DNA from: Thermanaerovibrio velox DSM 12556
GTDB lineage: Bacteria > Synergistota > Synergistia > Synergistales > Synergistaceae
Direction: 5' to 3'
Assembly (NCBI RefSeq): GCF_000237825.1
Contig: NZ_CM001377.1
Location: forward strand, 744,001 to 808,000
DNA: 64,000 bases
The position numbers and the translations under genes were made by a program. Each line of letters opens with the position of its first letter. Within the stretch, counting starts at the first letter, position 1. The notes beneath the pieces were generated by a model. That model saw nothing but the letters and a program-made list of their open reading frames with translations, did not search any database and was not told where the DNA came from. Below are positions 1 to 64,000 of this stretch, piece by piece.

Positions 1-1
1 C

Positions 2-199
2 GTGGTGGTCAAGGCTTTGGAGGATGGGGTGACCGTCATAGGTTTGACCAGGGGGCAGGAGACTAAATTCTCCCATACGGAGAAGCTTGATAAGGGTGAG
101 GTTTGGATCGCTCAGTTTACGGAGCATACCTCCGCCATAAAGGTGAGGGGAGCAAGCGAGATATACACTAAGCACGGTAAGATAGACAGCGGGAGGTGA
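2..199 (+). CDS. mtrB: trp RNA-binding attenuation protein TRAP, 5' partial
   Basis: The gene enters from the left edge, so the true start and roughly the first eight residues are outside the window. The 65 visible residues match TRAP over their whole length, including GLTRG near the start, EKLDKGE and TSAIKVRG. In Bacillus TRAP the lysine of the DKGE loop and the Lys and Arg of KVR contact GAG/UAG triplets in RNA, and the threonines near GLT and TKF line the tryptophan pocket; all are kept here. TRAP is an 11-mer ring that binds tryptophan and then leader RNA of trp genes. The neighbour is pyruvate kinase, starting 6 bases after the stop, not folE as in Bacillus. No RNA target is visible in this window. 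Confidence 0.93.
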
Positions 200-205
200 G
201 CCCAG

Positions 206-1954
206 TTGAGACGGGTGAAGATAGTTTGTACTTTGGGGCCCGCGTGCAGCGATTACGATGTTTTGAGGGCCATGGCGGAGGCGGGAATGAACGTTGCTCG
301 TTTTAACTTCAGTCACGGGGAATACGAGACTCACGAGCTTAACCTGAAGCTGGTTCGTCAGGTGGAACAGGAGATAAGGCGTCCCATCGCCACGCTTTTG
401 GATACCAAGGGTCCGGAGATTAGGACCGGCCTTCTGAAGGGTCATTCTCCGGTGATGTTGCAGCAGGGGAAGAGCTTTGACCTGGTGATCCCTGAGATAG
501 AGGGGGACGAGAGGGGAGTTTCGATAAGCTACCACAACCTTCCCTCGGAGGTCTCCCCGGGCATGGACGTGTTCATTGATGACGGCACCATTCACCTGAG
601 GGTCGAGCGGGTATATGAGGACCGCATATCCTGCAAGGTCTTGGTGGGCGGAGAGCTTGGGGAGCGGAAGGGGGTTAACGTCCCGGAGGCGGCGCTTTCG
701 GTCCCCACCCTCACATCGAAGGACATAGAGGACATCAAGTGGGGTGTGGAGAAGGGGATGGACTACATAGCGGTCTCCTTCGTGAGGACCCGGGACGACA
801 TAATTCAGGTGAGGCGGGTTTTAGAAGAGCTGGGCGGTACCATGAAGATCATCGCCAAGATAGAGACCCGGCAGGCCTTCCAGAACTTGGAGGACATTGC
901 CCAGGTGGTTGACGGTATGATGGTGGCTCGTGGGGATCTTGGGGTTGAGATGCCCACGGAGGATGTCCCGCTTGCGCAAAAGCGAATAGTGGACGTATGC
1001 CGTCTCCAGGGGAAGCCGGTCATCGTGGCCACTCAGATGTTGGACTCCATGATAAGGAATCCCCGGCCCACTAGGGCGGAGGCTAACGACGTGGCCAATG
1101 CGGTGTTGGACGGGGCGGATGCGGTGATGTTGTCCGGGGAGACCGCAAAGGGTAAGTATCCTATCCAAGCGGTGGAGACCATGAGCCGGATCGTTAACCG
1201 CGCCGAGGGGGAGATGCGCCTGTGGCAGCGGTATCAGCAGGTTCAGGTGGCTAACCATGTGGCTGATGCGGTGAGCCACGCGGCCATGACGATAGCTGAG
1301 GACATGAAGGCGGCGGCCATAATATCCCTTACCAGAAGCGGAAGCACCGCCAGGATGGTGAGTAAGTATCGTCCCCAGTGCCCCATCGTGGCGGCTACCC
1401 CATCGAAGAACACCTGGAGGGAGTTGGCACTCCTTTGGGGTGTTTACCCGGTTATGAGGGACGAGGCCAGCAACGCAGAGGAGGCGGTTGAGGCCGCCAT
1501 GTCTGCCGCACTGGAAGAGGGTTTCGTCGCCGAGGGAGATCTGGTCGTCATAACCGCCGGGGTGCCAGTTGGAATACCTGGCACCACCAACATGGTTCAG
1601 GTTTACACCATAGGCCAGATATTGGTTAAGGGTTTGTCCCTCATAAAGAGAGAGGCCTCGGGGTTTGTGTGTCGTTGTAAGAATGCCAAGGAAGCATTGG
1701 AGAAGATGCGCCCCGGGGATGTGCTTGTGGTGGAGCAGACCGACAAGGACTATGTTCCTGCCATGAGAAAGGCCTCTGCGATCATAGCGGAGGAGGGTGG
1801 TCTTACCAGCCACGCTGCCATAGTGGCGTTGGAGCTTGGCATTCCCTGTGTGGTGAGCGCCAAGGATTCCATGAAGCTCCTCCAGGATGGTATGTTGGTC
1901 ACTGTGGACGGTACCAGAGGAGTGGTCTATCAGGGGAGGGTGAAGCTTCGCTGA
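206..1954 (+). CDS. pyk: pyruvate kinase with C-terminal PEP-utiliser domain
   Basis: Converts phosphoenolpyruvate and ADP to pyruvate and ATP in the cytoplasm, the last step of glycolysis. The 582 residues hold the TIM barrel (RRVKIVCTLGPAC at the start, the catalytic lysine region KIIAKIE near residue 215, the MVARGDLGVE loop) with the inserted B domain, then the allosteric C domain. Residues from about 500 form an extra PEP-utilising mobile domain with GGLTSHAAIVALELG near 531-545, as in Bacillus-type enzymes, which explains the length above the usual 470-480. The start is TTG, directly followed by residues that align with family N-termini. It lies 6 bases after mtrB, so the two are probably cotranscribed, and a terminator follows. 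Confidence 0.96.
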   Translation: MRRVKIVCTLGPACSDYDVLRAMAEAGMNVARFNFSHGEYETHELNLKLVRQVEQEIRRPIATLLDTKGPEIRTGLLKGHSPVMLQQGKSFDLVIPEIEGDERGVSISYHNLPSEVSPGMDVFIDDGTIHLRVERVYEDRISCKVLVGGELGERKGVNVPEAALSVPTLTSKDIEDIKWGVEKGMDYIAVSFVRTRDDIIQVRRVLEELGGTMKIIAKIETRQAFQNLEDIAQVVDGMMVARGDLGVEMPTEDVPLAQKRIVDVCRLQGKPVIVATQMLDSMIRNPRPTRAEANDVANAVLDGADAVMLSGETAKGKYPIQAVETMSRIVNRAEGEMRLWQRYQQVQVANHVADAVSHAAMTIAEDMKAAAIISLTRSGSTARMVSKYRPQCPIVAATPSKNTWRELALLWGVYPVMRDEASNAEEAVEAAMSAALEEGFVAEGDLVVITAGVPVGIPGTTNMVQVYTIGQILVKGLSLIKREASGFVCRCKNAKEALEKMRPGDVLVVEQTDKDYVPAMRKASAIIAEEGGLTSHAAIVALELGIPCVVSAKDSMKLLQDGMLVTVDGTRGVVYQGRVKLR

Positions 1955-1960
1955 ACGACA

Positions 1961-1983
1961 AAGGGGCTTCGGCCCCCTTTTTT
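1961..1983 (+). terminator. rho-independent terminator after pyk
   Basis: A GC-rich hairpin (AAGGGGC, loop TTCG, GCCCCCTT) runs into a stretch of seven T. It sits 7 bases after the pyk stop and ends 3 bases before the first possible start of the Nudix gene. Confidence 0.85.
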
Positions 1984-1986
1984 AAT

Positions 1987-2556
1987 TTGGAGCTCTTATC
2001 TCATCGGATTTCCCTGCGGGCCATCAAAACGGCGGAGGAGATCCCCTTGTGGGACTCCTATGGCTTTGATGGCTTGTGGGGAGCCATATGGGTTCCCCTG
2101 TGGTTTTCTCCAGCTAAAGGGGTCTGTACGTTGCTGACCAGGCGCCCGTTTACCCTAAGGCGCCACCCCGGACAGATAGCCTTTCCTGGGGGAGCCAGGG
2201 ATCCTGAAGATCGTACGCCGGCAGATACCGCCAGCCGGGAGGCGGCGGAGGAGGTTTCTCCTTCGGGGGACTGGCGCCCAGTTGCGGTTATGTCCCCCGT
2301 TAGGGCAATAACCAGCTCGTTCAACGTGGTGCCGGTGGTGTTTGTAAGCTTAGATGGTGAACCCGTATTTGCGCCATCCCCTCAAGAGGTTGATGCGATT
2401 GAGAAGATCCCCCTCCCAAAGCTGGGGGATTTCTCCTTTGACGAAATGGGAGGTCCGGAGCTGATTTTATGTGGTTTGGGAAGGGTTTTCGGCCTCACCG
2501 CCAGGGTGTTGTTGGCTCTTGCCCTTAAATCGGAGGAGATACGATGGCTCTTCTAG
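1987..2556 (+). CDS. Nudix hydrolase, CoA pyrophosphatase type
   Basis: Residues about 48-68 match the signature of the CoA-pyrophosphatase Nudix subfamily (LLTRR, then R, then GQIAFPGG). A Nudix box follows, with REAAEE near residue 84 providing the metal-binding glutamates. Family members split CoA or related nucleotide diphosphates into 3',5'-ADP and phosphopantetheine; the actual substrate here is unproven. Length (189 residues) is normal. The start is uncertain: TTG at 1987 is the first start codon of the frame but directly abuts the pyk terminator and lacks a ribosome binding site, so translation may begin further in. It overlaps the start of nfo by 13 bases, which suggests translational coupling. 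Confidence 0.85.
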   Translation: MELLSHRISLRAIKTAEEIPLWDSYGFDGLWGAIWVPLWFSPAKGVCTLLTRRPFTLRRHPGQIAFPGGARDPEDRTPADTASREAAEEVSPSGDWRPVAVMSPVRAITSSFNVVPVVFVSLDGEPVFAPSPQEVDAIEKIPLPKLGDFSFDEMGGPELILCGLGRVFGLTARVLLALALKSEEIRWLF

Positions 2557-3368
2557 GGGCGCACGTGTCGGTTGAGGGGGGACTCTGGAGGGCCTTCGAG
2601 AGGGGAATGGCCTTGGGATGCCAGTGCATTCAGATCTTCACAAAGAGCCAGTTGCAGTGGTTTGCATCCCCCGTATCCATTGACCAGTGTCAACGGTTTT
2701 ACAGGGCATGGATGGGTTGCGGTTTTATCCCTGTGGTGGCGCATGGTTCATACCTCATCAACCTGGCATCTAGCGATTTGTCCATGTGGGAGCGGAGTGT
2801 GGAAGCCCTCGTTATGGAGATGCAGCGCTGTGATGCCTTGGGGATAGAGTCCTTGGTATTTCATCCCGGCCATCACGGTGGTGCGGGGTATGAGGCGGGG
2901 ATGGCGAACCTTGAGAGGGGTATAGAGGCGGTTTTGGAGCGATCTCCGAGTTCCGTGAGGCTCCTTCTGGAACCCTCCGCCGGGCAGGGCACCGCCGTAG
3001 GTTATGTGCTGAAGGACTGCGTTGAGCTCTGTGTGCGAATGGGGATAAAGAGGGTTGGTCTATGCCTTGATACGTGCCATCTTTTCGCCGCGGGGTATGA
3101 TATCAGGTCCCCCGGAGGGTATCGACGAACCCTTGGAGCCTTGGGTGATATGGGGGTGTCCATAGTAGGATGTTGGCATCTTAATGATTCCAAGGACCCT
3201 AAGGGGTCTAGAAAGGACAGGCATGAGAGGGTGGGTAACGGGGCCATCGGTTTGTCTGCCTTCGGGATGGTTTTACAGGACCAAAACTTCTCTAAAACCC
3301 CCGCAATCTTGGAGATATCTCCTGCCTTTGCGGCGGAGGACATGGCGATTCTGAGCAAGCTAAGATAG
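2544..3368 (+). CDS. nfo: deoxyribonuclease IV (endonuclease IV)
   Basis: Cleaves DNA 5' to abasic sites in base excision repair. The 274-residue protein is the full family length and is colinear with Nfo: MALLGAHVS at the start, QIFTKSQ near 33, VFHPGHHG near 110, LLLEPSAGQG near 140, LCLDTCHLFAAGYD near 177 and HLNDSK near 216. These blocks supply the His, Glu and Asp ligands of the three zinc ions. The ATG lies inside the end of the Nudix gene with GGAGGAGA just upstream. Pairing of a CoA or nucleotide Nudix with an AP endonuclease is a loose housekeeping association. Confidence 0.96.
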   Translation: MALLGAHVSVEGGLWRAFERGMALGCQCIQIFTKSQLQWFASPVSIDQCQRFYRAWMGCGFIPVVAHGSYLINLASSDLSMWERSVEALVMEMQRCDALGIESLVFHPGHHGGAGYEAGMANLERGIEAVLERSPSSVRLLLEPSAGQGTAVGYVLKDCVELCVRMGIKRVGLCLDTCHLFAAGYDIRSPGGYRRTLGALGDMGVSIVGCWHLNDSKDPKGSRKDRHERVGNGAIGLSAFGMVLQDQNFSKTPAILEISPAFAAEDMAILSKLR

Positions 3369-3416
3369 CCGATATTAGGGAAAATGTTTGCACGTTCCTT
3401 GCCCAGGCGGAGCTCT

Positions 3417-3445
3417 TTGGCACGAGACTGTGTGTTTAATAAAAG
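3417..3445 (+). promoter_or_regulatory. possible sigma70-type promoter
   Basis: TTGGCA, 17 bases, TAAAAG lies in the 112-base gap between nfo and the racemase gene. The -35 is good and the -10 is only 4 of 6. Confidence 0.35.
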
Positions 3446-3480
3446 CGATACAGTAGGTCTAGAGGAGGGGGGATGCGTAC

Positions 3481-4554
3481 ATGGACCGGTTGCCAGTCCT
3501 TTCCGTTGACCTTGATCTGATACGTTTTAACGCTTACAGGGTATGTTCCATGGCTGCCGCCGCTGGGGTTTCGATTTGGGGGATCACCAAGGGGCTTTGC
3601 GGGGAACCGGGGGTTGCAATGGCCATGCTGGAAGGCGGTTGTTCGGCTTTGGGGGACAGCCGGCTTCAAAACTTTGAGAAGATGAGAAGGGCTGGGATCG
3701 AAGGCCCTTTCTTTTTGATAAGGATTCCCATGCTCAGCGAGGTGGACCGAATGGTTCATCTGGCAGATGGTTGTTTAATATCCTCTCTGGAGACCTTGGA
3801 GGTTCTTGAAGGGCGCTGTGCGCTGGAGAGGAAGTCTTTCAAGGTGATACTCATGTTCGACCTGGGGGATCTAAGGGAGGGTTTTATGGTTGAAGATGCC
3901 CCCAGGGTGGGGGGTTTTTGCGCGTCCCTTTCGTGGGTCAAGGTGGAGGGGGTCGGGACTAACCTAGGGTGTTTCGGTGGGGTTTTAGCTACCCCCGCTA
4001 ACCAGAGGGAGCTATTAGAGGTAGCTCAGGTCATACGAGAGGCGTCTGGTTTTGACGTTCCAATAGTATCCGGAGGTGGAACCTTAGCCCTTAGGTTATT
4101 AGAGGACGGTACTCTGCCAGCGGGGGTGAACAACTTAAGGGTAGGAGAGGGTATAATCCTTGGGACCGACTCAACGGGCATGAGGGATATCCCCTATCTT
4201 CGAAGGGATGCGGTCAAGCTCATCTCGGAGGTGGTGGAACTTCGGCGTAAGCCGTCGGTGCCAAGGGGTGAGATTGGAAGGGATGCTTTTGGTAACTTGC
4301 CGGTGTTTGAGGACCTTGGGGAGAGGTTAAGGGCGATACTGGCGGTTGGTCGTCAGGATACCAGGCCGGAGGGGCTTACCCCGTTGGACGAGGGGGTAAG
4401 GATTCTTGGGGCCTCCAGCGACCACATGGTTTGCGACGTAGAAGATGCCATCCATATTTCGATGGGTTGTAAGTTGAGCTTTCGGCCTAACTACGGGGCC
4501 ATGCTTCAGAGCGCCACTTCGGAGTACGTGGCGAAAGAGTACTTAGGTGTTTAA
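3481..4554 (+). CDS. alanine/ornithine racemase family PLP enzyme
   Basis: An alanine racemase N-terminal-domain (fold III, PLP) protein of 357 residues. The lysine in WGITKGLCG (Lys37) is the expected PLP anchor, followed by the family block LEGGCSALGDSRLQNFEKM. The C-terminal half, with GVGTNLGCFGG near 157 and RVGEGIILG near 220, resembles ornithine racemase and YhfX-like enzymes more than classical Alr, which has a beta domain. It probably racemises an amino acid, ornithine being the best-known substrate of close relatives; this is inference. The ATG is preceded by GAGGAGGGGGG. It stands between nfo and the cdaA operon with no obvious partner gene. Confidence 0.8.
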   Translation: MDRLPVLSVDLDLIRFNAYRVCSMAAAAGVSIWGITKGLCGEPGVAMAMLEGGCSALGDSRLQNFEKMRRAGIEGPFFLIRIPMLSEVDRMVHLADGCLISSLETLEVLEGRCALERKSFKVILMFDLGDLREGFMVEDAPRVGGFCASLSWVKVEGVGTNLGCFGGVLATPANQRELLEVAQVIREASGFDVPIVSGGGTLALRLLEDGTLPAGVNNLRVGEGIILGTDSTGMRDIPYLRRDAVKLISEVVELRRKPSVPRGEIGRDAFGNLPVFEDLGERLRAILAVGRQDTRPEGLTPLDEGVRILGASSDHMVCDVEDAIHISMGCKLSFRPNYGAMLQSATSEYVAKEYLGV

Positions 4555-4595
4555 GAGGATTTTTTATTTCTTATTAAGCTTTGGAGGTATATACA

Positions 4596-5423
4596 GTGTT
4601 CTGGCCCAGCCTTAGGTGGCAGGACTTACTGGACATATTCATAATCGCGTTTGTGGTTTACAAGCTCCTGCTTTTGGTGGTTGGTACCCGGGCGGTTCAG
4701 CTCTTGAGGGGGCTTATGGTGCTTGGCATAACTGCGGCATTAGCCAACCTGTTAGAGCTCAAGGCTCTTACCTGGGTGCTATCTAGGTTTTTCCAGGCGT
4801 TGCTCATAGTCATACCGGTGCTTTTTCAGCCGGAGCTTAGGCGGGTTTTGGAGGAGCTTGGCAGGGGGCATCTTTGGAGGATCCAGAAGGGGAAGGAGAA
4901 GCTGGAAACCTTGGCGGATGAGGTTTTAAGGGCGCTTTTGTACCTTCAGAGCAAGAGGATCGGGGCGCTTTTAGTCCTTCAACGTCAGACCGGGCTGAAG
5001 GAGGTGTGGAGGTCTGCGGTTCCCATAAAGGCGCAGCCCTCTCAGGAGCTTTTGGTATCCCTGTTTTGGCCTGGGAACCCGCTTCACGATGGGGCGGTTA
5101 TATTAGACAGGAACAGCGTGATAGCCGCATCTTGCTATCTCCCCCTGACCGAGAAGAGCGATCTCTCCCGTTGGTACGGTACGAGGCACAGGGCAGCCCT
5201 GGGGGTTACGGAGATATCTGATGCGTTGGCGTTGGTCGTGTCTGAGGAGAGGGGAGAGATTTCCCTGGCGGTTAACGGTAGGATATCGAACCCCCTCAAC
5301 GAGGAGCAGCTTCGCAAGCTGCTGTTGCACTACTTTAGAGGGAAAGATGGATACCGTTCATTTTGGGATCGTTTCCGGGACAGCCTGATCGAGGAGGATT
5401 CGGTGATCGATTATGATGACTAG
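4596..5423 (+). CDS. cdaA: diadenylate cyclase CdaA
   Basis: Makes cyclic di-AMP from two ATP at the membrane. The N-terminal 85 or so residues hold three hydrophobic helices, followed by the DAC domain. The two catalytic motifs are present: DGA (in PLHDGAVI, near residue 164) and RHR (in GTRHRAALG, near 195). I chose GTG at 4596 because GGAGGT lies 8 bases upstream; the earlier TTG at 4581 overlaps that site. The frame overlaps cdaR by 11 bases and glmM follows, which is the conserved cdaA-cdaR-glmM operon of Firmicutes, where CdaR and GlmM modulate cyclase activity. Confidence 0.96.
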   Translation: MFWPSLRWQDLLDIFIIAFVVYKLLLLVVGTRAVQLLRGLMVLGITAALANLLELKALTWVLSRFFQALLIVIPVLFQPELRRVLEELGRGHLWRIQKGKEKLETLADEVLRALLYLQSKRIGALLVLQRQTGLKEVWRSAVPIKAQPSQELLVSLFWPGNPLHDGAVILDRNSVIAASCYLPLTEKSDLSRWYGTRHRAALGVTEISDALALVVSEERGEISLAVNGRISNPLNEEQLRKLLLHYFRGKDGYRSFWDRFRDSLIEEDSVIDYDD

Positions 5424-6639
5424 GCGGGGAAGGGTTAAGCAATGGATATATTCCAGACTTTCCCTACAGCTCCTCTCCTTCCTCATAGCGGTGGTGATTT
5501 GGTTCTTCGTATCATGGGATCACAGTACGAAGGGCTACAGGCCTGTGACCCTTCCTTTGGAGGTGGTGGGAGCTTCGAGGGACCTCTCGGTGGAGGTTAA
5601 GGAGAGCTCGGTGGAGGCAAAGTTCTTTGGGGACATAGGTTTGCTATCTGACATGGATCCCTCATCCTTGAGTGTGAGGGTTGATGTAACCGGTCTTCCC
5701 CCGGGCACTTACAAGCTGGTGCCCCGCATTGAGCTGCCAAAGGGGGTTGAGTCTGTGACTTTCAAGCCCCAGTATGTGACGGTAGTGCTGCACAGGAGGT
5801 CTGTGAGGGATGTGCCGGTTAGAGTTGACTTTGGCAAGGACTTTCCGCGGGAAGCGAAGGTGTCTGGTGTAACGGTGACGCCTAGGTATGTATCGGTTCA
5901 GGGGACTGAGGAGCAGGTCCGGGGAGTGGATCATGCAAGGGTACAGGTTACTTATCAGGCCTTTTCAGAGGGGCGTAGGGTTTTCCCGGTGGAGTTGGTC
6001 TTTAGGAAGGATTACTCCTTGGGCAGGGATTTGGATTTTAATCCCAAAGAGGTGACTTTGGACATGCCCATCTCCTCTGATAAAATTATTGGCCGTGTGC
6101 CCCTTAGGGCCTCGGTGGAGGGTATGCCGGGTTGGGGTTTTGTGGTGGACTCGGTTAACGTGATCCCTGAGGCCGTGATGGTTCAGGGTACCCCCGAGGC
6201 CATAGAGCAGTTGAAGGTAATAGACCTTCCTCCGGTTAACGTTGAGGGAGCCCAGCAGGATTTTTCAGCCTGGGTGCCGGTGAGATCTCCCGTGGACGGT
6301 GTTGTAGTTCTAGGTGGTGGGCTGGCCCAGGTGCATGTTAAGCTTTCCCATCGTTCGTCTAAGAGGGTCATCAGGGGTGTGCCCGTGAAGTTAAGGGGGG
6401 TCGATGTGGATAAGGGTTGGGTGTTATCCCCCGCGGAAGTTGACGTTACCGTGGAGATTTCTTCGAAGGAAGGCATTCCATCTGAGGCACCTCCGTCGGA
6501 ATTGGTGGAGGCCTATGTGGATGTAAGCAACGTGGTGACCAGCAGGATAACCCTTCCGGTGCTGGTGAAACCCAAGAGGGAATCTGTGGTTGTGATTTCG
6601 GTGGATCCACCGAGGGTGCAGCTGCAGGAGAAGAGATGA
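5413..6639 (+). CDS. cdaR: CdaR, YbbR-domain regulator of CdaA
   Basis: The 408-residue protein has a short basic N-terminus, one membrane helix at about residues 13-32 (LLSFLIAVVIWFFV) and then an extracytoplasmic region made of repeated YbbR domains. The repeated pattern V-x-V-x-G then PxxV-x-V-x-G is visible (VSGVTVTPRYVSVQGTEEQV near 153 and a second copy with VIPEAVMVQGTPEAI near 250). In Firmicutes CdaR binds CdaA and alters c-di-AMP output. It begins inside the end of cdaA, so translation is coupled. The second membrane-proximal repeats are less regular. Confidence 0.9.
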   Translation: MMTRRGRVKQWIYSRLSLQLLSFLIAVVIWFFVSWDHSTKGYRPVTLPLEVVGASRDLSVEVKESSVEAKFFGDIGLLSDMDPSSLSVRVDVTGLPPGTYKLVPRIELPKGVESVTFKPQYVTVVLHRRSVRDVPVRVDFGKDFPREAKVSGVTVTPRYVSVQGTEEQVRGVDHARVQVTYQAFSEGRRVFPVELVFRKDYSLGRDLDFNPKEVTLDMPISSDKIIGRVPLRASVEGMPGWGFVVDSVNVIPEAVMVQGTPEAIEQLKVIDLPPVNVEGAQQDFSAWVPVRSPVDGVVVLGGGLAQVHVKLSHRSSKRVIRGVPVKLRGVDVDKGWVLSPAEVDVTVEISSKEGIPSEAPPSELVEAYVDVSNVVTSRITLPVLVKPKRESVVVISVDPPRVQLQEKR

Positions 6640-6659
6640 ACTATATGGAGTGATCTGAG

Positions 6660-8009
6660 TTGTCCGAGAAGATGGCGAAGAGGATGTACTTTGGCACCGA
6701 CGGGGTAAGGGATGTGGCTAACCGGGGTGTCATGACCCCTGAGATGGCTACGCGGCTTGGGGTCGCTTACGTCAGGTTTCTCAAAAGCCGAGGGGTTGAT
6801 GCCCCAAAGGTGATAGTTTGCAGGGATACTAGGGCCTCGGGGCAGATGTTGGAGTTAGCCCTTGGGGCGGGGATGATGTCGATGGGAGCTACGGTTGTAT
6901 CCGGGGGTGTGTTGCCCACCCCAGGGGTGAGCTTTTTGCTTCGGAATGGAACGGCTGACGGGGGTGCGGTGGTCAGTGCGTCGCACAATCCCGCGGAGTA
7001 CAACGGCATAAAGTTCTTTGGCCCCGATGGGCAGAAGCTTTCCGATGAGGAGGAGGCTGCCATAGAGGGCTTTTTGGAGTTTGAGCCCCATCATCGCCCA
7101 GCGGGGCTTGGGATGGGGGTTTATAGTGAGACCTTGGAGTTCAGGGATCAATACTCCCAGTGGCTTTCATCCTGCTACGACGGGGCGAGCCCCGTTAAGG
7201 GTATCGTTGTTGATTGTGCTAATGGTGCGATAGGGCCGGTTGTGGAAAGGGTGTTTGCCTCCTGGGAGCCCCGGATTATCTGGGCTGAACCGGATGGTAC
7301 CAACATAAACCGCTCATGTGGGGTAATGCACATGGAGAGCCTGGCTGAGGCGGTGGTCAAGAGCGGGGCCCCCTTGGGAGTGGCGTTTGACGGGGATGCG
7401 GATCGCACCCTGCTTTGTGATCCTAAGGGCAGGGTGATAGACGGGGATCTGATGCTTTGGGTGCTAGCCAGGTGGTTGAAGTTAAGGGGTGGGCTTGGCA
7501 GCGGCGTGGTGGCCACGGTGATGAGCAACATGGCCCTGGAGGAGAATCTAGGCTCCGAGGGTATAAAGCTGTTCCGTTGTCCCGTGGGAGACAGATATGT
7601 ATTGGAGACCATGGTGCGGGAGGGGGCCATGTTGGGGGGGGAACAGTCGGGGCATGTGATTGTGAAACCCTGGGTTGAGAGTGGTGATGGTCTGTGCACC
7701 GCGCTGCTGTTCATTAGGGCCTGCGAGGAGTTGGGGGAGAGCTTTGATGGTTTGTGCGATCGTTTTGAGCGGTATCCCCAGAGGTTGATAAATTTTAGGG
7801 TTAAGGACAGGGATGGGGTGTTGAATTCCCATGAGCTTGCCGCTGCGGTGAGGTCCGCCGAGGAGATCATAGGCCGATGGGGAAGGGTGTTTGTGAGGCC
7901 CTCCGGCACGGAGCCCCTGATAAGGGTGCTCCTCGAGGCGAAGGATCCCAGCCGATTGGAATCCGCGAGCGCCGTGTTCTCCGAGGTTATGGGCAAGCTT
8001 ATTGGCTAG
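6660..8009 (+). CDS. glmM: phosphoglucosamine mutase
   Basis: Interconverts glucosamine-6-phosphate and glucosamine-1-phosphate, the second step towards UDP-GlcNAc. The 449 residues match the family: YFGTDGVRD near 9, the phosphoserine loop SASHNPAEYNGIKFFG near 106-121, the metal loop DGDADR near 243 and the phosphate-binding RPSGTEPLIRVL near the C-terminus. The TTG start has GGAG 9 bases upstream; an in-frame ATG lies four codons further on. It completes the cdaA-cdaR-glmM operon, and the product feeds GlmU encoded 6 kb downstream. Confidence 0.97.
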   Translation: MSEKMAKRMYFGTDGVRDVANRGVMTPEMATRLGVAYVRFLKSRGVDAPKVIVCRDTRASGQMLELALGAGMMSMGATVVSGGVLPTPGVSFLLRNGTADGGAVVSASHNPAEYNGIKFFGPDGQKLSDEEEAAIEGFLEFEPHHRPAGLGMGVYSETLEFRDQYSQWLSSCYDGASPVKGIVVDCANGAIGPVVERVFASWEPRIIWAEPDGTNINRSCGVMHMESLAEAVVKSGAPLGVAFDGDADRTLLCDPKGRVIDGDLMLWVLARWLKLRGGLGSGVVATVMSNMALEENLGSEGIKLFRCPVGDRYVLETMVREGAMLGGEQSGHVIVKPWVESGDGLCTALLFIRACEELGESFDGLCDRFERYPQRLINFRVKDRDGVLNSHELAAAVRSAEEIIGRWGRVFVRPSGTEPLIRVLLEAKDPSRLESASAVFSEVMGKLIG

Positions 8010-8094
8010 GTGGTTGTTCGGTCCTGTGCCGGCATTTGAGGTTCCGGTCGGTATCGGATGAGGTTTGTTGATTTACTAATGGGGGTGTACGGGC

Positions 8095-8973
8095 TTGAGC
8101 GATTCTAGCGTGCTTCGCCACTGTCTTTTCCCCGTAGCTGGTCTTGGTACTCGTTTCCTGCCCGCCACTAAGGAGACGCCGAAGGAGATGCTGCCGCTTA
8201 TAGACAAGCCGCTCATTCACTACGGGGTTGAGGAGGCGTGTGGGGCCGGTTGTAGGGACATAGTGTTCGTGACCGGTAGGGGGAAGAGGTCCATAGAGGA
8301 TTACTTCGATAGATCCCCTGACTTGGAGGCCCTGTTGGAGTCCCGGGGTAAGGCTGATCTTGCGGACTTGGTTAGGGGTATAAGCGAGATGGCCCGATTT
8401 TCTTACGTGCGGCAGTCGGAGCCCCTTGGCCTTGGTCATGCGGTCCTCTGCGGCAGGACCTGTTGTAACGGTGATTACTTTGGGGTGATCCTTCCCGATG
8501 ACGTTATAGTCTCGGATGAACCGGTTCTAGCACAGCTGGATAGGGTGCGTAGGGCCTTCGGTGGCTCTGTGCTTGCCTTGGAGGAGGTATCTAAGGAGGA
8601 TACCGCGCGGTATGGTATAGTGGATGCCGAGGACCTGGGGGATGGGGTGTTCCGTATAAGGGACATGGTGGAGAAACCGAATCCAGAGGATGCGCCGAGT
8701 CGGCTTGCCATAATGGGACGTTACGTCCTTTCCAGCTCGGTCTTCGACCACCTTGAGAGGGTTGCGCCGGGGTCTGGAGGGGAGATACAGCTGACCGATG
8801 GTCTGAAATCCCTTTTGAGGGATGAGCCGGTGTACGGCTATCTTTACAGGGGTGAGAGATTGGATTGCGGGACCAAGGAGGGATGGCTTAGGGCTACCGT
8901 GACCATGGCGGTTCGTGATGAGCGGTTGCGGGACATAGTGGTGGAGGTCCTTGAGAAGGAGGGGGTGATTTAG
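8095..8973 (+). CDS. galU: UTP-glucose-1-phosphate uridylyltransferase
   Basis: Makes UDP-glucose from UTP and glucose-1-phosphate for envelope polysaccharides. The 292 residues carry FPVAGLGTRFLPATKETPKE near residue 11, the nucleotide-binding signature of bacterial GalU, with KPLIHYGVEEA after it and the EKPNPEDAPS block near 191. The family length is normal. The start TTG at 8095 is the first in frame and lies 10 bases after a GGGGGTG stretch. It is separated from glmM by 85 bases and from glmS by the ribozyme leader. Confidence 0.96.
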   Translation: MSDSSVLRHCLFPVAGLGTRFLPATKETPKEMLPLIDKPLIHYGVEEACGAGCRDIVFVTGRGKRSIEDYFDRSPDLEALLESRGKADLADLVRGISEMARFSYVRQSEPLGLGHAVLCGRTCCNGDYFGVILPDDVIVSDEPVLAQLDRVRRAFGGSVLALEEVSKEDTARYGIVDAEDLGDGVFRIRDMVEKPNPEDAPSRLAIMGRYVLSSSVFDHLERVAPGSGGEIQLTDGLKSLLRDEPVYGYLYRGERLDCGTKEGWLRATVTMAVRDERLRDIVVEVLEKEGVI

Positions 8974-9015
8974 ATGTAGGGGGTTTTTTACATCGGTTTG
9001 CGTTAAAGGGGGTTA

Positions 9016-9153
9016 AGCGCCTGATCCCCGCGTTAGTTTTAACGAGGGGATGACGAGGACGGGGTTTATCGATATTTCGGCGGATGCCCCGGGGTCCTGT
9101 GGGGGGCCCTGAATCGGGACCATAAATCCCCGGAGCAATCCGGGGGACAAAGG
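9016..9153 (+). ncRNA. glmS ribozyme (glucosamine-6-phosphate riboswitch)
   Basis: The leader of glmS matches the glmS self-cleaving ribozyme along its length. The cleavage site A|GCGCC lies at 9016/9017. The conserved core runs from GACGAGG at 9052 through GGGTTTATCGA and TTCGGCGG to TGCCCC at 9090. Stems fit the known fold: TCCCC (9025) pairs with GGGGA (9046), CGGGG with CCCCG, GTCC...GGGAC forms the next stem, and CCCCGGA-GCAA-TCCGGGG forms the last, followed by GGACAAAGG. In known members GlcN6P acts as the cleavage cofactor and the cut mRNA is degraded, lowering GlmS. Confidence 0.95.
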
Positions 9154-9204
9154 GTCTCGAACCCGCGTTTAGGTTGGTTTTTGATTGGAAGGAGAAATGA
9201 TCTT

Positions 9205-11031
9205 ATGTGCGGTGTGGTCGGGTATGTGGGGCCCCGCAATGCTGTTGGTGTGTTGCTTGACGGTCTTAGACGTTTGGAGTACCGGGGTTACGACTCAGCG
9301 GGGCTTGCGGTTCACGATGGTGTGAACATAAAGGTGGTTAAGGACGTTGGCAAGGTATCAGACCTCGCGTCCCGGGTGGAGGGCATGAATCTGGAGGGTG
9401 GACTTGGGGTTGGACATACCCGATGGGCCACCCACGGGGATGTGACCGGAGAGAACGCCCATCCGCACGTGGATTCGGATGGAAGGTTTGTGTTGGTGCA
9501 TAACGGCATAGTTGAGAACTACCTTGACATAAAGGACCAGCTTGAGCGGGAAGGGATTTCTTTCGTATCCCAGACGGACTCCGAGGTGATAGTTCAGCTC
9601 CTTTCCAAGATCTACAATGGGGACATGGTATCCAGCCTTGTGGAGATCCAGCGTCGTTTGGAGGGGTCATATGCGTTGGTGATCCTCAACAGGGAGGACC
9701 CCAATGGGTTTTACTGCGTGAGAAAGGGTTCTCCGTTGGTCCTTGGGGTAGCCGAGGTAGAGGGCTTGTGCGCCTCGGACGTGCCTCCTCTGCTTCCATT
9801 TACAAAAGATGTGATCTACATGGATGAGGGGGATATCGCGGAGGTTCGTGGGGGAGCTATCCGCCTTTGGGACAAGGATGGACGGCCTTTGGAGAGGGCG
9901 CCCCAGCGGGTTGACTGGGACGTTTCGATGTCGGAGAAGGACGGCTACCCTCACTACATGGCCAAGGAGATTCACGAACAGGGGGCGGTCTTGAGGTCTA
10001 CTTTAAAGGGCCGACTTCTGGAGGGTTCTGTTGACCTGGGAGATGGGGTTAACTGGACGCCGGATTTCCTTGGTTCCCTTAGACGCATTCACCTGGTGGC
10101 CTGTGGAACTTCCTACTACGCATGCCTTGTTGCAGAGCGGGTCCTTGAAAGGTGGACCACTTTGGACGTTAAGGTAGATATAGCTTCTGAGTACCGCTAT
10201 CGGGATGTCAGGATAGGAGCTGATACCCTGGCGGTGTTTGTGTCCCAGTCCGGGGAGACCGCAGATACCCTTGCAGCCCAGAGAAAGGTGAGGGCGATGG
10301 GTGGTCGTTGCCTTGGGATAACCAATGTGAGGGGGTCTACCCTTGCGAGGGAGGTGCACGATCTCCTTCTCTTGAAGGCCGGTCCTGAGATAGGTGTGGC
10401 GGCTACCAAGACCTTCATGGGGCAGCTTGGCGCTCTGTACCTCCTGGCCCTTAAGCTCGGCTGGGACAGGGGGGATTTAAACCCTGCTGAGGCGGAGCGG
10501 TTGGCTTCCATCCTGCTTAAGCTCCCCTATGAGGTTGAGAGGGTCCTTGAGCGGGAATCGGAGGTTAAGAAGGCGGCGGAGACTTTCTTTGGATTTGATA
10601 ACTTCTTGTTCCTGGGCAGGGGGTTCTCCTATCCTATAGCCATGGAGGGGGCCCTGAAGCTCAAGGAGATATCCTACGTTCACGCGGAGGCCTATGCGGC
10701 AGGGGAGATGAAGCACGGCCCGATAGCCCTGCTGGAGCCCAATGTGCCGGTCATGGTGGTGATCCCCAAGGACGGGTTATACGAGAAGACCTTGTCCAAC
10801 GTCCAGGAGGCCAGGGCGAGGCGCTCCCCCGTGGTTGCGGTGGCTTCGGATGGAGATGACCTTATATGCCAGATGGCGGACACGGTGATCAGAATACCAA
10901 GGTGTGATGAGTGTTTCTCCCCGTTCCTCTCCGTGATACCGCTTCAGATGTTCGCCTATCACGTGGCCCTCCTGAGGGGGCGGGAGATAGACCAGCCTAG
11001 AAATTTGGCCAAGAGCGTTACGGTGGAGTAG
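9205..11031 (+). CDS. glmS: glucosamine-fructose-6-phosphate aminotransferase (isomerising)
   Basis: Forms glucosamine-6-phosphate from fructose-6-phosphate and glutamine. The start is ATG at 9205 because the N-terminal cysteine right after Met (MCGVVGYVG) is the catalytic nucleophile of the class II amidotransferase; GGAAGGAGAA lies 9 bases upstream. Residues 1-230 are the glutaminase domain with HTRWATHG near 71, and residues 280-608 hold two SIS sugar-isomerase domains with CGTSYYA and SQSGETADT. The C-terminus KSVTVE is the canonical ending. Controlled by the ribozyme in its leader. Confidence 0.98.
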   Translation: MCGVVGYVGPRNAVGVLLDGLRRLEYRGYDSAGLAVHDGVNIKVVKDVGKVSDLASRVEGMNLEGGLGVGHTRWATHGDVTGENAHPHVDSDGRFVLVHNGIVENYLDIKDQLEREGISFVSQTDSEVIVQLLSKIYNGDMVSSLVEIQRRLEGSYALVILNREDPNGFYCVRKGSPLVLGVAEVEGLCASDVPPLLPFTKDVIYMDEGDIAEVRGGAIRLWDKDGRPLERAPQRVDWDVSMSEKDGYPHYMAKEIHEQGAVLRSTLKGRLLEGSVDLGDGVNWTPDFLGSLRRIHLVACGTSYYACLVAERVLERWTTLDVKVDIASEYRYRDVRIGADTLAVFVSQSGETADTLAAQRKVRAMGGRCLGITNVRGSTLAREVHDLLLLKAGPEIGVAATKTFMGQLGALYLLALKLGWDRGDLNPAEAERLASILLKLPYEVERVLERESEVKKAAETFFGFDNFLFLGRGFSYPIAMEGALKLKEISYVHAEAYAAGEMKHGPIALLEPNVPVMVVIPKDGLYEKTLSNVQEARARRSPVVAVASDGDDLICQMADTVIRIPRCDECFSPFLSVIPLQMFAYHVALLRGREIDQPRNLAKSVTVE

Positions 11032-11055
11032 TGGCGGTCTAGGGAAGAAAGCATC

Positions 11056-11082
11056 GGAGGGGGTCTTTAAGAGACCCCCTCC
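11056..11082. terminator. hairpin between convergent genes glmS and the exported-protein gene
   Basis: An 11-base-pair perfect stem (GGAGGGGGTCT / AGACCCCCTCC) with a 5-base loop sits between convergent genes. The following T-tract is weak on both strands, so termination by this hairpin is likely but not certain. Confidence 0.6.
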
Positions 11083-11103
11083 AGCCTTATTCCGGGTATT
11101 TGC

Positions 11104-12237
11104 TTAATCCCCTTGTGATTGTGATGTATCGGATTTAAGGGGTTCGTCATAGGTGGGGAAGTATATCCTTAGATGTGTAAGTCCCTTGAGCGCATGGTCA
11201 TCCTTCCCCACCGCTACCGGTAGCTTTTGCCATGGGCCGCCTTGGATCCTGCACAAGACCAGAGGCCTCCTGCCGTAGGTGGACCAGAGGTCCCATAGGG
11301 ACTCTGAGGAGGCGGGGCCTGGGACCAAACCCCCGAGGAACAGGGGCGGGGTTCCCCCCATGGGGGATCTGCCGTCCTCTGGGGCGATGACCATCCATTG
11401 CGTCATGTTCCAAAGGTTTAACATCTCCGGGGACCGGGAGTGTTCCCAGGGGATGATTTGGAACCCTCCTATTTCCCCGTTTGGGGAGGTGCTTATGTCG
11501 ATTACGCCTGGGTGGTTTGCCCTTATCCTTCCCACGTCTTGAAACAGGGTTCCTTCGAAACGGCCTACGCCTTCAACCGGTCGCAACACCCTGCCTATTA
11601 CCTCGGTCCTGTAAGACGAGTAATAGGCCATCACCCTTCCCCCGGGCCGGTTTTCGATCTCCACCAAGTAGGGTACGGAGTCTTTGGTTACCTTTATTAC
11701 GAGTGAATCCCCCGGTTTAGGTATTCTAGACTCCGAGAGGGGGGCTTCAGTTCCGTCCTCACCTCTGACCATTACCGGGTTGCCCACCGCTGGGGCCCAT
11801 GCACCGAACATGCCTTCTCCTGCGGGGCTATCTATCACTATGCTGGCGCCGGGGCCTGCGGCGGGGGCTATGGTCTTTAGGGGCGTTATGCTCATGGTCC
11901 TGCCTCTGCCCTTGTCGATCCCTATCAGCAGGTGGATCGCGTTAACCGCGGATGCCGCTACGGTGCCTGGTTTACCCCATTTTGTGGCGGTGTAGGAGGG
12001 CCAACGGGTCTTATCCGGAAGGGCTACCACCTTGCCGACCGTCTTAGTGCTGCCGTTGGGCAGGTTGACCGACACATCCTTCCCCTCAACCAATGGGACA
12101 GTTATGCAGAACAACAGCGCCTCCGTTTCTTCGGCGCGGCTCTTTGATGGTATGGCTAGGGTTGGGATGAGCGAAAAGAGCACAGCGAGAAGGGCGTATG
12201 CTCTTATCAAGGTTGAACGCAACGTGCCGGAAAGCAT
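11104..12237 (-). CDS. exported protein of unknown function
   Basis: I do not recognise a named family. The 377 residues begin with a signal peptide (basic start, hydrophobic LLAVLFSLIPTLAI, cleavage probably near SRA-EE at 35), so the protein is exported. The mature part is beta-rich. A block near residues 217-265 (GRVLRPVEGVGRFEGTL, then IRANHPGVI and GGFQIIP) looks like the conserved core and I vaguely recall it from uncharacterised clostridial proteins. The ATG has GAGGAGAT 9 bases upstream. It lies downstream of the response regulator on the same strand, with a weak hairpin between them. Confidence 0.6.
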   Translation of the reverse strand: MLSGTLRSTLIRAYALLAVLFSLIPTLAIPSKSRAEETEALLFCITVPLVEGKDVSVNLPNGSTKTVGKVVALPDKTRWPSYTATKWGKPGTVAASAVNAIHLLIGIDKGRGRTMSITPLKTIAPAAGPGASIVIDSPAGEGMFGAWAPAVGNPVMVRGEDGTEAPLSESRIPKPGDSLVIKVTKDSVPYLVEIENRPGGRVMAYYSSYRTEVIGRVLRPVEGVGRFEGTLFQDVGRIRANHPGVIDISTSPNGEIGGFQIIPWEHSRSPEMLNLWNMTQWMVIAPEDGRSPMGGTPPLFLGGLVPGPASSESLWDLWSTYGRRPLVLCRIQGGPWQKLPVAVGKDDHALKGLTHLRIYFPTYDEPLKSDTSQSQGD

Positions 12238-12269
12238 ATGGTGAGATCTCCTCTCTGAAAAAGTGAAGT

Positions 12270-12297
12270 AAAAAATTGGGGTTTCCCTACAGGGAAA
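12270..12297 (-). terminator. possible terminator after the response regulator
   Basis: On the minus strand TTTCCC-TGTA-GGGAAA overlaps the stop codon and is followed, after CCCCAA, by six T. The gap before the T-run makes it a weak terminator. Confidence 0.35.
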
Positions 12298-13108
12298 GAT
12301 GTCTCCTTACCTTGTCTTTAACCACCTCTGGCTTGAATGGTTTCACGATGAAGTCGTTAGCCCCAGATTTCAACGCCTTCACGAGCCTGGGCTTATCTCC
12401 GTAGCTGGACACGACTATTATGGGGCGCTTGGAGGTGGAAGGGTTTCCCCTGAATCGGCTTATCAGGGCGAAGCCATCCATCCCTGGCATTATAAGGTCG
12501 GTTATGAGGAGATCTGGTGCGGATGATAGAAAGATGTTGTATGCCTCATTTCCGTTTGAGGCCTCCATCACGTTGAGCCCCATCTCGAGGAGGATGTGTT
12601 TAAGACCGTTCCTTATTATGGAGGCGTCGTCCACCACCAGGACCGACTTTGAGGTTTCTGGGGTGTTCGCGGTCTGCTGGGGTTGTGCGTTCCCTTGACC
12701 TGGGGATGGTTGAGGGTTACTCGAAGATAGACCAAGGGCCTGCCTTAGCTGGGTATCCGTAGGGGTGATGGGCAGGACGTCTGAACATCCCATGGAACGT
12801 CCCATCAGGCGTATCTTCATCTTGTCCCACTGGTCATGAAGGCCCAGTATCTTGCAGGTGTTCCCTCCTGGTAGGTTCTTCACCACCTGAAGCACGCTCT
12901 TCAGCTCTTCGGGAGCCGCGTGTTCCAACGAGAAGACAAGAGCAACTATCCCTTGGTTGTCAATGGATACCGTCATGGAAGGAAAATCTTGAAAGGATAG
13001 CACGGGGTGCCCCATGGCGGATATCATCGACTCCAACAGGATCTTTACCTTCGATAGTTCATCGGGGAGAACTATGGCTACCAAACCGTTAAGACCTTCC
13101 AGGTTCAT
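12287..13108 (-). CDS. response regulator with degenerate N-terminal receiver
   Basis: The C-terminal half (about residues 153-273) is a complete CheY-like receiver: VLVVDD, the phospho-acceptor aspartate in ITDLIMPGMDG, the switch serine in IVVSSYG and the lysine in FIVKPFKP. The N-terminal 125 residues (AIVLPDELSKVKILLES onwards) have the length and hydrophobic strand pattern of a second receiver but lack the acidic pocket and phospho-acceptor Asp. The two are joined by a Pro/Gln/Asn-rich linker. No output domain is present, so it should act through protein contacts. No histidine kinase is nearby. ATG start with TAGGGAGGT upstream. Confidence 0.8.
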   Translation of the reverse strand: MNLEGLNGLVAIVLPDELSKVKILLESMISAMGHPVLSFQDFPSMTVSIDNQGIVALVFSLEHAAPEELKSVLQVVKNLPGGNTCKILGLHDQWDKMKIRLMGRSMGCSDVLPITPTDTQLRQALGLSSSNPQPSPGQGNAQPQQTANTPETSKSVLVVDDASIIRNGLKHILLEMGLNVMEASNGNEAYNIFLSSAPDLLITDLIMPGMDGFALISRFRGNPSTSKRPIIVVSSYGDKPRLVKALKSGANDFIVKPFKPEVVKDKVRRHLSL

Positions 13109-13280
13109 CTTACCTCCCTATAGCCCTACAGTATTTAGCCCTAGGGCCACAGGGACAGTTTAGCAGAATCCCCATGGGGTTGGTAAAGGTCTTAATCTTT
13201 AAAAAGCCTGAAGGTATGTGTTAATGTACATATATTAAAATTTATTTTTATGAACCATACTTTAGTTTCCATACATCTCC

Positions 13281-13706
13281 TTACCCCTTTTGTGTAGAGC
13301 AATCTCGGCATAGCCCATAGACAAATAGCTCGAATCGGGTTACCATAGCCCCTCCGTGGGGCACTAGTGTTAGGGAGATGTCGCCGCCAATGTGCTCAAG
13401 GTCCCAGAGCTTCCCGCAGCTTTCGCAAAGGAAGTGCCCATGGCTTGCCACGTTGGGGTCGAAGTACATCCGCTTATCGTCTATGGAGAGGATCTTTACC
13501 AGATTTGCCTTGGCCATCATCTTGAGGGTCCCATAGATGGTGGCTATGGATATGGACGGATACTCTTCCTTCACTTCGTTGAATATGGCGTCCGCAGAGG
13601 GATGGTCTGTCCGGGCCTCCATGGCCCTTAGTATGGCGATCCTCTGATTAGTTATCTTCCCTCCAGCTTCTCGTAGCCTTTCGATGCCCTCCTCTACGGT
13701 CCACAC
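13281..13706 (-). CDS. Fur-family transcriptional regulator (PerR/Fur-like)
   Basis: Winged-helix metal-dependent repressor of 141 residues. The recognition-helix region reads TNQRIAILRAM...HPSADAIFNEV...ISIATIYGTLKMM, followed by the metal-binding HGHFLCESCGKLWD and a second CxxC (CRDC) near the C-terminus for structural zinc. It cannot be assigned to Fur, PerR or Zur from sequence. I chose GTG at 13706 because AGGAGG lies 7 bases upstream on the minus strand; the longer frame from 13742 would bury that site. A promoter and a small dyad lie upstream. Confidence 0.88.
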   Translation of the reverse strand: MWTVEEGIERLREAGGKITNQRIAILRAMEARTDHPSADAIFNEVKEEYPSISIATIYGTLKMMAKANLVKILSIDDKRMYFDPNVASHGHFLCESCGKLWDLEHIGGDISLTLVPHGGAMVTRFELFVYGLCRDCSTQKG

Positions 13707-13732
13707 GGTCCTTCCTCCTGATTGGTAATAGT

Positions 13733-13742
13733 TTGAAATCAA
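13733..13742. promoter_or_regulatory. possible operator dyad in front of the Fur-family gene
   Basis: TTGA-AA-TCAA, flanked by TAAT and ATTA, lies just downstream of the predicted -10 at the likely transcript start. It could be an autoregulatory site for the Fur-family protein. It does not match the Bacillus PerR or Fur box precisely. Confidence 0.25.
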
Positions 13743-13747
13743 TTTAC

Positions 13748-13776
13748 ATTATATTTCCCATCGCAGTGATTGAAAA
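13748..13776 (-). promoter_or_regulatory. promoter of the Fur-family gene
   Basis: On the minus strand TTTTCA, 17 bases, perfect TATAAT, about 40 bases before the chosen GTG start. Confidence 0.6.
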
Positions 13777-13815
13777 GGGGGCTGTGCCCTTTTGCCGCAT
13801 CCCCATCGGGTGCCC

Positions 13816-13844
13816 TTGAAGGGCTGCCCTTTAAGGGATATAAT
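13816..13844 (+). promoter_or_regulatory. promoter of tRNA-Gln
   Basis: TTGAAG, 17 bases, perfect TATAAT; the -10 ends 11 bases before the mature tRNA. Confidence 0.7.
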
Positions 13845-13855
13845 CTAGGATCGAT

Positions 13856-13930
13856 TGGGGTGTAGCCAAGTGGTAAGGCAGCGGACTTTGGATCCGCCAT
13901 TCGATGGTTCGAATCCATCCACCCCAGCCA
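13856..13930 (+). tRNA. tRNA-Gln (TTG anticodon)
   Basis: A full cloverleaf: acceptor TGGGGTG pairs with CACCCCA, the anticodon loop is CTTTGGA with anticodon TTG, GGTTCGAATCC forms the T arm, discriminator G, and CCA is encoded. It has its own promoter and a hairpin terminator. Confidence 0.95.
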
Positions 13931-13941
13931 TCGGATTTAGT

Positions 13942-13970
13942 GGGGAGCCTGTGGGCTTCCCTTATTTGTT
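13942..13970 (+). terminator. terminator after tRNA-Gln
   Basis: GGGGAGCC-TGTG-GGCTTCCC, an 8-pair stem with one G-T pair, followed by TTATTTGTT. Confidence 0.6.
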
Positions 13971-14004
13971 GCGGTCTTGAGAGTTTTAGAACTCGCGAGA
14001 GAGG

Positions 14005-15390
14005 GTGGATCCTTTGAGTGCTGGCTTGGTGGGTGGCCTGGTTTTAGCAGCTGGCAAGGGGACGAGGCTTAAGAGCAGCACGCCCAAGGCTCTCTTCCCG
14101 ATCCTTGGTGAGCCCCTGGTTTACTATCCCCTTAGGGCCATGGAGGAGAGCGGCGTTTCCGCCATGTGCGTGGTGGTGGGCCATGAAGGGGAGGCGGTGG
14201 CGTCCTGCGTTAGGGATTTGGGTTTCGAGGCCTCCGTTGCCTTTCAGTCTCCCATGCTTGGTACGGCCCATGCGGTCATGTGTGCCAGGGATTGGTGGAA
14301 GGAGCTTAAGCATCTCCTGGTTTTGCCTGTGGATGCCCCCATGTTGTCGGGGGAGACTTTAAGGGGCTTGATCGACAGTCATCTATCCCAGGGTAACTTG
14401 TGTACCCTCCTTGCCTTTGAGGCGGGGGACCCTTCTGGATATGGAAGGGTGATACGCTCTGGAGGGGCGGTCCGCATCGTGGAGGAGAAGGATGCCTCTC
14501 CGGAGGAGAAAGCGGTGAGGCTTTGTAACGGCGGGGTATATGTGTTCGATGTGGAGGCCCTGGATGGGGTGTTGGAGAGGCTGGATAATAGAAATGCCCA
14601 AGGGGAGTACTACCTCCCGGATGCGGTTTCGCTGTTATCTCAGATGGGATCCATCGGGGTCTTGTCCGTTTGTGAGGATGAGCTTCGGGGTATAAACGAT
14701 CCCTTGCAGTACGCTCAGCTGTCTGAGCTGTTGAGGCTTAGGGTACTCACTCGTTGGTTGTCGTTGGGGCTTAAGTGTTTGGACCTCAACTCCGTGTGGA
14801 TAGGCCCCCGGGTTGAGATCGGCCATGACGTCTGGATAGAGCAGGGGGTTACGGTCATAGGAAGGTCTCGCATAGGAGACTCCTGTCGTATAGGGGCCAT
14901 GTCATGGCTTAACCACGTGGAGATGGGGAGCCGATGCCGGGTCTTGGGCAACGTGAGGATGGAGTCTTCAAAGCTAGGCGATGGGGTGCAGGTGGGGCCG
15001 TTTGCTTTTCTTAGGGATGGGGTTATTATGGAAGACGGTTCCCTGGCGGGCCGTTTTGTTGAGATAAAGAAGAGCCGGATTGGTGAGGGCAGCAAGGTGC
15101 CTCACCTGTCCTATGTTGGGGATGCTTCAATAGGCAGGGATACCAATATAGGGGCTGGCGCCATAACTTGCAACTACGACGGGGTATCAAAGAACCCTAC
15201 GATCATAGGGGACAACTGTTTCATTGGCAGCGATACCATGTTGGTTGCGCCGGTCAGCGTGGGGGATGGGGCTACGACTGCTGCTGGTTCCGTGATAACC
15301 CAGGACGTGCCTGCTGGTTCTCTGGGGGTTGCCAGGGCAAGGCAGAGGAACGTGGAGGGATGGAGCCGGCGGAGGCATAAAAAAGATTGA
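14005..15390 (+). CDS. glmU: bifunctional UDP-GlcNAc pyrophosphorylase / GlcN1P acetyltransferase
   Basis: Acetylates glucosamine-1-phosphate and joins it to UTP to give UDP-GlcNAc. The N-terminal uridyltransferase starts with LVLAAGKGTRLKSSTPKAL and has NGGVYVFD near 172. From about residue 250 the sequence becomes the hexapeptide-repeat left-handed beta-helix, with the acetyltransferase loop GAGAITCNYDGVSKNPTIIG near 386. Length 461 is normal. GTG at 14005 is the first start; TTG at 14014, nine bases on with GAGGGTGG before it, is an equally good alternative. It follows glmM and glmS within 7 kb and heads the glmU-prs-rplY-pth-mfd run seen in many bacteria. Confidence 0.97.
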   Translation: MDPLSAGLVGGLVLAAGKGTRLKSSTPKALFPILGEPLVYYPLRAMEESGVSAMCVVVGHEGEAVASCVRDLGFEASVAFQSPMLGTAHAVMCARDWWKELKHLLVLPVDAPMLSGETLRGLIDSHLSQGNLCTLLAFEAGDPSGYGRVIRSGGAVRIVEEKDASPEEKAVRLCNGGVYVFDVEALDGVLERLDNRNAQGEYYLPDAVSLLSQMGSIGVLSVCEDELRGINDPLQYAQLSELLRLRVLTRWLSLGLKCLDLNSVWIGPRVEIGHDVWIEQGVTVIGRSRIGDSCRIGAMSWLNHVEMGSRCRVLGNVRMESSKLGDGVQVGPFAFLRDGVIMEDGSLAGRFVEIKKSRIGEGSKVPHLSYVGDASIGRDTNIGAGAITCNYDGVSKNPTIIGDNCFIGSDTMLVAPVSVGDGATTAAGSVITQDVPAGSLGVARARQRNVEGWSRRRHKKD

Positions 15391-15406
15391 GGAAGGGTGT
15401 TGTGTG

Positions 15407-16391
15407 ATGACGGCGGGGCTCAAGGAGATAAAGGTTTTGTCCGGCAGCTCGCATCCCCAGTTTGCGGAGAGCATATGCATGAATCTGGGGGTGCCCCTTG
15501 CGGCTTGTAAGCTCTTCAGGTTCTCCGATGGTGAAATAGGGGTTTCCATTGAGGAGAGCGTGGAGGGGGGCGGACGTTTACGTGGTGCAGCCCACCTGTA
15601 ACCCGGTCAACGAGAACCTTATGGAGTTGTTGGTGATGGTAGATGCCCTTGCCAGGGCGTCTGCTTACAGGATAAACGTGGTGACCCCTTATTTTGGTTA
15701 CGCCAGGCAGGACAGGAAAACTCGCTCCAGGGAGCCCATCACCGCAAAGCTCGTGGCCAACCTGCTCAGCGTAGCAGGTACCGACAGGATGATAGCTGCG
15801 GACCTTCATGCCGGTCAGATACAGGGTTTCTTCGATATACCGGTTGACCATCTCACCGGGATACCCCTTCTGGCCTCCTATTTCAAAAGGACCTTGAAGG
15901 ATGACATAGAATCCGGAGAGGTAGTGGTTGTATCCCCGGATATCGGTGGTGTGGTGAGGGCCCGTAACTTTGCGGGGCATCTTAACGCGGACCTGGCCAT
16001 AGTGGACAAGCGCAGGTCCCATGAGGTGGCCAACTTCTGCGAGGTCATGGAGATAATCGGGGACGTCAAGGGCAAGGTGGCCATACTGGTTGACGACATA
16101 GTTGACACCGCTGGGACGTTGGTGAACGCAGCCAGCGCCCTTATGGACAAGGGGGCCAGGAGGGTCTTGGCCTGTGCTACCCATGGGGTTCTGTCCGGTC
16201 CCGCGGTTGACAGGGTGCGGTCCTCCGTCATAGAGGAACTGGTGCTCACCGACACCATACCCATGAGCCAGGACAAGTTGTGTGATAAAATAACTACCCT
16301 GTCGATAGCGCCGCTTTTTGCGGAGGCCATAAGGCGTATACATTCGGATCACTCTGTGAGCATACTTTTTCATCAGCGCCCATCGCGCTGA
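15407..16391 (+). CDS. prs: ribose-phosphate pyrophosphokinase, interrupted by a +1 frameshift
   Basis: Makes PRPP from ribose-5-phosphate and ATP. The N-terminal part ([36 protein letters not shown]) and the C-terminal part ([27 protein letters not shown], the PRPP loop [10 protein letters not shown]) are in different frames. Dropping one G from the G6 run at 15565-15570 joins them as SVEGADVYVV, exactly as in family members, giving 327 residues. ATG at 15407 has GGAAGGG 9 bases upstream. Prs is normally essential, so a sequencing error is the simplest explanation. Gene order glmU-prs-rplY-pth is conserved in many bacteria. Confidence 0.93.
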
Positions 16392-16489
16392 GGCGTCCTA
16401 AAAACTTAAAAAAGTTCGTAGTGGCCGCGGGGCTGATGTGTTTGTCCTGATTGGGCCCCGGGGATCTGCGTCAGAGGAGGATGAAGGAT

Positions 16490-17134
16490 ATGAGGGAAAG
16501 GGTAAAAGTGCAGTTTCACGATAGGGAGGGGCTTGGTAAGGGGGCCTGCAGGAAGCTTCGTAGCAAGGGGATGATCCCGGCGGTCGTCTACGGTCCTTCC
16601 TATGAGGGTGGTAAGGCGGGGTACGTTAGTGCCAAAGAGGTTCAGCCGGTGTGTGCCAGTGAGAGTTGGGAGACTACGGTGATCGAGCTGGCGATCGGCG
16701 GGAACCAGGAGATGGCGCTAATAAAGGAGATCCAGCGTCATCCCCTCTCCCGGGACCTGGTGCATCTGGACTTCCTCCAGATGGTCAAGGATCACAAGGT
16801 TAGGGTGCAGATCCCGGTGCATCTCCATGGCAAAGATGTGTGTGCTGGGGTTAAGCAGGGGGGAATCCTTGAGCAGTACCACTACGAGCTGGTGGCGGAG
16901 GTGTTCCCCGAGGATATCCCGGAGCGGGTGGATATAGATGTGAGGTCCTTGGAGATGGGCAAGGAAGTTCGTATCTCGGACCTTGAGTTCGGTCCTAAGG
17001 TTCACTGGGTCTTGCCGCAGGACACGGTGGTGGTGGCGGTTTCCTCTCCAGAGGAGGAGTCCGAGGCTGCTGAGGGTGAACCCCGTGAGGTTGAAGTCAT
17101 GGCCAAGGGTAAGGCCAAGAAGGGCGGAGAGTAG
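16490..17134 (+). CDS. rplY: 50S ribosomal protein bL25 (Ctc/TL5 form)
   Basis: Binds 5S rRNA. The N-terminal bL25 fold (GKGACRKLRSKGMIPAVVYG) is followed by the TL5 beta domain (PVHLHGKDVCAGVKQGGILE near 113) and a charged, lysine-rich tail, as in the long Ctc form. I chose ATG at 16490, 9 bases after AGAGGAGG; an ATG at 16481 touches that site and a TTG at 16451 precedes it. 214 residues. Confidence 0.94.
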   Translation: MRERVKVQFHDREGLGKGACRKLRSKGMIPAVVYGPSYEGGKAGYVSAKEVQPVCASESWETTVIELAIGGNQEMALIKEIQRHPLSRDLVHLDFLQMVKDHKVRVQIPVHLHGKDVCAGVKQGGILEQYHYELVAEVFPEDIPERVDIDVRSLEMGKEVRISDLEFGPKVHWVLPQDTVVVAVSSPEEESEAAEGEPREVEVMAKGKAKKGGE

Positions 17135-17151
17135 GGGTTTAGCGGCGGATC

Positions 17152-17739
17152 ATGAGGTTGATCGTGGGCCTGGGCAACCCAGGCCCTCAATATGTTTGGA
17201 CCAGGCACAATGCGGGGTGGCTTGTGGTTGATCACCTAGCTCGGGCTTGGGGGGCAGGGTCCCCGAAGGATAGGTTTAAATCCCTGTTCTGGGACCCTGC
17301 CTGCGTTGAGGGGGAGGCGTGTTGTCTCATGAAGCCTACCACCTACATGAACCTGAGCGGCCTTGCGGTGGCGGAGGCGGCTAGGTACTTTAAGGTGCCC
17401 CCTGAGATGATAATGGTGATATACGACGATGTTGCCCTTCCTTTTGGTAGGCTCCGGATGAGGGATAGGGGGAGCGCCGGGGGCCAGAAGGGGATGGCCT
17501 CTGTGATAGCTTCCCTGGGGACCTGCGAGGTTCCTCGTTTGAGGATCGGGGTGGGTTCTCCTGAGGTCCCCGGTATGGACCTGGCCAAATGGGTGTTGTC
17601 CTGCCTGTCCGAGAAGGAGATAGGGTCTTGGCCTTTTGTGGCCCGTTGTGCAGAAGATGCCATAGGGCTTTGGATTAAATTGGGAGTTGAGAAGGCCATG
17701 TGTCGGGTAAACTCCAAGGATTTCTGCCATCTTGGATGA
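17152..17739 (+). CDS. pth: peptidyl-tRNA hydrolase
   Basis: Releases tRNA from peptidyl-tRNA drop-off products. The start MRLIVGLGNPGPQYVWTRHN carries the signature with catalytic His20, and the second block KPTTYMNLSG near 63 and YDDVALPFGRLRMRDRGSAGG near 91 are typical. 195 residues is normal. It follows rplY by 17 bases, in the conserved prs-rplY-pth-mfd arrangement. Confidence 0.96.
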   Translation: MRLIVGLGNPGPQYVWTRHNAGWLVVDHLARAWGAGSPKDRFKSLFWDPACVEGEACCLMKPTTYMNLSGLAVAEAARYFKVPPEMIMVIYDDVALPFGRLRMRDRGSAGGQKGMASVIASLGTCEVPRLRIGVGSPEVPGMDLAKWVLSCLSEKEIGSWPFVARCAEDAIGLWIKLGVEKAMCRVNSKDFCHLG

Positions 17740-17771
17740 TCGGTTCTCCATGATTTATTTTTGCTAGAGCC

Positions 17772-20700
17772 ATGGAAGTGCATGGGCTTTTTCGCGTGCC
17801 AAGAGGGGTGGCTAGGGCCCTTTGGCTGGAGGATTTGGTTTGTGAAACCCCGCTGCGGCGAAGACTGGTAGTCTTGCCCGGCTCTGCCGAGGCCGGGACT
17901 TTGTTGGCGGATCTTCGAGCTGTTGGCACTCATGATCCCTTGGCTTTGCCGGATCTGCCGTTGAGCGGGCATGACGGGTGTGGGATGGAAGCCCTTCTCT
18001 TGCATAGGGGAAGGGCTGTGTTGCGTTGGGTTGATCAGGGCGGCATCATGGTAGCCTCCTCTTCCGGCGTGGTCTTGCCGTTCCTTTCGGAGTTTCAAAA
18101 CCTTTGGATCGCCGTTGGGGAAGAGGTTCGCAGCGATTTGATATCCTGGCTGTCCTCCCAGGGCTACGAAAGGGTCCCGGTGGTTTGGGCTCCTGGACAG
18201 TGGGCCCTGCGAGGAGGGCTGGTGGATGTCTTCCCCCCCGGTGAAGGGGCGGTAAGGGTGGTCTTCGATGATGACCGGGTTGCGGAGATTCGGCTATTTG
18301 ATACTTCCACTCAACGAACCGTTGGAAGGTTGGAGGGGCTTCATGTCCCAACCCTCAAGGGTCTGGGGGCTAGTGATCTCTCTTCCCTTCAAGTTGACTT
18401 TGATTTGGTGGTTTTCGAACCCAAGGAATGCAATACTCAGTGTGATGTTTCATCGTGGTTGTGGGGCGATTTTAGGCGCTCATTTCCGCGTCTTCCAGAG
18501 GGGACATCGTGGGAAGCGGTTCTTTCTAGGGCATCAAGCGTCCTTCGTGCTACCTTCTCTACCTCCTCCATGGCGTCACATACCGGTTGGGTTCAAGTGC
18601 CTGTTTTTGCCGGAAGGCTGCGGGATGCGGAGTCTTACGGGAGGGAGCTTAGGGATAGAGGTTGCAGGACCATCTTCTTTGGGGTGACCGAGGGTTACGT
18701 TGAGTGGGCTCATCGTGCGGGGTTCCAGACGGTTTCAAAGCCTATTTCGGCTGGGGCTTTTGACAGCCGAAGGGGGATCCTATACCTATCCGAGTCTGAT
18801 GTGGCGGGTCCAGGTGGGACAAGGCATGGTCTCATGCCTGTGGTCCCACCTTTGGAGCTGTTGGACTGGATGTCCCCTGGGGATCTCATGGTCCATGAGG
18901 ATTATGGGGTATGTCGGTATCAGGGGGTTGAGAGCCTCGTGCAGAGAGGGGTTTCTCAGGACTACTTGGCTTTGGAATTTGCCGGTGGAAGCCGTCTTTT
19001 GGTGCCCACGTACCGTATATCCAAACTGCACAGGCTTGAATCCCCGCCGGATCATCCGGTGGAGTTGGATTCTCTGCGGAAGGGCAGGTGGAAGAGGAGC
19101 TTAGAAGAAGCCCGTCAAAAGGCGAAGGAGGCGGCGTCAAAGCTGCTGGAGGCCCAGGCTAGGCGACAGATGCAGAGAGGCATAGCCTTTGAACCGCTTC
19201 GTGATGAGATGGAAGCGCTAAGGTCCACCTTTCCCCACAGGGAGACCCGTGACCAGATACGGTGTTGGGAGGAGATATGTGCCGACATGGAACGTCCTAT
19301 CCCGATGGATAGGGTTCTAGTAGGAGACGTGGGCTTTGGGAAGACCGAGCTTGCCCTACGTGCGGCCTTTAAGGCTGCCATGTCCGGTTATCAGGTCTTG
19401 ATAATAACCCCCACCACTCTCCTTGCCGCCCAACATCATAAGACCTTCTCTGAGCGGTTAGCTGCTTTCCCCATAAGGGTGGAGGCGCTTTATCGTTTTA
19501 TCCCCAGTTCACAGCAGGAAGCGATAAGGAAGGACTTTGCCAAGGGGAAGGTGGATATACTGATAGGCACCCATAGGGTACTGATGGACGATGTGTCTTG
19601 CAAGAACCTTGGGCTTCTGGTGGTGGATGAGGAGCATCGTTTTGGGGTGATGCAGAAGGAACGGTGGAGACATCTTTCCCCTCGAGCGGACGTCCTCATG
19701 CTTTCCGCTACCCCGATACCGAGGACCTTGCAGCTTGCGTTGAGCGGTTATCGAGACATATCGGTGCTTTCAACCCCTCCGGTGGACAGGAGGCCCGTTA
19801 TAACCGTGGTTTCCCCATGGCAGGATGCGTTGGTAAAGGGATCGGTTATGCGGGAGGTTAGCCGAGGTGGGCAGGTCTTCTTCGTTCATAACAGGATACA
19901 GTCAATGCACAAGACCTATCTGCGCCTTCGGACCCTTTTCCCGGATCTCAGGATTCAGATGGCCCATGGGAAGATGAAGGACCGGGAGCTTGAGGACGCG
20001 ATGATGGCGTTCATGGATGGGTCGGTGGATATTTTGTTGTGCACCACGATAATAGAGAGCGGGCTTGACCTCCCTGGGGCCAACACCATAATAGTCGATG
20101 AGGCTCACCGCCTTGGATTGGCCCAGCTTTACCAGCTCAGGGGCAGGGTTGGTCGCCGAAGCGATCAGGCCTTTGCCCTTTTTCTCTACCCGGAGGGGCT
20201 TGCGAGGGGGGATTCCCTAAAGAGGCTGGAGGCCATAGGATCGATGGATCAGCTTGGATCCGGGTTTCATCTGTCCATGGTGGACCTCTCCATGAGGGGT
20301 GGTGGGGAGTTAATAGGGGCTTCTCAACATGGGCATGTCTCAAGCCTTTCTCCTGAGCTTTACTTCCGGATGCTGGAGGAGGAAATGTCCCGCCTGAAGG
20401 GTGAGGATACGGAGATGCCCCAGGTGGAGTGGGAGGATTCTCCCACGCTTCCTGGATGGTATTTGGAGGACCCTGCCGTTAGGGTAAGGTTGTACAGAAG
20501 GCTCTTCGGGCTGCTTGATGAGCGGGAAGTGGATGATCTTAAGGAGGAGCTTGAGGATAGGTTTGGCCCCATCCCGCCGGAGTTGGAGATGATGCTGCTG
20601 GCTGCATTGTGCCGGGTTCGCCTTAAGGGGATTGCTTCCTCGATATTGTTTGGGCGATCCGCGTTGAGGGTGAGCTTGAAATCCCTTAGCGCTTTCGGTT

Positions 20701-20819
20701 CGGCTAAGCTTCCTCCTGACTGGTTGATTCGGGGTAGTTCTATTGAAGGGCCTCCAGGGTTAGCGGGGGCCAGGGGGTTGGTGGAATTGGCATCCTCGCT
20801 TGCCGTCTGTGATGGATAG
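17772..20819 (+). CDS. mfd: transcription-repair coupling factor
   Basis: A translocase that removes stalled RNA polymerase and recruits UvrA. The N-terminal UvrB-like region (to about 330) is followed by the RNA-polymerase-interacting CarD-like domain near 361-425 (MSPGDLMVHEDYGVCRYQG), the superfamily 2 helicase with Walker A DVGFGKTELALR near 517 and DEEHRFG near 617, helicase motifs VFFVHNRI and LYQLRGRVGRR, and the C-terminal TRCF domain. At 1015 residues it is shorter than the usual 1100-1180; the shortening is in the N-terminal region, where UvrA contacts lie. No frameshift was seen. Confidence 0.96.
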   Translation: MEVHGLFRVPRGVARALWLEDLVCETPLRRRLVVLPGSAEAGTLLADLRAVGTHDPLALPDLPLSGHDGCGMEALLLHRGRAVLRWVDQGGIMVASSSGVVLPFLSEFQNLWIAVGEEVRSDLISWLSSQGYERVPVVWAPGQWALRGGLVDVFPPGEGAVRVVFDDDRVAEIRLFDTSTQRTVGRLEGLHVPTLKGLGASDLSSLQVDFDLVVFEPKECNTQCDVSSWLWGDFRRSFPRLPEGTSWEAVLSRASSVLRATFSTSSMASHTGWVQVPVFAGRLRDAESYGRELRDRGCRTIFFGVTEGYVEWAHRAGFQTVSKPISAGAFDSRRGILYLSESDVAGPGGTRHGLMPVVPPLELLDWMSPGDLMVHEDYGVCRYQGVESLVQRGVSQDYLALEFAGGSRLLVPTYRISKLHRLESPPDHPVELDSLRKGRWKRSLEEARQKAKEAASKLLEAQARRQMQRGIAFEPLRDEMEALRSTFPHRETRDQIRCWEEICADMERPIPMDRVLVGDVGFGKTELALRAAFKAAMSGYQVLIITPTTLLAAQHHKTFSERLAAFPIRVEALYRFIPSSQQEAIRKDFAKGKVDILIGTHRVLMDDVSCKNLGLLVVDEEHRFGVMQKERWRHLSPRADVLMLSATPIPRTLQLALSGYRDISVLSTPPVDRRPVITVVSPWQDALVKGSVMREVSRGGQVFFVHNRIQSMHKTYLRLRTLFPDLRIQMAHGKMKDRELEDAMMAFMDGSVDILLCTTIIESGLDLPGANTIIVDEAHRLGLAQLYQLRGRVGRRSDQAFALFLYPEGLARGDSLKRLEAIGSMDQLGSGFHLSMVDLSMRGGGELIGASQHGHVSSLSPELYFRMLEEEMSRLKGEDTEMPQVEWEDSPTLPGWYLEDPAVRVRLYRRLFGLLDEREVDDLKEELEDRFGPIPPELEMMLLAALCRVRLKGIASSILFGRSALRVSLKSLSAFGSAKLPPDWLIRGSSIEGPPGLAGARGLVELASSLAVCDG

Positions 20820-20885
20820 TTTCCCTAGCTTTCTGGTGGGGCGTCAATTTGTGTCCCGATGGTTTAATTTGGAGGTGATGATAAG

Positions 20886-21695
20886 TTGGAACCCACTATT
20901 GGGGGTAGGGCTGATCAGCTGGTGGCCCTTATGGAGAAGCTCAGGTCCCCTGAGGGTTGTCCCTGGGACAAGGCTCAGACCATAGATTCTTTAAAGCGGT
21001 ATATAATAGAGGAGGCCTTTGAGCTGGTAGAGGCGATTGACTCAGGGGATCTGGAGGGGATAAAGGAGGAGGCAGGGGACCTGCTCCTTCAGGTGGTGTT
21101 CATCTCTCAGATAGCCAGGGAGGAAGGGCGCTTTCACCTTGGGGATGTGATTGATTCGCTTTTAGCAAAACTGGTGGAGAGGCATCCTCACGTCTTCGGG
21201 GGGACCGAGGTTTCTTCCGCTGAGGAGGTGAGCCGGAACTGGGAGGCCATAAAGTCTTTGAAGCGTAGGCGGGAGGATAAGGATCACTCCGCCATGGCGG
21301 GGATACCGAGCGCTCTGCCTGGTCTTTTAAGGGCCCTTAGGATTCAGGAGAGGGCTGCAAAGGTGGGGTTTGACTGGCCCGCTGGTGATCAGGAACCGGT
21401 TTTCTCAAAGATCCAGGAGGAACTTGGAGAGGTTAGGGAGGCCGTTGTCCTGGGGGATCCCAAGATGCTGGCGGGGGAGATAGGGGACTTGCTTTTTGCG
21501 GTGGTTAACCTTTCTCGTCGATTGGGAGTGGATCCGGAGGAGGCCATAAGGGGCACCTGCGACAAATTCATCAGGCGTTTTAGGGCCATGGAGGGCCGTG
21601 CGGCCTCGGAGGGGAAGGGACTTGGTGATCTTTCCCTTGATGAGTTGGATGCCCTTTGGGATAGTGCTAAGGCGTCTGAGGAGATTGGAAACTAA
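20886..21695 (+). CDS. mazG: nucleoside triphosphate pyrophosphohydrolase MazG
   Basis: Hydrolyses NTPs to NMP and pyrophosphate, a house-cleaning role. Two tandem MazG domains are seen: LRSPEGCPWDKAQTIDSLKR with EEAFELVEAI and EEAGDLLLQVVF in the first half, and the second copy with EELGEVREAV and EIGDLLFAVVNL near 175-210. 269 residues is normal. The TTG start follows TTGGAGGTGAT by about 8 bases. Confidence 0.95.
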   Translation: MEPTIGGRADQLVALMEKLRSPEGCPWDKAQTIDSLKRYIIEEAFELVEAIDSGDLEGIKEEAGDLLLQVVFISQIAREEGRFHLGDVIDSLLAKLVERHPHVFGGTEVSSAEEVSRNWEAIKSLKRRREDKDHSAMAGIPSALPGLLRALRIQERAAKVGFDWPAGDQEPVFSKIQEELGEVREAVVLGDPKMLAGEIGDLLFAVVNLSRRLGVDPEEAIRGTCDKFIRRFRAMEGRAASEGKGLGDLSLDELDALWDSAKASEEIGN

Positions 21696-21774
21696 GGCGT
21701 TTCAGTGCTTGGTCCTGTGGACAGGTTGGGTTTGCGGGGCATGTGGTTGATAAATTAAATTGAGAGGGGTAGTG

Positions 21775-22011
21775 ATGTTGATGGAAGAGGGAATTAAGAA
21801 GCTGATCGACCAGGAGATAAGGCCGGCCCTTCAGTCTCACGGGGGTGACATAGAGTTTCTGGGTTTCGATGAGGCCTCCAAGGTGGTTAGGGTGTCTCTT
21901 ACCGGTGCTTGCGGGACGTGTCCTTTTGCGCAGGAGACGCTTAGGGTTCAGGTTGAGCAGGTTATAAAGCGTTCCTTCCCGGATGTGGCTGCGGTAAAGA
22001 GAGAAGGCTAG
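21775..22011 (+). CDS. NifU-like C-terminal-domain iron-sulfur scaffold
   Basis: A 78-residue stand-alone NifU C-terminal domain. HGGDIEFLGF near 22 and the metal-binding CGTC (Cys46 and Cys49) in TGACGTCPFAQETLRVQVEQ are diagnostic. Such proteins carry a 4Fe-4S cluster to apo-enzymes. The ATG at 21775 has GAGAGGGG about 5 bases upstream; the first start codon in frame, TTG 21760, overlaps this site. Confidence 0.9.
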   Translation: MLMEEGIKKLIDQEIRPALQSHGGDIEFLGFDEASKVVRVSLTGACGTCPFAQETLRVQVEQVIKRSFPDVAAVKREG

Positions 22012-22029
22012 GGATGGTATAGGTTATCC

Positions 22030-23002
22030 ATGGAATTGGGATCCGGGAGCAGGTCTTTAAGTCTGAGGGTCAGACCCTTTCCTGGACAGGACCAGGTTAT
22101 CAGGGAGATAGAGAGGGAGTTTGACCTTGAAGTTCTAGGTCGAGGGGATCTCATAGTGTTAAAAGGCGGGGATGAATCGCAGGTCCGTGGCGTTGCGGAC
22201 CTGCTGTCCCGTCTTGGGGAGATGGATGACCGGAGGCTTCCCATAGAGCTTCATGTTCTAAGGGAGGCTATGGATGAGATAAAGCGGGGTGGCAAGTCGA
22301 CCCTGTTGGACCGCTGGGATGATTCCCCGGTGGTTTATCAGACCGCCAAGGGGCGGCAGGTTCGGCCTCATACTAGCGGACAGATCGATTATGTGAAGGC
22401 CCTTATGGAAAGCGAGGTCACCTTTGCGATAGGGCCTGCTGGAACGGGGAAGACCTATCTAGCTGCGGCGTTTGCCCTGTCCCTTCTTAAAGGGGGGCGA
22501 AATAAGCAGGATAGTTTTGGTGCGTCCCGTGGTGGAGGCGGGGGAGCGGCTGGGTTTCCTCCCGGGGGACATCATGGAGAAGGTTGAGCCGTATCTAAGG
22601 CCGCTGTATGACGCTTTCTTTGACCTTCTAAGCCCCGATAAGTTTATGCGGCTGTTGGACCGCAAGGTTATAGAGATAGTCCCTCTGGCTTACATGCGCG
22701 GTCGAACCTTGAACGAGAGCTTCATTATACTGGATGAGGCTCAGAACACCACTCCAGAGCAGATGAAGATGTTCCTTACCCGTATGGGTATTGGTTCCAA
22801 GGCTGTGGTTACCGGAGATGTTACCCAGGTAGACCTTCCTCAGGGCAAGGACTCGGGGCTTTTAGGTGTTGAGGCAATACTTGGTGGCATATCTGGAATT
22901 TCTTTCGTGAGGCTCTCTGCCTCTGATGTGGTAAGGCATCCGATAGTGCAGAAGATAGTGAGGGCTTATGAGGACTACGAGGCTAGGGCAAGGGACATCT
23001 AA
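22030..23002 (+). CDS. phoH: PhoH-family ATPase (YbeZ type), interrupted by a +1 frameshift
   Basis: A P-loop ATPase of the PhoH/YbeZ family. The N-terminal half contains [16 protein letters not shown] and the Walker [14 protein letters not shown]; the C-terminal half has [20 protein letters not shown], the Walker B region [20 protein letters not shown] and [11 protein letters not shown]-like [12 protein letters not shown]. The halves join as [15 protein letters not shown] if one G is removed from the G6 run at 22492-22497, giving 323 residues. It opens the conserved phoH-pgpH-ybeY series, where PhoH, YbeY and Era take part in rRNA maturation. Confidence 0.93.
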
Positions 23003-23015
23003 CGGTAAGCCACTT

Positions 23016-24908
23016 ATGAGTAGGGGAGTCAGGGTTGTTTATAACTGGAACCTTGACAGGAGGAGATGTGGTTTTGTCGTCCTCACGGTTTTCCTGTCCA
23101 TATTGGGGGTTGTAGCTAACTGGTGGTTGGTAGAGCTCCCCACGGGTTTTAGAATAGGCGAGCCTTCCCCAAGGACCTACAGGATGCGGCTTTGGTCCGT
23201 AAAGGCAGAAAGCCCATCAGAGGGTTTTTTGAGCTCATTGAACGCGCTCAAGATTGATCCGAATCAGGTTCTTTCTCAGAAGCTGGTGGGGTTGATCTCG
23301 TCCTTTGATCCTGTCACAAGGGATAGGCTTATATCCGCTGCTATAGCCACTGGGGAGCTTGTTTTGAGGGAAGGCGGTTTGGGTAGAACCGGCGGCGGGG
23401 TTCTTGGGGTTGACGATGAGATATGGAAGGCGTTGGATAACCTTTCCATTCCCCAAGCCCAGAAGAACGTGGTTTTTCAGATCCTATGGGAGCTTTTGGT
23501 GTCTTCCCAGACCAAGGGAAGGGCTAGGGACGTGATCGTCTACGAGGGGCAGATGGTTACGGAGGATATAGCTAGGCTTCTGGCTGCGGAGGGATATAGG
23601 GACAGGGAATTTCCTTGGAAGCGGTTTTTGTGGGCTTTCTTCGCAGTTGCGTTCTGGAGCAACATGTCCTGGTCTCTCTTCTCTAGGGCAGACAGCGGCA
23701 GAAGATCTTATTCGTTGGAGCCCTCTCATTGGGGTTTTGCCGTGACCGTTATCTTCCTGTGTTGGGGGCTGCAGCTTGGGATGTCTTCTTTGCTTTTAGA
23801 CGTTATGTTCCCGGCGGCGGTGGCCTCTTGGTTGTTTTTAGTCCTTGCCCCTGTCGTTGCCTTTGGCATTTCGGTTGGATGGGGGATAGTGGGGGCTATA
23901 ATATGCTTCATATACTTTCCTCCCATGGCGGCGATACAGACGCTCCAAGCGGTGCTTTCCGCTGGTTTGGGGTATTCACTCCTCAGGGGGATTTCCTCTA
24001 GGCTTTCCTTGCTTTATCGTCTGACCTATTATTTCGTGCTCATATCCCTGATGTCCATATTTGTCAGGTGGGGTTTTGGTTTCCCGTTGGATTCTGCTGT
24101 GCTGTTACAATATGGGGCTTTGTGCCTGCTTTGGCCAAGCGTTGTTTTGGCTTTGCTTCCCCTTTGGGAGAGGCTCTTTGGGGTGTTGTCTCCTCTTATG
24201 ATCATGGAGCTGAGTCACCCATCCAATCCGCTTCTAAGGCGTCTTCAGCTGGAGGCTCCTGGGACGTACCACCATTCCCTGGCTGTTGGTGCCATGGCTG
24301 GCGGAGCGGCTGAGTTGTTGGGGATGGATGGCCTTATGGTAAGGGCTGGGGCCTATTATCACGACATAGGCAAGTTGAGGAGGCCCAAGTTCTTCATAGA
24401 GAACCAGGGTGGGGGAGAGAACGTTCACGACAGTTTATCGCCCTCCCTGTCTGCGCTGGTGATATTGTCCCATGTGCGGGATGGTCTTGAATTGGCGGAT
24501 GAATACGGATTGCCGGATTTTGTGAAGGATTTCATCTCCGAACACCACGGTACCACCTGTCTGGCTTACTTTTACAGGAAGGCAAGGGCCATGGGGGAGG
24601 ATGTGCCCATTGATCAGTTCTCCTATCCCGGGCCTGCTCCTCGCAGCAGGGAGACCGCGCTGGTGATGTTGGCGGATTCGGTAGAAGCTGCCGCCAAGGC
24701 CATGGAACATCGATTGGAGGACCCTTCGGAGGTGGAGGGCCTCGTTGACGAGGTCATAAAGTCCAAGATGGATTCGAAGCAGCTTGACAACGTGGACTTC
24801 ACCATGCGGGAGATTCGTATAATAAGGGATTCTTTTGTCGGGGCGCTCAGATCAATGAGACACACGAGGCAAGTGCGTCCCATTCAGGGCCTTAAAGAGG
24901 GAGGATGA
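23016..24908 (+). CDS. pgpH: 7TM-HD domain cyclic di-AMP phosphodiesterase PgpH
   Basis: Family members cleave c-di-AMP to pApA. One N-terminal membrane helix is followed by the extracellular 7TMR-HDED domain (about residues 40-195, with IVYEGQMVTEDIARLLAAEGY), then about seven membrane helices (200-410) and a cytoplasmic HD domain with YYHDIGKLRRPKFF near 446 and SEHHGTTCL near 508. I chose ATG 23016 (630 residues); an ATG at 22968 overlaps phoH. It is the degrading counterpart of CdaA encoded 18 kb upstream. Confidence 0.92.
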   Translation: MSRGVRVVYNWNLDRRRCGFVVLTVFLSILGVVANWWLVELPTGFRIGEPSPRTYRMRLWSVKAESPSEGFLSSLNALKIDPNQVLSQKLVGLISSFDPVTRDRLISAAIATGELVLREGGLGRTGGGVLGVDDEIWKALDNLSIPQAQKNVVFQILWELLVSSQTKGRARDVIVYEGQMVTEDIARLLAAEGYRDREFPWKRFLWAFFAVAFWSNMSWSLFSRADSGRRSYSLEPSHWGFAVTVIFLCWGLQLGMSSLLLDVMFPAAVASWLFLVLAPVVAFGISVGWGIVGAIICFIYFPPMAAIQTLQAVLSAGLGYSLLRGISSRLSLLYRLTYYFVLISLMSIFVRWGFGFPLDSAVLLQYGALCLLWPSVVLALLPLWERLFGVLSPLMIMELSHPSNPLLRRLQLEAPGTYHHSLAVGAMAGGAAELLGMDGLMVRAGAYYHDIGKLRRPKFFIENQGGGENVHDSLSPSLSALVILSHVRDGLELADEYGLPDFVKDFISEHHGTTCLAYFYRKARAMGEDVPIDQFSYPGPAPRSRETALVMLADSVEAAAKAMEHRLEDPSEVEGLVDEVIKSKMDSKQLDNVDFTMREIRIIRDSFVGALRSMRHTRQVRPIQGLKEGG

Positions 24909-25375
24909 TTCGGTTGGCCGTTGAGGTTGCCATGGAGATACAGGGCAATTTGCCGGTGGAGCTGTCCGGTAGGGAGGCAGCGATTTGTTCCGCATGGGAA
25001 GGGTTCTTTAGAGCCCGTTTTGAGCTCCCTTCGGCGGTATCCAAGGTCCAGGTGGGGGTTACTTTTGTTGATGATGAACAAATGACAGAGTTTAATTTAA
25101 AATACAGGGGAGTTGATTCGGTCACCGATGTGCTGTCCTTTCCCCTATGGGAGGAGGAGGGGGGGGTTGTTCTCCCTGAGTGGGAGGTTTTGCCGCTTGG
25201 AGACGTGGTGATATGTCCTGGGGCGGTGGAGAGTTTGGACGGCAGCTTTGAGAAGGGGTTGTTGTTGGTAATTCATCATGGTTTTCTACACCTTTTGGGC
25301 TACGATCACCTGGAGGATGAAGCAAGGGAGATCATGTGGCGCCTTCAGGATGAGCTTGTGGGGCTTACGTTATAA
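24905..25375 (+). CDS. ybeY: endoribonuclease YbeY
   Basis: Zinc-dependent RNase of rRNA maturation and ribosome quality control. The metal site HHGFLHLLGYDH lies near residues 124-135, after the family blocks VDDEQMTEFNLKYRG and TDVLSFPL. The 4-base overlap ATGA with pgpH couples translation, and AGAGGGAGG precedes the ATG. 156 residues is normal. Confidence 0.95.
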   Translation: MIRLAVEVAMEIQGNLPVELSGREAAICSAWEGFFRARFELPSAVSKVQVGVTFVDDEQMTEFNLKYRGVDSVTDVLSFPLWEEEGGVVLPEWEVLPLGDVVICPGAVESLDGSFEKGLLLVIHHGFLHLLGYDHLEDEAREIMWRLQDELVGLTL

Positions 25376-25435
25376 TGGGGCCATTCCGGCAGTGTTTTTT
25401 AGTATCTTCATGATATTCAAAGGAAGGGAAGCTCC

Positions 25436-26701
25436 GTGAGTGAAGAGGTAGGCAGTAAACTTCTGTATCTTTTATTTCTTCTTTTGATGTCTTTCGTTTT
25501 TAGTGCCATGGAGACCGCGATGACCGCGGTATCTAGGGCCAGGCTGGCCACATTGGAGGAGGTTAGCCCGGCTAGAAGGGGTCTTATCTCCTGGCTATCT
25601 TCCAACAGGCAGAGGGCCTTAATGGTTACCCTCTTGGGGAACAACCTGGTAAACATAGCCTCCAGCGCCATTGCGTCTGCGGTGGCGGTGACCTTGGTAG
25701 GGGGCAAGGGCATATGGATTTCCGTTTTCCTGATGACCGCGGTCATAGTTTTCTTTTGCGAGATCCTGCCGAAGGCCTCTGCGATAGCTAGACCTGATGG
25801 CTTTGTTGTTTCCCTGCTGCCCCTTATAAGGGTTTTAAGCGTTATCCTGTGGCCTGTGGTCTCACTGGCGGAGATGTTGGTCTCCCTAGTGGGCCGCATA
25901 TTTGGGGTTAGGCTTGATACCTCCACGCTGATCACCCGGGAAGAGATAGACCACATAGTCAAGGAGGGCAGTGCTAGCGGGGTCCTCGAGGAGGATGAGA
26001 GGAAGATGATCCATGGGATAATATCCTTCGAGGAGACCAGGGTTTCCGAGATAATGGTTCCCCGCACGGATGTGACCGCGGTGGCATCCTCCAGCTCCGT
26101 GAGGGACGCCATAGGCATATTTATGGAGAGCGGCCATTCGAGGATGCCCATCTACGATGGAGACATGGACCACATCGTGGGGATCCTGTATGTTAAGGAC
26201 CTGCTTCGAAACCTAACGGTTGGAGATGTGGACAGACCCGTGGTTGAGTGCAAGAGGGACAGTCTCTTCGTCCCGGAGACCATGAAGGTGGCGGAGCTGT
26301 TCGACAGGATGAAGAAGGCTAGGGTTCACATGGCCATAGTGGTTGACGAGTATGGGGGCACCGCAGGGTTGGTGACTTTGGAGGATCTGATAGAGGAGAT
26401 AGTGGGGGAGATACAGGATGAGTACGACGAGGAGGTTCCCCCCATACAGGCCGATGGAGATGGTTTCTTGGTCCAGGGACACGTGCACCTGGAGGATCTT
26501 TCCGACGCCTTGGATTACACCTTTGAGGCGGAGGATGTGGACACCGTAGGGGGGTTGGTCCTGTTTCTGTTCGGTGGTTTCCCGGAGGAAGGCCAGTCCA
26601 TTGAATATGGCCCTTGGGTTATAGAGGTAACCAGGGTGAAGAACTACAGGATTCTTGAGGTTAGGTTCAGGAACCGGGAAGGCCTAGGATTGGAGGAGTA
26701 G
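25436..26701 (+). CDS. CNNM/hemolysin-family membrane protein with CBS pair and CorC domain
   Basis: Residues 1-180 are the DUF21 transmembrane domain (AMETAMTAVSRARL, GNNLVNIASSAIASAVA). A CBS pair follows (about 200-330; MVPRTDVTAVASSSSVRDAI, HMAIVVDEYGGTAGLVTLED, EEIVGEIQDEYDEE) and then the CorC_HlyC transporter-associated domain. Relatives take part in magnesium export or corrinoid/metal resistance; the hemolysin name is historical. GTG start with GGAAGGGA upstream. In Firmicutes this position often holds dgkA, which is missing here. Confidence 0.88.
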   Translation: MSEEVGSKLLYLLFLLLMSFVFSAMETAMTAVSRARLATLEEVSPARRGLISWLSSNRQRALMVTLLGNNLVNIASSAIASAVAVTLVGGKGIWISVFLMTAVIVFFCEILPKASAIARPDGFVVSLLPLIRVLSVILWPVVSLAEMLVSLVGRIFGVRLDTSTLITREEIDHIVKEGSASGVLEEDERKMIHGIISFEETRVSEIMVPRTDVTAVASSSSVRDAIGIFMESGHSRMPIYDGDMDHIVGILYVKDLLRNLTVGDVDRPVVECKRDSLFVPETMKVAELFDRMKKARVHMAIVVDEYGGTAGLVTLEDLIEEIVGEIQDEYDEEVPPIQADGDGFLVQGHVHLEDLSDALDYTFEAEDVDTVGGLVLFLFGGFPEEGQSIEYGPWVIEVTRVKNYRILEVRFRNREGLGLEE

Positions 26702-26704
26702 CCG

Positions 26705-27133
26705 ATGGTGGATCTTACAGTGGAGGAACTGGACAGTCTTTGGGAGCTGGCGCTTAAGGCAAGGGAGAGGGCTTACAGCAGGTATTCTGGGTTTTCCGTT
26801 GGAGCTGCATTGATGTGTGTGGACCGGAAGGTGTTCCTTGGGTGTAACGTTGAGAACGGTAGCTACGGGCTCACCCAGTGTGCCGAGCGCTCCGCCATCT
26901 GTTCGATGGTGGCTGCAGGTGGTTCCAATCCAGTGGCCATAGCGGTTAGAGGCCCAGAGGAGGTCAACTGCTCCCCCTGTGGAGCCTGTCGTCAGGTTCT
27001 GATGGAGCATAACCCGGAGATGTTGGTGCTTTTCCAGTGGGGGGGGCGTCGGGTGGAGGTGCTTGCCAGGGAACTGCTCCCATACGGTTTTGATCTGGAG
27101 GAGTCTAGTGAGATCGGGGGAGGGAGCCGATGA
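26705..27133 (+). CDS. cdd: cytidine deaminase
   Basis: Deaminates cytidine and deoxycytidine to uridine forms. The zinc site is complete: Cys59 and the catalytic Glu61 in TQCAERSAI, and Cys92 and Cys95 in SPCGACRQVL. YSGFSVGAAL near 27 is the substrate-binding block. It starts 3 bases after the CBS-protein stop and overlaps era by 4 bases, the usual cdd-era pair. Confidence 0.96.
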   Translation: MVDLTVEELDSLWELALKARERAYSRYSGFSVGAALMCVDRKVFLGCNVENGSYGLTQCAERSAICSMVAAGGSNPVAIAVRGPEEVNCSPCGACRQVLMEHNPEMLVLFQWGGRRVEVLARELLPYGFDLEESSEIGGGSR

Positions 27134-28044
27134 CTCAAGATCCCTACAGGGCAGGTTGTGTGGCCTTATTAGGGAGGCCTAACGTTGGTAAGTCCTCATT
27201 GATAAACGCCCTGGTGGGAGAGAAGGTAATGGCGGTTTCTCCAAAGGTTCAAACCACCAGGCACGCCATAAGGGGGATAGTGAATGGTGAGGGTTACCAG
27301 ATAGTCTTAGTGGACACCCCGGGTGTTCACGAGCCTAGACACGACCTTGGGAGGTTCATGATCTCTCAGATTAGGGCCGCATTAGAAGAGGTGTGTGGTA
27401 TTTGTTTTGTGGTGGATGCCACTTGTGACAGGGTTTCCGCCATGGACGAGCGGGTGCTTGAGTGGATATGCGAGGCTGGCCGTCCCGCTGCTCTTTGTGT
27501 AAACAAGGTTGACCTGCTTAAGCGCAAGGACGATTTTTGGGACGTGGTGGCCCTATTCCAGGACCGATATGGGTTTGACGCGGTAGTACCGGTATCGGCC
27601 GTTCAAGGGACCAACCTCGATGTTTTAAAGGATACGATGGTTGGCTGGCTGCCGGAGTCGCCGCCCTTGTTCCCTGAGGAGTTCTTGATAGACAGGACGG
27701 AGCGCTTCCTGGCGGAGGAGATAATAAGGGAGAAAGTGTTCCTCGCGGTAGAGGAGGAGGTCCCCCACTGTGTGGCGGTGGTTGTGGAGTCCTTTAAGAG
27801 CCCCGAAGAGTATCCGGATAGGAAGACCCTTGAGATAAGGGCATCCATAGTGGTGGAAAAAGAGGGGCAGAAGGGGATTCTGATAGGTTCTGGGGGCAGG
27901 ATGATTCGATCCATAAGGATTGCGGCGGAGGAGGAGCTGAAGAGGTTTTTTGGTTATCCGGTGGCTCTGGATCTGTGGGTAAAGGTGAGGCCCGGCTGGC
28001 GAAAGAACCCATCCATGTTGAGAAATTTGGGATACGGTCAGTGA
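27130..28044 (+). CDS. era: GTPase Era
   Basis: Binds the 3' end of 16S rRNA and assists 30S assembly. G motifs: GRPNVGKSS (15-23), QTTRH in the switch I region, DTPGVHEPR near 62 and NKVD near 123. The KH RNA-binding domain follows with GILIGSGGRMIRSIRIAAEEEL near 257. 304 residues is the family norm. Cotranscribed with cdd and followed by recO. Confidence 0.97.
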   Translation: MTQDPYRAGCVALLGRPNVGKSSLINALVGEKVMAVSPKVQTTRHAIRGIVNGEGYQIVLVDTPGVHEPRHDLGRFMISQIRAALEEVCGICFVVDATCDRVSAMDERVLEWICEAGRPAALCVNKVDLLKRKDDFWDVVALFQDRYGFDAVVPVSAVQGTNLDVLKDTMVGWLPESPPLFPEEFLIDRTERFLAEEIIREKVFLAVEEEVPHCVAVVVESFKSPEEYPDRKTLEIRASIVVEKEGQKGILIGSGGRMIRSIRIAAEEELKRFFGYPVALDLWVKVRPGWRKNPSMLRNLGYGQ

Positions 28045-28064
28045 TACGGGTGTTGTGGTGAGTC

Positions 28065-28827
28065 ATGAAACTGTCCCTTCCGCTTCATCTTAATTGCGAC
28101 CTCGCCCCCCCGAGGTCCTTTCACGGCCTCGGGAGTGGTCCTTAGGAAGGAGGAGAGGGAAAGGAGCCGCCGGGCTCTATTCTTTCTTAGGGGTTACGGC
28201 GCCCTTTGGGCCACGGTTCCCCTGGGAGGCAGGTCAACCCTTGGGGGAGCTTCGGAGGTCATGTCATGGGGGGAGTTCTCCTTCCATCGAGGGCAGAGGT
28301 CCATTATGCTTAAGGATGCGGTGGTAAGGGCCAGTTACTTGGATCTATCCGGCCGGCCAGATGCGCTTAAGTGCTTTATGGAGGTCTGCGAGCTTCTTGC
28401 CTTTCTGCCTTGTACGATACAGCGAGATGACCTGCTGAGGCTCTTGTGGTCCTTTTACAGTGGGCTTGTGGCGGGTGTTTTGCCCGTTGTTGCTGTTGCC
28501 AGGTTTTTGGGCCGATGGTTAAGGCAGGAGGGTTTAATGCCGGATCTTTTAAGGTGCTGTAGGTGTGGTTCCCAAGTGACCTCTCGCTGGGGGCTTGGGG
28601 AAGAAGGGGTCGTGTGCTGCGGTTCTAATGCTGCTTGGGAGCCGGAAGTTATGGGGGAGCTGCTTAGGACCTTGTACTTGGGGCACGACGATTTTGTGGA
28701 ATGGGGTATTGGGCATTTTAGGGCTCCTTTGACGGGCGATCGGCTTTATGTTTGGAAGCGAATAATCCGGTGGATGAAGGGGCTTTTATTTGAAGCGAAC
28801 ATAATTTTGGGGAGGGAAGGGGTTTGA
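28065..28827 (+). CDS. recO: DNA repair protein RecO, N-terminus in another frame (+1)
   Basis: The frame open from GTG 28135 lacks the first strand of the RecO OB fold. Reading upstream, [16 protein letters not shown] is a RecO-like N-terminus, but its frame has no start codon before a stop at 28066. ATG at 28065 opens another frame ([11 protein letters not shown]) that joins it if one C is dropped from the C7 run at 28105-28111, giving 253 residues. The rest fits RecO: GGRST-containing OB fold, helical domain and a degenerate cysteine motif (CCRCGS...CC near 164-183). RecO loads RecA with RecR. Position after era is conserved. Confidence 0.75.
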
Positions 28828-29730
28828 ACTTTCAGGAGATAGTGATGCGGCTTGAGCGTTTCTGGGCAGACCAGGGATGTGTCATTCAGCAGCCTTACGA
28901 TATAGAGGTTGGGGCTGGCACTATGAATCCCGCTACCACCTTAAGGGTGTTGGGGCCGGAGCCCTGGAGGGTGGCTTACGTGGAGCCTTCTAGGCGTCCT
29001 ACTGACGGAAGGTATGGTGAGAACCCTAACCGTCTCCAGCACTATTATCAGTATCAAGTGATAGTCCAACCCGCTCCTGATGACATCCAGGACATATACC
29101 TAGACAGCCTTAGGGCCCTTGGGATAGACCCATCTGAGCACGACATAAGGTTCGTGGAGGATGATTGGGAATCCCCAACCATAGGTGCGTGGGGCCTTGG
29201 ATGGGAGGTTTGGCTTGACGGCATGGAGGTTACTCAGTTCACCTACTTCCAACAGGTGGGTGGTATTGACATGGAGGCGGTTCCAGCGGAGATAACCTAT
29301 GGTTTGGAGCGCATTGCCATGTTCGTCCAGAAGGTGGACAGCGTTTACGACCTCCAGTGGGTTGGGGATGTCAAGTACGGGGATATTCATCATCAGGGGG
29401 AGGTAGAGCATTCTACCTATAACTTTGATGTTTCTGACCCGAACATGCTGTTTGAGCTTTTTGTCCCATTATGAGAGGGAGGCCAGGAGGGTGCTAGATG
29501 CAGGTCTAGTCCTTCCAGCCTATGATTACGTTCTCAAGTGCTCTCACACTTTCAACTTGCTTGATGCCAGGAGTGCCATAAGCGTTACCGAGCGGACCGG
29601 TTACATAGCCAGGGTCAGGGCCTTGGCGGGAGCTTGTTGCCGGGCTTACTGGGAGCAGAGGAAGGCCATGGGATATCCCCTGATGGGCAAGTTCAAGGCT
29701 TTTGACGCATCTTTTGGGGGAGGTGAGTGA
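28824..29730 (+). CDS. glyQ: glycine-tRNA ligase alpha subunit, interrupted by a +1 frameshift
   Basis: Class II synthetase alpha chain, carrying the catalytic core of the alpha2beta2 enzyme: [20 protein letters not shown] near 20, [19 protein letters not shown] near 52, [19 protein letters not shown] near 127. After [12 protein letters not shown] the frame breaks, and ...[14 protein letters not shown] resumes in the next frame. Removing one T from the T5 run at 29458-29462 gives ELLSHYERE and 301 residues. It is the only glyQ copy here and should be essential. The TTG start overlaps the recO stop. Confidence 0.93.
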
Positions 29731-29732
29731 GG

Positions 29733-31805
29733 ATGATGTCGGTTAGAGATCTTCTCTTTGAGATAGGTACCGAGGAGATACCCGCATCCTTCCTATCCTT
29801 TGGCCTTGAGGAGATTAAGAGACTGGCCAGAGAAGAGCTTGAAGGTGCGGGGTTGAAGTACGGTGGCATAGAGTCCTATGGCACCCCCAGGAGGCTTACC
29901 CTTTACGTGAGGTCTTTGAACGAGAGGCAGGATGACGTTGAGGAGGAGGTGAGAGGACCTCTTTGGAGTCAGGCGTTCGATTCTAATGGTTACCCCACCA
30001 AGGTGGCATTGGGGTTTGCTAAGAGCCGCGGTGTGGGCGTTGAGTCCCTGCAGATGCGGGAGGTCCGTGGTGCGGCTTACGCCTTTGCGGTGGTCCGCAG
30101 GGAGGGTCGCAAGACGTTCGATCTTCTGCCTGAGATGCTGCAGCGCTTGCTTAAGCGTTTGATCTTCCCAAAGAACATGTATTGGAGCGACCCCTCGGTC
30201 AGATTTGCCAGGCCTATCCGGTGGCTTGTTGCCCTTTGGGGCAGCGATGTAATTCCGGTTTCTGTTGGCAATGTAAGGAGCGACAGGGTGAGCCGCGGGC
30301 ATAGGTTTTTGGGGAAGAGGAGCATAGAGATCCCCAGCGCCGGTGATTACCTTAAACTGCTTTACAGTGAGTTCGTCATAGCTCATCCGGAGAAGAGGCG
30401 GGAGAAGATGTTGTCCGCCGTGGCGGCCTTGGAGAAGGAGATGGGGGCCAGGGTGGAACTGGATAAAGATCTGGTGGAGGAGAACGTAAACCTGGTGGAG
30501 TACCCCGTGCCTTTTTACGGTACCTTTGACCAGTCCTATCTGGACATACCAGAAGAGGTCCTCACCACCACGATGAAGAAACACCAGCGCTACTTCCCGG
30601 TTCGTGACCGGGATGGCAAATTGGTGAACTTCTTTGTGGGTATAAGCAATAACCAGGCTACGGTGATGCAGAACGTTAGGGACGGTAACGAAAGGGTCCT
30701 AAGGGCTCGTCTTTCAGACGCGGCGTTTTTCTGGGAGGAGGACCGGAAGAAAGGGCTTGCCAGCCGGGTGGAGGATCTTAAGGCGGTGGTCTACCAAGAG
30801 AAGCTGGGATCTTTGTACCAGAAGGTGGAGTCCATCAGGGAGCTGGCCCTTTGGCTTACGGATCATCTCGGCCTTGGGGATAAGCGGAATTTAGTGGATA
30901 GGGCCGCTTTCCTATCCAAGGCGGACCTTGTGACCAGCATGGTCTATGAGTTCCCGGAGTTGCAGGGGGTCATGGGTAGGGAGTATGCCCGTTGCGGCGG
31001 GGAACATCCTGAGGTGGCTTTGGCCCTATACGAGCAGTACCTGCCTAGATTCGCGGGAGATCAGCTTCCCAAGGGTGTGGTTGGGGCGATCATAGGCTTG
31101 GCAGAAAGGGCTTACACCATAGTGGCCATTCACCACGTGGGGCTGGAGCCCACCGCTTCCCAGGATCCTCACGGTCTAAGGCGTGCCTCCCGGTGCATAA
31201 ACGAGATAATCTGGGGTCTTAACTTGGACGTGTCTATGGACCTCTTGTTCCGCAAGGCTGCGGAGATACTCGGTTCTGATGAGAAGGTGTTGGATCGGGC
31301 TTTTGATTTCTTCCGGCAGCGGCTTGTGGTTCAGCTTAAGGAGCGGGATTTTAGCCACGGTCTTGTGGGCCTCGCGGTGGATTGTATTGGAAGGAGGCCT
31401 CTGCAAGCCCTAAAGCTGATAGAGGTTTTAGATGGTCTTAAAGAGGAGGATTGGTTCTCAAACCTGGTCACCGCTGCCATAAGGGTTCGGAACATCCTGG
31501 TGAAGGCTAAGGACGAGGTCATCGGAGAGGATCTCAGCGGCGCGGAGGGCGTAGAGCTGGAGCTGCTGGAGGAGCTTAAGATGGTTAGGCCTCTGGTGGA
31601 GGGGGCTTTGAGCTCCTTTGACTGGCATGAGATGGCCCGTCTTCTGCACCGTCTGGAGGGGCCGATTAGCCGTTTCTTCGATGGTGTTATGGTGATGGAT
31701 CAGGATCTATCGGTAAGGGCCCGCAGGCTTGGTATACTAAGGGAGGCCCAGGGGTTGTTCGACCTAATTGGGGATTTCACAAAGCTTAAAGGCGAGGTGC
31801 GATGA
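29733..31805 (+). CDS. glyS: glycine-tRNA ligase beta subunit
   Basis: Partner of GlyQ, providing tRNA recognition. MSVRDLLFEIGTEEIPASF is the family N-terminus, followed by KKHQRYFPV and VGISNNQA near 285-310, LSDAAFFWEEDRKKGL, and the anticodon-binding DALR-like C-terminal domain. About 690 residues is normal. GGGGGAGGTGAG precedes the ATG at 29733; a GTG at 29727 overlaps the glyQ end and is an alternative. Confidence 0.96.
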   Translation: MMSVRDLLFEIGTEEIPASFLSFGLEEIKRLAREELEGAGLKYGGIESYGTPRRLTLYVRSLNERQDDVEEEVRGPLWSQAFDSNGYPTKVALGFAKSRGVGVESLQMREVRGAAYAFAVVRREGRKTFDLLPEMLQRLLKRLIFPKNMYWSDPSVRFARPIRWLVALWGSDVIPVSVGNVRSDRVSRGHRFLGKRSIEIPSAGDYLKLLYSEFVIAHPEKRREKMLSAVAALEKEMGARVELDKDLVEENVNLVEYPVPFYGTFDQSYLDIPEEVLTTTMKKHQRYFPVRDRDGKLVNFFVGISNNQATVMQNVRDGNERVLRARLSDAAFFWEEDRKKGLASRVEDLKAVVYQEKLGSLYQKVESIRELALWLTDHLGLGDKRNLVDRAAFLSKADLVTSMVYEFPELQGVMGREYARCGGEHPEVALALYEQYLPRFAGDQLPKGVVGAIIGLAERAYTIVAIHHVGLEPTASQDPHGLRRASRCINEIIWGLNLDVSMDLLFRKAAEILGSDEKVLDRAFDFFRQRLVVQLKERDFSHGLVGLAVDCIGRRPLQALKLIEVLDGLKEEDWFSNLVTAAIRVRNILVKAKDEVIGEDLSGAEGVELELLEELKMVRPLVEGALSSFDWHEMARLLHRLEGPISRFFDGVMVMDQDLSVRARRLGILREAQGLFDLIGDFTKLKGEVR

Positions 31806-32614
31806 TGAGCCCCGATCTCGTGGAGCTTTACGTGGTTTCTGACTTCACTGGGGAGACTGCCGAGCACGTTGCCAGGGCGGCGGTTAGCCAGTTTGGGCCG
31901 GATGCGGTTAACTTGGTGCGTTTCCGTTACGTGAGCGATGAGGAGAGAGGGTTGGAGGTCCTCAAGGCCGCAAAGGATAGGAATGCGGTTTTGGTGTGCA
32001 CCCTCGTGGACCACAGCCTTCGCAGATGGTTCGTAAAGAAAGCCCAGGAGCAGGGTAATGAGGTGGTTGACATACTTGGCCCCATCCTTGAGATACTGGG
32101 CCGGCGGCTCAACAGGCAACCATTGGAGACCCCTGGGTTGCTCAGGCGTATGGATGAGGAGTACTTCCGCAGGGTTAAGGCCATAGAGTTCGCGATCCGC
32201 TGTGACGATGGTAGGTCTCCTGAGATGTTGGACCAGGCGGAGCTGGTGGTGGTGGGCGTATCCAGGACCAGCAAGACCCCCCTGTCCATGTACCTTGCCC
32301 ACAAGGGGGTGGCAACAGCTAACGTGCCTCTTGTGCCGGAAGCGGAGCCCCCGGCGGAGCTCTTCAAGATCCCCGCAGAGCGGGTCGTGGGGTTGGTAAT
32401 AGCACCGGAGAAGCTGATACAGATAAGGCGTGAACGGCTTAAGGTTTTAGGGCTTGATGCGGACGTGTCATCCTATGCCCAGTGGGAGCGGGTAGAGGAG
32501 GAGCTTAGTTTCGCCAAGTCCATAATGAGGCGCATAGGTTGCAGGGTGTTCGACGTTACCAATCGGGCCATAGAGGAGACTGCCCAGGAGATCCTGGATT
32601 ACATAGGAAAGTAG
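31802..32614 (+). CDS. pyruvate, phosphate dikinase regulatory protein
   Basis: A DUF299-family bifunctional kinase/pyrophosphorylase that switches PPDK or PEP synthase off and on by phosphorylating and dephosphorylating a threonine near the catalytic histidine. SDFTGETAEHVARA near 13 and the P-loop-like GVSRTSKTPLSMYLA near 153 are the family signatures. 270 residues is normal. Its 4-base overlap with glyS and the ppdK gene 60 bases downstream support a role on PPDK rather than PEP synthase. Confidence 0.93.
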   Translation: MMSPDLVELYVVSDFTGETAEHVARAAVSQFGPDAVNLVRFRYVSDEERGLEVLKAAKDRNAVLVCTLVDHSLRRWFVKKAQEQGNEVVDILGPILEILGRRLNRQPLETPGLLRRMDEEYFRRVKAIEFAIRCDDGRSPEMLDQAELVVVGVSRTSKTPLSMYLAHKGVATANVPLVPEAEPPAELFKIPAERVVGLVIAPEKLIQIRRERLKVLGLDADVSSYAQWERVEEELSFAKSIMRRIGCRVFDVTNRAIEETAQEILDYIGK

Positions 32615-32674
32615 CCCTTAAAGGTTGCGCTGGAAGAGCCTAAAGAGTGCCAGAGAAGCTAGGGGGGTAACCTT

Positions 32675-35323
32675 ATGTCTGGGGAAAAGTGGGTTTACGA
32701 GTACGAGCATGGAAGCGCAGAGATGAAGGGTTTGTTGGGTGGCAAGGGGGCGAACCTGGCTCAGATGTGGAACATAGGTTTGCCGGTTCCTCCGGGGTTC
32801 ATAATAACCACCGAGGCCTGTAAGGCCTACTGGGTGGATCCCCGTGGTCTTATGGACTCCGTGTGGCCCCAGGTGTCCGATGCGGTGGCTCGGCTTGAGG
32901 AGAGGACCGGCAAGGTTTTTGGGGGTGAGCGAAATCCCCTGCTGGTGTCCGTCCGCTCCGGAGCCCCCGTTTCGATGCCTGGCATGATGGACACGATATT
33001 GAACCTTGGGCTCAACGAGACCACCGTGAAAGCCTTGGCGGAGGCCTCTGGGGATGAGAGGTTTGCCTGGGATAGTTACAGGCGTTTCATTCAGATGTTC
33101 TCGGATGTGGTGTTAGGCCTTGAGATAGGTGAGTTCGAGTTCCTCCTCTCCAGGGCAAAGGGGGAGCAGGGCTGTTCTTACGATCATCAGCTGACCGCGG
33201 ATTCCCTTAAGAAGCTGGTGGGGCAGTACTTGAGGCTTGTGGAGTCCAAGGGGATTTCGTTCCCCACGGATCCCTGGGATCAGCTTCGGAGTGCGGTGGA
33301 GGCGGTATTTAAGAGCTGGAACACTCCAAGGGCGGTGACGTACAGGAACATACACAAGATCCCCGATGACCTTGGTACCGCGGTTTGTGTGGTGTCCATG
33401 GTCTACGGCAACCTCGGGGAAGATTGTGGTACCGGGGTATGCTTCACCAGGGATCCATCTACGGGGGAAAAGCGGCTCTACGGTGAGTTTTTGGTGAACG
33501 CCCAGGGGGAGGACGTGGTGGCTGGTATAAGGACTCCCCGTCCCATATCGGATCTTAAGGATGCCATGCCGGAGGTTTATTCCGAGCTGGTGAGGCTTAC
33601 GGACCTTCTGGAGAGGCACTACCGGGACATGCAGGACATAGAGTTCACGGTGGAGCGAGGTAAGCTTTATCTTCTTCAGACTCGCAACGGTAAGAGGACC
33701 GCTAAGGCGGCGGTTAAGGTCGCGGTTGACATGGTGAGGGAGGGCCTCATATCCCAGGAGGAGGCTGTAAAACGGGTTACCCCTGACCAGGTGGAGCAGC
33801 TCCTGCATCCCCAGCTGGATCCGTCGCTTAAGTTCGATGTCTTGGCCAAGGGGCTTCCGGCGTCCCCAGGGGCAGCGGTTGGCAAGGTGGTCTTTGACGC
33901 CGATGAGGCGGAGCGGATGGGGAAGAACGGAGAAGATGTGATACTGGTGAGGCCGGAGACCACGCCGGACGATATACATGGTCTTTTCGCTGCAAGGGGT
34001 ATACTCACTAGCCATGGTGGCATGACCAGCCACGCGGCGGTGGTGGCTCGAGGTCTTGGCAAGCCCTGTGTCTCTGGTTGTGAGGCTCTGGACATAGATT
34101 TGGCCAAAGGGGTTATGCGAGTTGGGGGCAAGGAGATACGCCGCCACGAGGTCATAACCATAGATGGGTCAAGGGGATTGGTGGCCTATGGAGCGCTGCC
34201 CTTGGTACAGCCAAGTTTCACCGAGGACTTCCGGGAGTTGTTGTCCTTTGCGGATCGGGTGTCCAAGTTGGAGGTCTGGGCCAACGCGGATACTCCGGAG
34301 GATGCGGAAAGGGCCAGGGGGTTTGGGGCTAAGGGCATAGGGCTTTGTAGGACCGAGCACATGTTCATGCAGGCGGACCGCTTGCCGGTGATGCAGGAGA
34401 TGGTGGCGTCAACCGATCGGGACGAGCGTTTAGAGGCCCTTGGCAAGCTTAAGGTGATGCAGAAGGAGGATTTCGTAGGGATATTCAAGGCCATGGAGGG
34501 GTTGCCGGTTACGGTACGTCTCCTGGATCCTCCGCTTCATGAGTTCCTGCCTAAGGTCCCGGAGATGACAGAGCGTCTTGAGGAGTTGATCGCCCAGGGC
34601 AAGGGAGATTCCCCCGAGGCTTGCAAGATTAGGGTGCTTATCCAGAGGGCCGAGAGCCTTAAGGAGGCGAACCCCATGTTGGGCTTCAGGGGTTGCCGTT
34701 TGGGGATAATATACCCCGAGATATATGAGATGCAGGTGGAGGCCATATTTGAGGCGGTAGTGGAGCTTATGCGGCAGGGGGTGGAGGTATATCCGGACAT
34801 AATGATGCCCCTGGTTGGTACCTATGAAGAGATGCGTCGCCTTAGGGAGATGGTTGATCGGATGGCTCAGCGTTTTGAGGCAGAGCTGGGGCGGAAGATC
34901 CCCTACATGGTAGGTACCATGATAGAGGTTCCGAGGGCGGCCCTTATAGCAGGGGATTTGGCCAAGGAGGCGGAATTCTTCAGCTTCGGGACCAACGACC
35001 TCACCCAGACCACCTTTGGCTATTCCAGGGATGATGCGGAGGGCAAGTTCCTTGCGGAGTACGTGAGGATGCACATCTTAGGTGATAACCCCTTCCACGT
35101 CCTGGATCGTTCCGGTGTCGGCCGTCTTCTAGAGATAGCGGTGTCAGAGGGGCGGGCCCAGAGGGAGGACATTCAGATAGGCATATGCGGTGAGCACGGT
35201 GGGAACCCCAAGAGCATTGCTTTCTGCCACCGTCTGGGTCTGAAGTATGTTAGCTGTTCTCCGTTCCGCGTGCCGGTGGCCAGGTTGGCTGCGGCCCATG
35301 CGGCCATGGGGCTTATAGACTAA
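32675..35323 (+). CDS. ppdK: pyruvate, phosphate dikinase
   Basis: Interconverts pyruvate, ATP and phosphate with PEP, AMP and pyrophosphate. The N-terminal ATP-grasp domain (GGKGANLAQM near 23, SVRSGAPVSMPGMMDTILNL near 91) is followed by the swivelling phosphohistidine domain with GGMTSHAAVVARGLG (catalytic His near 453) and the C-terminal PEP/pyruvate TIM barrel (GLCRTEHMF, FGTNDLTQTTFGYSRDDAEG, CGEHGG). 882 residues is standard. AGGGGGGTAA precedes the ATG. With pyruvate kinase in the same window, the cell can run the PEP-pyruvate step in both directions. Confidence 0.97.
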   Translation: MSGEKWVYEYEHGSAEMKGLLGGKGANLAQMWNIGLPVPPGFIITTEACKAYWVDPRGLMDSVWPQVSDAVARLEERTGKVFGGERNPLLVSVRSGAPVSMPGMMDTILNLGLNETTVKALAEASGDERFAWDSYRRFIQMFSDVVLGLEIGEFEFLLSRAKGEQGCSYDHQLTADSLKKLVGQYLRLVESKGISFPTDPWDQLRSAVEAVFKSWNTPRAVTYRNIHKIPDDLGTAVCVVSMVYGNLGEDCGTGVCFTRDPSTGEKRLYGEFLVNAQGEDVVAGIRTPRPISDLKDAMPEVYSELVRLTDLLERHYRDMQDIEFTVERGKLYLLQTRNGKRTAKAAVKVAVDMVREGLISQEEAVKRVTPDQVEQLLHPQLDPSLKFDVLAKGLPASPGAAVGKVVFDADEAERMGKNGEDVILVRPETTPDDIHGLFAARGILTSHGGMTSHAAVVARGLGKPCVSGCEALDIDLAKGVMRVGGKEIRRHEVITIDGSRGLVAYGALPLVQPSFTEDFRELLSFADRVSKLEVWANADTPEDAERARGFGAKGIGLCRTEHMFMQADRLPVMQEMVASTDRDERLEALGKLKVMQKEDFVGIFKAMEGLPVTVRLLDPPLHEFLPKVPEMTERLEELIAQGKGDSPEACKIRVLIQRAESLKEANPMLGFRGCRLGIIYPEIYEMQVEAIFEAVVELMRQGVEVYPDIMMPLVGTYEEMRRLREMVDRMAQRFEAELGRKIPYMVGTMIEVPRAALIAGDLAKEAEFFSFGTNDLTQTTFGYSRDDAEGKFLAEYVRMHILGDNPFHVLDRSGVGRLLEIAVSEGRAQREDIQIGICGEHGGNPKSIAFCHRLGLKYVSCSPFRVPVARLAAAHAAMGLID

Positions 35324-35337
35324 CCTCTCCCGACGTA

Positions 35338-35359
35338 GCGGGGTGTGTCCCCCGCTTTT
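35338..35359 (+). terminator. terminator after ppdK
   Basis: GCGGGG-TGTGTC-CCCCGC followed by TTTT, 14 bases after the ppdK stop. Confidence 0.8.
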
Positions 35360-35414
35360 AAGCCTGTTGAGGTTCATTGTCGGGTTTTGGGGTTTGGTGG
35401 CAAACGGGAGTATT

Positions 35415-35450
35415 AAACGGGGCGGATGGTCTTGGCCTTCCGCCCCGTTT
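35415..35450 (+). repeat. perfect 12-bp hairpin in the leader of dgt
   Basis: AAACGGGGCGGA and TCCGCCCCGTTT form a 12-pair perfect stem with a 12-base loop. It lies 18 bases before the chosen dgt start, close to the ribosome binding site. It lacks a T-tract, so it may be an mRNA structure or a protein site rather than a second terminator. Confidence 0.6.
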
Positions 35451-35467
35451 GTATGGGGGGGAGTTTT

Positions 35468-36472
35468 TTGGAGGTCAGGAGGATTTTGGAGCGCCGGGAG
35501 GAGGAGACCCTCTCTCCGAAGGCGTGTCTTGCGTCCCAATCCAAGGGCAGGGAGGTTGAGGAGGAGCCCTGTGCTTTCCGCACATGTTTTCAGAGGGATA
35601 GGGACAGGATAATCCACTCTAAGGCTTTTAGACGGTTAAAGCACAAGACCCAGGTCCTTTTGCTGCCCGAGGGAGATCACATAAGGACCCGTCTTACGCA
35701 CACCCTGGAGGTAGCCCAGGTGGCGAGGACCATATCCAGGGCTCTTTTCTTGAACGAGGATCTCACGGAGGCCATAGCTTTGGGGCATGATCTAGGGCAT
35801 ACTCCGTTTGGACACATGGGTGAGCGGGTCTTGAGCAGGCTTAGTTTGGAGAGAGGCTTAGGGGGATTTCATCATGCATCTCAGAGCCTCAGGGTGGTGG
35901 ACCGCCTGGAGAGGGACGGAAGGGGATTGAACCTCACTTGGGAGGTTCGGATGGGGATACTTCAACACTCCAAGGGACAGGTGGATGTTTCCAAGGGTTT
36001 TGACCTGGATGCCCCTTCAACCCTGGAGGCCTGGGTGGTCAGGGTTTCCGATTCCATAGCTTACCTTAACCACGACCTTGATGACGCCATAAGGGCTGGT
36101 TTCGTAAGGCCTGAGGAGTTGCCGGCTAGAGTGGCTCGGTTGGGGATGAAGGCTTCCCAGCGCATAGGGGCCATGGTGGAGGATGTTATATGTCAAAGTC
36201 AAAGCGGAGATCGTATAGCGTTCAGCGGCACGATGATATCGGTAATGGAAGAGTTAAGGGTGTTCTTGAACGAGAGGCTCTATAGGTCCAAGCGGGTAAT
36301 GGAGGAGGAGCCTAAGGTGGATCATCTCATATCGTCTCTCTTCGAGCATTTCGAGAGGAGCAAGGAGGATTGGGATGCCCAGAGGATAGTGGATCACATA
36401 TCCGGCATGACCGATCGTTATGTCCCTTTTGTGTTTTCAGCGTATAGCGGTGCCCAACCCATGGGGTATTAG
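35468..36472 (+). CDS. dgt: dGTPase-like HD-domain triphosphohydrolase
   Basis: Removes triphosphate from deoxynucleotides. FRTCFQRDRDRIIHSKAFRRL is close to the family signature, followed by the HD metal site: THTLEVAQVAR, and ALGHDLGHTPFGHMGE near 110. Length of 334 fits the short Dgt subgroup. I chose TTG at 35468, 5 bases after GGGGGGGAG; upstream ATG codons at 35426 and 35453 would place the start in the hairpin or in a G7 run. The substrate (dGTP or dNTP in general) cannot be told from sequence. Confidence 0.9.
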   Translation: MEVRRILERREEETLSPKACLASQSKGREVEEEPCAFRTCFQRDRDRIIHSKAFRRLKHKTQVLLLPEGDHIRTRLTHTLEVAQVARTISRALFLNEDLTEAIALGHDLGHTPFGHMGERVLSRLSLERGLGGFHHASQSLRVVDRLERDGRGLNLTWEVRMGILQHSKGQVDVSKGFDLDAPSTLEAWVVRVSDSIAYLNHDLDDAIRAGFVRPEELPARVARLGMKASQRIGAMVEDVICQSQSGDRIAFSGTMISVMEELRVFLNERLYRSKRVMEEEPKVDHLISSLFEHFERSKEDWDAQRIVDHISGMTDRYVPFVFSAYSGAQPMGY

Positions 36473-36533
36473 ACTGGATGCTATTTGAGGTTCATGTTTT
36501 AATGGGATGTATGGAGTGTTGCTGTAGCGTAAT

Positions 36534-36567
36534 AGGAGGAGGGGGGATCCCCCTCCTCCTGATTTTT
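36534..36567. terminator. bidirectional terminator between dgt and mrcA
   Basis: A 12-pair stem (AGGAGGAGGGGG / CCCCCTCCTCCT) with a 3-base loop is followed by GATTTTTT on the plus strand. It separates convergent genes. Confidence 0.85.
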
Positions 36568-36572
36568 TGGAA

Positions 36573-38838
36573 TTAATCGCTGATGTTGTACTTTTTTAGC
36601 AGGTTTTCATATTTCTTCTCCACTTCGCTGGATGGACTTGGGTCCGCCTTGTAGGGGTTGAATGACGGGTTTGGAGCTGGCGCAGCTGTTCCCTGGGGCT
36701 TTTGGGTCTTTGTTGGAACGGCAACCGGGTTAGGCGTGCTGTTAGAGGGGTTTGATGCGGCAGGGGACGATCCGCCGTACCTCATGGAGTATTTGGAGAC
36801 GGTGTAATCGTCGTCCATGGGGGACAGGAGCAGTTGAGGTGCATTGGGGTCAGCGTTGGCAGCGCTTAGGCTGGCACCATGCATGGGGCATAGGGCGGTT
36901 GGTGCTTGTCCGGATTTGACGGCCAGGTAAGAGGATGGGCAGGAGGGGGTGGCCAGGAACCCCGTTTTTCTGCACAGTTTAATGAATTCCACGTTAACGT
37001 CCGAGGGAATTTGAAATCTTTGGGGCAGTTTTCTAACCTTAACGACCCCTTGAACGAATTCCCTCCATATTGGGGCTGCGATCTTACCGCCGGTGGCCTT
37101 GGGACCGAGGGATTTGTGGTTATCGTTGCCGGCGTAGACCACTGCTACGAGGCCTGGGACTCCTCCTACGAACCACGCGTCTCCCCAATCGTTGGTGGTG
37201 CCTGTTTTCCCGAACACCTGATAGCCTGCTACTGACGCGGACTTTCCAGTGCCCCACAGAACTACCTGTTCCAGCAGAGTTCTCATCTCCAGTGCCGATT
37301 CCGGGGATATAGCCCTTTCCAGCTGTGGCCCGTTTTTCTCCAGCACCTCTCCGGAGGGAGTTCGTATCTCCTTTATGGCGAAGGGGGTTATCCGGTAGCC
37401 GCCGTTGGCAAAGCAAGAGAAAGCGGAGGCCATCTCAAGGGGGGTGACGCTGGTTGATCCAAGGGCGATGGATAGGTCATCGGGCAGGTAGGGGGATGTT
37501 ATGCCCATTGCCCTTGCGGTGTCCTTTATGGCCTTTATTCCCACCACCTGGGCAAGCCTTACCGCTGGGGTGTTAAGGGACCTCGTCAGTGCGTCGATTA
37601 TGGAGACCTCGCCGTCGTAGCCTCCGTCATAGTTTTTAGGAGCCCATCCGTTAGGGAAGGAGAGGGGGGCGATCCAGCAGGTGATCCACGGGTCTGTAGC
37701 CCGCCTCCATGGCGGTGGCGTAGACTATTGGTTTGAAAGCGGATCCCGGCTGTCTGAAGGCCTGTACCGCCCTGTTGAACTTGCTCTTATCGAAGTTATG
37801 CCCCCCCACCATGGCGAGTATTTCGCCGGTGTCGGGGTTTAGGGCCACCAAGGCCCCCTCGGTCTTCAAATGGGCGAAGGCCTTCTCAGCCAACCGCTGT
37901 ATGTCCAGATCCAGGGTGGTTTGGATGGTGAGTCCCCCCCTGTATATGGTCCCGGTTCCGTAGGTGGGGAGCAGGTTTTTGAATAGGATGTAGGAGACGA
38001 AGTAAGGGGCTTCCTGCTGGAACTTAGCTGGTGACCTGCGCCCTATGAGACGTAGGGGGGTGGACTCTGCGGCCTTGTGTTGTTCTGCGGTTATCCATCC
38101 GAGCTCCAGCATGCGGTTTAAAACGTACCTTTGGCGCACCTTGGAGGCGGATGGGTTTTTAAGTGGGGAGTAGTACTCCGGAGCGGCGATGAGTCCCGCC
38201 AGCGCTGACGCTTCCGATAGGGTGAGATCTGATGGGGACTTGCCGAAGTATACCTGGGCGGCGGAGCCGATCCCGTATGTGCCATGCCCCATGTAAATTG
38301 TGTTTACGTACATCTCAAGGATCTGGTCTTTCGTGTAAACCCTTTCTAGCCGCAGGGACAGGACCGCTTCCTTTATCTTTCTGGAGAGTTTTTTCTCGTG
38401 GGAGAGGAACATGTTTCTGGCGAGCTGCTGGGTTATGGTGCTTCCCCCCTGCCTTGCCTTTTTATGCAGGAGGTCCACCAGGACTGCCCGGACTATGCCG
38501 GACAGACTCAGCCCCTGGTGCTCGTAAAACTCGCTGTCCTCCGCGGCGAGCACGGCCTTGATGAACCAAGGGGAAACCCTATCCAGGGGGACGATGGTCC
38601 TGTCCTCCTCGTAGAGTTTGGCTATGACCCTGCCGTTTCTGTCTAGGATGGTGCTGGCCTGGCTAGGTTGCTTGGATAGGATTTCCTCGGTGGTTGGCAG
38701 TTGAGAGGAGACCTCTCGAAGGAAGAACGTCAGCCCCACTGAGGCAGCCGCGGCCCCCAAAAGGGCCAACAGGAGAAGCGTTGACAGGAGGAACTTCACT
38801 ACGCCTCCTTGTCTTTTTGCGGTAAGGGATATCTTCAT
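36573..38838 (-). CDS. mrcA: class A penicillin-binding protein (PBP1A-like), interrupted by a +1 frameshift
   Basis: Bifunctional peptidoglycan synthase. After a membrane anchor (residues 15-40) comes the GT51 glycosyltransferase with catalytic Glu100 in AAEDSEFYEHQG and the block ARQGGSTITQQLARN. The transpeptidase has PGSAFKP (Ser366), SLNTPA and FGKTGTTNDWGDAWFVGG. The frame breaks between 37651 and 37690; dropping one C (minus strand) from the G6 run at 37664-37669 restores DRPLSFPNGWAPKNYDGG and 754 residues. The C-terminal tail is Pro/Asn/Ala-rich. ATG start with AAGGAGG upstream. Confidence 0.94.
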
Positions 38839-38925
38839 GGCGCCTCCTTATCGATAGCAAAAAGGTCTTTATAGGTATGGGTGATTATAGCACCTTGGGG
38901 GTAGAAAAATTTTTGCCTGGGGGGG

Positions 38926-38954
38926 TTGTGCGATCTGGGAAGTCGTGATAAACT
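38926..38954 (+). promoter_or_regulatory. possible rRNA operon promoter
   Basis: TTGTGC, 17 bases, TAAACT lies about 80 bases before the 16S 5' end, with a 6-pair hairpin (GTCGCC/GGCGAC at 38962-38976) in the leader. The match is partial. Confidence 0.4.
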
Positions 38955-38997
38955 ACCCCCTGTCGCCGATGGCGACCGGCACCATGCCAACTGAATA

Positions 38998-40602
<1,605 letters not shown>

Positions 40603-40607
40603 TCAGT

Positions 40608-40684
<77 letters not shown>

Positions 40685-40693
40685 GTTTTAGTT

Positions 40694-40768
40694 GGGGATG
40701 TAGCTCAGTGGGAGAGCGCCTGCCTTGCACGCAGGAAGTCGGCGGTTCGAATCCGCTCATCTCCACCA
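40694..40768 (+). tRNA. tRNA-Ala (TGC anticodon)
   Basis: Acceptor GGGGATG pairs with CATCTCC, anticodon loop CTTGCAC, T arm GCGGTTCGAATCCGC, encoded CCA. In the 16S-23S spacer. Confidence 0.97.
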
Positions 40769-40811
40769 TTTTTATGCCTTGGACAATGACAAAGGCCCTT
40801 TTTGGGGTTAT

Positions 40812-43813
<3,002 letters not shown>

Positions 43814-43837
43814 GTAACCCAAAGGGTTGCACAAGAT

Positions 43838-43953
43838 TTCCGGTGGCCATAGCGGAGGGGAAACACCCGGTTCCATGCCGAACCCGGCAGTTAAGACCTC
43901 CAGCGCCGATGGTACTGCGGGGGGTACCCGTGGGAGAGTAGGTCGCCGCCGGT
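43838..43953 (+). rRNA. 5S ribosomal RNA
   Basis: Terminal helix CCGGTGGC / GCCGCCGG, CCCGGTTCCATGCCGAACC in loop C and GGGAGAGTAGGTCGCCGCC at the 3' end. About 116 bases; ends estimated. Confidence 0.95.
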
Positions 43954-43965
43954 CCTTTCTTAAAA

Positions 43966-44002
43966 CGGCCTTCCTGACAAACAGGAAGGCCGTGGTTTTT
44001 TT
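43966..44002 (+). terminator. terminator of the rRNA operon
   Basis: CGGCCTTCCTG-ACAAA-CAGGAAGGCCG, an 11-pair perfect stem, then GTGG and seven T. Confidence 0.95.
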
Positions 44003-44503
44003 CCCCGCCCAAGAACATACCAATGCCCCCTTATATACAAATGCCCGCAGAACAAACCCCAAGGCCATCACAAAACCCCTCTCACCGAAAGGACAAGAGG
44101 CGAGGTCATGTAGATCTAAAAATCCGCACCAGCACATCCAGCTAACTTAGATTGTTCAACAGGCCTGACTTCCCTTATTCGACAACCCCTGGCTGGGCCT
44201 ACCATGATCAACATGACCAACAGCACGTCACAGCAACACCACCATACTCCTTCTATTTATAAAAACATAGCACCGCTAATGCCAGCTAGACTCAATAGAA
44301 GGGAATAATCTTATTGGCTTTTTAACTCAAAGTGGGGCTTGTGGCGTGTTGACAAGGAATTATGTTACGAGAATAAATTTTAATTTTAAGGTGTGCAGCG
44401 CGTGGATGTATAATATAACACCCTATATATAAGCGGTGGGGTTAGTGGTATAATAAGCTGCAATTAGTATCATGGTTTCTTATATCTTCTGGAGGGGTGC
44501 TGA
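44003..44503. other. AT-richer intergenic region between the rRNA operon and the pilus locus
   Basis: About 500 bases without a credible gene. The first 300 bases show nothing clear; a long minus-strand open frame overlapping here also runs through 5S and 23S and is rejected. The last 160 bases are AT-rich, with a TTGACA promoter and two further perfect TATAAT hexamers (44409 and 44449) without good -35 partners. Confidence 0.6.
44349..44377 (+). promoter_or_regulatory. promoter of the type IV pilus locus
   Basis: Perfect TTGACA, 17 bases, AATAAA, about 125 bases before pilB. Alternative -10 hexamers TATAAT at 44409 and 44449 may mark further start sites. Confidence 0.5.
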
Positions 44504-46178
44504 ATGGCGGATACCAAGCACATGCGGCTGGGAGACATCTTGATACAGGCCGGCGTTTTGACCGAGAGCACTTTGAACGCAGCCCTTAAGGAGCAGAAGG
44601 TAAGCTCCATGCGGCTTGGTGAAATATTAGTTAAAAATAGGCTGGGTCTCGGAGAAGCATTTGGCGGAGGCCCTGAGCCGGCAGCTGAAGGTCCCCTTGG
44701 TATCTCTTGCTAGGTACAAGCCCACCCCTGAGGTATTGAAGGTTGTCCCCGAGAGCATGGCAAGGCGCTTAGAGGTTGTGCCCTTGAGCTTGTTGGACAA
44801 TGGCAAGCTTCTTGTGGCCACTGCGGATCCCCTCAATGTCGTGGCCCTAGATGAGCTCAAGATGGTTACGGGCCGGGAGATAGAGCTCAGCATAGCTATG
44901 GTGTCCGAGATAAGGCGGGCATTTGAGCAGTTTTACCGGGTTCACACCACGTTGGAGGAAGCCATGGTAGAGGTTATGGAGGATAAGCCGGCGGACTCGT
45001 CTTTGAACCTGGTTGACGTTGGGGTGGATGATGCGCCGGTTGTGAAGCTGGTCAACTCCATAATGGAGGAGGCTGTCAAGGAGGGCACTTCCGACATTCA
45101 CATAGAGGTCTTTGAAAGGGGTGCCAGGGTTAGGTACAGGATAGACGGAGCTTTGTTCGATTCCCTTGAGTATCCCAAGAACCTGCATCCCGCGGTTTGC
45201 TCCAGGATAAAGATCATGAGCGGCATGGACATATCGGAGCGCCGCAGGCCTCAGGACGGAAGAATCCTCTTGAAGGTGGGGAACAAGAGGGTTGACCTTC
45301 GTGTCTCCTCCTTGCCGTCCATATTCGGAGAGAAGATAGTCATGCGTCTTTTGGACCAGGACAAGGCAATGGTTGGCTTGGAAAGGTTAGGGTTCAGCCC
45401 CGATGAGAGGGCCCTCCTGGAAGATATGGCCTCCCTCCCCTACGGTATCATACTTGTTACGGGCCCCACGGGAAGCGGTAAGTCTACCACCCTTTATTCC
45501 CTTCTTGAGGTCATGAACACCCCGGACGTCAACATAATCACCGTGGAGGACCCGGTGGAATATACAATGCCTGGTATTACCCAGGTTCAGGTGAACGAGA
45601 AGGCGGGGCTTACGTTTAGCGAGACCCTGCGATCAATACTCCGGCAGGACCCTGACAAGATAATGATAGGAGAGATCAGAGACCAGGAGACCGCTCAGCT
45701 GGCCATAAGGGCTGCTTTGACTGGGCACCTGGTTCTATCAACCCTGCACACCAACGATGCTCCTAGCGCCGTGGCCAGGCTTTTAGACATGGGGATACAG
45801 CCTTTTATGGTCTCCTCCGCAGTGGTTGGTGTGGTGGCTCAAAGGCTCGCCAGGAGGCTGTGCAGCTCCTGCAAGAAGGAGATGCAACTGCCCGATGCGG
45901 TGGCGAGATCCCTTGACCTGCCCCCCGGCACCAGGGTTTTCGCCCCGGTGGGGTGTGATGATTGCAGGAACACCGGCTACAAGGGGCGTACCGCCCTTTT
46001 CGAGATACTCTTGGTGGATGAGGAGATAAAGCGGGCCATTGCGGAGGGAGCTCCAGTCTATGAGATCCGAAAGTTAGCCATATCAAAGGGCATGACAACT
46101 TTAAGAAAGGCTGGAATTAAAAAGGTCTTAGATGGTATAACTAGTGTTGAAGAGATGATGTCCGAAACCATGCAGTAA
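44504..46178 (+). CDS. pilB: type IV pilus assembly ATPase PilB, interrupted by a +1 frameshift
   Basis: Hexameric ATPase that drives pilus extension. The N-terminal MshEN/T2SSE-N domain starts in one frame (HMRLGDILIQAGVLTESTLN, RLGEILV) and continues in another (LAEALSRQLKVPLVSLARY). Dropping one A from the A5 run at 44633-44637 gives RLGEILVKIGWVSEKHLAEA, the usual repeat, and 557 residues. The core has Walker A GPTGSGKSTT near 320, the Asp box, the Walker B/His boxes (IMIGEIRDQETAQLAIRAALTGHLVLSTLHTND) and a zinc-binding CSSCKKE...CDDC motif. GGAGGGG precedes the ATG. Confidence 0.94.
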
Positions 46179-46204
46179 ACTTTGATCTTCTTTGGAGGTG
46201 TAGC

Positions 46205-47290
46205 ATGTCGGTTCCGTCATTGAAGGTTCTTCTGTATGAAATGGTAAAGAGGAAGGCCAGTGACCTTCACATAAGTTCCTCCACCCCCCCCATGTTGAGG
46301 GTGGATGGGACGTTGATCCCCTTTGACCTGCCGGACCTTACTCCCAACGACGTAATGGAATATCTGGGGGATCTTTTGCCCCCCGGCAGGCATGAGGAGT
46401 TCATTCAGAAGAGGGAGTTGGACTTCAGCTTCACCATGGTATCGTTGGATACAATGCCCCGGTTTCGTGTGAACTGTTTCTTTGAGAAGGGGAACCCTGC
46501 CATAGCCATCCGTTCGATCTCCACGGACATAAGGACCATGGAGCAGCTAAAGCTCCCGAGGGAGATGGTGCAGGTGGCGGAGAAGATGCGGGGTCTTTTC
46601 CTGGTTACGGGGCCCACCGGGTCTGGTAAGAGCACCACGTTGGCGGCGTTGATCCAGCAGATAAACATGAACAGGTCTTGTCACATAGTTACGGTGGAGG
46701 ACCCCATAGAGTATGTCTTTAGATCTGAGAGGGCGATGATACATCAGCGGGAGGTTGGGGACGATACCATGTCCTTCTCCGAGGCGTTGCGTCGTGTTCT
46801 GCGTCAGGACCCGGATGTGATAATGATCGGAGAGATGCGGGACCTGGAGACTATCTCGGCGGCCATAACCGCGGCGGAGACGGGGCACCTGGTGCTTGCC
46901 ACCTTGCACACCCCTGACGCGGCCCAGACGGTGGATCGAATTGTGGACGTCTTCCCTCCTTATCAGCAGCAGCAGGTGAGGCTGCAGTTGGCCAACATAC
47001 TAATAGGCATATGTTCCCAGCAGCTCATACCCTTGGACGGAGGGGGCAGAGTGGTGGCCACCGAGCTTCTTTGGGCTACACCGGGCGTGAGGAACTGCAT
47101 AAGGGAGGGCAAGACATCTCAGATCAAGAGCATGATGCAGACCGGAAGCTCCATTGGTATGCACTCCATGGATCAGGACCTGGTAAGGCTCTATCGGGAG
47201 GGTATCCTATCCAGGGAGGCGGTGGAGCAGTACTGCTTTGACACCAAGGAGGTGGAGCACCTGCTTGGTGGGGCAGTGTTGATGCGATGA
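46205..47290 (+). CDS. pilT: type IV pilus retraction ATPase PilT
   Basis: Disassembles the pilus and powers twitching. RKASDLHISSSTPPMLRVDG near the start, Walker A GPTGSGKSTTLAAL near 135 and MIGEMRDLETISAAITAAETGHLVLATLHT near 207 are typical of PilT, as is the short length of 361. It lacks the CxxC zinc loop of PilB. TTTGGAGG precedes the ATG; 26 bases separate it from pilB. Confidence 0.95.
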   Translation: MSVPSLKVLLYEMVKRKASDLHISSSTPPMLRVDGTLIPFDLPDLTPNDVMEYLGDLLPPGRHEEFIQKRELDFSFTMVSLDTMPRFRVNCFFEKGNPAIAIRSISTDIRTMEQLKLPREMVQVAEKMRGLFLVTGPTGSGKSTTLAALIQQINMNRSCHIVTVEDPIEYVFRSERAMIHQREVGDDTMSFSEALRRVLRQDPDVIMIGEMRDLETISAAITAAETGHLVLATLHTPDAAQTVDRIVDVFPPYQQQQVRLQLANILIGICSQQLIPLDGGGRVVATELLWATPGVRNCIREGKTSQIKSMMQTGSSIGMHSMDQDLVRLYREGILSREAVEQYCFDTKEVEHLLGGAVLMR

Positions 47291-47302
47291 AAAAATGATT
47301 CC

Positions 47303-47331
47303 TTGACTTTTGTTTTCTGGGTTGTTAAAAT
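47303..47331 (+). promoter_or_regulatory. internal promoter in front of pilC
   Basis: TTGACT, 17 bases, TAAAAT in the 80-base gap between pilT and pilC. It would give pilC and the pilin gene a separate, possibly stronger transcript. Confidence 0.65.
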
Positions 47332-47370
47332 AAGGCTAATCATAGCCGGACTAGGCAGGGGGCACAGGAC

Positions 47371-48579
47371 TTGAAGTTCGAGTACCGAGCTAGGAGCGCC
47401 GAGGGGGTTCAGTCAGGGGTCTTGGAGGCGGGCTCCAGGGAGGCTGCGCTCTCTCTCATGAAGGGGAGGGGTTGGGTGCCCCTGGAGTTGAAAGAGGTGC
47501 CGGAGGAGGGGAGCAGGCCTTTTGGAGGGTTTTCGTTTCTCCAGCCCAAGGTTAAACTCAAGGACCTTGCGGTGGCCTTCCGGCAGCTTTCCACCATGAT
47601 ATCCGCCGGGATAACCGTAGCGGGGGCTCTTAACATAATCAAGGAACAGGTGCACAGCAGGGCGCTTTCCTCCGCCTTTGAGACGGTATCCAGGGGGGTT
47701 ATGGGTGGGCGCGGGTTAGCGGACGCCATGAGCGCGGATAAGGCCTTCTCACCTTTGGTGATCTCTCTCATAAGGGCTGGGGAAGAGGGCGGCGTCCTGG
47801 ATCTCAGCCTCCAGCGATTGGCCACGTTGCTTGAGAAGCAGGAGGCGTTGCGGAAGAAGATATCCTCTGCGTTGGTTTATCCCATGGTGGTCTTGTCCAT
47901 CTGTGTGATGGTGATGGGGATATTGGTGTTCGTGGTTATTCCGCGGTTTTCCCAGGTCTTTACGCAGATGGGGATAGAGCTTCCGCTGGTGACCCGGTTG
48001 GTGTTTGCCTTCGCCCTTGGGGCCCGGGACAATGGGTTTCTCATAGTTTTGATTTTGGCTGTTTTAGCGGTTTTGGTGATGTTGTTGAAGCGGATCCCCG
48101 CCTTCAAGGCCAAGTGGGATCGAGTGAAGCTTCGGATTCCCCTGATAGGGGATGTTATATACAAGGGGATAATGGCCCGAAGCTTTAGAACCCTTGGCAC
48201 TTTGGTGTCCTCTGGGGTGCCGATTCTGAGGTGCCTGGACATGGCTGCGGGGGTGGCTAACAACCACTTTGTAGGAGGAGCTTTCCAAAAGCTTAAGGAA
48301 GGAGCTGAAAAGGGTGTGCCGCTCAACATAGTGGCCAAGAGGGAGGCCCTCTTTCCCCCTATGGTGTGCCACATGGTGGCCATAGGGGAGGAGACCGGCA
48401 AGCTGGAGGAGATGCTGGAGAAGGTGGCGGACTGGTACGACATGGAGCTGGAGGAGAAGGTCAAGGCCCTCACCTCTGCGCTGGAGCCGATGTTGATACT
48501 GTTCGTCGGGGGAGTGGTGGCGGTGGTCGCCATGTCCATATTCTTCCCCATAATAAGCGCCATCCAAAGCCTCATGTAG
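47371..48579 (+). CDS. pilC: type IV pilus inner-membrane platform protein PilC
   Basis: GspF/PilC family. FEYRARSAEGVQSGVLEAGS is the N-terminal family start; two T2SSF domains follow (about 70-190 and 270-395), each ending in membrane helices (VYPMVVLSICVMVMGILVFVV near 170, and the C-terminal PMLILFVGGVVAVVAMSIFF). 402 residues is normal. The start is TTG at 47371 (MKFEYRA). It anchors PilB and PilT at the inner membrane. Confidence 0.95.
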   Translation: MKFEYRARSAEGVQSGVLEAGSREAALSLMKGRGWVPLELKEVPEEGSRPFGGFSFLQPKVKLKDLAVAFRQLSTMISAGITVAGALNIIKEQVHSRALSSAFETVSRGVMGGRGLADAMSADKAFSPLVISLIRAGEEGGVLDLSLQRLATLLEKQEALRKKISSALVYPMVVLSICVMVMGILVFVVIPRFSQVFTQMGIELPLVTRLVFAFALGARDNGFLIVLILAVLAVLVMLLKRIPAFKAKWDRVKLRIPLIGDVIYKGIMARSFRTLGTLVSSGVPILRCLDMAAGVANNHFVGGAFQKLKEGAEKGVPLNIVAKREALFPPMVCHMVAIGEETGKLEEMLEKVADWYDMELEEKVKALTSALEPMLILFVGGVVAVVAMSIFFPIISAIQSLM

Positions 48580-48605
48580 GGGCTTAAAAAAAGGAGGAGA
48601 TGTAG

Positions 48606-49067
48606 ATGAAGCAGATGTGGATGAGGTTGTTGGGCAAGAGGCGGAAGGGTTTTACGTTGGTGGAGCTCCTGATCGTCATCATCATCATCGGTATACTTGC
48701 GGGGGCTATGTTGCTGGTGGCGGGCAGCGGCACTGACAAGGCGGAGGCCACTAGGATCGTAAGCGACCTGAGGACCGTTAAGAGCGCCGCCATGATGTAC
48801 TATGCGGATAACGGCAGTTGGACCACGGACCTCAGTCGGCTTAAGTCCTACATGGGAAGCTCTGGCGTGGATACCTCCCAGTTTAAGATGCTCGCTGCTA
48901 GCAACGATTACTACATTGGCCGCAACGTGACCAGCTATGGTAACGGTGTTAAGGCCAAGCTGAAGGATATGGCAACCAAGGACAAGAACCTCTTTGGCGG
49001 TACCGACAGCGCTGTTAATACCACAGCTTACAACAACGAGAACTGGATTTACATGCAGGTTCGCTAA
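48606..49067 (+). CDS. pilA: type IV prepilin, probable major pilin
   Basis: 153-residue prepilin: a short basic leader ending KRRKG, then FTLVELLIVIIIIGILAGAM, the class III methylation and cleavage signature with Glu5. The body is typical of pilins, with KSAAMMYYADNGSW. No disulfide pair at the C-terminus. It directly follows pilC, 26 bases after its stop, with AAAGGAGGAG before the ATG. It is the only full-length pilin in the locus, so probably the major subunit. Confidence 0.9.
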   Translation: MKQMWMRLLGKRRKGFTLVELLIVIIIIGILAGAMLLVAGSGTDKAEATRIVSDLRTVKSAAMMYYADNGSWTTDLSRLKSYMGSSGVDTSQFKMLAASNDYYIGRNVTSYGNGVKAKLKDMATKDKNLFGGTDSAVNTTAYNNENWIYMQVR

Positions 49068-49084
49068 GTCCTGGGGGTGTTGAC

Positions 49085-49426
49085 GTGAGACGGGGTTTCT
49101 CCTTGGTGGAGGCTCTCATATCGCTGGTCATCCTGGCGGTGGTGTTGCTGGTCTTAGGGGCTTCCATAATGATGTCCCACGCCATGGCCATGCGAACCTC
49201 TCAGCAGGAGAATGCCCTGTGGCTCGCGGGAGAGGCTTTGGATGCGCTGGAGCGGGGGGGTCTCCCCCCCTCCAGTATTCATCCTTACAGCCTCTCCTGT
49301 TCGTCTCAGGATGTGTCGGGCGATAGGGTTCTGGTGGTGGTGGTTAGTTGGGATTCTGCCTCCGGTGCTCGGTCTTTGAGGTTTGAGAGGGTGGTGCCCA
49401 GTGATCCGGCCCTTAAGGTCAACTAG
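49085..49426 (+). CDS. minor prepilin, PilV-like
   Basis: 113 residues beginning MRRG, then FSLVEALISLVILAVVLLVL, a prepilin signature with Glu5 and hydrophobic helix. The rest is a small beta-rich pseudopilin body. The GTG start (49085) has GGGGGTG upstream. It is the first of three consecutive minor prepilins, in the position of PilV or GspI. Assignment beyond that is inference. Confidence 0.8.
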   Translation: MRRGFSLVEALISLVILAVVLLVLGASIMMSHAMAMRTSQQENALWLAGEALDALERGGLPPSSIHPYSLSCSSQDVSGDRVLVVVVSWDSASGARSLRFERVVPSDPALKVN

Positions 49427-50255
49427 CCGGGCTTTCTCCCTTGCGGAGGTCCTGATGGCCCTCCTGGTGGGGGCGATAGCTCTGGTGGGTTCGGTTGCCA
49501 TGTTTTGGCTTTATATATCTCATTACGAGAGGATAGAGTTTTCGTCCAGGGCAAGGATGAGAGCGGAGGAGGCGGTGGCGGTCCTTCAGGACTGGGTGTT
49601 GAACGCTGCGGTTGGGGTTTCCGCGGATAAACCTTCAAAAGCCTTCCCGGGGGTTTCGACGCTTGGCTCGTGGAACGATTTGGTGGAGGTAGTTGACTCC
49701 TCGAGGAAGCTTCGGTTGGTTTATGGGGTTCCAAGCGGCATAACTGTGATATCCGTGGATCGGCCGTCGGTTCCGCCGGGTGAAGTTGTTAAAATTGAAG
49801 TGACTGATCCACTGCCGGCAGACCTTTATGCCGTTTCCCCCGCTACCCTCAAGGGGTGGCTTGTTTTTCCCTCCGGCAACCTTCCTCTTCGCATAGACTC
49901 GGTTAGCGGGAAGACCTTGTCTCTTTCAAATCCCCACTCTGAGGACGTGTTTGTGGTTCCATTTGATGAGGTGTTCTATCCCAGGGCTTTGGTGGCAGAG
50001 CAGAAAGACGGTCAGCTGTACGTGGAAGACGTGTCCTTGGGGGCGCCTCAGCCTAGGACGGGGGTTGGGTATGCGGACATCCGGTTCCTTCTCTCTCAGG
50101 GGGTGCTCACTTTGCACGTTTTAAGCCGTGGTGATGGCCCCGGTAGGGGTTTGCCGTCCACCTGGCCGTCTTCTTTTGGAACTTCTATTTCTTCCGACGA
50201 CCAAAAGGGGTATTTGATGCACGTCAGAACCTCTTGGAGGCTGAGAAACCGATGA
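49401..50255 (+). CDS. minor prepilin, PilW-like
   Basis: Leader RPLRSTSRA then FSLAEVLMALLVGAIALVG, a prepilin signature with Glu5. The long body (about 284 residues) suits PilW or GspJ. I chose GTG 49401, 6 bases after GAGAGGGTGG; it overlaps the PilV-like gene by 26 bases. The TTG at 49383 would extend the leader by six residues. Confidence 0.75.
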   Translation: MIRPLRSTSRAFSLAEVLMALLVGAIALVGSVAMFWLYISHYERIEFSSRARMRAEEAVAVLQDWVLNAAVGVSADKPSKAFPGVSTLGSWNDLVEVVDSSRKLRLVYGVPSGITVISVDRPSVPPGEVVKIEVTDPLPADLYAVSPATLKGWLVFPSGNLPLRIDSVSGKTLSLSNPHSEDVFVVPFDEVFYPRALVAEQKDGQLYVEDVSLGAPQPRTGVGYADIRFLLSQGVLTLHVLSRGDGPGRGLPSTWPSSFGTSISSDDQKGYLMHVRTSWRLRNR

Positions 50256-50881
50256 GAAGGTCCGGATTTGCGTTGCCCACGGTCTTGGTTATCATGGTGG
50301 CTGGATTGGGTCTTGTGACCACCGCCTTCTTTTTGGCTAATAACCTGTTCTCTACCACTCAGAGTGTGGTTCAGCAGAAAAAGCTCTATATATCTGCCCA
50401 GTCAGGGATCAGCGCCGCAGAAGCGTGGCTTTTGGCAAACACCACCGATAAATCGTTCCCGGATTACGACCTAGCGGCGGATCTTTCTGCGTCTGGTGTT
50501 GTCTCGTCCAAGACGATAAAGGGAATCAGCGTGCCCTTCGGCAATTTGGTTGCGGTTGCCTCTGGGGACCAAGGTGTTTTTCGTTTTGAGCAGCAAGGCA
50601 CCACAGTGACCACCTTTATATACAGGGTTGACTATCCAAACGTGCCGTCCTACACGACGGGGATCCCCCCGAGGCTTGGCGTGCTGGTATATGCTATGAC
50701 CGCTGATGTTACCCTGGAGCCTACCATGCCGGGTTCCTCTGGTGGTGTGGGTTCCGTTGGAGATGCTGGGAAGTTTAGGCCACCTACCTATGTCATAAGG
50801 AGTACCGCTAAGAGGTCTGGTTTTGCCCTGGGGGAGGATAGGGTCATGACAGTAGAGGAAGGCATAATAGGCAGGGAGTGA
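50252..50881 (+). CDS. minor prepilin, PilX-like
   Basis: Starts MRRSG then FALPTVLVIMVAGLGLVTTA, like PilX, in which Glu5 of the helix is not kept. AAEAWLLANTT near residue 50 resembles the SGISAAEAGL block of PilX proteins. 209 residues. ATG at 50252 overlaps the PilW-like stop by 4 bases; TTGGAGG lies about 12 bases upstream. Followed at once by the PilY1-like gene, the usual order. Confidence 0.8.
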   Translation: MRRSGFALPTVLVIMVAGLGLVTTAFFLANNLFSTTQSVVQQKKLYISAQSGISAAEAWLLANTTDKSFPDYDLAADLSASGVVSSKTIKGISVPFGNLVAVASGDQGVFRFEQQGTTVTTFIYRVDYPNVPSYTTGIPPRLGVLVYAMTADVTLEPTMPGSSGGVGSVGDAGKFRPPTYVIRSTAKRSGFALGEDRVMTVEEGIIGRE

Positions 50882-50886
50882 TGAGG

Positions 50887-53800
50887 ATGATCGTAGGCAA
50901 ATCATTGCGCAAATCATGGATCATCTTTACTGCTCTAGCCCTTTTGGGCGTTGTGTGGGCAGGTGGACTCATGGGGGCTGATGACGTCCTTCTTAATCCT
51001 TTCTTTAAAGAGGCTCCTAAGGGAATAGGCGAGGGGGTGCCCCCGAACGTGTTCCTTCTGATAGATACTAGTGCGTCCATGCTGTGGTCCACCAGTGGGG
51101 ACGTCAACGATGTGCCTGCAAGTGGAACTTGTTACTCAGGGCCTGCCGGGTCTTCGCCGTATTATGTTCTTCCCTCCCCGGTCCCTCACAACCCGGTGGT
51201 TGGGGATCCGTATTATTTCTACGAATCCTCGGAGACTTGGTGTACCTATGGGGATGGTTCCCAGCCGTATAAGATGTACACAGGGGAGCAGTATCAGTAT
51301 TGGGGGAGGGATCTTGACTCGTCCAACAACATAGAGAACGATCCAAACTGTTACGCCCAGGATAACGATTATCTAAGGTACAAGCGTGGGAATAGGGCCA
51401 ATGGCCTGGTCCCGAACGACAGCAGGGCCTTTAAAATGAAGCTGGTCCTGTGGCGGCTTTTGCGTTCCCCGGATGTGGTGAGGGATGCGGTTGTTGGGGT
51501 TGCTACTTATGTCCAACAGGATTATTCCAGTTGGGGGGATAATGGCCTTCCGTGGGCAGACTGGTATCGCGGTGTTACCAAGAGCGGTAGCTTTGCATAC
51601 AGGGAAGCCAGCTGGCCTAATGGCCGTTTTGGTTATGACAATCCCAATTCTTCCGGCACCGGCGGCAGCGGCATGACCTATTATGGCAGGAGTGTTCGGT
51701 TGAGTCGAGGTGTCTTGATCAGCACCAACGAATCCAGCAAGAGGGCCATGTTCATAGTCCAACCCTCCCAGATGTATCAGTTGTCCGGGGGGGCTTACGT
51801 GGCCACTCAGGCCAGGGACAAGGTTACCCAGTGGTTTGACGGGGTGGAGGATAGCACCAACAAGGAGCTTCGTTTCGATGGGAAACGGCCGCTTACCCAG
51901 TCTATAGCGTTCTCTGAGGGGGCTAACTACAGCAAACTGGAGGGATCCCTTCGGGATTTCTTCTGTGCCCGCAAGAGTGGGGTATATGATATTAACGATT
52001 CGCGTCCTTCTGCTGAGCCAACCTACATAAGACAGTGGTGTCAGGGTAACTACGCCATAATACTCACCGCCGGGGGGCAGAACAGGGACAACACGGACCC
52101 GGTTGAAGCGGTGAGGGCCCTTTATAATGCCCGCATATCTTACTATGGGTGGGGTGTTGATCCCGCCACTGGATCTTATAGGAAGTCTCAGCCGGTGAAG
52201 GTCTTTGTTGTGGCCTTTGTAAACCCCAATCCTACGTCCGACAAGGGGAGACAGCTTAAGCGTACCCTTGAGAAGATGGCGGATGTTGGGGATGATGGCC
52301 TGGAGAACGGCTCCGCCTCGCCTTTTTACGCCAACGACGTGGGAGCCCTTATGGATGCCTTCAGGCGTATATTTGACAGCATAAACAGCAATGCCGGCTC
52401 CGGCGGAGCCCCGGTGGTGAGCCCACGCAAGGACGGAGAGACCTTTGTGTACTCTTCCTCTTTTTCAGTGCCGAGTTCCAGCAGGGCGATGCAGTGGAAG
52501 GGAGACATAGTCTGCTACGGTTTTGATAAGGACGGGAACCAGACGAGAAAGTGGAGCGCCGCGGAGATGCTTAATAAGAGGGAGCATTCCGATAGGGCTT
52601 TGCTGGCGGTGGTTAACGGCGAGGGGCTTAAGAGGGTTCTTAACTCCGGATCGTTTAGTTACTTGGATCAGCTGGCATCTCAAATGGGCCTTTCTTCAAG
52701 CGGAGCCAGCGCTGCAACCCAGGCTGAGCTTTTCCTTAGGTGGCTCATGGGGGACAGGACCGTTGCGTACGACGCAAACGGTTTTAAGATAAAGTGGGAT
52801 GAGGACCTGGATGAAAACTATCTTTACAAGAGGGCCGGGCAAAGATATAAGATGGGAGACGTATATCACTCCGGCATGGTGGAACTTACGATATACAACT
52901 CCAACGGCGGTAAGGATATAGCGCTTTTTGCCCAGGATAACCTGGGGTTGTTGCATGCGTTTGACGTTTCTAACGGGTCCGAGCGGTGGGCCTTCGCCCC
53001 CCCCAACGTCTTGGAGGGACGGCGCATGGTTGGGCTTAAGCAGTTCCAAGGGGCTTGGCTTCAGACCACCGATCCCATGCAGTCCTATTACTCAGTTCCC
53101 AGGTACCTTTTGGATGGGCCTTTGGTGGTTGAGAGGACCCGAGAGGGTAAGTATGTGCTGCTCGGGCTTCTTGGAAGGGGGGGGTGTGGATTATATGCCA
53201 TGGACGTAACATCCCCTTGGTCTCCCAGCTTCCTATGGGCGGTGGAGAACCAGGTTTTTGAGTTCAAGGGAGATTCCTCCATGCCTGGTTTTTCCTCTTC
53301 CCCCAAATTGGTGATATGGGGTTCTAAGAGCAGGGAGGTTCTTTCTCACGTCCAGGCTTATGGCACGAAGAGAGATTATCGGGAGCTGCTCTTGTCAACT
53401 TCCACCCCCGTGGTGGGGACCTACTTGGGTGAAGACGTTTTGCTCATGGGCAATGGCTATCCTGGACCTTCGGGGATGTCCAAGCAGGGGGCGGTTTACC
53501 TCTCATCCCTTTTTACTGGGGATATAAAGAACAAGTTTACCCACTCGGACATGAAATCAGTGGTGGGCTCCCCCAAGGCCTTGGCTCCTTCCGACGGGAG
53601 TCGGGAGATCGATCTATTCTACTTTGGGGATCTGTCATCCTCGATTTGGAGGGCCAGTGCCTCAAAGGGACAGGTGTCTTGCATAGTTCCTTCTGGGGTT
53701 ATACCTGGGGGCATGGGCATATCCCACGGCCTTGCGATAGGCAGGAGCGGTGGGGCATTGTGGATCGCGGGGGTGACTGGCGATGACGGAGGGCTTGACA

Positions 53801-54348
53801 ACCCCTCGGGCACGAGGGCGGTCATGTTCTCCTTCCCCCTGGCCAGGGCGGAGAGCGGTGGTATAACCAAGACAGGTGATCTTAACGGTGTAAACGCTTA
53901 CGATCAATCCACCGCGGGATCTACGGATGGTTGGTATATGCCCCTGGATCAGTCTGGTGCAAACCGGGAGCGGCCTTCGACCCCGCCGGTCATAAAGAAC
54001 GGATATGCCCTTTTTGCCACCTTTACTCCTTCCAGCGGTGCCTGTGTGGCCGGGACCGGCCGGCTGTACGCGGTGGATTTAAGAACCGGTAAGAGCGGAT
54101 GGGGAGGACTTAAGTACCGGGAGGTGGAGAACCTTAAGATAACAGGTATAACCATATATAAGAACAAGATCTACATGGGGGTCCAAAGGTTTGCGGATAT
54201 CAGTGATAGCGCGCTTAAAAAAGCCTTCGGCAGCGACGCCAAGGCTTCGTGGGATAGCGGCCTTGTAACCATATCCCTGCCACCTAACGTTCCGGCTGAC
54301 AAGGACAAGGTGGGTAAGTACGACAGGCTCTATTGGAGAAGACGATGA
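50887..54348 (+). CDS. PilY1-like pilus tip / adhesin protein
   Basis: About 1153 residues. A signal-type N-terminus (SWIIFTALALLGVVWAGGLMG) precedes a von Willebrand A-like region with the MIDAS-type DTSAS in NVFLLIDTSASMLW near residue 60. The C-terminal half, with LLHAFDVSNGSERWAFAPPN near 690, is the PilY1 beta-propeller. The protein is secreted and associated with the pilus tip; PilY1 proteins control pilus extension and adhesion and some bind calcium. I chose ATG 50887, 8 bases after AGGGAG; GTG 50878 and ATG 50881 are nearer. The long body between the two domains is divergent. Confidence 0.85.
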   Translation: MIVGKSLRKSWIIFTALALLGVVWAGGLMGADDVLLNPFFKEAPKGIGEGVPPNVFLLIDTSASMLWSTSGDVNDVPASGTCYSGPAGSSPYYVLPSPVPHNPVVGDPYYFYESSETWCTYGDGSQPYKMYTGEQYQYWGRDLDSSNNIENDPNCYAQDNDYLRYKRGNRANGLVPNDSRAFKMKLVLWRLLRSPDVVRDAVVGVATYVQQDYSSWGDNGLPWADWYRGVTKSGSFAYREASWPNGRFGYDNPNSSGTGGSGMTYYGRSVRLSRGVLISTNESSKRAMFIVQPSQMYQLSGGAYVATQARDKVTQWFDGVEDSTNKELRFDGKRPLTQSIAFSEGANYSKLEGSLRDFFCARKSGVYDINDSRPSAEPTYIRQWCQGNYAIILTAGGQNRDNTDPVEAVRALYNARISYYGWGVDPATGSYRKSQPVKVFVVAFVNPNPTSDKGRQLKRTLEKMADVGDDGLENGSASPFYANDVGALMDAFRRIFDSINSNAGSGGAPVVSPRKDGETFVYSSSFSVPSSSRAMQWKGDIVCYGFDKDGNQTRKWSAAEMLNKREHSDRALLAVVNGEGLKRVLNSGSFSYLDQLASQMGLSSSGASAATQAELFLRWLMGDRTVAYDANGFKIKWDEDLDENYLYKRAGQRYKMGDVYHSGMVELTIYNSNGGKDIALFAQDNLGLLHAFDVSNGSERWAFAPPNVLEGRRMVGLKQFQGAWLQTTDPMQSYYSVPRYLLDGPLVVERTREGKYVLLGLLGRGGCGLYAMDVTSPWSPSFLWAVENQVFEFKGDSSMPGFSSSPKLVIWGSKSREVLSHVQAYGTKRDYRELLLSTSTPVVGTYLGEDVLLMGNGYPGPSGMSKQGAVYLSSLFTGDIKNKFTHSDMKSVVGSPKALAPSDGSREIDLFYFGDLSSSIWRASASKGQVSCIVPSGVIPGGMGISHGLAIGRSGGALWIAGVTGDDGGLDNPSGTRAVMFSFPLARAESGGITKTGDLNGVNAYDQSTAGSTDGWYMPLDQSGANRERPSTPPVIKNGYALFATFTPSSGACVAGTGRLYAVDLRTGKSGWGGLKYREVENLKITGITIYKNKIYMGVQRFADISDSALKKAFGSDAKASWDSGLVTISLPPNVPADKDKVGKYDRLYWRRR

Positions 54349-54363
54349 TCACTGGCGGGAGGG

Positions 54364-55326
54364 GTGAAGAGATTGGGCCTTTGGGTTAGAAGGAAGAAGA
54401 GGCTGGCGGGGCTCTTTGTCATGGGAGACAAGATCCAATATCTGGCCTTGGATATTAAGCGAGGGGGGCTGTCTGTCAAGGCTATGGCGGAGGTGGACTT
54501 GGAGATGGCCCCTTCTCAGCGGGATGTGTGGGCGGATCCTGGCATGTTGGAGAACCGTATGCTCAAGATCAAGAGGGAGGTGGGAGCCCGGTGGTTTAGG
54601 AGCGCTGTGTTGGGTATACAGGCGAAGGATGTGATGGTGAAGGTCATACAGCTGCCGCGCATTGAGGATGGAAGGGGACTGAGAGAGCTTTTTAAGATGG
54701 ATTTTGATAAGCATTTCCCCTTCCCCGCCAGCGAGGCGGTTTTTGATGTTGCCACCATAGAGCACCCGCTGGATGCTGGGGGTGACGTTTCTTATGCGGT
54801 TGCCGCGGTTTCCAGGTCCAGACCGGTGGAATCCATCATCGAGGTTTGTGGCAAGGTGGGCCTCATGGTGGATGCGGTGGAGCCAAGCGTGATGGCTGCC
54901 TTTCGGGCCATGCAGGGGCCTGAGCCGCCGAGTGAGCGCTGTAATCTATATGTCATGGCGGGTTTTTATTCATCCTTCATAGTGGTTTCATACAAGAATA
55001 GTGGGATACTATACAGGAATGTCTCTTATGGTTTTGGCAACGAACGTCCAGATGAGGATGTATTCGTGTCCTTTGCCCGGGAGATATACTCCTCCGCCAA
55101 CTTCGTAACCACACAGCTCAAGGGACTTGGGGTAGGTAAGATATACATTGGGGGATATGGGCTGAATTATGCGGATGAGATAAAGGAAGCGGTTTCATCC
55201 ATGACGCTTATACCGGTTGAAACGGTGGATCCTTGGGATCTATGGGAGATCGATGGGGCTCCGGAGGAACGGTGGGGTTGGGATGTCACCTTGGGCCTTG
55301 CGCTTAGGGGGGTCGATGACGAATGA
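54364..55326 (+). CDS. pilM: type IV pilus inner-membrane protein PilM
   Basis: Actin-like, FtsA-fold cytoplasmic component. The N-terminal ATPase-type strand IQYLALDIKRGGLSVK near 26 and the block LGIQAKDVMVKVIQLPRI near 82 fit PilM; the C-terminal half with GLGVGKIYIGGYGLNYADEI near 258 holds the second subdomain. 320 residues. GTG start with GGGAGGG upstream. Binds the N-terminus of PilN. Confidence 0.85.
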   Translation: MKRLGLWVRRKKRLAGLFVMGDKIQYLALDIKRGGLSVKAMAEVDLEMAPSQRDVWADPGMLENRMLKIKREVGARWFRSAVLGIQAKDVMVKVIQLPRIEDGRGLRELFKMDFDKHFPFPASEAVFDVATIEHPLDAGGDVSYAVAAVSRSRPVESIIEVCGKVGLMVDAVEPSVMAAFRAMQGPEPPSERCNLYVMAGFYSSFIVVSYKNSGILYRNVSYGFGNERPDEDVFVSFAREIYSSANFVTTQLKGLGVGKIYIGGYGLNYADEIKEAVSSMTLIPVETVDPWDLWEIDGAPEERWGWDVTLGLALRGVDDE

Positions 55327-55925
55327 AGGTTATGTTGGATCTGAGGCCCGAGGGGATAAGACCCGTGCAAGCTGCCTCCACGGAGGTTAGTGTTGCGTTT
55401 GTGCCAATGCTGCTCTTTACCCTTTTCGTGGTTGTGGGTCTGGGTAACATAGGTTGGTCTTCGTATCTCCTTCTCAAGATGGGAGCTGAGAAGGGGGAGG
55501 TGGAGGTCAGCATGCAGGAGGCCCAGTCCTTGTCGGATCGTCTTGCGATGCAGATACAGGTCATGGAGAGGAAGAACAAGGCCTTGTCTGAGGGCATCGC
55601 GTTTCTGCTAGGAGATGTCCCTGCTTTGGAGGTGCTGACCACCATAAATGGAGCTTCCCCTAGCGAGTTCTTCTTGGAGGGGGTAGAGATCAAGGACGGC
55701 CTCTTCTCAGTTGCTGCGGCTGGTAAGGATCAGAACAAGGTCGTTGCATTCAGCACCGCCTTGAATGGTCAGCCGGTCTTTTCCTCGATTTCAATGCCCG
55801 TGACGGAGGAGAGGAAAGTGGGCAAGGACACATGGTTGGCCATAACCACCAAGGGAACGGTGTCCGGTTGGAAGGAGTATCTTGATAAGATCCAAGGAGG
55901 GGGTGTCGGCAATGAAAAACCTTAA
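55323..55925 (+). CDS. pilN: type IV pilus biogenesis protein PilN
   Basis: Short cytoplasmic start MKVMLDLRPEGIRPVQ, one membrane helix at about 25-48 (FVPMLLFTLFVVVGLG), a coiled coil (MQEAQSLSDRLAMQIQVMERKNKAL) and a small C-terminal domain. This architecture and the position between pilM and pilO identify it. 4-base overlap with pilM. Confidence 0.85.
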   Translation: MKVMLDLRPEGIRPVQAASTEVSVAFVPMLLFTLFVVVGLGNIGWSSYLLLKMGAEKGEVEVSMQEAQSLSDRLAMQIQVMERKNKALSEGIAFLLGDVPALEVLTTINGASPSEFFLEGVEIKDGLFSVAAAGKDQNKVVAFSTALNGQPVFSSISMPVTEERKVGKDTWLAITTKGTVSGWKEYLDKIQGGGVGNEKP

Positions 55926-56424
55926 GATATCCTCCCCCCTCCTGGGGCTCATCCTGGTGGTGGTTTTCTTGGGAGGACTGCAGGCCTTTATGGCATACAG
56001 GGTGAAGCAGACGGCTGCCGAATTAGCTGAAATGAAGGTTCAGAAGGCCGCGCTGGACTATGTTAACGAGCAGCGGGCCATGAAAGTGGAAGCCCTTAAG
56101 AAGGCTGAAGTGGAACTCAGCGACCTTATGGTAAAGCGTTTCAAGGATGGGGTTGATTTTTACGCTTCCCTTAATGCTATCATGAGCAAGAACAAGATGG
56201 AAAAGCCTTTGGTGGTGCCGATATCCATGGATCAGGGTGTAGTGGCCGCCAAGGTTGACGTTACCGGAAGCTACAATTCTCTATTGCTGTTTTTGGGAGA
56301 TATGCGCCAAGGGCCCAAGGGTTTGAGAGTCGACTCCCTATCTGTATCTGCCGCATCTAAGGATCAGGTTAAAGTCTCCATGTCCGTTAGCGGCCTCTTG
56401 GAGGTGACAAGCGGTGACCGGTGA
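55912..56424 (+). CDS. pilO: type IV pilus biogenesis protein PilO
   Basis: One membrane helix (LLGLILVVVFLGGLQAFMAY), a coiled coil (AELAEMKVQKAALDYVNEQ) and a periplasmic ferredoxin-like domain (VDVTGSYNSLLLFLGDMRQ near 113). 170 residues. The ATG at 55912 has AAGGAGG 11 bases upstream; GTG 55903 is possible. Overlaps the end of pilN by 14 bases. Dimer partner of PilN in the alignment complex. Confidence 0.85.
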   Translation: MKNLKISSPLLGLILVVVFLGGLQAFMAYRVKQTAAELAEMKVQKAALDYVNEQRAMKVEALKKAEVELSDLMVKRFKDGVDFYASLNAIMSKNKMEKPLVVPISMDQGVVAAKVDVTGSYNSLLLFLGDMRQGPKGLRVDSLSVSAASKDQVKVSMSVSGLLEVTSGDR

Positions 56425-57012
56425 AAACACTGAAAGCATTTTTTACCTTTTGAGCCGTAGAACCCCCGAGGGAAGGGGCTGAGGTGGGTTTTTTCGATCA
56501 TATTCGGTGCCCTTGTCCTAGGGGAAGCTTACGCTGGGTACCTAATAGCGGGAGCATCGTATGTATCTCCTGACACCTTGAGGAGTGCCTCCCCAGAAGT
56601 AGCCCAGAAGGATGCCATGGATGAGGTGTCATTCCAAAGGTCTTATATGGAGCTTAGGCGGTCTTCCTTGCAGACTGCACAGCTCGCTACCGCTTCCGGG
56701 ATAAACCCCTTCAGCAAGCCTCCGATGGCGGTTGAGCTTCCTCCGTTGGATACTTCTCCGGTGCTTCCTGGCGGTAGCCCCATAGCTCCTCCGCCGGAGG
56801 TCCAGCCTCCGATGGTCACCGTCAAGGCCATAATGATCTTGGGGGATAAGGCTGCGGCGGTGGCGGACATCGAAGGAGACGGGCAGGCGGTCATACTTAG
56901 AGTCGGCTCCTCCTTTGATGGTGGCAGGGGAAGGGTTGTCGGCATAAGCAACTCGGGTGTTAGGTTCCGGTGGAAGGAGAGGATATACGATGCGGCACTC
57001 CAGTCCAATTAA
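56414..57012 (+). CDS. pilP: PilP-like pilus protein, apparent 1-base deletion
   Basis: The frame to 57012 encodes WVFSIIFGALVLGEAYAGYLI (membrane helix), a Pro-rich linker and a small beta domain (VTVKAIMILGDKAAAVADIE, VGSSFDGGRGRVVGISNSGV), as in PilP/GspC proteins that dock onto the secretin. It has no start codon before the helix. GTG 56414 (MTGENTESIFYLLSRRTPEG) with GAGGTGA 6 bases upstream overlaps pilO by 11 bases, but meets a stop at 56480. Restoring one base, for instance in the C5 or G4 run at 56463-56478, joins them to 199 residues. Confidence 0.72.
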
Positions 57013-58756
57013 AGGTTGTTCTCCCAGGCTGTTTTATCCGAAGAGCTGGGTGGTCCTTAGCATATTGCTGGCGATTTTGATGTTTGGAGCCGGTCAATCC
57101 TTTGCTGCACCGGCTGATGTGGTCTCCGGGGACAAAATCCCAATGATAAGCGATGTTAAGTGCGGTCAGGGAGGTAGTGATCTTGCGGTGTTGGAGCTTA
57201 TAGGCAATATGGTGCCTGCTCCTTCCAAGACCCAGCAGGGTAAGGACGGACTTGAGATGTTCTTCCCCGCATCCCTGGAGCCGTCTTTAAGAAATGTGGT
57301 GTTTGAATATCCTCTAGTTAACTTTGTAAGTTTTCGTCCCGATGAGGGCGGGGTTTGGATGGCGGTGGGGTCATCGAAACCCGTTAAGGTTCAGTCGGTT
57401 TATGGGGCTGGGACAAGCCGTTTGGTGGTGTCCCTGGTTTCTAACCCAGAGCTTTCTCCGGTTAAGGGACCCAAGAATCCCCCTACCGTGGTGCCCCGTC
57501 TTTCTTCTGGCAAGGATCCAATAGCCCTTAGCGTTCCCGTAGATTTAGCCCTTCGGGATGTGGAGCTTAAAGACGTGTTCCGGATGCTTGGGGAGTTCAG
57601 CGGTTATAACATAATCTGCGATCCCACCGTGCCTTCTAGCCCAGTGACCCTTACCGTCAAGAGGGTACCTATGAAGGAGGTCTTCGCCTACCTCATGAGG
57701 ACCTATGACATAACCTATGCGGTGATGGGGAAAACCATCCTGGTGGGCAAGGCGGATGCGTTGGCCAAGTCCTTGGGGCAGGAGAAGACCAAGGCATTTG
57801 AGATATCTTACGGGGATATAAAGCAGATATCCGGTCAGGTGCAGACGTTGTTTGACATAACAAAGCCCATTGTGGTGGATGAGCGTCTTAGGCTTCTTTA
57901 TGTAACTGGCAGGCCGGAGCAGTTGGAGGCGGTGGCTAAGTTCCTGAGCCAGGCGGACCATCCGGGCAAGCAGGTAATGCTCCAGGCCAGGATCGTGGAG
58001 GTTAAGGACGATGGCATGAAGGAGCTGGAGTCGGTCATAAACGCGGTATATCGGTATTGGTGGTTCTCGTTCAACAGCAAGGGTGGGGTGGTTGGATATA
58101 GCCGAGTTAATGAGGCGTCTATATACAAAAATGATTCCAACCGGGTTACCAAGCCTGGTGCGGCGGATATAAGCGCCATAGCCGAGAGCGGGAACATAAG
58201 CATGATAGACGCGGGTATAAGGGCCCTTGAGACCGCGGATAAGGGCAAGGCCCTGGCAAGCCCTTCGGTTGTGGTGGCGGATGGCAAGGAGGCCAAGATA
58301 GCGCTTACGGAGAACGTTAAGTACATATCCGCCAGGGATCAGGCGGGTAACCCCACTTACTCGGAGGAGAAGGTAGGTCCATCGATGGAGTTCCTCCCCG
58401 TGGTTGGAAGAGACGGGTTCATAACCATCAAGATGACCCTTAAGACCGGAGAGATAACCAAGTACATAAAGGGAGGTTTGGGTGAGCAGGTCCCCCAGAC
58501 CAGCACCAGAGAGGTTACCTCCTACGTCAGGGTGAGGGATGGGGAGCCGTTTGTGGTGGGAGGTCTTTTCAGAAACTCTGACAAGTACTCGGAGTACAAG
58601 ATACCTGTTTTGGGGGATATCCCGCTTCTTGGGGAGCTGTTCAAGTCCAGGAGTCGGACCAAGGAGAGGGGAGAGGTGGCCATGATCGTGATCCCGCATA
58701 TACTTGATGTCCCCACTTCTCCTGTGAAGGCCTCCGATGTGAATACTTTGCAGTAA
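56990..58756 (+). CDS. pilQ: type IV pilus secretin PilQ
   Basis: Outer-membrane channel for the pilus. A signal peptide (VVLSILLAILMFGAGQSFA) is followed by an AMIN-like N-terminal part, an STN/secretin N0 domain with LRDVELKDVFRMLGEFSGYN near 184, an N1 domain, and the C-terminal secretin domain (LASPSVVVADGKEAKI, VVGGLFRNSDKYSEYKIP, VLGDIPLLGELFKS). I chose ATG 56990 (588 residues) after AAGGAGAGG; it overlaps pilP by 23 bases. A secretin implies a diderm cell. Confidence 0.95.
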   Translation: MRHSSPIKGCSPRLFYPKSWVVLSILLAILMFGAGQSFAAPADVVSGDKIPMISDVKCGQGGSDLAVLELIGNMVPAPSKTQQGKDGLEMFFPASLEPSLRNVVFEYPLVNFVSFRPDEGGVWMAVGSSKPVKVQSVYGAGTSRLVVSLVSNPELSPVKGPKNPPTVVPRLSSGKDPIALSVPVDLALRDVELKDVFRMLGEFSGYNIICDPTVPSSPVTLTVKRVPMKEVFAYLMRTYDITYAVMGKTILVGKADALAKSLGQEKTKAFEISYGDIKQISGQVQTLFDITKPIVVDERLRLLYVTGRPEQLEAVAKFLSQADHPGKQVMLQARIVEVKDDGMKELESVINAVYRYWWFSFNSKGGVVGYSRVNEASIYKNDSNRVTKPGAADISAIAESGNISMIDAGIRALETADKGKALASPSVVVADGKEAKIALTENVKYISARDQAGNPTYSEEKVGPSMEFLPVVGRDGFITIKMTLKTGEITKYIKGGLGEQVPQTSTREVTSYVRVRDGEPFVVGGLFRNSDKYSEYKIPVLGDIPLLGELFKSRSRTKERGEVAMIVIPHILDVPTSPVKASDVNTLQ

Positions 58757-58774
58757 CAGGTTGCTTAACCCTAT

Positions 58775-58803
58775 TTGCCCCAGGGTGGATGTTGGGGTAT
58801 TAT
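58775..58803 (+). promoter_or_regulatory. promoter of efp
   Basis: TTGCCC, 17 bases, TATTAT, 64 bases before the efp ATG. Confidence 0.55.
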
Positions 58804-58866
58804 AGGTTAGTGCAACACGGCTTGTGGAGCGTTTGATTTGAAGTCCAGATCGGGAGGTTTTCGTTT

Positions 58867-59439
58867 ATGGCTCAGGTAGTGGACACAAGTGACCTTCGCC
58901 CAGGTATGAAGATAAAGTGGGAAGGAGGCATGTGGACCATATTGGAGTGCTCCCATCACAAGATGGGTCGTGGGGGTGCCATAGTTAGGGGTAAGCTTAG
59001 AAACCTTGAGACCGGTGCTGCCATTGAGCAGTCCTTCAAGTCCGGTGAGCGGTTCGAGCGGATAGTGTTCGATGAGAAGCCCGCCCAGTACCAGTACCAG
59101 GAGGGGGACAACTACGTCTTCATGGACTTGGAGAGTTACGACCAGGTTTACATCCACAGGGATATCCTTGGCGATGTGGCGAAGTACCTGGTGGACAACC
59201 TAGAGGTCCAGTTGGAGATGTATGAGGGCAAGATAATGGGTATAGAGCTTCCCAACTCCGTGGTGATGAAGGTGGTGGACACCCCTCCTGGGTTCAAGGG
59301 GGACACTGCTTCTGGCAGCGGTAAGCCCGCTACCTTGGAGACCGGTTTGGTGGTGAACGTGCCGTTCTTCGTGGAGAACGGGGAGGAGATAGTGGTGGAC
59401 ACCAGGACCGGTGAATACCTGGAAAGGGCTAAGAAGTAG
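58867..59439 (+). CDS. efp: elongation factor P with arginine at the modification site
   Basis: Rescues ribosomes stalled at proline runs. 190 residues with the three beta barrels and the family ending VVDTRTGEYLERAK. The tip loop reads CSHHKMGRGGAIV: counted against E. coli EF-P (KPGKG), Arg35 stands where Lys34 is beta-lysylated. Arginine here is known from Pseudomonas- and Neisseria-type EF-P, which are rhamnosylated by EarP. No epmA, epmB or earP lies in the window. It starts a small cluster with the zinc-ribbon, Asp23 and nusB genes. Confidence 0.97.
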   Translation: MAQVVDTSDLRPGMKIKWEGGMWTILECSHHKMGRGGAIVRGKLRNLETGAAIEQSFKSGERFERIVFDEKPAQYQYQEGDNYVFMDLESYDQVYIHRDILGDVAKYLVDNLEVQLEMYEGKIMGIELPNSVVMKVVDTPPGFKGDTASGSGKPATLETGLVVNVPFFVENGEEIVVDTRTGEYLERAKK

Positions 59440-59489
59440 GGGCTATCGGGGCTTGGGCTTTGACCATCAAGCAGAAGGGGGGAGATGCG

Positions 59490-59891
59490 GTGTCTTCCAG
59501 GGAAAAGATAGCTTACCTTAAGGGGCTTATAGACGGTCTTAAGATCTCGGATCCCGACATTTCCAAGGTTTTGTCGGCGGTGGTGGAGTCCTTGGATGCC
59601 CTGGCGGATGAGATAGAGGATCAACGGGGGATCATAATGGATCAGGGGAACGCATTGGAGGAGATCTCCGAGTACCTGGATCAGCTGGACGACGACATAT
59701 CTTCCTTGGAGGATCGCATTGATCCCTGTTGCTGCGATCACGATGAAGAAGATGATGAGGACGGGGAGGAGTACGTCTCCGTATGTTGTCCCAATTGCCA
59801 TAAGGATTTCTTTTACGATCCCAGCTCCTACGATGAGGATGAGGACTTGTTGTGTCCCCATTGCGGTGAGCCTTTCAACAGGCCGGAATAG
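59490..59891 (+). CDS. coiled-coil protein with C-terminal zinc ribbon (CD1247-type)
   Basis: Residues 1-75 are helical (YLKGLIDGLKISD, then DQLDDDISSLEDRID), followed by an Asp/Glu-rich stretch and a zinc-ribbon-like pair CPNC and CPHC near 102-125. The layout matches small clostridial proteins of the CD1247 N-terminal family, whose function is unknown. GTG at 59490 follows GGGGGGAG by about 6 bases; TTG 59460 is an earlier alternative. It sits between efp and the asp23 gene, as its relatives often do. Confidence 0.7.
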   Translation: MSSREKIAYLKGLIDGLKISDPDISKVLSAVVESLDALADEIEDQRGIIMDQGNALEEISEYLDQLDDDISSLEDRIDPCCCDHDEEDDEDGEEYVSVCCPNCHKDFFYDPSSYDEDEDLLCPHCGEPFNRPE

Positions 59892-59941
59892 GTGATAGCT
59901 TTTCGGCTTTTTGATCCCTAGGAGAGGGGGCTTGTCTTAGC

Positions 59942-60385
59942 ATGGACGATATGGACAACAGGGAGTTCATGGAAGAGGTGGAGTCGGAAGAGGTGGCTGG
60001 TGCCTCCGGCAAGGTTAGGATATCCGAGGACGTGGTGGCCCAGATAGCGGTGAAGGCCCTCAGCGGGGTTGAGGGGGTTCGCCCTGCTAGCCCGGGGCTC
60101 ATGGCTAACCTAAGGTTGGGCAGGAAGGCTACTAACGGAGTTAGGATCTTGCTTTCCGAGGGGGAGTTCCCAGAGGTTCAGGTGGATGCATATGTGGCGG
60201 TTCGCTACGGCCTTAGGATCCCTGACGTATGCTGGGATGTTCAGGAAGCCATAAAGGAACAGGTAGAGCGTTATACCGGTTATACCGTGAGGGCGGTCAA
60301 CGTTTTCGTTCAGGGTATAACCTTCCAGGAGAAGCGAGACGACGAAGGTTATGAGGAGGCACCTTCTTTCATAGAGGAGGATTGA
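59942..60385 (+). CDS. Asp23/Gls24 family envelope stress protein
   Basis: 147 residues with the Asp23 core: KVRISEDVVAQIAVKALSGV near 20, VQVDAYVAVRYGLRIPDVCW near 79 and QEAIKEQVERYTGYTVRAVN near 101. Asp23 proteins sit under the membrane in Gram-positives; here the acidic N- and C-termini flank a single domain. ATG with GAGAGGGGG upstream. Position before nusB is the common one in Firmicutes. A terminator follows. Confidence 0.9.
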   Translation: MDDMDNREFMEEVESEEVAGASGKVRISEDVVAQIAVKALSGVEGVRPASPGLMANLRLGRKATNGVRILLSEGEFPEVQVDAYVAVRYGLRIPDVCWDVQEAIKEQVERYTGYTVRAVNVFVQGITFQEKRDDEGYEEAPSFIEED

Positions 60386-60406
60386 CCTTTTAGACTCGTC
60401 GCTTCC

Positions 60407-60439
60407 CGGCCTTCCAATTCCATGGAAGGCCGTTTTTTT
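60407..60439 (+). terminator. terminator after the asp23 gene
   Basis: CGGCCTTCCA-ATTCCA-TGGAAGGCCG, a 10-pair stem, then seven T. The remaining 170 bases up to the next start show nothing clear except a GGGGGG ribosome binding site. Confidence 0.92.
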
Positions 60440-60609
60440 GTTAGCTGTTAAGATTAACATAAAAAGAGTGGCGGTCTATACTTCCCTGGGCTTACCATGG
60501 GGTGAGAGGGCGTGTGAGCGGACGTTTTGAGCTTTTTGTGATGGGTGGGAAATGGTGACTTGTCCTTCTCTTCCGGCTATGCTTGTGTTCCGTGGGGGGT
60601 GTTGGTGCG

Positions 60610-61089
60610 ATGATGTACCTTTGGAAGTCCAATAAGCTCGGTAAGATATGGTTAGATGGTGATGGCATGAGGCGGATCGTGTCGCTTCAACTGCCCGGTG
60701 GGTATGTTTGCCAGGAGGTTTCATTCGTTGGTGACATGGACACCATTAACGTATTCATTGGTTTCCCCGAAGGGGAGTCTCAAGAGAAGCTGGACAGGAT
60801 AGGCAGGCTTTTGGAATCTAGGTTTAAGAGGTCCGGGATAAAGGTGTCGATTCACTGGGTTGAGCGCACCAAGGAAGTGGAGTGCTCATCGCCGCCGCTT
60901 TGGCGGACCCCCATCGTTTGGGCCGCTGGGGTTTCCACGTTGGTTGCATTGGCCCAGTTGGGGTTTAAGGGTATAACAAAGACCGTTATCGCGGGATGTC
61001 TCTCCTATGGAGTGGCTTGGCTTGCGTTGACAGATGATGGCAGGAAGTTGCTAAACTCCGTGATCAAAGAGGTGAAGAAGGGGAGATGA
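60610..61089 (+). CDS. small membrane protein with Asp23-like N-terminal part, function unknown
   Basis: 159 residues from ATG 60610, which follows GGGGGGTG by about 9 bases. The first 85 residues (GKIWLDGDGMRRIVSLQLPG to KVSIHWVERTKE) have the alternating strand-helix plan of an Asp23 domain but little identity. Two hydrophobic segments follow (TPIVWAAGVSTLVALAQLG near 104 and TVIAGCLSYGVAWLAL near 127). A role like AmaP, the membrane anchor of Asp23, is plausible from position but not shown. Overlaps nusB by 4 bases. Confidence 0.6.
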   Translation: MMYLWKSNKLGKIWLDGDGMRRIVSLQLPGGYVCQEVSFVGDMDTINVFIGFPEGESQEKLDRIGRLLESRFKRSGIKVSIHWVERTKEVECSSPPLWRTPIVWAAGVSTLVALAQLGFKGITKTVIAGCLSYGVAWLALTDDGRKLLNSVIKEVKKGR

Positions 61090-61541
61090 GTAGGGATCTG
61101 CCCAAGAAGCGGCGAAGGGCCAGGGAAATTGCCCTGCAGCTGGGCTATTTAATGGACATGCGTCAGGAGCTGCCGATGGATAAGGTCTTGTCCTCCTTGC
61201 CGCTTGAGGAGGAGGAGCCGGAGGTCAGAGATTACGCTACAGCCCTGGTTAGGGGGCTTTTTAAGGAACGGGATATATTGGAAGGCCTGCTTAGGGAGCA
61301 CCTGGTGGGGTGGCGTCCTGAGAGGATGGTTTCCGTCGATCGGGTTCTGATAAGGCTTGCCCTGTTGGAGGGATACGTGGATAGGTTGGTCCCCTATCCG
61401 GTGGCCATATCCGAGGCGGTGGAGTTGGCCAAGCTGTTTGGAACCGATGAGTCTGGGCGGTTCGTTAACGGTGTTCTAGGTCGGATGTTCAAGGATTTAT
61501 CTAAAGAATCGGGAGAGGCCTCCTCGGATGAGGAAGTCTGA
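61086..61541 (+). CDS. nusB: transcription antitermination factor NusB
   Basis: Binds boxA RNA with ribosomal protein S10 in rRNA antitermination. 151 residues, all-helical, with RRAREIALQLGYLMDMR near 8 and the family block RVLIRLALLEG...YPVAISEAVELAKLFGTDESGRFVNGVLGRM near the C-terminus. 4-base ATGA overlap with the preceding gene and 14-base overlap with xseA. Confidence 0.95.
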   Translation: MSRDLPKKRRRAREIALQLGYLMDMRQELPMDKVLSSLPLEEEEPEVRDYATALVRGLFKERDILEGLLREHLVGWRPERMVSVDRVLIRLALLEGYVDRLVPYPVAISEAVELAKLFGTDESGRFVNGVLGRMFKDLSKESGEASSDEEV

Positions 61542-62760
61542 CGGGGACGCTGTTTTTGACGTGGACTCCCTTACGGGGAGGATAAGGGAGGTCCTCAAGG
61601 CAGGGGAATTTCAAGACATCCTGGTTCAAGGCCAGATAGAGGGGCTTAAAAGGCACTCGAGCGGGCATGTTTACTTTACCCTTTTGGGTAAGGAGTCCAG
61701 GATAAGCTGTGCCATGTTCCGTTCTAGCGCCTCTTTGGTGTTGCATTGGCCGGAGGACGGACAGGATGTGGCTGTGCAGGGCGGTTTAGACCTTTACCCC
61801 CCTCGGGGGGCCTACCAGCTTATCGTGAGCAGATTATACCCCCTGGGGCAGGGTGATAGGGCCAAGCAGAAGGAGCTTCTTCAAAGAAAGCTTAGGGAAG
61901 AAGGGCTTTTCGATGAGCGTTTGAAAAGGCCGATCCCGCCAATACCTTCAAAGGTTGCGGTGATCACTTCTCTTACCGGTGCCGCCCTTCAAGATGTCAT
62001 AAGGGTCTCCGGGGAGAGGTTCCCGCAGTGCCCTTTGCTCGTAATCCCATCGGTGGTCCAAGGGTTGGAGGCCCCGCGGGCTATCGTTGCGTCCTTAAGG
62101 AGGGTTTCTGCCCTTGAGGGCTTGTCCTCCGTCATGCTGGTCCGGGGAGGTGGGTCGAGGGATGACCTGGATCCCTTTGATGACGAGGACGTGGCAAGGG
62201 CCATCAGGGCTTGCCCCTTCCCGGTGGTAACCGGGGTTGGGCATCAGGTTGACCTTACCATAGCGGATATGGCGGCGGACCTTTCCGCTCCCACCCCTTC
62301 TGGGGCGGCGGAAAGGGTCTTCCCGGATCGAAGGGACCTCTTATCTCGCCTGAATGGTAATGTTAGGTTGTCCAGGTCATCGGTTCAACGGCGCATAAGC
62401 ACCACAAGGGAAAGGCTGCTTGCCCTTAAGAGCACTATGAACCGGTCCGTGTATCACTCCCTGGACGCTAACCACAAGAGGCTTTCAGCCCTTATAGGGA
62501 CTTGTAGGTCATCGTTAAGCTTAAAGGTGGTACGGGTTGAGGGGGTGCTTAAAACCCTTGATGCCCGTTTAAACTCCCTTTCTCCCGATTGGATACTCAG
62601 GAGGGGATATGTCAAGGTGGAGGATCTGAAGGGACGGAAGATATGCTCCGCCCGAGATCTTGAGGTGGGACAGAGGATGGTTTTAAGGTTCAGGGACGGG
62701 TCGGTTTTAGGAGAAGTGATTAAGCCTTTGCCCCCAGGAGGTGACTTCGTAGATGCCTGA
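61528..62760 (+). CDS. xseA: exodeoxyribonuclease VII large subunit
   Basis: Single-strand exonuclease subunit. The N-terminal OB fold (QDILVQGQIEGLKRHSSGHVYFTL near 27) leads into the exonuclease domain: VAVITSLTGAALQDV near 143, VLRGGGSRDDLDPFDDEDVAR-like block near 203 and VGHQVDLTIADMAADLSAPTPSGAAE near 235, then a long helical region. 410 residues. The small subunit xseB does not follow here; mtnA does, overlapping by 8 bases. Confidence 0.95.
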   Translation: MRKSDGDAVFDVDSLTGRIREVLKAGEFQDILVQGQIEGLKRHSSGHVYFTLLGKESRISCAMFRSSASLVLHWPEDGQDVAVQGGLDLYPPRGAYQLIVSRLYPLGQGDRAKQKELLQRKLREEGLFDERLKRPIPPIPSKVAVITSLTGAALQDVIRVSGERFPQCPLLVIPSVVQGLEAPRAIVASLRRVSALEGLSSVMLVRGGGSRDDLDPFDDEDVARAIRACPFPVVTGVGHQVDLTIADMAADLSAPTPSGAAERVFPDRRDLLSRLNGNVRLSRSSVQRRISTTRERLLALKSTMNRSVYHSLDANHKRLSALIGTCRSSLSLKVVRVEGVLKTLDARLNSLSPDWILRRGYVKVEDLKGRKICSARDLEVGQRMVLRFRDGSVLGEVIKPLPPGGDFVDA

Positions 62761-63772
62761 CTCCTTCAGGTTCTTAAGGGAAGAAACGGCCTTGGAGATA
62801 TTGGATCAAAGGCTGATCCCCTTTCAGGTTAGCTATTTGAAGTGTACCAGCGCTGACCAGGTGGCCTCCGCAATAGTTTCCATGGCGGTTAGGGGAGCTC
62901 CAGCCATAGGCATAGCCGCTGCATTTGGAGTGGCTTTGGATGCGCTGGCGGGCAGAGATGTCGAGAGGGCCATAAGGATATTATGGGCCACAAGGCCTAC
63001 TGCGGTGAACCTGTTTTGGGCCCTGGATCGCATGAGGTCTATTGCGGGATTGCCCCCCGATATCCGAGGGGATGCCATGTTGAAGGAGGCCCTTTCAATA
63101 TGGGAGGAGGACCTAAGGATAAACAAGGCCATAGGGGCTAACGGCAGCGTACTCCTGCCTGAGAGGGCCAAGGTCATAACCCATTGCAACACTGGTTCTC
63201 TTGCCACCGGAGGGTACGGCACCGCTCTTGGGGTGATCAGGGCTGCTGTTGAGGCCGGTAAGGATGTAGAGGTCTTCGTGGATGAAACCCGTCCCAGGTT
63301 TCAGGGGGCGAGGCTTACCGCCTTTGAGCTGTTTTCTGATGGCATAAAGTTCACCGTGATCTGTGATTCCATGGCCCATTGGCTCATGCGAACCCGCAGG
63401 ATTGATGCGGTGTTGGTGGGGGCTGACAGGGTTGCCATGAACGGTGATGTGGCCAATAAGATCGGAACCTATTCATTGGCTGTGGGGGCCAAACATCATG
63501 GGGTCCCCTTTTATGTGGCGGCGCCCTCTTCGACCTTTGATCTCCAGTGCCCATCTGGAGAGGCGATCCCCATAGAGGAGAGGTCTCCAGAGGAGCTTAG
63601 GACATTGGGGGCGGAGACGTTGTTCCCGGAGGATTATCCGGTTTGGAATCCCTCCTTTGATGTTACCCCTAATGAGATGATATCCGCCATAATAACCGAG
63701 AAGGGAGTGCTTCATCCCCCTTATGGCGCGTCGATAAGATCCGTCCTTGGCTTTGAGGTTTTGAAGCCTTAG
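62753..63772 (+). CDS. mtnA: S-methyl-5-thioribose-1-phosphate isomerase
   Basis: Isomerises 5-methylthioribose-1-phosphate in methionine salvage. AVRGAPAIGIAAAFGVAL near 43, THCNTGSLATGGYGTALGV with the catalytic Cys145, ETRPRFQGARLTAFEL near 180, and GADRVAMNGDVANKIGTYSLA with the catalytic aspartate near 222 match MtnA rather than eIF2B-like paralogues. 339 residues is normal. The ATG lies in the end of xseA. AhcY, encoded next, handles the other SAM by-product. Confidence 0.95.
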   Translation: MPDSFRFLREETALEILDQRLIPFQVSYLKCTSADQVASAIVSMAVRGAPAIGIAAAFGVALDALAGRDVERAIRILWATRPTAVNLFWALDRMRSIAGLPPDIRGDAMLKEALSIWEEDLRINKAIGANGSVLLPERAKVITHCNTGSLATGGYGTALGVIRAAVEAGKDVEVFVDETRPRFQGARLTAFELFSDGIKFTVICDSMAHWLMRTRRIDAVLVGADRVAMNGDVANKIGTYSLAVGAKHHGVPFYVAAPSSTFDLQCPSGEAIPIEERSPEELRTLGAETLFPEDYPVWNPSFDVTPNEMISAIITEKGVLHPPYGASIRSVLGFEVLKP

Positions 63773-63817
63773 TTATCCTGGATAACTATAAAGATAAGAG
63801 ATTGGAAGGTGATTTTG

Positions 63818-64000
63818 ATGGGCCAGGCAGCGGTCCTCTCCCTGGCGGAGTCCGGGAAAAGGAAGATAGAGTGGGCGTGGAGGTACATGCCGGTGCTTCG
63901 GGCTTTAAGGGAGCGTTATTCCCCTTCGGCTCCCTTGGCTGGCCGTAAGCTGGCTTGCTGCCTGCACCTGGAGGCCAAGACCGCATGCCTTCTCCTCACA
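63818..64000 (+). CDS. ahcY: adenosylhomocysteinase, 3' partial
   Basis: The first 61 residues match the N-terminus of S-adenosylhomocysteine hydrolase: SLAESGKRKIEWAWRYMPVL near residue 8, then GRKLACCLHLEAKTACLLLT. The enzyme splits SAH into adenosine and homocysteine and uses bound NAD. GGAAGGTGAT lies 7 bases before the ATG. The gene runs off the right edge. Confidence 0.9.
   Translation, partial: MGQAAVLSLAESGKRKIEWAWRYMPVLRALRERYSPSAPLAGRKLACCLHLEAKTACLLLT

Follow-up and report, generated by a model that had tools for sequence, protein, structure and literature searches.

The glmS ribozyme of Bacillus subtilis lies ahead of glmS in a cdaA-cdaR-glmM-glmS operon (PMC6171935), and its 5'-OH cleavage product is degraded by RNase J1 (PMC3328962; PMC11780869). 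Together with the copies of T. tengcongensis and B. anthracis, it represents the RF00234 type, with which we compared a glmS ribozyme located in a 64,000-nt stretch of the Thermanaerovibrio velox genome (hereafter the window). In Deinococcus-Thermus, McCown et al. are said to have described in 2011 variants of this ribozyme whose core carries additional stems. The window element resembles the RF00234 type in its cleavage motif, its core, the helices P1 to P4.1 with the P3.1 pseudoknot, its position ahead of glmS, and the presence of glmM upstream. It differs in its GC-rich stems, and the strand entering P3 reads CCGGGG instead of the CCTCGG of the Bacillota copies compared. Like the Deinococcus-Thermus variants, it is found outside the Firmicutes; however, it fits the standard model with no large insertions.

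The sequence-only reading of the window had proposed a glmS ribozyme with cleavage site, core, and stems at positions 9016–9153. The covariance model search that it had suggested bears this out: RF00234 gave a significant match of 120.7 bits (cmscan; gathering score 37), present as a single copy in the 1,880,838-base single-contig genome and covering model positions 1–167 of 167, i.e., the full length. The cleavage dinucleotide A9016/G9017 falls where that reading had placed it, and its equivalents are invariant in 24 Synergistota copies. The end of the proposed span was drawn too early, as the 3' strands of P4 (9154–9160) and P3.1 (~9162–9167) lie beyond 9153. The core elements ACGAGG, UCGA, UCGGCGG, and ACAAA are all present in the window and are invariant or nearly so in the 24 copies. 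This conserved core and the motif A/GCGCC at the cleavage site place the element in the family. The ribozyme class is already known, the window element is an ordinary glmS ribozyme, and automated annotation probably already lists it.

Table 1 Features of the ribozyme-glmS locus, in positions of the window
Feature	Position	Strand	Basis
cdaA, diadenylate cyclase	4581..5423	+	TIGR00159, 231 bits (cut-off 188.8)
ybbR (cdaR-like)	5413..6639	+	PF07949
glmM, phosphoglucosamine mutase	6660..8009	+	TIGR01455, 458.8 bits (cut-off 447.55)
galU	8095..8973	+	TIGR01099, 335.8 bits (cut-off 326.8)
glmS ribozyme, whole Rfam match	9005..9170	+	RF00234, 120.7 bits, E 8.4e-28
Predicted self-cleavage site A/G	9016..9017	+	AAGCGCC motif aligned to RF00234
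P1 hairpin	9024..9051	+	Rfam structure projected on the window; 6/8 pairs changed on both sides
Catalytic core: ACGAGG segment, P2, inner UCGA/UCGG hairpin	9052..9091	+	Core letters invariant in 24 copies
P3 stem and loop	9092..9109	+	Rfam structure; 3/6 pairs changed on both sides
P3.1 pseudoknot, 5' strand UGUGGG	9098..9103	+	Pairs with 9162–9167; read from sequence
P4 stem enclosing P4.1 (9128–9145)	9114..9160	+	13/14 pairs of both helices changed on both sides
P3.1 pseudoknot, 3' strand CCCGCG	9162..9167	+	6/6 pairs of the helix changed on both sides in Synergistota
glmS, GlcN6P synthase, 608 aa	9205..11031	+	TIGR01135, 771 bits; NF001484, 776 bits

The structure is conserved as well. Using the Rfam projection plus the P3.1 pseudoknot on a MAFFT alignment of the 24 Synergistota copies that was based on sequence and not fitted to structure, we observed that 29 of 44 pairs had changed on both sides, with 87% of cells paired (74% in P3). 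The helices P1, P3, P4, P4.1, and P3.1 all covary across the copies; in a congener with CCCAC at the 3' strand of P3.1, the pairing is kept. The covariation score was 0.528 vs. 0.199 in shuffles, none of 500 of which reached the observed value, and no more than 0.28 in slid versions. We found no point in support of the window copy being a degraded or inactive relic, a reading that is extremely improbable given the full-length high-scoring match, the invariant core, and the covarying helices.

In the window, the genes are arranged as cdaA-ybbR-glmM-galU-ribozyme-glmS, and the ribozyme lies within the glmS 5' leader, with the glmS start 188 nt past the cleavage site. A glmU-like gene follows at 14005. 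Gene order and the ribozyme position ahead of glmS are the same as in the operon of B. subtilis (PMC6171935), except that most Synergistota have galU inserted. The ribozyme directly precedes glmS in the sampled ribozyme-bearing Synergistota loci, and the gene order is common across families. In genera g50–g51 of family f7, which we take to be Jonquetella/Pyramidobacter-like, galU is missing from the cluster. Of the Synergistota loci for which 1.5 kb or more of upstream sequence was available, 30 had both the ribozyme and an upstream glmM, two had the ribozyme alone (Acetomicrobium-type), none had glmM alone, and 36 had neither (Fisher p 3e-17, a value that ignores shared ancestry, so that related genomes enter as non-independent counts).

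The galU stop codon of the window precedes the cleavage site by 43 nt. In 23 Synergistota loci this distance runs from -18 to 128 nt, with its median at 38 nt, whereas in sampled Bacillota the distance from the glmM stop to the cleavage site has a median of 129.5 nt. A promoter scan of positions 8800–9300, which covered sigma-70-like sites only, returned no promoter-like site, and a dedicated promoter of this type ahead of the ribozyme was rejected for this region; a promoter inside galU is an alternative possibility. In most Synergistota loci the best scores were near the shuffled mean, with 9–10 of 12 reached in L184, L185, L189, and L192. From the short galU-to-cleavage gap and the scan of the window region, we infer that the ribozyme cuts a polycistronic mRNA in Synergistota. 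According to this anatomy, it would act between genes of a cdaA-ybbR-glmM-galU-glmS transcript, with cleavage silencing glmS and sparing the upstream genes.

Three loci bring the ribozyme even closer to galU. The cleavage site lies 1 nt after the galU stop in L195 and inside the galU TAG stop in L190; in L181, a GalU frame with a non-conserved tail extends 18 nt beyond it. With the cleavage site at or inside the galU end, termination of galU translation and folding of the ribozyme could interact, and we tentatively raise the possibility that the Synergistota ribozyme is an intergenic cutter of this kind. If true, cleavage would remove the galU stop codon in one genome.

By analogy with the ribozyme family and B. 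subtilis, accumulated glucosamine-6-phosphate, a cell-wall sugar, would bind the preformed core and serve as cofactor for cleavage, for which the family points to A9016/G9017. The downstream glmS fragment would be left with a 5'-hydroxyl end and RNase J could degrade it, so that GlmS synthesis would fall through product feedback. The genome encodes an RNase J (558.7 bits, cut-off 400).

The host had been taken for a non-Firmicute diderm. This agrees with the GlmS comparison against named genomes, in which the nearest relatives all come from Synergistota (53–66% identity), with a secretin gene (56957–58756, PF00263), and with a weak LptD_N match (21.9 bits vs. a cut-off of 20.4), which fits an outer membrane. 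The secretin belongs to a type IV pilus cluster that begins at 44661; it had been described as being beside glmS, but is 48 kb away.

The ribozyme is widespread in this phylum. At least 63 of 188 Synergistota genomes, from at least 26 of 63 genera, exceeded the RF00234 cut-off; searches over 40 genomes scored top candidates only, so these and the following counts are lower bounds. Naming phyla by the depositors' record titles, we found the ribozyme in at least 165 of 249 genomes sampled around a Clostridioides genome, in at least 54 of 246 from the phylum of an Actinobacteria-titled genome, and in at least 29 of 121 from that of a Chloroflexi-titled genome. There was no match in the Acidobacteria-titled and Planctomycetota-titled phyla (0/119 each, 0/238 genomes). 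The control genome of Deinobacterium chartae had an RF00234 match. Synergistota have recently been grouped with Deinococcota and Thermotogota as 'DST' (PMC12640082; PMC12329446). The glmM-glmS linkage is shared by Bacillota, by Synergistota, and by some of the sampled Actinomycetota. We sought plasmid-borne copies and obtained no match, and a literature search returned no paper discussing the glmS ribozyme in Synergistota. The earlier suggestion that the ribozyme is unusual in such a host, bearing on transfer, was not supported, as at least one third of Synergistota genomes and two further sampled phyla carry it and the window GlmS is nested in Synergistales.

The survey also revealed several unusual loci. 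In L269 (G663:C40), a weak ribozyme match follows glmM in the order glmM-ribozyme-glnA-glmS, the intervening translation reading as glutamine synthetase; L270 (G519:C124) has a weak match between glmM and glmS, again with a further gene ahead of glmS and the same spacing. Two loci of the Clostridioides sample have the ribozyme ahead of a 367-aa GlmS-like frame, which in L305 was read and comprises the isomerase part only, and in L306 is known from its start and length. In the Chloroflexi-titled phylum, L275, L277, L278, and L280 have the ribozyme ahead of divergent GlmS-like proteins of 583–664 aa (273–347 bits vs. the window GlmS).

The sequence-only reading had also called for a tree of the ribozyme against that of glmS. 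In both GlmS trees (131 rows, LG+G4; 66 rows, C20 mixture), window-type Synergistales GlmS formed one clade with 100% SH-aLRT, within which most ribozyme-free Synergistales GlmS were nested; two Synergistota sequences of other classes, L200 and L211, fell outside this main clade. The ribozyme alignment, with ~155 columns, is too short to resolve a tree: the best search put the Thermanaerovibrio copies beside two Bacillota copies (98/88), but a tree with the Synergistales ribozymes in one clade fits at least equally well (lnL higher by 3.6, p-AU 0.54). That best tree would suit a recent move of the ribozyme, with or without glmS, from Bacillota into the window lineage, and transfer of glmS does occur in Synergistota, where a single clade of all Synergistales GlmS is rejected (p 0.0013). 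Nevertheless, we consider such a recent move very unlikely. The window GlmS sits firmly within the Synergistales clade, the ribozyme occurs across the genera counted above with a constant gene order across families, and forcing ribozyme-bearing Synergistales and Bacillota GlmS together against the ribozyme-free Synergistales was rejected (lnL -236, p-AU 8e-40). We are highly confident that the window element is a canonical glmS ribozyme, activated by GlcN6P, and that it came down by descent within Synergistota.

The ribozyme-free GlmS of six sampled genomes from family f6 of Synergistota (L232, L234–L238) grouped inside Bacillota in the 131-row tree (three of the six in the 66-row tree). These sequences are likely replacements acquired by transfer without the ribozyme.

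On a deeper timescale, the whole cdaA-ybbR-glmM-glmS-ribozyme cluster might have passed between Synergistota and Bacillota on the stems of the two phyla instead of being shared by ancestry. The gene order common to both phyla (PMC6171935 for B. subtilis) and the patchy occurrence of the ribozyme in every phylum where it is found are compatible with such an old transfer. We regard it as possible but the less probable course, since deep GlmS branches part the phyla and the Synergistales do not fall within Bacillota.

Ribozyme-free Synergistota provide a further view of the cluster. In 18 such genomes, cdaA and ybbR were beside glmM in 16 and galU followed glmM in 13, while the glmM region contained a ribozyme in none (0/18). 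Their glmS genes are located away from the glmM cluster and have no ribozyme, and a remnant was found neither ahead of glmS nor after galU. These glmM clusters lacking both suggest that the ribozyme and glmS left the cluster together, or were never part of it in the basal lineage of G002.

Together, the spread of the glmS ribozyme in Synergistota, sampled Actinomycetota and Chloroflexota, and Deinobacterium corrects the view of this RNA, first studied in Gram-positive bacteria, as an essentially Firmicute element. Synergistota, in which some clusters have the ribozyme-glmS end and others lack it, offer a natural comparison. Given the wide distribution and the glmM-glmS linkage across phyla, an early origin of the GlcN6P RNA feedback loop becomes a testable hypothesis.
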